Below, piece by piece: positions 1 through 36,838 of a stretch of DNA of 36,838 nucleotides. The DNA is from Burkholderiales bacterium (GTDB lineage Bacteria > Pseudomonadota > Gammaproteobacteria > Burkholderiales > JACMKV01): positions 1 through 36,838 of the forward strand of contig JACDAM010000293.1 of the NCBI GenBank assembly GCA_013695435.1, read 5' to 3'. The notes beneath the pieces are model-generated. The model saw only the letters and a program-made list of their open reading frames with translations. It was not told where the DNA came from and searched no databases. The position numbers and the translations under genes are program-made. Within the stretch, counting starts at the first letter, position 1. The number at the start of each line of letters is the position of its first letter.

Positions 1-2
1 CT

Positions 3-182
3 ACCATTGTTTCTTGGGCACTACTCTTCATGCATCTTTTCCTCTCCGGCAGTTTTCTAGGCCCGCACACGCTATATTTCTTTTATGCCATTCTCATGTT
101 TGTACCGTCACGTAGTAGGCTACTGCAAAACCGTCAATCTCGTATTTCGCCGAGCCGCTCAGTTCAGGCAACACACGAGTGA
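3..182 (+). CDS. C-terminal fragment of a polytopic membrane protein (cut by window edge)
   Basis: An open frame runs from the window edge (first full codon at 3) to TGA at 180-182, about 59 residues. It has two hydrophobic stretches, from SWALLFMHLFLSGSFL through HTLYFFYAILMF, then a basic tail (PSRSRLLQNRQSR). This is the pattern of the last one or two membrane helices of an integral membrane protein with a positively charged cytoplasmic tail. The stop codon directly abuts the stop of the convergent fba gene at 183. The family cannot be fixed from this fragment. An O-antigen polymerase/ligase-like protein is one guess, with no diagnostic motif. It could also be a chance open frame, but its hydrophobicity and neat end argue for a real gene. 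Confidence 0.5.
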   Translation, partial: TIVSWALLFMHLFLSGSFLGPHTLYFFYAILMFVPSRSRLLQNRQSRISPSRSVQATHE

Positions 183-1247
183 CTAATTGAAGGTTGTTCT
201 AAGCTCGCCATTGGCATATTTGTCTGCGATTGTTTCGAGCAGCAGCGGTTTAATTTTGCCGGCTTGGCCCGCGCTGCCGAACGCCTCAAAGCGCGCCTTG
301 CATAGCGCTTTCGCCGCAAGCATCGCGTCCTTCAGAAATTTGCGCGGATCGAACTCGCTTTTATTTTTCCCCAGATTGCGCCGCACCGCGCCGCTCATGG
401 CGAGGCGGATATCGGTGTCGATGTTGATCTTGCGCACGCCGTGCTTGATGCCCTCCTGGATCTCCTCGACCGGTACGCCGTAGGTTTCCTTCATTTCGCC
501 GCCGTATTCGCGAATCACAGCCAGCCATTCCTGCGGCACGCTGCTCGAACCGTGCATGACCAGATGGGTATTGGGAATGCGCTTATGGATTTCCTTGATG
601 CGGTCGATGGCGAGGATGTCGCCGGTCGGCTTGCGTGAAAATTTGTACGCGCCGTGCGAGGTGCCGATCGCAATGGCGAGCGCATCGACGCCGGTGCGCT
701 TGACGAAATCGGCGGCCTGCTCGGGGTCGGTCAACAGCATGTCGTGAGTCAGCTTGCCTTCGGCGCCCGAGCCATCTTCCTCGCCGGCCATGCCGGATTC
801 GAGTGAGCCGAGACAGCCCAGTTCGCCTTCGACCGAAACGCCGACAGGGTGCGCCATTTCGACGACCTTGCGCGTGACTTCGACGTTGTAGTCGTAGTCG
901 GCCGGTGTTTTCATATCTTCTTTGAGCGATCCGTCCATCATCACGCTCGTAAAACCCGAACGAATCGAGCGCTGACAGACGCTGGGCGAGGCGCCGTGAT
1001 CCTGATGCATGACGACCGGAATATGCGGATACATTTCGACTGCGGCCAGGATCAGATGGCGCAAAAATGGTTCACCCGCGTATTTACGCGCGCCGGCCGA
1101 GCCCTGCATGATAACCGGGCTGTCGCACTCGTCGGCCGCCTGCATGATCGCCTGCACCTGCTCGAGATTGTTGACGTTGAACGCCGGCAGGCCGTAGCCG
1201 TGTTCAGCTGCGTGATCGAGTAGCTGCCGCATGGAAACCAGTGCCAT
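183..1247 (-). CDS. fba: Class II fructose-1,6-bisphosphate aldolase
   Basis: Zinc-dependent aldolase that interconverts fructose-1,6-bisphosphate with dihydroxyacetone phosphate and glyceraldehyde-3-phosphate; class II enzymes of this type may also make sedoheptulose-1,7-bisphosphate in a Calvin cycle. The 354-residue protein shows the class II signatures [10 protein letters not shown] (metal ligand His and catalytic Asp region), [23 protein letters not shown] and VMHGSSSVP (metal and phosphate binding), and [10 protein letters not shown]. The start is placed at ATG 1247 ([10 protein letters not shown]) because an AGGAG Shine-Dalgarno lies just upstream. The open frame continues nine codons further, but those overlap the ribosome-binding site. 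It is the last gene of the minus-strand operon tkt-gap-pgk-pyk-fba, 63 bp after pyk. In autotrophic relatives the orthologue is called cbbA. Confidence 0.96.
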
Positions 1248-1310
1248 TGTCATCTCCTGTTGAAACCCATCCATCCCGGCGCAGCGACACGCAGCGCCGA
1301 TGCCTTAACC

Positions 1311-2747
1311 CTACTCGCTATCGTGCTGCCCAACCCGGACGATCTTCATGGTATTGGTATGCCCGGCCTGTCCGATCGCCTCACCTATCGTCAGCACGAT
1401 CAGGTCGCCGTGCTTGACCGCGCCGCGGCGCAGCAGCTCCTCTTCGGCTTGCATCAATACTTCGTCGCGATCGAGGGAAGCGGTATTGAAGCGTATCGCA
1501 TGCACGCCTCCGTATAGCGTGACCTTGCGCCAGGTTTCCTGCACCGGCGTCAGCGCATAGATCGGCACGCCGGCGTGCATGCGCGACATCCACAGCGTGG
1601 TCGAGCCCGATTGCGTCAGCGCGCCGATCGCCTTGGCTTTCAGATGGTAGGCCGAAAACGACGCCGCCATCGCGATCGATTGATCGATGCGCGTGTGCGA
1701 CTGATTCATGAAGCCGCGGCGGTCGAGCTGCGCGTCGCCTTCTATTTCGGCTTCGATGCAGACGCGATTCATCGCCTCGACCGCTTCCACCGGGTAATAG
1801 CCGACCGCGCTTTCCGCCGATAGCATGACCGCATCGGTGCCGTCGAGCACGGCGTTGGCGACGTCGGAGACTTCGGCGCGGGTCGGAATCGGGCTCTGTA
1901 TCATCGATTCCATCATTTGCGTGGCCGTGACGACGACCTTGTTGCGCGCGCGCCCGGTACGAATCATGCGCTTCTGCAACGCGGGCACGGCCGCATCGCC
2001 GACTTCGACGCTGAGATCGCCGCGTGCGACCATGATCGCGTCGGTCGCTTCCAGGATCTCGTCGAGCGCGGTAATCGCTTCGGCGCGTTCGATCTTCGCC
2101 ATCATCAAGCCTTTGCCGCCGGCCTTGCGCAGCAGTTTGCGGGCGCGCTCGATGTCCCCACCGCTGCGCACGAACGATACCGCAAGGTAGTCGGCTTCCA
2201 TTTGCGCCGCGACCTTGATGTCGTCGAGGTCTTTCTCGGTCAAGGCGGGCGCCGACAGGCCGCCGCCCTTGCGGTTGATGCCCTTGTTATCCGATAAGGT
2301 TCCGCCCTGTCGTACCTTGCAGATTATTTGCCCGCCACTCACCTCATCGACTTTGAGCACGATCAAGCCGTCGTTCAGCAGCAGCGTATCGCCCGGCGCC
2401 ACGTCGTTCGGTAAATCCTTGTAGTCGAGCCCCACGCGCTCGTGATCGCCAAATTCGACATTGGCATCGAGAACAAAGCGGGAGCCGACTACCAGACGGG
2501 TCTTGCCCTGGGCGAACTTGCCGATGCGAATTTTGGGGCCTTGCAAATCGGCGATGACGCCGACTGTGCGATCGCAACTGCGCGCGATCTGGCGCGCGAG
2601 CTCTACCCGTTTCAGGTGCTCATCGGCGGCGCCATGGGAAAAATTCATGCGCACGACGTTGACGCCGGCCTTGATCATGCGCTCAAGCACTTTCGGGCTG
2701 CTCGAGGCCGGGCCTATGGTTGCGACGATTTTAGTGCGGCGGAGCAT
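1311..2747 (-). CDS. pyk: Pyruvate kinase
   Basis: Transfers phosphate from phosphoenolpyruvate to ADP, giving pyruvate and ATP, in the cytoplasm. The 478-residue protein has the full-length PK layout. It shows RRTKIVATIGPASS and RMNFSHG at the N-terminus (nucleotide and K+ region), GPKIRIGKF leading into the beta-barrel B domain, AKIERAEAI with the catalytic Lys, MVARGDLSVEVG (metal-binding Asp), VVTATQMMESMI, and the TRAEVSDVANAVLDG signature. The C-terminal allosteric domain is complete. The Ser in GDLSVE replaces the more usual Gly or Ala, a mild change. The start ATG at 2747 gives the family-typical N-terminus, but no strong Shine-Dalgarno is visible. It lies 82 bp after pgk in the operon, as in other betaproteobacterial tkt-gap-pgk-pyk-fba clusters. 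Confidence 0.97.
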   Translation of the reverse strand: MLRRTKIVATIGPASSSPKVLERMIKAGVNVVRMNFSHGAADEHLKRVELARQIARSCDRTVGVIADLQGPKIRIGKFAQGKTRLVVGSRFVLDANVEFGDHERVGLDYKDLPNDVAPGDTLLLNDGLIVLKVDEVSGGQIICKVRQGGTLSDNKGINRKGGGLSAPALTEKDLDDIKVAAQMEADYLAVSFVRSGGDIERARKLLRKAGGKGLMMAKIERAEAITALDEILEATDAIMVARGDLSVEVGDAAVPALQKRMIRTGRARNKVVVTATQMMESMIQSPIPTRAEVSDVANAVLDGTDAVMLSAESAVGYYPVEAVEAMNRVCIEAEIEGDAQLDRRGFMNQSHTRIDQSIAMAASFSAYHLKAKAIGALTQSGSTTLWMSRMHAGVPIYALTPVQETWRKVTLYGGVHAIRFNTASLDRDEVLMQAEEELLRRGAVKHGDLIVLTIGEAIGQAGHTNTMKIVRVGQHDSE

Positions 2748-2829
2748 GTTTTGACGGGGATCGGGATCAGATCAGGCTTTCTGAAGCGCAAAGCGCAATT
2801 TTTTACTTGGGTGATCGCACATTGCGCTC

Positions 2830-4035
2830 CTATACCCGATCCGCGATCCGCGATCCCCGTTGTTCCAGAACCTCCACCGCCGGCAGTGGTTTTCCTTCGA
2901 GAAATTCCAGAAACGCGCCGCCGCCGGTCGAGATATAAGATATCCGCTCCGCGAGGCCGTACTTGCTGACCGCCGCCAGCGTATCGCCGCCGCCGGCGAT
3001 CGAAAACGCGTCGGATTCGGCGATCGCTTGCGCCAAGGCTTTGGTGCCGCCGCCGAACTGGTCGAATTCGAATACGCCGAGCGGCCCGTTCCAGACGATG
3101 GTTCCGGCATTTTTTACGATTTCGGCGAAGCGCGCGCTGGTTTGTTCCCCGACATCCATGATCAAGTCGTCGGGGGCGACGTCCTCGACTTTTTTCGGCG
3201 TCGCGACAGCCGTTTCGGAAAACTCTTTTGCGCACACGACATCGACCGGAATCGGCACCTCTCCGCCGCGGTTGCGCGCGGCATCGATGATGGTTCTGGC
3301 CTGCGCAACCAGATCGGGTTCGGCCAGCGATTTGCCGATCGGGTGTCCGGCCGCGAGCATGAAGGTGTTGGCGATGCCGCCGCCGACGATCAAGCGATCG
3401 ACCTTGCCGGCCAGCGATTCCAGTACCTGCAGCTTGGTCGACACTTTGGAGCCGCCGACGATTGCGACTACCGGACGCGCAGGATTGTCGAGCGCGCGCC
3501 CGAGCGCGTCGAGCTCGGCTGCCAGCAGCGGCCCGGCGCATGCAACCTTGGCGAATTTTGCGACGCCGTGCGTGGACGCTTCGGCGCGATGCGCGGTGCC
3601 GAACGCATCCATGACGAACACGTCGCACAGCGCCGCCATCTTCTTCGCCAGCGCGTCGTCATTCTTCTTTTCGCCAGGATTGAAGCGGACGTTCTCGAAC
3701 AACGCCAGTTCATTGGCAACCGGCTCATAGCCATCGAGCCAATCGCGCACCAGTCTGACGTCGCGGCCGAGAAGCTTGCCGAGATGCGTTGCCACCGGAC
3801 GCAGGGACGCCGCCTCGTCGAACACGCCTTCCTGCGGCCTGCCGAGATGCGACATCAGCATGACGCGCGCATCCGCCGCCAACGCCGCGCGTATCGTCGG
3901 CAGCGCCGCGCGAATCCGCGTATCGTCGGTGATTTCGCCGTCTTTCAGCGGCACGTTCAGATCTTCGCGGATCAGCACACGCTTCCCGGCGATGTCGATA
4001 TCAGCGAGTTTCAGAATGTGCGAGGCGGTGTTCAT
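2830..4035 (-). CDS. pgk: Phosphoglycerate kinase
   Basis: Cytoplasmic kinase that interconverts 1,3-bisphosphoglycerate + ADP and 3-phosphoglycerate + ATP, in glycolysis or (reversed) in the Calvin cycle and gluconeogenesis. The 401-residue protein has the N-domain substrate site ([45 protein letters not shown]), the hinge [12 protein letters not shown], the C-domain [11 protein letters not shown] and the nucleotide loop [11 protein letters not shown]. The start is ATG 4035; no clear Shine-Dalgarno is seen. The normal end of the family is near VEVLE. The extra tail [11 protein letters not shown] is encoded by a 7-bp tandem repeat listed separately, so the C-terminus looks recently altered. 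It lies 48 bp downstream of gap. Confidence 0.97.
2836..2856. repeat. 7-bp tandem repeat (CCGCGAT) in the 3' end of pgk
   Basis: Plus-strand CCGAT, then CCGCGAT twice, then a CC remnant; the minus strand reads ATCGCGG. It lies just inside the pgk stop codon and encodes the GSRIADR part of its C-terminal tail. Seven is not a multiple of three, so a change in copy number would shift the frame and move the stop. The pyk-pgk gap nearby also carries GATCGGGATCAGATC-like repetition. Confidence 0.6.
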
Positions 4036-4083
4036 CAGCGATCAGCGAGGGGTCGAACCAGGACTTTCGGCTTGAGCGAGACT

Positions 4084-5094
4084 CTATTTCGCGTTCATCA
4101 ATGCAACGGTGGTATCCAGCATGCGATTCGAAAAGCCCCACTCGTTGTCATACCACGCCAGCACTTTGACCAGCTTGCCGCTGACTTTGGTCAGCGTCGC
4201 ATCGAAGGTGCTCGATGCCGGATCGTGATTGAAATCGACCGACACCAGCGGCTTGGTGTTGTAGTTCAAAACGCCTTTCAATTCGTTTTCCGATGCAGCT
4301 TTCATGACGTTGTTGACTTCATCGACGCTGGTGTCGCGCGCCGCGACGAACGATAAATCGACCAGCGAAACGTTGATCGTCGGTATACGCACGGCAAAGC
4401 CGTCGAGCTTACCGTCCAGTTCCGGCAGCACCAGGCCGACTGCGGCGGCGGCGCCGGTCTTGGTCGGGATCATCGACATCGTCGCCGAGCGCGCGCGGCG
4501 CAGGTCCTCGTGGTAAACGTCGCTCAGCACCTGATCGTTGGTGTAAGCATGCACTGTCGTCATCAGGCCTCGCACGACGCCGATCTTGTCGTTCAGCGGC
4601 TTGACCAGCGGGGCCAGACAGTTGGTTGTGCACGAAGCGTTCGAAATCACCGTGTCGGACGCTTTCAACGCTTGGTGGTTGACGCCGTAAACGATGGTCG
4701 CATCGACATCCTTGCCGCCCGGCGCTGAAATAATGACTTTCTTTGCGCCGGCCTGCAGGTGGGCGGAGGCCTTGGCCTTGCTGGTGAAAAGCCCGGTGCA
4801 TTCAAGGACGACATCGACTTTCAGATCCTTCCACGGCAGTTCGGCCGGATTGCGCACGGCCAGCACCTTGATGCGATCGCCATTGACGACCAGAAATTCT
4901 CCATCAACTTCGATCGTGCCGTTAAATTTGCCGTGCGTCGTATCGTAACGCGTCAGGTGCGCGTTGGTCTCGGCGTTGCCGAGATCGTTGATGGCGACGA
5001 TCTGGATTTCCTTATTGCGGCCCGACTCGTACAGCGCGCGCAGCACGTTGCGGCCGATGCGGCCGTAGCCGTTGATGGCGATGCGGGTTGCCAT
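4084..5094 (-). CDS. gap: Type I glyceraldehyde-3-phosphate dehydrogenase
   Basis: Oxidises and phosphorylates glyceraldehyde-3-phosphate to 1,3-bisphosphoglycerate with NAD(P)+; the reverse reaction serves carbon fixation or gluconeogenesis. The 336-residue protein begins with the Rossmann motif [11 protein letters not shown]. It carries the active-site [13 protein letters not shown] (nucleophilic Cys), HAYTNDQ (catalytic His region), [20 protein letters not shown] (phosphate sites) and the C-terminal [12 protein letters not shown] signature. The start is ATG 5094, preceded by a strong GAGGAGA site; an in-frame TTG at 5112 lies upstream of that site and is unlikely. It starts 23 bp after the tkt stop, so the two are almost certainly co-transcribed. 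Confidence 0.97.
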
Positions 5095-5117
5095 TGTTTC
5101 TCCTCTTCGCAAAAGCG

Positions 5118-7193
5118 CTATTCTACCGCAGCGTTGCAGCCTGTTTCCGCACGCGCATCCGGTTTATTCAGGGACAGCACGCGTTGCGCCGCGGCCACGA
5201 CGTTGTCGACGGTAAACCCGAAGTGTTTGAACAACTCGCCGGCCGGGGCTGATTCGCCGAAAGTATCGATGCCGACGACGGCGCCATCGAGTCCCACGTA
5301 CTTGCGCCAGTAATCGCTGATGCCGGCCTCGATCGCTACCCTGGGCGTGCCGCGCGGCAACACGGCTTGCCGATAGCTTTCCGGCTGTCGATCGAACACA
5401 CTTGTGCATGGCATTGAGACGACGCGGATGATGATGTTCTTATTCGCCAATGCTTTGCCCGCGTCGACCGCGAGCTGAACCTCGGAGCCGGTCGCGATCA
5501 GAACCACATCGGGATTTTTCTCGGAGGGTTTTTTCTGAGCGGCATCGAGCGGCGCAGCGTCGATCAGCACATATCCGCCGCGCGCAATGTCGGCGACGAC
5601 AATATCGTCTCTTTTCTGGAACGGCAGATTCTGCCGGCTGAACAGCAAACAGCTCGGGCCATCCCGGCGCTCGATTGCCGAGGTCCAGGCGATCAGCGAT
5701 TCGACGCTGTCGCAGGGCCGCCAGACGTCCATGTTCGGGATATAGCGCAAAGTCGCCGTCTGCTCGACAGCCTGATGCGTCGGGCCGTCTTCGCCGAGCC
5801 CGATCGAATCGTGCGTATAAACGAAGATGCTTCGGATCTTCATCAGCGCCGCCATGCGCAGCGCGTTGCGCGCGTATTCGGAGAACATCAGAAATGTCGC
5901 GCCGTACGGAATCAGGCCGCCGTACAGCGCCATGCCGTTGACCATCGCCGACATGCCGAATTCGCGCACGCCGAAATATAGCGTGTTGCCGCCGCCGATT
6001 TTGTCGACGGTACGCGAGCCCGACCACAGCGTCAGATTCGATCCGGTCAGGTCGGCGGAGCCGCCAATCAATTCCGGGAGTATCGGCGCGAGTCCTTCGA
6101 TCGCATTCTGCGAGGCTTTGCGGGTGGCGATGTTTTCGGCTTTATCGCGCGCTTTCTTGATCAGCGCGTCGACATGCGTGCGCCAGTTTGCCGGCAATTC
6201 TCCGGCCAGCCGGCGATCGAACTCGGCGCCGGGTTCGGGAAAACTTTGCCGGTAGCGGGCAAATAGCTGCCGCCAGGCGGACTCGCGCGTAGCACCCTTT
6301 TCGCGCGCATTCCAGCCGTCGTAAATTTCCTGCGGCACATCGAATGCCTGATGTGGCCAGCCCAGATGCTCGCGCGTCGCCACGACCTCGTCGGCGCCGA
6401 GCGCGGCGCCGTGGCAATCGTGGCCGCCGCCTTTGTTGGGCGAGCCTTTGCCGATGATGGTTTTGCAGCAGATCAAAGTCGGCTGCAGCGTGTTTGCCTT
6501 CGCCGCAATCAGCGCGGCGTCGATATGCTCCGGATCGTGCCCATCGACATCTGCAATCACGTGCCAGCCATACGCCTGAAAACGCCGCGGCGTGTCATCG
6601 GTGAACCAGCCTTCGACCTTGCCGTCGATCGAAATGCCGTTGTCATCGTAGATCGCGATCAGCTTGCCCAGGCCCAGCGTACCGGCCAGCGAACAGACCT
6701 CGTGCGAAATGCCTTCCATCAGGCAGCCGTCGCCGGCAAACACATAGGTGTAGTGGTCGAGGATAGCGAAGCCCGGACGATTGAATTCTGCGGCCAGCAC
6801 CTTTTCCGACAGGGCCATGCCGATCGCATTGGCGAGGCCTTGGCCGAGCGGACCGGTGGTCGTCTCTATGCCTGGCGTGTAGCCGTACTCGGGATGGCCC
6901 GGCGTCTTCGAGTGAAGTTGGCGAAAGCGCTTGATTTCGTCGATCGACAGGTCGTAGCCGGTCAGATGCAGCAGCGCGTAGTGCAGCATCGAACCGTGGC
7001 CGTTCGACAGAATGAAGCGATCGCGATTCAGCCACTTCGGATTCGCCGGATTGTGGCGCAGGTGCTTATTCCACAGCACCTCGGCGATATCGGCCATGCC
7101 CATCGGCATGCCGGGATGGCCGGAGTTGGCTTTTTGCACGGCGTCCATCGCCAGAACGCGAATCGCGTTCGCCAAATCACTGCGCGTGGCCAT
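5118..7193 (-). CDS. tkt: Transketolase
   Basis: Thiamine-diphosphate enzyme that moves two-carbon ketol units between sugar phosphates in the pentose phosphate pathway and the Calvin cycle. At 691 residues it is the usual length. Visible motifs are [21 protein letters not shown] with GMPMGMAD at the N-terminus, [18 protein letters not shown], the ThDP motif beginning GDGCLMEG with DDNGISIDG, and the pyrimidine-domain segment [14 protein letters not shown]. Start ATG 7193 ([12 protein letters not shown]) has AGGAAC about 11 bases upstream. The frame is open much further upstream but that stretch has no family similarity. It is the first gene of tkt-gap-pgk-pyk-fba. About 120 bp separate it from ntrX, enough for a promoter (a TACAAT hexamer is present, without a good -35). 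Confidence 0.97.
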
Positions 7194-7284
7194 AAATAAC
7201 GTTCCTGGATTGAAGAAGGGCTTGCCGTGCGCGGCTGACGACGGGCCGGCGTGAGCCCTGCGCAATGCGGATTGTACGAGGGCC

Positions 7285-7314
7285 ACCGAAACGGCGTGCT
7301 GCCGGAGTTTCGGT
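7285..7314 (-). terminator. Inverted repeat directly after the ntrX stop codon
   Basis: Perfect 8-bp arms ACCGAAAC (7285-7292) and GTTTCGGT (7307-7314) enclose a 14-nt loop that holds a further GGC/GCC pairing. It begins at the base next to the ntrX stop codon. No T-run follows on the minus strand, so a classical intrinsic terminator is not supported. It may be a Rho-stop, a 3'-end stabiliser or a partial barrier between ntrX and the tkt operon. Confidence 0.4.
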
Positions 7315-8574
7315 CTAATCGTCGTTTTTCTTCGGCAGGCGCATGCCCAGTTGCTTGAGCTTGCGGTACAGATGCGTCCGCTCCAGCCCGACACTGTCCG
7401 CGACGCGGCTCATATTGCCGCGCTCCTGGGCCATATGGTGTCCGAAATAAATGCGTTCGAACGCATCGCGCGCTTCGCGCAAAGGCAGATGCAGGGGCAG
7501 CACGCCGCCCGCTGCGCGCTGCTCGATATCGAATTGCGTGAGGACGCGGTTGACATCGGCGAGGCTGATCTCTTCGTCGAGCGAGGTCAGGGCCAGGGTT
7601 TTTACCGCGCTTTCGAGCTGCGCCAGATTACCCGGCCAATCCTGATTGCGCAGCGCGTTCAACGCAGCCGTGCTGAACTGGCGGCGCGGCGAATGCCTGG
7701 TTTCTATGCAGCGCGCCAGAATCAGGTTGGCCAGATCCGGAATGTCTTCACAATGCTGGCTCAGATTCGGCACACTGATCGTCAGTCCGCTGATGGCGGT
7801 GAACAAACGCGAATCGAATGCGCCCTCGGCGAGCTGGTCTGGCAGCGATTTCGACACCGCGCAAATCAGCCGCACGTTGTATTTATCGAGCTTGGCGACA
7901 AGGAGCAGCAAGCCCCTCTGCTCGATCCGGCTCAATTCACCGATATCGTGCAGAAACAGGATTCCGTCGCGCGCCTGATTCAGCAGATCGAGCGGCGCTT
8001 CGGCCAGCACGCCGAGGTGCTCGGGCGCGACCCATGGCGTGTTCGCTCGATGCAGGAAGCGGGCGCACAGTTCGACTTCGCAACCCGGGTCAGCGGTCAA
8101 CAGCAGCGGCGTCTTCAGGTTTGCGATCTGCTCGAGCCGCTGCTTCAGTTCCGCAATAATCGGCGCGCGCCCCAGACTGCCCAACGATAGCGCCGGATCG
8201 ATCTTCGGTTCGCCGCACCGCAGCGCGCGCCCTACCGTGCTGAGCAGCTTCTGCAAACCGATCGGTTTTTCCAGGAAATCGTAGGCGCCGATACGCGTCG
8301 CTTCAACCGCGGTGTCGATGGTGCCGTGGCCCGACATCATCACGACCGGCATGGTCAGAAGCCCGCCGCTCGCCCATTCGCGCAGCAGGGTGATGCCGTC
8401 CGTATCGGGCATCCAGATGTCGAGCAGCACCAGATCCGGGCGGTTTTGACTACGCATGCTGCGCGCCTGCCCGGCATTTTCGGCGAGCTTGACGAGATAA
8501 CCCTCATCGCGCAGGATTTCCGATAACAACTCGCGTATGCCGACCTCATCGTCGACGACCAGAATCTGATTCAT
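7315..8574 (-). CDS. ntrX: NtrX-like response regulator with a degenerate AAA+ domain
   Basis: Partner response regulator of the adjacent NtrY-type kinase. Of 419 residues, the receiver (about 1-120) is intact: VVDDE acidic pair at 8-9, phosphoacceptor Asp52 in LLDIWMPD, Thr85 in SGHGT, Lys103 in EKP. A Fis-type helix-turn-helix ends the protein (about 385-412, [21 protein letters not shown]). The central region (about 130-350) aligns in outline with a sigma54-activator AAA+ domain, but its functional motifs are gone. The Walker A position reads TADPGCEVE with no Lys, Walker B reads LFLHDIGEL, no GAFTGA loop exists, and the Arg-finger and sensor-II arginines are replaced ([17 protein letters not shown]). 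It probably binds DNA on phosphorylation but should not hydrolyse ATP or open sigma54 promoters. The start has an AGGAG site. Confidence 0.88.
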
Positions 8575-8605
8575 CGTGCTCCTGTAAGGGTGCTCGCCAC
8601 GCGCA

Positions 8606-10819
8606 TCAAGCGCGCACTGCGGATTTTTGTGCCGCGTCTTGCGGCACCGCCAGCGGCAACGAAAGCGTCACGCTGGCGCCGCGCGGTTCAAGATTGCTGA
8701 TCGAAACGACGCCGCCGTGTTCTTCTATGATGCGCTTTACGATCGCAAGGCCCAGACCGGTGCCTTTCTGCTTCGTCGTAACGTACGGTTCGAACACGCG
8801 CGCCAGCAACTGTTCGGGGAATCCGCTGCCATTGTCGATCACGCTAAGTTGAACCGCGCTTTCGGCGGCAGTGGTTCGCACGGTAACGATGGGTTTCGGC
8901 TGCGCGGTCAGCGCATCCTGCGCATTCTGCAGCAAATTGTGTATGACCTGACGCAATTGATTCGGATCGCCGTTGATTTGCGGCAGCCGCGGCGCCAGCT
9001 CGAGTCTGATCGGCGAGCCCGGCGCTTCGTACAACGCGAGCACATCGCGAACGAGCCGGTTCAGATCGAGCGCTTGCAGGCTCGGGCCGGGGGAGCGCGC
9101 ATATTGGCTGAAGGCGTCGACCATGCTCTTCAGCGCGGCGACCTGGGTCACGATGTTCTGCGTCGAGCGTTCCAGCATTAAGGCATCGGCGGGTTCGAGC
9201 TTGGCGGCCAGCTTGCGCTGCATGCGTTCGGCCGATAACTGAATCGGCATCAGCGGATTCTTGATTTCGTGCGCGAGCCGGCGCGCGACTTCGCTCCACG
9301 CGGCATGACGCTGCGCTTCCAGCAGGTGCGTGATGTCGTCGAACACGACCACGTGGTCGGCCTGTTTGCCAGGGAGCCGCGTCCCGCGCAGCAGCAGAAC
9401 GCGGCTGCCGGCGCGATCGGCGTAGTCAAGCTGCCTTTCCCACTCGGCCCCTTCGCCGCGAGAAAACGATTCCAGAATCGTCCGGCTCAGCCCTTCCAGG
9501 CGCGGCGAGCGCTCCGGCCACGCCTTCAGCTCGACGCCGCGCAAGGTGCTGAAATCGACGTGCAGCAAATGGCCGGCGCTGGGATTTTCCGAACGCAGGC
9601 GAAACGATTCGTCGAACGACATGACGCCGGCGGACAGATTCGCCAGCAGGCTTTCGACGTAGGCCTTGGCGGTTTCGAGCTGCGCTTGGTTGCGTTGCGC
9701 GGCGGCGCGCGCTTCGCCGAGTTGTTGCGTCATCCGGTTGAACGACTGCGTCAGCGCGCCGAGTTCATCGCGCCCGGGCAAGGTGTGCTGCTGGGAAAAA
9801 TCGCCTTGCGCGACAGCGCGCGTGCCCTTGGCCAGAATGCCGAGCGGCGCGGAGAGCCGCTCCGACAGGAAAAAGGCGAGCGCGAAAGCGCCGAGCAGCG
9901 CGAGCAGAAGCGCCAAGGTCAGGGTCACGCCATAGAGCTGCTTCAGCCCTTGCCGCGACAGGGTCAGTTCCTGGTAGTCGCGGTAAATGCTTTGCACGGT
10001 TTCGGCATCCTGCGCGAGTTGCGCCGGCACCGGTTGCAGCAATTGCAGCATGCGCGCGTCCTCGCTGAACGTATAGAGATTGATCGGCACGATCACGCGC
10101 AACTGCAATCCTTCGTCGGGCACATCCTCGACTGCGCTATAGCCCTGCTGCAAGCGGACCTGGCGCAGCACGCCGGCGTTCGGAAGATCGGGCATCAGGT
10201 CGGCGCGCTCACCGGTCGAAAAGGCGACCACGGCGCCGCGCCGATCGAACAAGGTCGCCTCCTGCACACCGGTCTGCTCGCGCAACTGATTCAGCGCCGA
10301 CAGGTGCTGATGCGTCGGCAATTCCGACAAAGTCAGCGCGATCGAATCGCCGCTGGCGATCAGGTCCTTCAGCATCTGGTCCAGTGCGGTGCGGCCGAGG
10401 CTCAAGCCGCCTTCAAGCGCTTTGTCGACGCGCACGTCGAACCACGAATCGATGCTTTTTGCCAGAAAGCCGACCGACACGCTGTAGACCAGCGCGCCGG
10501 GCAACAGCGCCATCAGCGCAAAAAACCAGACCAGCCGGCGCATCAGCTTGGCGCCGAACACGCCCGCCTTCACTTTGCGCTGCAGCTTGACGAGCTGATA
10601 TCCGACCAGCGCGATCAGGCATAGCACGAGCGTCCCGTTCAGAACCAGCAGCAGCGGATACTGCCGGGCAAAAAGCGCCGTATTGGCGGTTGCGATCGAC
10701 AACATATACAGCGCAACCGCGCCAAGGCTGAGGCACAGGATAATGAAATACTTGGGGCCGGACCGGCGCATCAACGACCGGGCGCGGGCGCTCGTGACTC
10801 TCATGGCCAGGCGGTCCAT
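8606..10819 (-). CDS. ntrY: NtrY-type membrane sensor histidine kinase
   Basis: Sensor kinase paired with the NtrX-like regulator 31 bp downstream. The 737 residues comprise three N-terminal membrane helices (about 24-45, 56-78 and 93-118), a periplasmic sensor region (about 120-292), a fourth helix (about 296-318), HAMP (about 319-372) and a PAS-like segment (about 380-500). Next come the HisKA helix with phospho-acceptor His517 in RRLAHEIKNPLMP, and an HATPase domain with the N-box (Asn632 in NLLQNAQDAL), G1 (DNGSGFP) and G2 (GTGLGLAIVKRI). All kinase motifs look intact. NtrYX systems sense nitrogen or redox status in other Proteobacteria; the signal here is not evident. The start is uncertain: ATG 10819 or ATG 10804, neither with a clear Shine-Dalgarno. 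It sits 52 bp after the DUF4390 gene. Confidence 0.93.
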   Translation of the reverse strand: MDRLAMRVTSARARSLMRRSGPKYFIILCLSLGAVALYMLSIATANTALFARQYPLLLVLNGTLVLCLIALVGYQLVKLQRKVKAGVFGAKLMRRLVWFFALMALLPGALVYSVSVGFLAKSIDSWFDVRVDKALEGGLSLGRTALDQMLKDLIASGDSIALTLSELPTHQHLSALNQLREQTGVQEATLFDRRGAVVAFSTGERADLMPDLPNAGVLRQVRLQQGYSAVEDVPDEGLQLRVIVPINLYTFSEDARMLQLLQPVPAQLAQDAETVQSIYRDYQELTLSRQGLKQLYGVTLTLALLLALLGAFALAFFLSERLSAPLGILAKGTRAVAQGDFSQQHTLPGRDELGALTQSFNRMTQQLGEARAAAQRNQAQLETAKAYVESLLANLSAGVMSFDESFRLRSENPSAGHLLHVDFSTLRGVELKAWPERSPRLEGLSRTILESFSRGEGAEWERQLDYADRAGSRVLLLRGTRLPGKQADHVVVFDDITHLLEAQRHAAWSEVARRLAHEIKNPLMPIQLSAERMQRKLAAKLEPADALMLERSTQNIVTQVAALKSMVDAFSQYARSPGPSLQALDLNRLVRDVLALYEAPGSPIRLELAPRLPQINGDPNQLRQVIHNLLQNAQDALTAQPKPIVTVRTTAAESAVQLSVIDNGSGFPEQLLARVFEPYVTTKQKGTGLGLAIVKRIIEEHGGVVSISNLEPRGASVTLSLPLAVPQDAAQKSAVRA

Positions 10820-10871
10820 CTGATGGCGATACGGTCCGCGTGCCGCGATCGCGTTTTTATCTTCAACAAAC

Positions 10872-11438
10872 TCATAGCGAGGCCGTCCATCTATACCATC
10901 CGGAATCGAGCGACCAGGCGCGGCTGGCCAACGCGTCGATTTGAATCGGCTTGGGCAGCTGCGATAGATCGAGTTGCATGCGCAGGCCCGCGGTATAGGA
11001 GGTATCCGGTTCGAGCGCCGATTTGTCGAGCACGCGTCGCTCGCGAATCCGGCTCAATTCCCGCAACGCTTCGTCCAGCGTCGCGAAATTCTGGAAATTG
11101 CCGGCGCTGCCGACGCGATATTGGCGGGTCAAAGCGTTATAGCTGAGTTTGTACTGGTTTCTCAAGGTGGCGATTTTTTCATCGAACCAGTACCAGCGCG
11201 AGCGCGTCAACTGGAATTCGAATTCAAAGTAAAGTGCTATGCCCTTGTTCAGCGCATCCTCGATAGTCTGATTCAGTTCGATCTGGTAGTCGGCATCCAG
11301 ATCGTAGCCTTCGTCGTTGACGCTCAATTCGGCGGTGCGAATCGCGATGCCGTCAGCAAGCGCGGCGGGCGCCACCAGCCACAAAGGCAGCCACAGGCAG
11401 GCAATCAGAACGAGTTTAGCGTTTCTGCAGCAGTGCAT
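10872..11438 (-). CDS. DUF4390-type exported protein
   Basis: Small exported protein of unknown function. It is placed in the DUF4390 family on its length, its position between rsmB and ntrY, and family-like stretches such as YFEFEFQLTRSRWYWFDEKIA and YRLS/YNALTRQYRV. With start ATG 11438 it has 188 residues, including a signal peptide (basic HCCRNAK, hydrophobic LVLIACLWLPLWLV, cleavage near APAALA/DG). The rest is soluble and probably periplasmic. The start lies inside rsmB, a 23-bp overlap, so translation is probably coupled; ATG 11450 is an alternative. The open frame reaches further upstream, but that part is out of frame with the real rsmB gene and is not protein-like. Its constant position before ntrY suggests a link to envelope sensing, which is inference. 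Confidence 0.75.
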   Translation of the reverse strand: MHCCRNAKLVLIACLWLPLWLVAPAALADGIAIRTAELSVNDEGYDLDADYQIELNQTIEDALNKGIALYFEFEFQLTRSRWYWFDEKIATLRNQYKLSYNALTRQYRVGSAGNFQNFATLDEALRELSRIRERRVLDKSALEPDTSYTAGLRMQLDLSQLPKPIQIDALASRAWSLDSGWYRWTASL

Positions 11439-12702
11439 AGTAAAAGCCATCGTGCTGCGCGTTGGGCAGGAGCTGTCCGTCGTGATTTTGCGGGAGATCG
11501 AGCGGCAGGCGTCGCGCATCGGGGTGACGGTCAAGAAGCCCGGCAATCTGCCGCTGATTCTCGTCGTCAAACACCGAGCAAGTTGCATACAGCAATTTAC
11601 CATCAGTCGCCAGGGTGCGCCACAGCGCATCCAGCAGGCGCGCCTGACGTTCGGAAAACTGCGCGATATCGGCTTCGCGGCGCAGCCATTTCGCGTCGGG
11701 ATGACGGCGCACGACACCGGAAGCCGAGCACGGAACATCGGCCAGAATGCGATCGAACGCACGGCCATCCCACCACGCGTCCACGTTCTGCGCGTCCGCG
11801 CATACAACGTTGGCCGCAAACCCGAGGCGGTCGAGATTTTCGTGAACACGGCGAAGACGCCCGGCATCGCTGTCGAGCGCAGTCAGCTCGATATCCGCAA
11901 GCTCGAGCAGGTGCGCGGATTTGCCGCCCGGCGCGGCGCAGGCATCGAGTACCGTTTGTCGATCGCGCGTTTGTCGATCACATATATCGAGCGCGTGCGC
12001 GGCAAGTTGAGCGCCGGCGTCCTGCACCGATGCCAAGCCGTCGCGAAATCCGGGCAGCGCATCGACCGCTGTCGGCTTTTCGAGCAATACCCCCTCGCTT
12101 CCGATTGCACGAGCGGCGATTTCCTTTTGCGCCAAAGCCGCGAGGTATTCGGCCCGATTCGTCCGGCGCCGGTTGATCCGCAAGCACATCGGCGGGTGCG
12201 AGTTCCCGGCGGCGAGAATCGCAGCGTATTGTTCCGGATATTGTCTTTTCAGGCGGTCGATCCACCATTGCGGATGCGAATAGCGGCCCACTTCATTCGA
12301 CGCCGCCAGTTCGAGCAAGGCCGCGCGCCGGCGCAAAAAATTGCGCAGCACCGCGTTGACCATACCTTGCGCGGCCCGGACCCCCAGCGGCACGCAGGCC
12401 ATGACCGCCTGATCGACGACGGCATGCGGCGCAGCGCGCGTGTACTCGAGCTGAAACAGCGCCGCGATCAGAAGGCAGCGCAGCGCTGCGTCGGGCACCG
12501 GGCGATCGAGCAGCAAGGCCAGCACGGCGTCGAGCTGACCGTAATGGCGCAGCGCCCCGTAGCAGACATTCTGAATCGATGCGCGGTCGTGAGCTGTCAG
12601 CCCGGTATGCTGCAGCCACACGGCTTGTAACGCAGCATTCAGGCTTTTTCCAGATAGCACCTGGGCCAGCGTCCGCGCGGCGTGATTTTGCGCTTCGTAC
12701 AA
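11416..12702 (-). CDS. rsmB: 16S rRNA (cytosine-967-C5) methyltransferase
   Basis: Methylates C967 of 16S rRNA using S-adenosylmethionine. The protein has an N-terminal NusB-like RNA-binding helical domain (about residues 1-140, with APHAVVDQAVMA and GMVNAVLRNFLRR). It is followed by the RsmB/NOL1 methyltransferase core: DACAAPGGKSAHLLEL (SAM binding), ILADVPCSASGVVRRHPDAKW (catalytic motif IV Cys) and LLYATCSVFDDEN (motif VI Cys). No ATG or GTG occurs near the expected N-terminus. TTG 12702 is the best start; it gives 428 residues, the usual family length, and begins 11 bp after the fmt stop. The frame is open upstream but overlaps fmt. The 3' end overlaps the DUF4390 start. The fmt-rsmB order is conserved in many Proteobacteria. 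Confidence 0.93.
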   Translation of the reverse strand: MYEAQNHAARTLAQVLSGKSLNAALQAVWLQHTGLTAHDRASIQNVCYGALRHYGQLDAVLALLLDRPVPDAALRCLLIAALFQLEYTRAAPHAVVDQAVMACVPLGVRAAQGMVNAVLRNFLRRRAALLELAASNEVGRYSHPQWWIDRLKRQYPEQYAAILAAGNSHPPMCLRINRRRTNRAEYLAALAQKEIAARAIGSEGVLLEKPTAVDALPGFRDGLASVQDAGAQLAAHALDICDRQTRDRQTVLDACAAPGGKSAHLLELADIELTALDSDAGRLRRVHENLDRLGFAANVVCADAQNVDAWWDGRAFDRILADVPCSASGVVRRHPDAKWLRREADIAQFSERQARLLDALWRTLATDGKLLYATCSVFDDENQRQIAGLLDRHPDARRLPLDLPQNHDGQLLPNAQHDGFYYALLQKR

Positions 12703-12713
12703 GACGCTCTGGT

Positions 12714-13661
12714 CTAGCGCACGGCAGGTATTTCGAAACGGTCGCCGGCCTGCATCGGGAAGCCGCGCAGAAATGCACCGGCCGCAAGCCGCTTGCCGCC
12801 GGCTTTTTGCAGTTCTTCGATACGGATTTCGCCTTCGCCGCAAGACACGGTGACGCCGTCAGCGCCAACTCGCACAATTGTACCCGGAGGTTGAGCGCCC
12901 GCGATGGCAGCGACAGGTGGCGCTCGCCACAGCTTTAGCGCAGTCTCACGAATTTGCGCGCACGCGAGCGGAGCTGGATTGAAGGCGCGAACCACCCTGT
13001 CGATCCCGGCAGCCGACTGCCGCCAGTCGATCGAGGCCTCGGTTTTCAGAAGCTTGGCGGCGTACGTTGCGCCCTGAGCCGGTTGCGCGATTGCCTGCAG
13101 ATTTCCGGCTGTGATCTGCTCCAGCGCAGCAACGATACAACGCGCGCCAGTGGCCGCCAGCTTGTCGTGCAGGCTTTGCCCGGTTTCCCGCATCTCGATG
13201 CCGACAGTTTGCTGCAGCAGCAACGGCCCGCTATCGAGACCGGCGTCCATTTGCATAATGCTGATGCCGGTCTCGATGTCGCCGGCCAGGAGGGCGCGCT
13301 GGATGGGGGCAGCACCGCGCCAGCGCGGCAACAGCGAGGCGTGGATGTTGATACAGCCAAACCTTGGCAAAGCCAGAATGGCCGGCGGCAAGATCAGTCC
13401 ATAGGCGGCCACGACCATCGCATCGACTTTCGCGGCGGCGATCGCGGCCAAGGAAGCTGTCGATCTGAGGTTGTCCGGTTGGAATAGCGGCAGATTGTGC
13501 TCGAGCGCGAGCTTCTTGACGGGACTGATCGCGAGTTTCATGCCGCGCCCGGACGGACGGTCTGGCTGCGTCATGACCAGAGCGATTTCGTGACCTGCTG
13601 CCAGCAAGGCGTTGAGCGCCGTCGCGGCAAATTCCGGCGTTCCCGCAAAAACCAGTCTCAA
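12714..13661 (-). CDS. fmt: Methionyl-tRNA formyltransferase
   Basis: Adds a formyl group from 10-formyl-tetrahydrofolate to initiator Met-tRNA. The 315-residue protein starts with LVFAGTPEFA, the family N-terminus. It has the loop containing PSGRGMK, the formyl-transfer centre INIHASLLPRWRGAAPIQRAL (Asn and His), and GISIMQMDAGLDSGPLL with the catalytic Asp. The C-terminal OB-like tRNA-binding domain (about 205-315) is present. The start is TTG 13661; no ATG or GTG fits and no clear Shine-Dalgarno is visible. It lies 40 bp after def, whose product removes the same formyl group, and overlaps no gene. The def-fmt-rsmB run is a classic operon. Confidence 0.95.
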   Translation of the reverse strand: MRLVFAGTPEFAATALNALLAAGHEIALVMTQPDRPSGRGMKLAISPVKKLALEHNLPLFQPDNLRSTASLAAIAAAKVDAMVVAAYGLILPPAILALPRFGCINIHASLLPRWRGAAPIQRALLAGDIETGISIMQMDAGLDSGPLLLQQTVGIEMRETGQSLHDKLAATGARCIVAALEQITAGNLQAIAQPAQGATYAAKLLKTEASIDWRQSAAGIDRVVRAFNPAPLACAQIRETALKLWRAPPVAAIAGAQPPGTIVRVGADGVTVSCGEGEIRIEELQKAGGKRLAAGAFLRGFPMQAGDRFEIPAVR

Positions 13662-13701
13662 CTGCGAACCCGGCTGCCAATGCCGCTGACGACCGCCGCG
13701 C

Positions 13702-14202
13702 TCAAGCCGAAGCGCGCTGCTTTTTGAATTTGGCGGCGATCCGGCTTTGCTTCAGCCGCGACAGGTATTCGATGAATAGTTTCCCTTGCAGATGATCGAT
13801 TTCGTGCTGGATGCAGACTGCGAGCAAACCTTCGGTTTCGACTTCGAAGGAGCGGCCTTCGACGTCGAGGGCTCGCGCCTTGATGCGTTTCGCACGCGTG
13901 ACGGTATCGAAAACGCCGGGCACCGATAGACAGCCCTCCTCGTGCTCAGCCGTTCCGCTGGCCTCCACAATTTCAGGATTGATCAGGACCAGCAACTGGT
14001 CGCGCGTTTCCGAAACATCGATGACGACGACGCGCTTGTGGACGTCGACCTGCGTAGCCGCCAGCCCTACGCCGGGCGCGTCGTACATGGTAGCCGCCAT
14101 GTCGTCAACCAGCCTTCGGATCTCGGGGGTGATGCCGGTAATTGGCGCGGCGACGCGGTGGAGTCTGGGCTCGGGGTATTGGAGTATGCTCAGAATCGGC
14201 AT
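13702..14202 (-). CDS. def: Peptide deformylase
   Basis: Metal-dependent hydrolase that removes the N-formyl group from nascent proteins. The 166-residue protein has all three family motifs: [11 protein letters not shown] (about 43-52); [10 protein letters not shown] with a metal-ligand Cys; and [12 protein letters not shown] with two metal-ligand His and the catalytic Glu. Start ATG 14202 ([14 protein letters not shown]) has a weak AAGTAAAT leader. It is the first gene of the minus-strand unit def-fmt-rsmB-DUF4390-ntrY-ntrX and is divergent from the LysM gene, with which it shares an AT-rich upstream region. Confidence 0.96.
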
Positions 14203-14324
14203 ATTTACTTGCGAATTTAATAAATTAGATGCAGAATTTAAACTTATTTGTTAAGCTTCTGCGGTTGTCGCTGTGCGGCAACCGGAAAAGACACGGACGA
14301 GCAACGATCACTATGGGGAACTCG
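14203..14324. promoter_or_regulatory. AT-rich divergent upstream region of def and the LysM gene
   Basis: This 122-bp region between two divergent start codons must hold the promoters for both genes. Its first half is distinctly AT-rich. For def, a TTAACA-like -35 (complement of 14249-14254) with TCTAAT (complement of 14224-14229) is possible, though the 19-bp spacing is long. For the LysM gene, TTGCGA (14209-14214) and CAGAAT (14232-14237) with a 17-bp spacer are possible but weak. The region is well supported; the exact boxes are not. Confidence 0.5.
14262..14284 (+). promoter_or_regulatory. Hairpin in the 5' leader of the LysM gene
   Basis: Arms CGGTTGTCGC (14262-14271) and GCGGCAACCG (14275-14284) pair over all 10 positions around a TGT loop; one pair is a U-G wobble in the plus-strand RNA. 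In the minus-strand RNA the same position is an A-C mismatch, so the fold favours the LysM transcript. It ends 40 bases before the start codon and is not followed by a U-run, so it is not a normal terminator. Its function is unknown. Confidence 0.45.
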
Positions 14325-15407
14325 ATGGTCAAGTCAATTATAACGCTAGTTTTCTTCGTCTGTTTCGGCGTAGCCGCGGCAGCCGATCTCGGCGTCAAAA
14401 ATCTGCAGGACAATTCGCCCGACCAGTACACCGTCGTCAAGGGCGATACCCTTTGGGCGATTTCCGGCCGCTTCCTGAAGGAACCATGGCGCTGGCCGGA
14501 AATCTGGAATATGAATCGAGACCAGATCAAAAATCCCCATTTGATTTACCCGGGAGACTTGATTGTGCTCGATAAAACCAATGGCCGACCGAGTCTGCGC
14601 CTGGTCAAAAAACACAAGCTGCAGGAAACGGTCAAGCTGAGCCCGACGGCGCGCAGCGAGGATCTCTCGCAAAAATCGATTCCCAGCATTCCGCCTTCGG
14701 CGATCGAACCGTTTCTGAGTCAGCCGCTGGTGGCGGATCAGGAATGGCTGAATTCGGGACCGGCGATAGTTGCGACGCAGGAAGATCGCGTCGTCATCGG
14801 CGCCGGCGATAGCGTCTACGCGCTGGGCGTGCCGGAAAACGAATCGCGTTTTTGGCAGATATTCCGACCCGGCAAACCGCTCGTCGATCCGCTGACCAAG
14901 GAAACGCTCGGTTACGAAGCGGTCTACCTCGGCGAGGCGAAGATCGTCAAGCCCGGCGACAGCACAACCCCGACCACGCTCGAGGTCATCAAATCGAATC
15001 AGGAAATAACCGTTGGCGACCGCCTGTTTCCGGCCCCGCCGGCCAGCTTTACGACGTATGCGCCGCACGCGCCTGACAGCCAGGTGCAAGGACGCATTAT
15101 CTCCGCCTATGGCGGGGTTGCCGAAGCCGGGCAAAATGCTATCGTAACTTTGAACAAGGGCGCCCGCGACGGGCTCGAAGTTGGCCATGTGCTGGCAATT
15201 CATCGCGATCCGGAAAGCGTCAAACTGCGCGCACGTTCGTTCTACGGTAACGACGCTTCCCAGAAAAAGCCTGAGCGCGATTTCAAGCTGCCCAGCGAGC
15301 GCTATGGGCTGGTGTTCGTTTTCCGTACCTTCGACAAGGTATCGTACGCGCTGGTCATGCAAACCAATCGCAATGTGAACGTCCTCGACCTCGTGCAGAA
15401 TCCGTAA
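14325..15407 (+). CDS. Exported LysM-domain protein
   Basis: Predicted envelope protein that probably binds peptidoglycan. Start ATG 14325 follows a GGGGAA Shine-Dalgarno and gives 360 residues beginning with a signal peptide (MVKSIITLVFFVCFGVAAAA, cleavage near AAA/AD). A LysM domain follows at about residues 33-83 (YTVVKGDTLWAISGRFL, WPEIWNMNRDQIKNPHLIYPGD). The remaining 270 residues have no motif I can name. They look like a soluble beta-rich domain, with IVTLNKGARDGLEVGHVLAIHR resembling the FlgT/flagellar-like carbohydrate or SH3-like segments seen in similar proteins. In related bacteria this gene sits between def and dprA, as here. An in-frame ATG at 14313 is a less likely start because it would lie on the ribosome-binding site. 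Confidence 0.9.
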   Translation: MVKSIITLVFFVCFGVAAAADLGVKNLQDNSPDQYTVVKGDTLWAISGRFLKEPWRWPEIWNMNRDQIKNPHLIYPGDLIVLDKTNGRPSLRLVKKHKLQETVKLSPTARSEDLSQKSIPSIPPSAIEPFLSQPLVADQEWLNSGPAIVATQEDRVVIGAGDSVYALGVPENESRFWQIFRPGKPLVDPLTKETLGYEAVYLGEAKIVKPGDSTTPTTLEVIKSNQEITVGDRLFPAPPASFTTYAPHAPDSQVQGRIISAYGGVAEAGQNAIVTLNKGARDGLEVGHVLAIHRDPESVKLRARSFYGNDASQKKPERDFKLPSERYGLVFVFRTFDKVSYALVMQTNRNVNVLDLVQNP

Positions 15408-15417
15408 TACCTGATTT

Positions 15418-15447
15418 GCAGGGCGCGCCGAATCCGGCGCGCCCTGC
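15418..15447 (+). terminator. Perfect 13-bp inverted repeat after the LysM gene
   Basis: Arms GCAGGGCGCGCCG (15418-15430) and CGGCGCGCCCTGC (15435-15447) are perfectly complementary around AATC. It starts 10 bp after the LysM stop codon. The stem would be very stable, but only TTG follows rather than a U-tract, so termination may be inefficient or may depend on another factor. It most likely separates the LysM gene from dprA. Confidence 0.7.
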
Positions 15448-15525
15448 TTGCGCGCTGTTGGGTTAAGCTCCTGCAGTTCGCGGTTTCGAAAATCCCCGTC
15501 GTATTACCACTGTCGCCAAAAATCT

Positions 15526-16644
15526 ATGCCGGCACACCCGGCTGACATCCAAAGCTGGCTGAAACTCACCCTCATCCCCGGATTGGGTGACGCCGGAATT
15601 CGCCAGCTCCTGCAACGGTTTGGCTCGCCCGACGGAGTGCTCGGCGCGAGTGTGCGCTCGCTTTCCGAGATCGTCCCCGCGGCAACCGCACAAAAAATCA
15701 GCGGCGGCGCGGCGCCCGAACGGATGGAAGCGACACTCGCGTGGCTGCAGGATGCGACGAATCATGTCGTCACCGTGGGTGACGACCACTACCCGAGGCT
15801 GCTGCTGCAAACCGCCGATCCGCCGTTGCTGCTCTACGTGAAAGGCTCGGTCGATCTCCTTGACCAGCCCATGCTTGCCGTGGTCGGCAGCCGCAATGCC
15901 ACAGCGCAGGGTTTGGACAATGCAGAATCGTTCGCGCGCGCCGTGAGCGACGTGGGTTTATGCGTAATCAGCGGCCTTGCTCTGGGTATCGACGCGGCGG
16001 CGCATCGCGGCGGCCTGGCCGGCGCTTCTGCCAGCGTGGCGGTCGTCGGCACCGGCCTCGACATCGTTTATCCGGCGCGCAATCGGGAACTGGCGCATCT
16101 GCTGGCTGAGCACGGTGCGCTGGTTTCGGAATTTCCGATTGGCACGCCGGCGCTCGGCAACAACTTCCCGCGCCGCAACCGCGTGATTAGCGGCATGAGC
16201 CTGGGTTGCCTCGTGGTGGAAGCGGCGACGCAAAGCGGCTCGCTGATCACGGCGCGAGTCGCGCTCGAACAGGGGCGTGAAGTGTTCGCCGTACCCGGCT
16301 CGATACATTCACCGCTTTCCAAAGGTTGTCATTGGCTGATCAAGCAAGGCGCAAAGCTGGTCGAGTGCGCCGACGACATTCTGCAAGAGCTCAATTGGCG
16401 CAGCCGCTGTGCGCCCGCTGCAGCCTCGATCCCGCTGCCTTCCGCGCTCGGCGCCAAGGCTGCAGCTGTCCTTCAACACCTGGGTTTCGATCCATGCACG
16501 ATCGATACCTTGTGCGGACGTTCGGGCATTGCCGCTGAGACGCTTTCAGCGATTCTGCTGACGCTTGAACTCGACGGCCTGGTCAGTTCGCTCCCCGGCG
16601 GTTTATACCAGCGCCTGCCGGCATCTGCCGGCGATTCAAGCTGA
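15526..16644 (+). CDS. dprA: DNA-processing protein DprA
   Basis: Binds incoming single-stranded DNA and loads RecA during natural transformation. The 372-residue protein has an N-terminal SAM/HhH-like region (about 1-75), then the Rossmann DprA core with LAVVGSRNATAQG, VISGLALGIDAAAHRGGL, SVAVVGTGLDIVYPARN, VSEFPIGTPALGNNFPRRNRVISG and VVEAATQSGSLITARVALEQGREVFAVPG. A C-terminal winged-helix (about 305-372) ends the protein. Start ATG 15526 gives the usual length; no strong Shine-Dalgarno is visible, and the frame is open further upstream into the terminator hairpin. In many betaproteobacteria a smg (DUF494) gene follows dprA; here topB follows directly after 65 bp. Its presence does not prove competence, because DprA is widespread. 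Confidence 0.95.
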   Translation: MPAHPADIQSWLKLTLIPGLGDAGIRQLLQRFGSPDGVLGASVRSLSEIVPAATAQKISGGAAPERMEATLAWLQDATNHVVTVGDDHYPRLLLQTADPPLLLYVKGSVDLLDQPMLAVVGSRNATAQGLDNAESFARAVSDVGLCVISGLALGIDAAAHRGGLAGASASVAVVGTGLDIVYPARNRELAHLLAEHGALVSEFPIGTPALGNNFPRRNRVISGMSLGCLVVEAATQSGSLITARVALEQGREVFAVPGSIHSPLSKGCHWLIKQGAKLVECADDILQELNWRSRCAPAAASIPLPSALGAKAAAVLQHLGFDPCTIDTLCGRSGIAAETLSAILLTLELDGLVSSLPGGLYQRLPASAGDSS

Positions 16645-16650
16645 CGGCGC

Positions 16651-16679
16651 TTGCGTTGGCCGGGTATTGTTTCTAATAT
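16651..16679 (+). promoter_or_regulatory. Weak candidate promoter for topB
   Basis: TTGCGT (16651-16656), a 17-bp spacer and TAATAT (16674-16679) lie between dprA and topB. The match to sigma70 consensus is modest (3/6 and 4/6), so it is only a possibility. Read-through from dprA is equally plausible. Confidence 0.25.
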
Positions 16680-16709
16680 CTGCCGCTTGCCTCCAACCCG
16701 TCCCCAGAA

Positions 16710-19283
16710 GTGAAGCCTGGTAAAACTCTGATCATCGCGGAAAAACCTTCGGTCGCGAACGATATCGCGCGCGCGCTCGGCGGTTTCAGCAAGCACGACG
16801 ACTATTTCGAAAGCGCCGACCATATTCTGTCATCGGCGGTCGGCCATCTGCTCGAGCTGTGCGTCCCGGAGGAATTCGAGGTCAAGCGCGGCAAGTGGAC
16901 GTTTACCCATCTGCCGATGATCCCCCCCCACTTCGGGCTGAGGCCGATCGAGAAAACCGAGTCCCGGCTGAAACTGCTTGCAAAGCTGGTTAAACGCAAG
17001 GATGTGGCCGACGTGATCAACGCCTGCGATGCCGGGCGCGAAGGCGAGCTGATATTTCATTATTTGATGCGCCACCTGAAAAGCCAGAAACCGGTGCGTC
17101 GGCTGTGGCTGCAATCGATGACGCCGGGCGCGATCCGGGACGGTTTCGAAGGTTTGCGCGCCGGCGAAACCATGGCGCCGCTGGCTGCCGCCGCAGTGTG
17201 CCGGTCCGAGGCTGATTGGCTCGTCGGTATCAATGGCACGCGCGCGATGACGGCGTTCAATTCCAAAGCCGGCGGCTTTCATTTGACGACCGTGGGCCGC
17301 GTGCAAACGCCGACGCTCGCCATCGTCGTCGAGCGCGAAGAGGCGATCAAACGCTTCGCTGCCCGGGATTATTGGGAGGTCCACGCGACTTTCGAGGCCG
17401 CTGCGGGCAGTTACAACGGGCGCTGGTTTGACGAGCGATTCGCGAAGACCACGGGCGAGGCCGAGCTTCGCGCTGAGCGGCTGTGGGATGGGGCGCGGGC
17501 GCGGGCGATCCGCGAGCGGTGCTTCGGCCAGCCGGGAATTGTCACGGAGGAAAGCAAGCCGTCAACCGAAAGTTGTCCGCTGCTGTATGACTTGACCAGC
17601 CTGCAGCGCGATGCCAATGGCCGCTTCGGATTTTCCGCGAGAACGACGCTGAGCCTGGCGCAGGCGCTTTATGAGCGGCACAAAGCGCTGACTTATCCGC
17701 GCACCGATTCGCGCGCGCTGCCGGAAGACTACGCGGCGACGGTCAAAGAGACCTTGAGCGTCCTGGCGGGGACAGTTTACAAACCACACGCCAGCCTGAT
17801 CCTGAAACAAGGATGGGTTCGGCCGAACCCGCGTATTTTCAATAACGCGAAGATTTCCGATCACTTTGCGATCATCCCAACTCCGCTGCCGCCGCGCAAT
17901 CTGAACGATGCCGAAGCCAAACTTTACGATCTGGTCACCAAGCGCTTTCTCGCTATCTTCCATCCTGCCGCCGAATTTCTGCTGACGACGCGTATTACCC
18001 GCGTCGCCGACGAGCCTTTCAAAACCGAGGGTAAGGTTATGGTCGATGCCGGTTGGCAGGCTGTCTACGGCAAGGAAGTCCAGTCCACGGAGGCGAGCCT
18101 GACCCCGGTCCGCGCGAACGAAACCGTCGCGACGCGCGAAGTCGAAGTCGTCGCGCACCGGACGAAGCCGCCGGCGCGCTACACGGAAGCGACTTTGCTG
18201 TCGGCGATGGAGGGGGCGGGCAAGCTGATCGAGGATGAAGATTTGCGCGAAGCGATGCTAGGCAAAGGCTTGGGAACGCCGGCGACGCGTGCGACCATCA
18301 TCGAAAATCTGATCCTCGAAAAGTACATGCTGCGCAACGGCCGCGAGCTGGAAGCGACCGCCAAGGCTTTCTCGCTGATCACGCTGCTGCGCGGTCTGGA
18401 CGTCCGCGAGTTGTGCTCGCCGGAATTAACCGGAAATTGGGAGTTCAAGCTGAAGCGCGTCGAACGCGGCGAAATCGGACGCGAGGTATTCATGGACGAC
18501 ATTATCGATATGACCGAGCGCATCGTTCGCCAGGCCAAGAACCACGACAGCGACACCGTTCCCGGTGACTTCGGCACACTGCAGGCGCGCTGCCCTAGGT
18601 GCGGCGGCGTGGTCAAGGAAACCTACAAAACCTTCCAGTGCGAAAACTGCGATTTCTCACTCTGGAAAATTCTTGCCAGACGGCAATTCGAAGTCGCCGA
18701 AATGGAGCAACTGATCCGTGAGCGGCAGGTGGGTCCGTTGGCCGGCTTCCGCAGTAAAATGGGCAGGCCTTTCACGGCGTCGGTCTTGCTGAGCCCGGAG
18801 CTCGAAATAAAGTTCGATTTCGCGCTCGAAGACAACGCCGCGACAGAAGCACCCGACTTCAGCGAGCAAAAGCCTTTGGGGAAATGCCCGAAATGCGGGG
18901 CGGGGGTTTACGAACTTTCGAGTAAATATGTATGCAAGAACGCGACCGGACCCGACAAATCGTGCGACTTCAGCACCGGACGGACGATCCTGCAGCGGCC
19001 GATCGAGCGCGAGCAAGTCGAGAAATTGCTGACGCTGGGCAAGACCGATCTGTTGACCAGGTTCGTATCGAAAAAAGGCCGTCCGTTTTCCGCGTTTCTG
19101 GTGGTCGGGGAGGGCGGCAAGATCTCGTTTGAATTCGCCCCTCGGGTTGGAAAAGGCGGAAACAAGGCCAAAGGCGGCAAAAAAGCGGCGGAATCCCTCA
19201 AAGCACCGTCGCACGATCACCCAGCACCCGTCATCGAGAAACCGCCGAAGCCGCGGCGGCGCACTGCTACGGGCCGAGGGTAG
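16710..19283 (+). CDS. topB: DNA topoisomerase III (type IA)
   Basis: Cuts and rejoins one DNA strand to relax negative supercoils or decatenate DNA. The 857-residue protein starts at GTG 16710. It has the Toprim domain (GKTLIIAEKPSVANDIARAL; acidic motif DAGREGE at 107-113), the GRVQTPTLAIVVERE segment, and the active-site Tyr329 in ALTYPRTDSR. Two C-terminal modules follow, each a four-Cys zinc ribbon plus a strand-rich repeat: CPRCGGVV...CENC with FRSKMGRPFTASV, and CPKCGAGV...C...SC with FVSKKGRPFSAFL. A basic tail (KAKGGKKAA, KPPKPRRR) ends it. It is about 200 residues longer than E. coli TopB because of these repeats. The N-terminal IAEKPS motif separates it from TopA. It is convergent with gyrB; the 94-bp gap shows no clear terminator. 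Confidence 0.94.
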   Translation: MKPGKTLIIAEKPSVANDIARALGGFSKHDDYFESADHILSSAVGHLLELCVPEEFEVKRGKWTFTHLPMIPPHFGLRPIEKTESRLKLLAKLVKRKDVADVINACDAGREGELIFHYLMRHLKSQKPVRRLWLQSMTPGAIRDGFEGLRAGETMAPLAAAAVCRSEADWLVGINGTRAMTAFNSKAGGFHLTTVGRVQTPTLAIVVEREEAIKRFAARDYWEVHATFEAAAGSYNGRWFDERFAKTTGEAELRAERLWDGARARAIRERCFGQPGIVTEESKPSTESCPLLYDLTSLQRDANGRFGFSARTTLSLAQALYERHKALTYPRTDSRALPEDYAATVKETLSVLAGTVYKPHASLILKQGWVRPNPRIFNNAKISDHFAIIPTPLPPRNLNDAEAKLYDLVTKRFLAIFHPAAEFLLTTRITRVADEPFKTEGKVMVDAGWQAVYGKEVQSTEASLTPVRANETVATREVEVVAHRTKPPARYTEATLLSAMEGAGKLIEDEDLREAMLGKGLGTPATRATIIENLILEKYMLRNGRELEATAKAFSLITLLRGLDVRELCSPELTGNWEFKLKRVERGEIGREVFMDDIIDMTERIVRQAKNHDSDTVPGDFGTLQARCPRCGGVVKETYKTFQCENCDFSLWKILARRQFEVAEMEQLIRERQVGPLAGFRSKMGRPFTASVLLSPELEIKFDFALEDNAATEAPDFSEQKPLGKCPKCGAGVYELSSKYVCKNATGPDKSCDFSTGRTILQRPIEREQVEKLLTLGKTDLLTRFVSKKGRPFSAFLVVGEGGKISFEFAPRVGKGGNKAKGGKKAAESLKAPSHDHPAPVIEKPPKPRRRTATGRG

Positions 19284-19377
19284 TATTTGAAATTGACGCG
19301 GTCGTTACTCGGCTTCAGGGCGATTGGGTGTCATTCAAAGCGCGTTGGAAATGCGGTCTCCTGCCGTTTCGAACGTC

Positions 19378-22919
<3,542 letters not shown>

Positions 22920-22932
22920 AAGATTTAAAGAC

Positions 22933-22947
22933 TAGTAATAGTAATAA
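22933..22947 (-). other. DnaA-trio array (5 triplets)
   Basis: The plus strand reads TAG TAA TAG TAA TAA. Read 3' to 5' from the box side this is AAT-AAT-GAT-AAT-GAT, each fitting the published 3'-[G/A]A[T/A]-5' DnaA-trio consensus. It begins 13 bp from the perfect DnaA box and leads into AT-rich DNA at the dnaN start. DnaA is expected to assemble on this single strand during unwinding. Confidence 0.6.
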
Positions 22948-22960
22948 GCATCGCCGAATC

Positions 22961-22969
22961 TGTGGATAA
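22961..22969 (-). other. Consensus DnaA box
   Basis: TGTGGATAA on the plus strand, i.e. TTATCCACA on the minus strand: an exact match to the high-affinity DnaA box. It points towards the DnaA-trio array, the orientation expected for initiator loading. Confidence 0.85.
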
Positions 22970-23082
22970 TACCTTAAAGCACTGAGTTTCTTGGCCTAAT
23001 CTGGCGCTACCCCTGTGCACGATGGGCAATTAGCCTGTAGAAGGTTTGTTCGTTCTATGGAAACCGAAAGCCGCTTCGTTCC

Positions 23083-23091
23083 TTATGCACA
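23083..23091 (+). other. DnaA box (TTATGCACA)
   Basis: TTATGCACA fits the TTATNCACA consensus. It lies 33 bp from the dnaA stop codon, on the strand opposite to the TTATCCACA box at 22961-22969. Confidence 0.65.
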
Positions 23092-23124
23092 CCTTTGTAC
23101 CGTAGATAGCCGAAGAGATATATT

Positions 23125-24456
23125 TCAACTCCGAAGCATCTGCAGCAAAACGGTATAGTCGCGGGTGATCTCGGTTTCGGATTCGCGCAGTTCTGCAATT
23201 TTGCGGCACGCGTGCATGACGGTCGTATGGTCGCGGCCCCCAAACGCTTCACCGATGTCGGGCAAACTCAACTGCGTCAATTCCTTGGCCAGCGCCATGG
23301 CAATCTGGCGCGGCCGAGCCACGACACGCGACCGCTTCTTGGAGTGCATTTCCGCGATCTTCAACTTGTAATAATCGGCGACGGTTTTCTGGATATTGTC
23401 GATTGACACTTGCCGCAACTGGACCGCCAGGAGGTCCTTTAACGCATCGCGGCAGAGCTCGGCGGAGAGCGGCCTTTCGTGGAATTTCGCGTAAGCCAGT
23501 ACTCGCTTCAAGGCGCCTTCAAGCTCGCGAACATTCGACTGGATATGCTTGGCGAGAAAAAAAGCCGAGGCGTGATCCAGGGCGACAGCTTCTGCTTCGG
23601 CTTTCTTTAACAAAATGGCAACGCGCATTTCAAGCTCGGGCGGATCGATAGACACGGTCAATCCCCAGCCGAAGCGTGAGATGAGCCTGTCTTCCATATT
23701 CGAAATCTCTTTCGGATAGGTATCGCAGGTGATAATAACCTGATGTTTCGCTTCTATAAGCGCATTGAAAGCGTAGAAAAATTCTTCCTGAGTCCGCTTT
23801 TTTTCGCTGAAAAACTGGATGTCATCGATCAGCAGCACATCGAGTGAATGATAGTAACGTTTGAAGTCGTCAAATGCCTTATTCTGGTAAGCACGGACGA
23901 CGTCACTGACGTACTGTTCGGCGTGGATGTAGCGAACCCTGGCCCCAGGTGCCAGCTGAACCACGCGGTTGCCAATGGCCTGGATCAAGTGCGTTTTGCC
24001 TAAACCGACCCCGCCGTAGACGAACAGCGGATTGTAGGAGGCCCCCGGTCGTTCCGCGACGTGCATGGCCACACCGCGCGCCATCTCGTTTGCCTTGCCG
24101 GAAACCAGGCTATCGAAAGAGAATGCCGGGTTCAGCCTGGTCTGCCCACTGTCCGCGCGGATCAGGGGCGGGGCGGGCAGGGGTTTGGACGGCGACGTTT
24201 TGACGCTTGGCGCAAGCTCTCGTTCCTGCAGCGCAAGACACAGCACGAGAGAGCTTGAAAAGTGCGCGCTCGCCATTTCTTCGAAGTCGTGCAGGAATCT
24301 ATCCTTGATCCACTCCAGCGCGTATTGATTCGGCACGAGAATGGTCAGGCAGTCCTCACCGGCTTTCAGACGTAGTGGCTTGATCCAGGTCTTGAACTGC
24401 TGGGCGCTCAATTCCTTTTCGAAACGATCCTGGCAGGCGCGCCAAAACCGATCCAT
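23125..24456 (-). CDS. dnaA: Chromosomal replication initiator DnaA
   Basis: Binds DnaA boxes and melts oriC. With start ATG 24456 it has 443 residues; an in-frame TTG at 24483 would add nine. Domain I is at the N-terminus ([25 protein letters not shown]), then a short linker. The AAA+ core follows: [21 protein letters not shown] (Walker A), [20 protein letters not shown] (Walker B), TCDTYPKEI and LISRFGWGL. The DNA-binding domain IV ends with the signature [22 protein letters not shown]. Neither start has a Shine-Dalgarno; ATG gives the family-typical beginning. It heads dnaA-dnaN-gyrB, and the divergent rpmH operon starts 164 bp away. Confidence 0.97.
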
Positions 24457-24514
24457 ATCTGGCAAGGCGGGAAGATCGGACAATGGAGAAGGCGAGGAGA
24501 ATCGAAAGCAGCTT

Positions 24515-24543
24515 ATTTTAGCCTTAAGCGCATCGCTTGGCCA
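24515..24543 (-). promoter_or_regulatory. Candidate sigma70 promoter for dnaA
   Basis: On the minus strand, TGGCCA (complement of 24538-24543; 4/6 to TTGACA), a 17-bp spacer and TAAAAT (complement of 24515-24520; 5/6 to TATAAT) point towards dnaA. It lies back-to-back with the rpmH promoter, 16 bp away. No DnaA box is seen here, so classical autorepression is not evident. Confidence 0.45.
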
Positions 24544-24559
24544 CTAAGCCCTAAAGGTA

Positions 24560-24588
24560 TTGACACAACGAAGGCGTAGGAATGTAAT
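24560..24588 (+). promoter_or_regulatory. Strong sigma70 promoter for rpmH
   Basis: TTGACA (24560-24565, perfect), a 17-bp spacer and TGTAAT (24583-24588, 5/6). Transcription should begin near 24595, giving a leader of about 25 bases before rpmH. Such a strong promoter fits a ribosomal protein operon. Confidence 0.82.
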
Positions 24589-24620
24589 AGCCCGTTTTTC
24601 GGAAAACAGCGGAGCAAGCG

Positions 24621-24755
24621 ATGAAAAGGACCTATCAACCGTCGGTCGTCCGCCGCAAGCGCACGCACGGCTTTCTTGTTCGCATGAAAACCCGCGGTGG
24701 GCGCGCGGTTATTCGAGCCAGGCGAGCGAAGGGCAGAGCAAAATTGAGCGTTTAA
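24621..24755 (+). CDS. rpmH: 50S ribosomal protein L34
   Basis: Small basic large-subunit protein of 44 residues, [20 protein letters not shown] followed by [24 protein letters not shown], a textbook L34. Start ATG 24621 has a GGAG site six bases upstream. It is the first gene of rpmH-rnpA-yidD-yidC-mnmE and is driven by the strong promoter at 24560. It is short and easy to miss, but the identification is certain. Confidence 0.98.
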
Positions 24756-24774
24756 GGCTAAACGAAGAGCCTGA

Positions 24775-25134
24775 GCCGATCACAGACCGAGTTCGGCCGT
24801 CAAAGCGCACAGAATCAAGTCTGGGCAATTTCTCCAGATTCTGCAATCGCGGTGCAAGCTGCGTGGCCAGCGCTTCGTTGTATCTGCGATTCAAAACGGC
24901 GATTGCGAGGCGAGATTGGGCATGGCCGTCGGTAAAAAAATTATCCCCCAGGCAGTCGACCGCAACTACTTCAAGCGCCAGATCCGCGCCGTCTACCATC
25001 CGGTATCGTCGCGATTACACGGTTTCGACATCGTCGTCAGGCTGCGTTGCACATATCCGAAAAGCGTTGCCCGCCAAGCTCGTGAGGAACTGGCGGGTCT
25101 TTTAACAGCGGTCGAGCGATGTCGCGAATCATGA
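24775..25134 (+). CDS. rnpA: Ribonuclease P protein component, no canonical start codon
   Basis: Protein subunit of RNase P, which matures tRNA 5' ends. The frame runs from just after an in-frame TGA (24772) to TGA at 25132-25134, at most 119 codons. The family core is clear: AHRIKSGQFLQILQSRCKLRGQRFVV, ARLGMAVGKKIIPQAVDRNYFKRQIRAVYH (RNR-type helix), then GFDIVVRL and EELAGLL. No ATG, GTG or TTG occurs in frame before TTG 24916, which is already in the middle of the protein and would leave only 72 residues. A GTC codon at 24799 sits where a GTG start would fit. Either initiation is non-standard, a base is wrong or missing, or the gene is damaged. RNase P protein is normally needed, so a sequence error is quite possible. 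It follows rpmH by about 20 bases. Confidence 0.78.
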   Translation, partial: ADHRPSSAVKAHRIKSGQFLQILQSRCKLRGQRFVVSAIQNGDCEARLGMAVGKKIIPQAVDRNYFKRQIRAVYHPVSSRLHGFDIVVRLRCTYPKSVARQAREELAGLLTAVERCRES

Positions 25135-25328
25135 TCGCTTTTATCCAGCTTTACCGATACGGCATCAGCCCGTTGCTGGGACCGCGCTGCCGGTTTACCC
25201 CTTCGTGTTCTGAATATGCGAGCGAGGCGTATCAAAAATACAGCTTCGCTCGCGCAACCCGCTTGAGCACGGGCCGCATCTTGCGGTGTCACCCGTGGTG
25301 CTCGGGCGGCTACGATCCCCTACCCTGA
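25119..25328 (+). CDS. yidD: Membrane protein insertion efficiency factor YidD
   Basis: Small membrane-associated protein that aids YidC-dependent insertion. The 69 residues show the family pattern: amphipathic N-terminus (IMIAFIQLYRYGISPLLG), the motif CRFTPSCSEYASEA, then RILRCHPWCSGGYDP with conserved Cys residues. Start ATG 25119 lies inside the last 16 bases of rnpA, an overlap typical of this operon. yidC begins five bases after its stop. The middle (KYSFARATRLSTGR) is less conserved. Confidence 0.95.
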   Translation: MSRIMIAFIQLYRYGISPLLGPRCRFTPSCSEYASEAYQKYSFARATRLSTGRILRCHPWCSGGYDPLP

Positions 25329-25333
25329 AATAG

Positions 25334-26989
25334 ATGGAAGCACAAAGACTCGTATTGCTGGTTGTATTCTCGTTATCGGTATTTTTCTTGTTCGAGGCGT
25401 GGCAGAAGCAGGAACAAGTTTCGAACAAAGCTGGGCAGCAAAAAGAGGTTACCGCAACCACCCCCACCCCGGTTCCGGGCGATGCGTTGCGCAGTAGCCA
25501 GACGCCTGCGCAAGAGCCGAGTGCGCCTGCGGCAGTTCGCCAGACCGGCAAAATCGTTACTGCCAGAACGGACTATCTCATTGCGGAAATCGATACTCTC
25601 GGTGGGACGCTGCGCCGCCTGGAGTTGTTGCGCCATCGCTCGACAGACGATCAGAAGCAGAATTTTGTGCTGTTGCAGAGCCGGCCCGATCACTTATATC
25701 TCGCGCAGAGCGGTCTCATCGGCGTAGGCCTACCGAACCATCAATCCGAATACACAGTGGTGGAGGGCCCCAATCAGTTGTCAGAGGGCGAGGATTCGCT
25801 TGCGATACGGCTCGCGGCCCCGAATACAGGCGATATCAATGTGACAAAGATATTCACATTCCATCGCAGCAGCTACGTGATAGATGTCCGTTACGAGATC
25901 GCCAACGCCAGCAATGCGGCGATCAAGCCGTTTGCTTACTACCAGTTGGTTCGCGACGATACTGCCGCTGCAGGTGATTCGGTGTTAGTACCTACTTACA
26001 CGGGAGCAGCAGTCTTTACGGACAAAGAAAAATTCCACAAGGTACCATTCGAGGACTTCGGCAAGGTCGACGCGCATGAACAAAACAGTACCGACGGCTG
26101 GATCGCCATGATCCAGCATTATTTCGTCGCCGCCTGGCTGCCGCCAAACGGCGCGCAACGAGAGTTCTATACCAAGCGCCTTGACGGCAATCTATTTGCC
26201 GCCGGCCTCATTCTGCCAATAGGCGAAATCGAACCGCAAAATCAGGCGGCTATTTCGACACCGCTATACGTCGGTCCGCAAGAATCCGCCCGCCTTGCCG
26301 CGCTTGCCCCGGGGCTCGATCTGACCATTGATTACGGCTGGTTAACCGTGATTGCCTCGCCGCTGTTCTGGGTTCTTGCCCAAATCCAGAAGGTGGTCGT
26401 CAACTGGGGTGTCGCAATCATCATTCTGACGATCCTGATCAAGTTGATGTTCTACCCGCTGTCCGCGGCGAGTTACCGCTCCATGGCGAAAATGCGCGTG
26501 GTGACGCCGCGTTTACAAAAGCTCAAAGAGCAATACGGCGACGATCGCCAGCGCATGCATCAGGCAATGATGGAACTATACAAGACCGAGAAAATCAATC
26601 CATTGGGAGGTTGCCTGCCGGTAGTAGTCCAAATCCCTGTTTTTATTGCGCTTTACTGGGTTTTGCTGGCGAGCGTGCAGTTGCGCCACGCGCCGTTTGC
26701 GTTATGGATACAGGACCTGTCGGCGCCCGATCCTTACTTCGTGCTGCCGGTATTGATGGGTCTTACCATGATTATCCAGAGCCGCCTGAACCCGGTCCCG
26801 CCCGACCCGATCCAGGCAAAAGTGATGAAAATCATGCCGATCGCGTTTAGCGTTTTCTTCTTCTTCTTCCCGGCTGGCCTCGTGCTCTATTGGCTCGTGA
26901 ACAACATCCTGTCGATTGCACAGCAGTGGTATATAACGCGCGATGTCGAGCAGTCGAAATCCGTAACCAGTGCTCGTGCCAAACGATGA
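25334..26989 (+). CDS. yidC: Membrane protein insertase YidC
   Basis: Inner-membrane insertase that works alone or with SecYEG; Fo subunit c is a known YidC substrate. The 551-residue protein has an N-terminal signal-anchor helix (about 5-20), the large periplasmic P1 domain (about 60-330), and a C-terminal insertase core of five helices. The core includes the hallmark cytoplasmic hairpin and groove, SYRSMAKMRVVTPRLQKLKE and NPLGGCLPVVVQIPVFIALYWVLL. It ends FFPAGLVLYWLVNNILSIAQQWYI. Start ATG 25334 lacks a strong Shine-Dalgarno, so coupling with yidD is likely. Its 3' end overlaps mnmE by 20 bases. Confidence 0.97.
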   Translation: MEAQRLVLLVVFSLSVFFLFEAWQKQEQVSNKAGQQKEVTATTPTPVPGDALRSSQTPAQEPSAPAAVRQTGKIVTARTDYLIAEIDTLGGTLRRLELLRHRSTDDQKQNFVLLQSRPDHLYLAQSGLIGVGLPNHQSEYTVVEGPNQLSEGEDSLAIRLAAPNTGDINVTKIFTFHRSSYVIDVRYEIANASNAAIKPFAYYQLVRDDTAAAGDSVLVPTYTGAAVFTDKEKFHKVPFEDFGKVDAHEQNSTDGWIAMIQHYFVAAWLPPNGAQREFYTKRLDGNLFAAGLILPIGEIEPQNQAAISTPLYVGPQESARLAALAPGLDLTIDYGWLTVIASPLFWVLAQIQKVVVNWGVAIIILTILIKLMFYPLSAASYRSMAKMRVVTPRLQKLKEQYGDDRQRMHQAMMELYKTEKINPLGGCLPVVVQIPVFIALYWVLLASVQLRHAPFALWIQDLSAPDPYFVLPVLMGLTMIIQSRLNPVPPDPIQAKVMKIMPIAFSVFFFFFPAGLVLYWLVNNILSIAQQWYITRDVEQSKSVTSARAKR

Positions 26990-28307
26990 CACGATAGCCG
27001 CCATCGCGACTGCGACGGGATACGGTGGCATAGGTATTGTCAGGATATCGGGCAATAATCTTGAAAATCTGCTAACGGCGATTCTCGGCGCTCAGATAGC
27101 GCCTCGCAAAGCGAGTTTAGCCAAATTTCTCGATGCCGCGGGTGCAACCCTAGATCAAGGAATTGCTGTTTATTATCCCCAACCCCATTCCTATACCGGA
27201 GAAGATGTACTCGAACTGCAGGGCCACGGTGGCCCGGCAGTGCTTCGGCTGGTGCTGCAGCGCTGTCTTGACTGCGGCGCGCGTCTCGCTCAGCCCGGGG
27301 AGTTTACGCAGCGGGCTTTCCTGAACAACAAACTCGATCTTGCTCAGGCTGAGGCAGTCGCCGACGTTATTTATGCCGGCAGTTCGTCTGCGGCGCGAAG
27401 CGCCGTGCGCGCGCTGCAAGGGGATTTCTCCACGGCGGTCGAAGTGTTGCGCAAGAAACTTGTCGGATTACGCATGCTGCTCGAGGCTACTTTGGATTTT
27501 CCTGAAGAAGGCGTCGACTTTCTCGAGCGGGCCGACGGACAAGCACAACTCAGGGACATCAACAAGCAGCTGGAACGAGTGCTTCTCGCCGCGCATCAAG
27601 GCAGCGTTTTGCGGGACGGAATTGCTATCGCATTGGTTGGCAAACCTAACGTCGGCAAATCCAGCTTGTTAAACAAGCTTGCCGGGCGCGACGCCGCAAT
27701 CGTCACGGATATCCCTGGTACGACCCGTGATCTGGTGCGGGAAAGCATAGAAATCGAAGGCATTCCCGTGCAACTTGTCGATACGGCCGGTCTTCGCGAG
27801 ACGAACGATCCAATCGAGGTTTTAGGCGTCTCGCGAGCCTGGGCTGCCGCGCAGCAAGCAGATATTGTTTTGTGGCTGGCCGAAAACGTCGACGACCTGC
27901 CATTGCTCCGCGCCTCGGCAGCCGGGCTTCCCGGTCGAAAGCACATTTTCGTCAGCAACAAGATTGACTTGCGTTGCGCGCCGCCAGCCCTGATCAATGG
28001 TGAAGAAACCCATGTGCATCTGTCGGCGAAAACCGGCGCCGGGATTGATTTGCTGCATCGCGCGGTTTTGTCGAAAATCAATTGGAACCCCGCGAGCGAA
28101 GGTGTATTCAGCGCACGCGAGAGGCATCTACGAGCCTTGAAGGAAGCCCGATTTCATGTGCTAAGCGCCGTCGATACTTGGGGAAGCATCGAACTGGTGG
28201 CAGAAGAGCTTCGTCTGGCGCAACATCATCTTGCTTCGATCACTGGCGAATTTGCCCCCGATGACTTATTGGGAGAGATTTTTTCCAAGTTCTGCGTCGG
28301 AAAGTAA
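26970..28307 (+). CDS. mnmE: tRNA modification GTPase MnmE
   Basis: With MnmG it makes the (carboxymethyl)aminomethyl group on uridine 34 of tRNAs. The 445-residue protein has the N-terminal folate-binding domain (DTIAAIATATGYGGIGIVRISG, LQGHGGPAVL), a helical domain, the inserted G domain (GKPNVGKSSLLNKLAGRD; DIPGTTRD; DTAGLRET; NKID), and the C-terminal catalytic Cys in FCVGK. Start is GTG 26970 or GTG 26976, both inside yidC; the second gives the more usual MPNDDTIAAIA beginning. It closes the rpmH-yidC run and is followed at once by parS. Confidence 0.97.
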   Translation: MLVPNDDTIAAIATATGYGGIGIVRISGNNLENLLTAILGAQIAPRKASLAKFLDAAGATLDQGIAVYYPQPHSYTGEDVLELQGHGGPAVLRLVLQRCLDCGARLAQPGEFTQRAFLNNKLDLAQAEAVADVIYAGSSSAARSAVRALQGDFSTAVEVLRKKLVGLRMLLEATLDFPEEGVDFLERADGQAQLRDINKQLERVLLAAHQGSVLRDGIAIALVGKPNVGKSSLLNKLAGRDAAIVTDIPGTTRDLVRESIEIEGIPVQLVDTAGLRETNDPIEVLGVSRAWAAAQQADIVLWLAENVDDLPLLRASAAGLPGRKHIFVSNKIDLRCAPPALINGEETHVHLSAKTGAGIDLLHRAVLSKINWNPASEGVFSARERHLRALKEARFHVLSAVDTWGSIELVAEELRLAQHHLASITGEFAPDDLLGEIFSKFCVGK

Positions 28308-28309
28308 AC

Positions 28310-28331
28310 GGATGTTTCACGTGAAACATCC
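28310..28331. other. parS centromere site
   Basis: A perfect 22-bp palindrome, GGATGTTTCAC/GTGAAACATCC. Its 16-bp centre (28313-28328) is exactly the parS consensus TGTTTCACGTGAAACA recognised by chromosomal ParB. It lies three bases after the mnmE stop, about 2.5 kb from parA and 5.4 kb from the putative oriC. ParB should load here and spread over the origin region. Confidence 0.95.
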
Positions 28332-28372
28332 TGCTGTCTTACTAAGCAAGAAAACTGAGCTAGAATTGCGTC

Positions 28373-30253
28373 ATGCCCGTAAATTTTGATCTCATTGTCG
28401 TCGGCGGCGGTCATGCCGGTACTGAGGCCGCGCTTGCTGCGGCCCGTATAGGGGCCGCGACCTTGCTGCTTACCCACAACATCGAAACCATAGGACAAAT
28501 GTCGTGTAATCCATCGATTGGCGGGATTGGCAAAGGACATCTCGTCAGAGAAGTCGACGCGTTGGGCGGCTGGATGGCAACGGCTGCGGACGCCGCGGCC
28601 ATTCAGGTGCGCTTACTCAATTCCAGCAAAGGGCCCGCAGTTCGCGCCACGCGCGTGCAAGCAGACCGGCAATTGTACAAGCAGGCTGTAAGACAAAAAG
28701 TAGAACAGCAGCAAGGCCTCAAGATTTTCCAGCAACCTGTTGCCGATATTACCTTTGATGCTTCCGGCGTAACCGGCGTGACGACTGAGCTAGGCCTGCG
28801 TTTTGCAGCGCGTGCGGTCGTGCTGACCGCGGGGACGTTCTTGTCCGGCCTGATGCACATTGGTTTGACCAGGATTCCTGGCGGGCGGGCCGGCGATGCT
28901 CCATCTTGCAGCCTCGCGAAGCGCATGTCGGAGCTAAAACTGCCGATCGGGAGGCTCAAGACAGGCACACCGCCCCGTATCGATGGCAGAAGCATCGATT
29001 TCGCCCGCCTACCCGTGCAGCCCGGCGATGATCCCCCGCCATTTTTCTCGTTTTTACCCTCTGCCCAGCGGCCGCGGCAGGTGCCTTGCTGGATCACGAA
29101 CACGACCGAGCGCACGCACGAGATCATCCGAAATGGACTGTCGCGCTCGCCTCTGTATACCGGGGCCATCGCCGGCGTCGGACCGCGCTATTGCCCTTCA
29201 ATAGAAGACAAGATCACGCGCTTCGCCGAGAAAACGAGCCATCAGATATTTCTCGAACCCGAGGGGCTGACGGTTAACGAAATTTACCCGAACGGGATTT
29301 CTACCAGTTTGCCATTCGACGTTCAGCTTGAGCTTGTGCAGTCGATACCGGGGCTTGAGCGAGCCCACATAACGCGGCCGGGTTATGCGATCGAGTACGA
29401 TTACTTTGATCCACGCAGCTTGAAAAGCTCACTGGAAAGCAAAAACATCCCCGGATTGTTTTTTGCCGGACAAATCAACGGCACGACCGGGTACGAGGAA
29501 GCGGCCGCCCAAGGCCTGTTGGCCGGTATTAATGCCGCGCTTTACGTTCGCAGTGATGAGCCTTGGTGCCCCCGCCGCGATCAGGCTTATCTGGGTGTGC
29601 TGGTCGACGACCTGATCACGCGCGGAGTCACCGAGCCTTATCGCATGTTTACCAGCCGCGCCGAGTACCGCCTGAGCTTGCGCGAAGACAACGCCGATCT
29701 GCGCCTCACCGAAATCGGACACAAGCTTGGTGTGGTCGACGATGTGCGTTGGCGCCATTTCGAGAGGAAGCGTGAAGACATAGCGCGCGAAGCTGAGCGG
29801 CTGAAAAACACATGGGTGAACCCTAAACTGGTTGCGGACCTCGATGCCCAGCGAGTATTCGGCCAATCCATCGACCGCGAATACACTCTGGACGAATTGC
29901 TGCGGCGCCCCAATGTGAGTTACGCGTCATTGCTGACCCTGCCCGTTGCTGGTACAGCGACTGCGAGCACCGCAGTCGCCGAACAAGTGGAAATTCAGGC
30001 AAAGTATCGAGGCTATATTGACCGGCAGCGGGAGGAAATAGCCCGCCAAAAGCAGTCCGAGGATAAGCGGTTGCCACTCGATCTTGATTACACCAAAGTG
30101 CCCGGGCTTTCGATTGAGGTGCAGCAGAAGCTGAATCGGCACAAGCCCGAAACTTTGGGTCAGGCCGGCCGAATTCCGGGCGTCACCCCGGCCGCACTTT
30201 CGCTTTTGTTAGTGCACCTGAAGCGACGCTTCAGCGATCAGCTCTCCGCGTGA
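28373..30253 (+). CDS. mnmG: tRNA uridine-34 5-carboxymethylaminomethyl modification enzyme MnmG
   Basis: FAD-dependent partner of MnmE (also called GidA). The 626-residue protein opens with the dinucleotide motif [20 protein letters not shown]. It has [23 protein letters not shown] (active-site Cys region), [52 protein letters not shown] (second FAD motif) and the C-terminal helical domain binding MnmE and tRNA (YRGYIDRQ...[14 protein letters not shown]). Start ATG 28373 is 42 bp after parS. It begins mnmG-rsmG-parA-parB. A TAGAAT hexamer ends seven bases before ATG, but there is no matching -35. Confidence 0.97.
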
Positions 30254-30876
30254 GCCTGGCTTCGCAACTCGCGCAAGGCCTCGTCGCGCTATCGCTGCAG
30301 TTGCCGGAAGATGCCGAGGCGCGACTGCTCAGCTTCCTTGATTTATTGCAGAAGTGGAACAAGGTGTATAACCTGACGGCGATACGCGAGGCGGATCAAA
30401 TGGTTGCCCGCCATTTGCTCGACAGCTTATCGGTGCTCCCCCATTTCGGCGGACAGCGCATTATCGATGTCGGCAGCGGAGCTGGCCTTCCAGGTATCCC
30501 AATCGCTATCGCCAGACCGGAAGCAAGTATTTGTTTACTTGAGGTAAATCATAAAAGGGCGACTTTTCTCCAGCAGGCCATCACAGAATTGGGTCTGCGC
30601 AATGCGAGCGTCGTTGTGAGCCGGGTCGAAGATTTCCGGCCGGCGACTAAATTCGATGTGGTCATCTCGAGAGCTTTTGCCGATTTGTCCGAGTACGTTG
30701 CCCTTGCCGGACATCTGTGTATTGCGGGTGGCCTCATGGTCGCAATGAAAGGCTTGCACCCTTTTGAAGAACTGTCGCAATTGCCGTCAAACGTCGCCGA
30801 AAAGAATGTGATCAGGCTTGAAGTTCCGAACCTCGCGGCGGAACGTCATTTGGTTGTGATGACTCTGAAGGCCTGA
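30250..30876 (+). CDS. rsmG: 16S rRNA (guanine-527-N7) methyltransferase
   Basis: Methylates G527 of 16S rRNA (older name GidB). The 208-residue protein has the family N-terminus ([39 protein letters not shown]), the SAM-binding [17 protein letters not shown], and [17 protein letters not shown]. It starts with GTG 30250, overlapping the mnmG stop by four bases (GTGA), so the two are translationally coupled. parA begins one base after its stop codon. Confidence 0.96.
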
Positions 30877-30877
30877 A

Positions 30878-31681
30878 GTGGTCAAGACTTTTGCTATCGC
30901 CAATCAAAAAGGCGGCGTCGGGAAAACAACGACCAGCGTCAACCTCGCCGCTAGTTTGGCTGCCATAGGACAGCACGTCCTCCTCGTAGACCTGGACCCC
31001 CAGGGTAATGCGACCATGGGCAGCGGAATAAATAAGCGAGCACTGACTTCTACTATATACCAGGTATTGCTGGGCGAATCGGCGGCAGCAGCGACTCGGG
31101 TAGCGTCGGAGAGCGGAAAGTACGATGTGATTCCGGCCAATCGCGAACTGGCAGGAGCGGAGGTCGAATTGGTCGATATAACGCACCGAGAGGCGCGTCT
31201 TCGCGATGCGCTGAAAGAAATAGAAAACGATTACGATTTTATTCTCATCGATTGTCCGCCTGCCCTCAGCTTGCTCACCCTGAACGGATTATGTGCGGCG
31301 CAAACGGTGATGATTCCGATGCAGTGCGAGTATTACGCGCTCGAAGGCCTCAGCGATCTCGTGCAGACGATAAAAAAGGTGCGCGCCAACTTGAACCCGG
31401 CCCTCGAGATCGAAGGCCTGCTGCGCACGATGTTTGACCCGCGCAACACATTGGCGCAGCAGGTTTCCGACCAGTTGCAGCGACACTTCGGCAACAAGGT
31501 TTATCGCACGATTATCCCGCGCAATATCCGGCTCGCCGAGGCTCCGAGTTATGGTATTCCCGCTCTCGGTTTCGACAAGCAATCGAAAGGGGCGTTGGCC
31601 TATCTGGCCCTAGCCAACGAGATCGTCGACAAGTCTTCGAAGCCCGAATGGGTAGAAGCCGGGGATGCGCGGGCGCAATAA
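30878..31681 (+). CDS. parA: Chromosome-partitioning ATPase ParA (Soj type)
   Basis: DNA-binding ATPase that moves ParB-parS complexes. The 267-residue protein has the deviant Walker A (ANQKGGVGKTTTSVNLA, about 8-24), LVDLDPQGNATMG (A'), FILIDCPPALSLLTLN (Walker B) and IPRNIRLAEAPSYGIP. It has no N-terminal helix-turn-helix, as expected for chromosomal ParA. Start is GTG 30878, one base after rsmG. Its last codons lie in a 20-bp tandem duplication that now separates it from parB by 16 bases. Confidence 0.97.
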   Translation: MVKTFAIANQKGGVGKTTTSVNLAASLAAIGQHVLLVDLDPQGNATMGSGINKRALTSTIYQVLLGESAAAATRVASESGKYDVIPANRELAGAEVELVDITHREARLRDALKEIENDYDFILIDCPPALSLLTLNGLCAAQTVMIPMQCEYYALEGLSDLVQTIKKVRANLNPALEIEGLLRTMFDPRNTLAQQVSDQLQRHFGNKVYRTIIPRNIRLAEAPSYGIPALGFDKQSKGALAYLALANEIVDKSSKPEWVEAGDARAQ

Positions 31682-31708
31682 ATAAGGTGCGGGCACAATG
31701 AATAAAGT
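31669..31708 (+). repeat. 20-bp tandem duplication at the parA-parB junction
   Basis: Two adjacent 20-bp units (31669-31688 and 31689-31708) match at 17 of 20 positions; all three differences are A/G changes. Unit 1 holds the parA stop (CAATAA); unit 2 holds the parB start in CAATGA. Joined in frame, unit 2 alone would give an ATGA stop/start overlap. Confidence 0.85.
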
Positions 31709-32552
31709 GCGAGGACTAGGCCGAGGTCTCGATGCCCTGCTCACGAACGACGAACAGCGAAGCGAAAGCGATCGCTTGCAGTCATTGAACGTTAACCTGT
31801 TGCAGCCGGGCAAGTATCAGCCGCGGACGCGCATGGACGACGAGAGCTTGACCGATCTCGCCGATTCGATAAAGGCACAAGGCGTCATGCAGCCAATCCT
31901 TGTGCGCCCGATCGAAGGCTCACGGTATGAAATCATCGCGGGCGAACGGCGCTGGCGGGCGGCCAGGCTTGCCGGCCTGACCGAGGTGCCGACGGTAACG
32001 CGAATAGTCGCCGACAATGCCGCCCTCGCGATGGCTTTGATCGAAAATATTCAGCGCGAGGATCTCAATCCGCTCGAAGAGGCGGCCGGTATTCAGCGCT
32101 TGATCGGCGAATTCGGCATGACGCATCAGGAAGCGTCTGAGGCGGTGGGGCGATCGAGAAGTGCGGTCAGCAACATGTTGCGGCTTCTTGCGTTGACTCC
32201 GGCCGTGCAAAAGCTGCTGGCCGAGGGCAAGCTGGACATGGGTCATGCGCGCGCCTTGTTGCCATTCGACGCCGGTAACCAGACCGAACTCGCGCATCGA
32301 ATTGTCGACCAAGGCCTGTCGGTTCGGGAGGCAGAGCGTTTGGCTCACGCGGCTGCATCCCCTGACAAACCTTCAGTTATACCGATGCGCGGCGCGGCGA
32401 TTACCCGCGATCGCGACATTCTGCGGCTGCAGGAAGAGGTCTCGCAGCGGCTCGGCGCGAACGTCGAAATCAAACCCAGGAAGAAGGGCGGGACGATAAC
32501 GATCGCCTATAGCGATCTGGGCCAACTCGATACGATACTGGCCAGGTTTTAG
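31698..32552 (+). CDS. parB: Chromosome-partitioning protein ParB (Spo0J type)
   Basis: CTP-dependent clamp that loads at parS and recruits ParA and SMC. The 284-residue protein starts RGLGRGLDALL. It has the ParB/Srx domain with VNLLQPGKYQPR and the CTP-binding GERRWRAARLAGL and ENIQREDLNPLEEA boxes. The helix-turn-helix MTHQEASEAVGRSRSAVSNMLRLL follows, then a C-terminal dimerisation domain ending ITIAYSDLGQLDTILARF. Start ATG 31698 lies in the second unit of the duplication; an AAGG from the first unit is 10 bases upstream. The parS at 28310 is its expected target. Confidence 0.97.
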   Translation: MNKVRGLGRGLDALLTNDEQRSESDRLQSLNVNLLQPGKYQPRTRMDDESLTDLADSIKAQGVMQPILVRPIEGSRYEIIAGERRWRAARLAGLTEVPTVTRIVADNAALAMALIENIQREDLNPLEEAAGIQRLIGEFGMTHQEASEAVGRSRSAVSNMLRLLALTPAVQKLLAEGKLDMGHARALLPFDAGNQTELAHRIVDQGLSVREAERLAHAAASPDKPSVIPMRGAAITRDRDILRLQEEVSQRLGANVEIKPRKKGGTITIAYSDLGQLDTILARF

Positions 32553-32593
32553 CGCGGCGGGCGATGAGGCGCGATTGGCAGCGAGCCAAGACG

Positions 32594-32623
32594 TTGACAT
32601 AAATAGCGTCGGAATACTAAAAT
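32594..32623 (+). promoter_or_regulatory. Sigma70 promoter of the ATP synthase operon
   Basis: TTGACA (32594-32599, perfect), an 18-bp spacer and TAAAAT (32618-32623, 5/6). It lies 41 bp after parB and about 50 bp before atpI, the right place for the atp operon promoter. Confidence 0.7.
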
Positions 32624-32672
32624 CGTTTTCTTCTTGAGTGGCGTAAACGAGCGTCAACAACGGCGCCCGGTA

Positions 32673-34105
<1,433 letters not shown>

Positions 34106-34122
34106 GGCAAAAAGGGGGTTTT

Positions 34123-34593
34123 GTGAGCATCAACGCTACCTTGATCGGCCAGATTATCTGGTTCGCGCTGTTCGTCTGGTTCACGATGAGATATGTCTGG
34201 CCGCCGCTGCAAAAAGCCATGCACGAACGCCAGAAGCAAATCGCCGACGGTCTCGCTGCGTCCGAACGCGGCAAGCAGGAACTCGAAGCGGCCGGCCGCC
34301 GCTCGCAAGACGCCGCGCAGGAAGCGCGTAAACGCGCCGCCGAAATCATCAGCCAGGCCGAAAAGCGCGGCGCGCAAATCGTCGAGGAAGCCAAGCTCGG
34401 CGCCAAGACCGAAGGCGAGCGCATCATCGCCGGCGCCAAAGCCGAAATCGATCAGGAAACCTTTCGCGCCAGAGAAGCGCTGCGCAGCCAGGTCGCGGTG
34501 CTCGCGATCGCCGGCGCCGAGAAGATATTGCGCCGTGAAGTCGATGCCAAAGCGCACGCTGAATTGCTGACCGCTATCCAGGCCGATTTGTAG
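34123..34593 (+). CDS. atpF: F1Fo ATP synthase subunit b
   Basis: Peripheral stalk subunit linking Fo to F1. The 156-residue protein has one N-terminal membrane helix ([25 protein letters not shown]) and a long charged coiled coil rich in Ala, Glu, Lys and Arg. It ends near [13 protein letters not shown], which binds delta. The start is GTG 34123 with a strong AAGGGGG site upstream. It lies 17 bp after atpE and one base before atpH. Confidence 0.96.
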
Positions 34594-34594
34594 A

Positions 34595-35131
34595 ATGGCC
34601 GAAGCGACCACCATTGCCCGGCCCTATGCGGAAGCCGCTTTCAGCCTCGCGCAGGAAAACAACGCCATTCCGCGCTGGTCCAGCTTTCTCGAATTGAGCG
34701 CAGCGGTCGCAAGGCACGAGCGGGTGCGGGCGCTGATCGGCAATCCTCGCATCACCTCCGAACAGGTGCTGAAGATATTTACTGGGGTAGCGGGCCAGTC
34801 ACTGGGCGCCCACGGTACCAACTTCCTCAACGCCCTCGCCAAGAACGGCCGTCTGGAAGTGCTTCCCGAAATCAGTCAGATGTTCGAAGAGATGAAAGCG
34901 CAGCACGGCGGCGCGCTCGAAGCTACTATACATTCGGCGTTTCCCCTGAATGACGCGCAGCTCAAAGGCCTCGTGCAGGACCTGGAAACGCGCTTCAAAC
35001 GCAAGATCGAGGCTGACTTGCGCGTTGCCCCGGAATTGATCGGCGGCGTAAAAATCGAAATCGGCGACCAGGTTCTCGACGCTTCAGTCCGCGGCCGCCT
35101 GACAGCGATGGCGGCAGCGTTGACTGCCTGA
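34595..35131 (+). CDS. atpH: F1Fo ATP synthase subunit delta
   Basis: Caps the F1 head and joins it to subunit b. The 178-residue protein has the family N-terminus ([16 protein letters not shown]), [24 protein letters not shown], and a C-terminal region ending [23 protein letters not shown]. Start ATG 34595 is one base after the atpF stop, so translation is probably coupled. It is 59 bp before atpA. Confidence 0.97.
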
Positions 35132-35190
35132 CCAGAGAGTCGCGCCGATCAGGCTACATACAGCCACGAACCCTACAGATTGGAGACACC

Positions 35191-36732
35191 ATGCAGCTAA
35201 ACCCGTCAGAAATCAGCGAGCTGATCAAGCGCCAGATCGAAGGCATCACCACCAGCGCCGAAATTCGTACCCAGGGCAGCATCGTTTCGGTCACCGACGG
35301 CATTGTGCGTATACACGGGCTGTCGGATGCGATGCAGGGCGAGATGCTTGAATTCCCCGGCAACACATTCGGACTCGCGCTGAACCTTGAGCGCGATTCG
35401 GTCGGCGCGGTGATTTTGGGCGAATACGAACATCTGACGGAAGGCGATACGGTCAAGTGCACCGGCCGCATTCTCGAGGTTCCAATCGGCCGGGAGTTGA
35501 TCGGCCGCGTCGTCGATGCGCTCGGCCAGCCTATCGATGGCAAAGGCCCGGTAAACGCGCAACTGACTTCGCCTATCGAAAAAATCGCGCCGGGCGTCAT
35601 CGCGCGTCAATCTGTCACGCAACCACTGCAAACAGGCTTGAAGGCGGTTGACGCCATGGTCCCTATCGGGCGCGGCCAGCGCGAACTGATTATCGGCGAT
35701 CGCCAGACCGGAAAATCAGCGGTCGCCATTGATACCATCGTCAATCAGAAAGGCACCGGCGTCGTCTGTATCTACGTCGCGATTGGTCAGAAAGCGTCTT
35801 CGATTGCGAACGTCGTGCGCAAACTCGAAGAGCACGGCGCGATGGAGCACACTATCATCGTTGCCGCGGCATCGTCGGATTCAGCGGCCATGCAATACAT
35901 CGCGCCGTATTCGGGCTGCAGCATGGGCGAATATTTCCGCGACCGCGGTGAAGACGCGCTGATCATTTACGACGATCTGACCAAACAGGCGTGGGCCTAT
36001 CGCCAAATTTCGCTGCTGCTGCGCCGCCCCCCCGGACGCGAAGCGTATCCCGGCGATGTTTTTTATCTGCATTCGCGTCTGCTCGAGCGCGCTTCTCGCG
36101 TCAGCGCCGAGCATATCGAAAAGCTGACCGAGGGTAAAGTCAAAGGCAAAACCGGTTCGCTGACAGCCCTGCCGATCATCGAAACCCAGGCTGGCGACGT
36201 CTCCGCATTCGTGCCGACCAACGTGATCTCGATTACTGACGGTCAGATTTTCCTCGAAACCGATCTATTCAACGCCGGCATTCGCCCGGCCATCAACGCC
36301 GGGCTGTCGGTTTCGCGCGTCGGCGGCGCCGCGCAAACCAAAGTCATCAAAAAACTCGGTGGCGGTATTCGCCTGGCGCTCGCGCAATTCCGCGAGTTGG
36401 CGGCATTTGCACAATTCGCGTCCGACCTCGATGAAACGACGCGCAAGCAACTGGAGCGTGGCCGCATGGTTACGGAGTTGATGAAGCAGGCGCAGTTCTC
36501 GACTATGAGCGTATCGGAAATGGCGATCACGCTATTCGCCGTCAATAAAGGTTTTCTCGACGACGTGGAGGTTACGAAGGCCTTGTCCTTCGAGGCTGCT
36601 TTGCAAGCGTACATGAAGAGCAAGCACTCACCTTTGATGGACAAGATCCAGACCGACAAGGATCTGAGCGCGGATTCCGAGAAAGAATTGGCGGAAGCAA
36701 TGACCCAGTTTAAAGCCAACGCGGTCTATTAA
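35191..36732 (+). CDS. atpA: F1Fo ATP synthase subunit alpha
   Basis: Nucleotide-binding, non-catalytic subunit of the F1 hexamer that also supplies the catalytic arginine. At 513 residues it is full length. It has the N-terminal barrel ([21 protein letters not shown]), Walker [81 protein letters not shown] (in segments) and [33 protein letters not shown]. Start ATG 35191 has a GGAG site. The atpG start follows three bases after its stop. Confidence 0.98.
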
Positions 36733-36734
36733 AA

Positions 36735-36838
36735 ATGGCCAGCGGCAAGGAAATCCGCACCAAGATACGCAGCGTCCAGAACACGCAAAAGATTACGCGC
36801 GCCATGGAAATGGTCGCCGCGAGCAAAATGCGTAAAGC
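36735..36838 (+). CDS. atpG: F1Fo ATP synthase subunit gamma, N-terminal fragment (cut by window edge)
   Basis: Central shaft subunit of F1. Only the first 34 codons are in the window. They read [20 protein letters not shown] followed by [14 protein letters not shown], the family's highly conserved N-terminal helix. Start ATG 36735 is two bases after the atpA stop codon. The usual order predicts atpD and atpC beyond the edge. Confidence 0.96.

Follow-up and report, generated by a model that had tools for sequence, protein, structure and literature searches.

Where does the chromosome of this Burkholderiales bacterium start to replicate, and which piece of DNA does its initiator open? The window, i.e. 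the whole analysed stretch of 36,838 nucleotides, comes from a draft genome of 2.97 Mb in 302 contigs. It carries the classical origin cluster, with gyrB-dnaN-dnaA on one strand and rpmH, yidC, mnmE, mnmG, rsmG, parA, parB and the atp genes on the opposite one. Family-model tests covered dnaA, dnaN and gyrB, with dnaA and dnaN scoring well over the cut-offs of their NCBIfam models; the other genes of the cluster were identified from their translations. The gap between dnaA and dnaN holds two DnaA boxes of at most one mismatch, and a perfect parS palindrome lies about 5.3 kb from the unwinding module described below, close to the 5.4 kb first estimated. Clustered boxes, origin genes and parS, the combination by which an oriC is recognized, are present together. 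Altogether, the dnaA-dnaN gap is very probably the chromosomal origin oriC, with positions 22933-22969 as its Basal Unwinding System (BUS). The original prediction had put this forward as an inference; it now has the support of conservation, of the skew in five of seven relatives sampled, of the sole parS and of the origin gene cluster.

Table 1 Features of the proposed origin and its surroundings in the window.
Feature	Position	Strand	Remarks
dnaA-dnaN intergenic region, proposed oriC	22920..23124	-	205 bp; ~200-bp gaps with clustered boxes conserved across Betaproteobacteria; skew change in five of seven relatives sampled
dnaA, initiator protein	23125..24456	-	TIGR00362, E 1.8e-166
dnaN, sliding clamp	21813..22919	-	TIGR00663, E 4.2e-98
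Perfect DnaA box TTATCCACA, module anchor	22961..22969	-	0 mismatches; same-genus relative has GTATCCACA
13-bp spacer GATTCGGCGATGC	22948..22960	-	Same length in same-genus relative; peak spacer length in class
Five DnaA-trios, TTA TTA CTA TTA CTA	22933..22947	-	From sequence; positional enrichment in relatives
AT-rich low-stability stretch, probable DNA-unwinding element	22902..22951	.	Second least stable 50-bp stretch of window
Oppositely oriented DnaA box TTATGCACA near dnaA end, candidate distal box	23083..23091	+	1 mismatch; like-placed boxes in many relatives
Weak DnaA-box-like site TCGTGCACA	23014..23022	-	3 mismatches; forward boxes in -110 bin of some relatives; weak by itself
Eroded DnaA box AGTGGCCAA	24537..24545	-	3 mismatches; 16 bp before dnaA -10 TAAAAT
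parS site TGTTTCACGTGAAACA, perfect palindrome	28313..28328	.	Sole copy in genome

Base for base as predicted, the module reads from dnaA towards dnaN, on the minus strand, as a perfect box, 13 bp of spacer and the block TTA TTA CTA TTA CTA, with AT-rich DNA beyond it (GTCTTTAAATCTT, then the ATG of dnaN). The complement of the block is 3'-AAT AAT GAT AAT GAT-5', and all five of its triplets fit the DnaA-trio rule 3'-[G/A]A[T/A]-5'; at the trios, DnaA would grip the + strand. Next to the box there is no good second tandem box, the best adjacent 9-mer having 5 mismatches.

A published survey of bacterial origins (PMC8287927) describes a BUS as a box with at most 2 mismatches, a spacer of 0-16 bp with a peak at 10-13, and at least 3 consecutive trios. 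The module surpasses this rule: its box has no mismatch to TTATCCACA, its spacer equals the 13 bp given there as the commonest, and its five trios are all strict, consecutive and on the correct strand. The initiator has the arginine finger and the single-strand-binding motif, with the equivalents of Asn187 and Arg202 substituted. As the same survey finds a second tandem box in 57% of predicted BUS and accepts single-box ones (PMC8287927), such a box does not define a BUS.

We then compared the gap with its own dinucleotide shuffles. The looser published rule (at most 2 mismatches, 0-16 bp, at least 3 NAN) was satisfied in 1,563 of 20,000. In a gap this rich in AT, a match to the loose rule is thus not convincing by itself, and strong evidence comes only from the strict form. 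A perfect box followed at 10-16 bp by at least five strict trios occurred in none of the 20,000 shuffles, nor did a box of at most one mismatch with at least four trios. Over the 2.97-Mb genome, a relaxed pattern (TATCCACA, 8-18 bp, three trios) matched at the module locus only, and the reversed control pattern had no match; the strict module can single out the origin even in a draft genome.

The original prediction had staked itself on close relatives keeping the box and the triplets. In the sole same-genus genome among those searched (L002/L031), whose dnaN is 87% identical, the module consists of GTATCCACA (8/9), a 13-bp spacer and TTA TTA CTA TTA CCA, i.e. four of the five trios; 34 of 37 module positions are identical, against 66% over the remaining gap. 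The arrangement also recurs before dnaN class-wide, in a comparison set of 98 different gaps between dnaA and dnaN, 150-260 bp long and mostly about 200 bp. The strict pattern was absent from the dnaA-dnaN gaps of 60 relatives and present in the window's genome only. A search for the perfect box understates conservation, and therefore we used position-based tests. On the sequences compared, the perfect box at the module is a feature of the window's genome, many relatives having a poorer one there.

In 42 of the 98 gaps, a strict run of at least 3 trios begins 19-42 bp ahead of dnaN, while shuffled gaps gave 1.9 on average and 4 at most; YTA makes up 139 of the 149 triplets in the 43 trio blocks listed. 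A run falls within the final 60 bp in 46 gaps. In these, agreement with the DnaA box is greatest at exactly 13 bp of spacer: a box of at least 8/9 stands at that distance in 6 of them, and at every other spacer in 2 at most. A box with at most one mismatch, 10-16 bp and at least 3 trios were found together in 11 gaps on the forward strand, with none on the reverse strand and none in shuffles. These counts are not independent, the sequences sharing ancestry, and the pattern is nonetheless present in several dissimilar gaps (L073/L067, L089/L072, L096, L084). Even with two mismatches allowed in the box, only 16 of the 98 relatives have box, 10-16 bp spacer and at least 3 strict trios, which indicates that the module is degenerate in many of them. 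The gaps contain 1.51 boxes of at most one mismatch per 200 bp, whereas dnaN itself has none in its first 200 bp. The recurring positions of the boxes in the gaps, counted from dnaN, are -200 to -170 for reverse boxes and -150 to -130, -110 and -60 to -50 for forward ones. From the conserved position and spacing of the module, one can predict directly at which site and by which route betaproteobacterial chromosomes open.

Can the initiator of this bacterium read such trios? We aligned the window's DnaA with that of Bacillus in the cryo-EM structure of the BUS (8btg). Equivalents of Arg264 (the arginine finger), Lys222, Glu228 and Glu183 are retained; Ile190 is replaced by Val, still hydrophobic, Asn187 by Ser and Arg202 by Lys, the last two at residues 184 and 199 of the window's protein. 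In Bacillus, Asn187 contacts the central adenine of a trio and Arg202 the guanine at its first position (PMC10721633). Both replacements are general in the class: in the 88 distinct DnaA sequences of Betaproteobacteria that we compared, Ser occupies position 187 in 77 and Asn in none, and Lys occupies position 202 in all. With these residues replaced and the trios conserved, the motif appears to be kept while its contacts differ. None of the trio-contacting residues is in fact universally conserved; their properties are generally maintained and their positions vary among homologues (PMC10721633). With Ser in place of the adenine-reading Asn, these proteins are a natural experiment on trio recognition by DnaA.

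These two substitutions, together with upstream boxes in both orientations, also speak for an opening of the E. coli type, in which an upstream DnaA oligomer captures single-stranded DNA in trans, the trios being no more than a by-product of AT-rich composition. We consider this improbable: the register, orientation and box spacing of the trios are conserved beyond what composition gives, and the trio-contacting residues, as noted above, are not universally conserved (PMC10721633).

The other gap flanking dnaA calls for attention as well. The original prediction saw two promoters and no DnaA box between rpmH and dnaA. The latter part stood, the rpmH-dnaA gap having no box with at most 2 mismatches; of the two promoters, a consensus scan of this gap returned one, and a box eroded to three mismatches came to light in addition (Table 1). 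One perfect TGTGGATAA is found upstream of dnaA in 52 of 66 relatives, and in 51 of these 52 it stands 16 bp before a -10-like hexamer, mostly TAAAAT or TAGAAT. In the window, TAAAAT is retained and the eroded box keeps the same distance to it. This placement would fit a box lying over the -35 of the dnaA promoter and serving autorepression, and dnaA autoregulation may be different in the window's genome.

It is conceivable that replication starts from the rpmH-dnaA gap, or that this gap supplies an essential half of a two-part origin, given how widespread its perfect box is in relatives and that Bacillus and Epsilonproteobacteria have bipartite origins (PMC6669920, PMC5043019). This seems very unlikely: the relatives have a single box, placed relative to the -10 as autorepression predicts, and in the window's genome it is the one that has eroded. 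Finally, the origin could be in the dnaA-dnaN gap with the trio block conserved as part of a dnaN promoter or leader, as its near-fixed distance of about 20-45 bp from the dnaN start, where leader signals also sit, would allow, but this is the least credible reading, for no sigma-70-like site was found at the block, a 3-bp YTA repeat resembles neither a -10 element nor a ribosome-binding site, and a good DnaA box, where present, is preferentially 13 bp away from it.

Returning to the BUS in the dnaA-dnaN gap, its sequence elements, with their order, orientation, conservation and origin context, can be read directly from the DNA, and from them we infer DnaA binding, filament growth, strand opening and the start of replication at the module. 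Domain IV of DnaA would bind the TTATCCACA box and seed a DnaA filament. The filament would span the 13-bp spacer and grip the + strand at five successive DnaA-trios, and the AT-rich DNA adjoining dnaN would be opened for helicase loading. The opposite box near the dnaA end (23083-23091) probably raises the local DnaA concentration by looping, as the distal DnaA box does in Bacillus (PMC6669920). A bolder idea, which in its entirety we regard as rather doubtful, is that DnaA of Betaproteobacteria recognizes the same trios via a different pocket (Ser/Lys), and that the pairing of a perfect origin box with an eroded box at the dnaA promoter shifts the control of initiation in this genus from dnaA autorepression to the origin.

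GC skew, suggested with the original prediction as a check, gave a mixed answer. With 302 contigs, a chromosome-wide skew of the window's genome cannot be drawn. Within the window the change is weak (-0.0065 on the left, +0.010 on the right), and the cumulative skew is lowest at 16,934. For seven relatives the skew was taken from 20-kb samples on either side of dnaA-dnaN, and its sign flips there in five of them: G016, G026, G060, G061 and G062, the last three with dnaN identities of 58%, 60% and 54%, respectively. In G056 the change is weak. In the complete relative G005 (contig C1, L111-L130), the sign changes at about 1.38-1.8 Mb with dnaN at 1.28 Mb, i.e. 0.1-0.5 Mb from dnaA-dnaN; in this genome dnaA seems to lie away from the skew minimum, and we rejected G005 as skew support for the locus. 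In Cupriavidus metallidurans, the skew transition is about 90 kb from dnaA (PMC2864759). Skew is unable to separate the two gaps flanking dnaA; the DnaA boxes do so.

The arrangement and orientation are those of the Bacillus subtilis unwinding module, as originally claimed. The incC BUS of B. subtilis (DnaA-box#6/#7 and DnaA-trios; PMC6669920, PMC10721633) is likewise located in the dnaA-dnaN gap with further boxes upstream, and has a box, a spacer and 3'-[G/A]A[T/A]-5' repeats that run towards dnaN as they do in the window. It differs in having six trios instead of five, a tandem pair of boxes where the window has no recognizable second one, and a DnaA with Asn187/Arg202 instead of Ser/Lys. 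The epsilonproteobacterial oriC1-dnaA-oriC2 (PMC5043019) also places its unwinding region, with a DnaA-trio, between dnaA and dnaN; contrary to this bipartite origin, the window has just one eroded box on the upstream side of dnaA. No paper dissecting a betaproteobacterial origin by DnaA-trios was found in the literature searched.

Richardson 2016 is reportedly the first DnaA-trio paper, and Ori-Finder 2022 marks trios routinely. The origin survey predicts BUS in 1,755 of 2,070 bacterial origins (85%), across the bacterial domain, and its BUS tree covers all five proteobacterial classes (PMC8287927). With BUS published throughout bacteria, trios in a betaproteobacterium are no cause for surprise. 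Since such systems are already predicted this widely and trios marked routinely, the window's origin is a good, well-supported example of an already known kind of origin.

In six relatives (L005, L040, L043, L048, L075 and L105) the dnaA-dnaN gap is just 13-23 bp long, e.g. L040:3985-4000, next to a dnaA of normal length (438-443 codons). Upstream of dnaA, these six have a single autoregulatory box and no trio run of at least 4. As a gap of this size beside a normal-length dnaA has no room for it, their origin has probably moved elsewhere. Judged from these sequences, the arrangement seen in the window shows itself as typical of the class but not universal in it.
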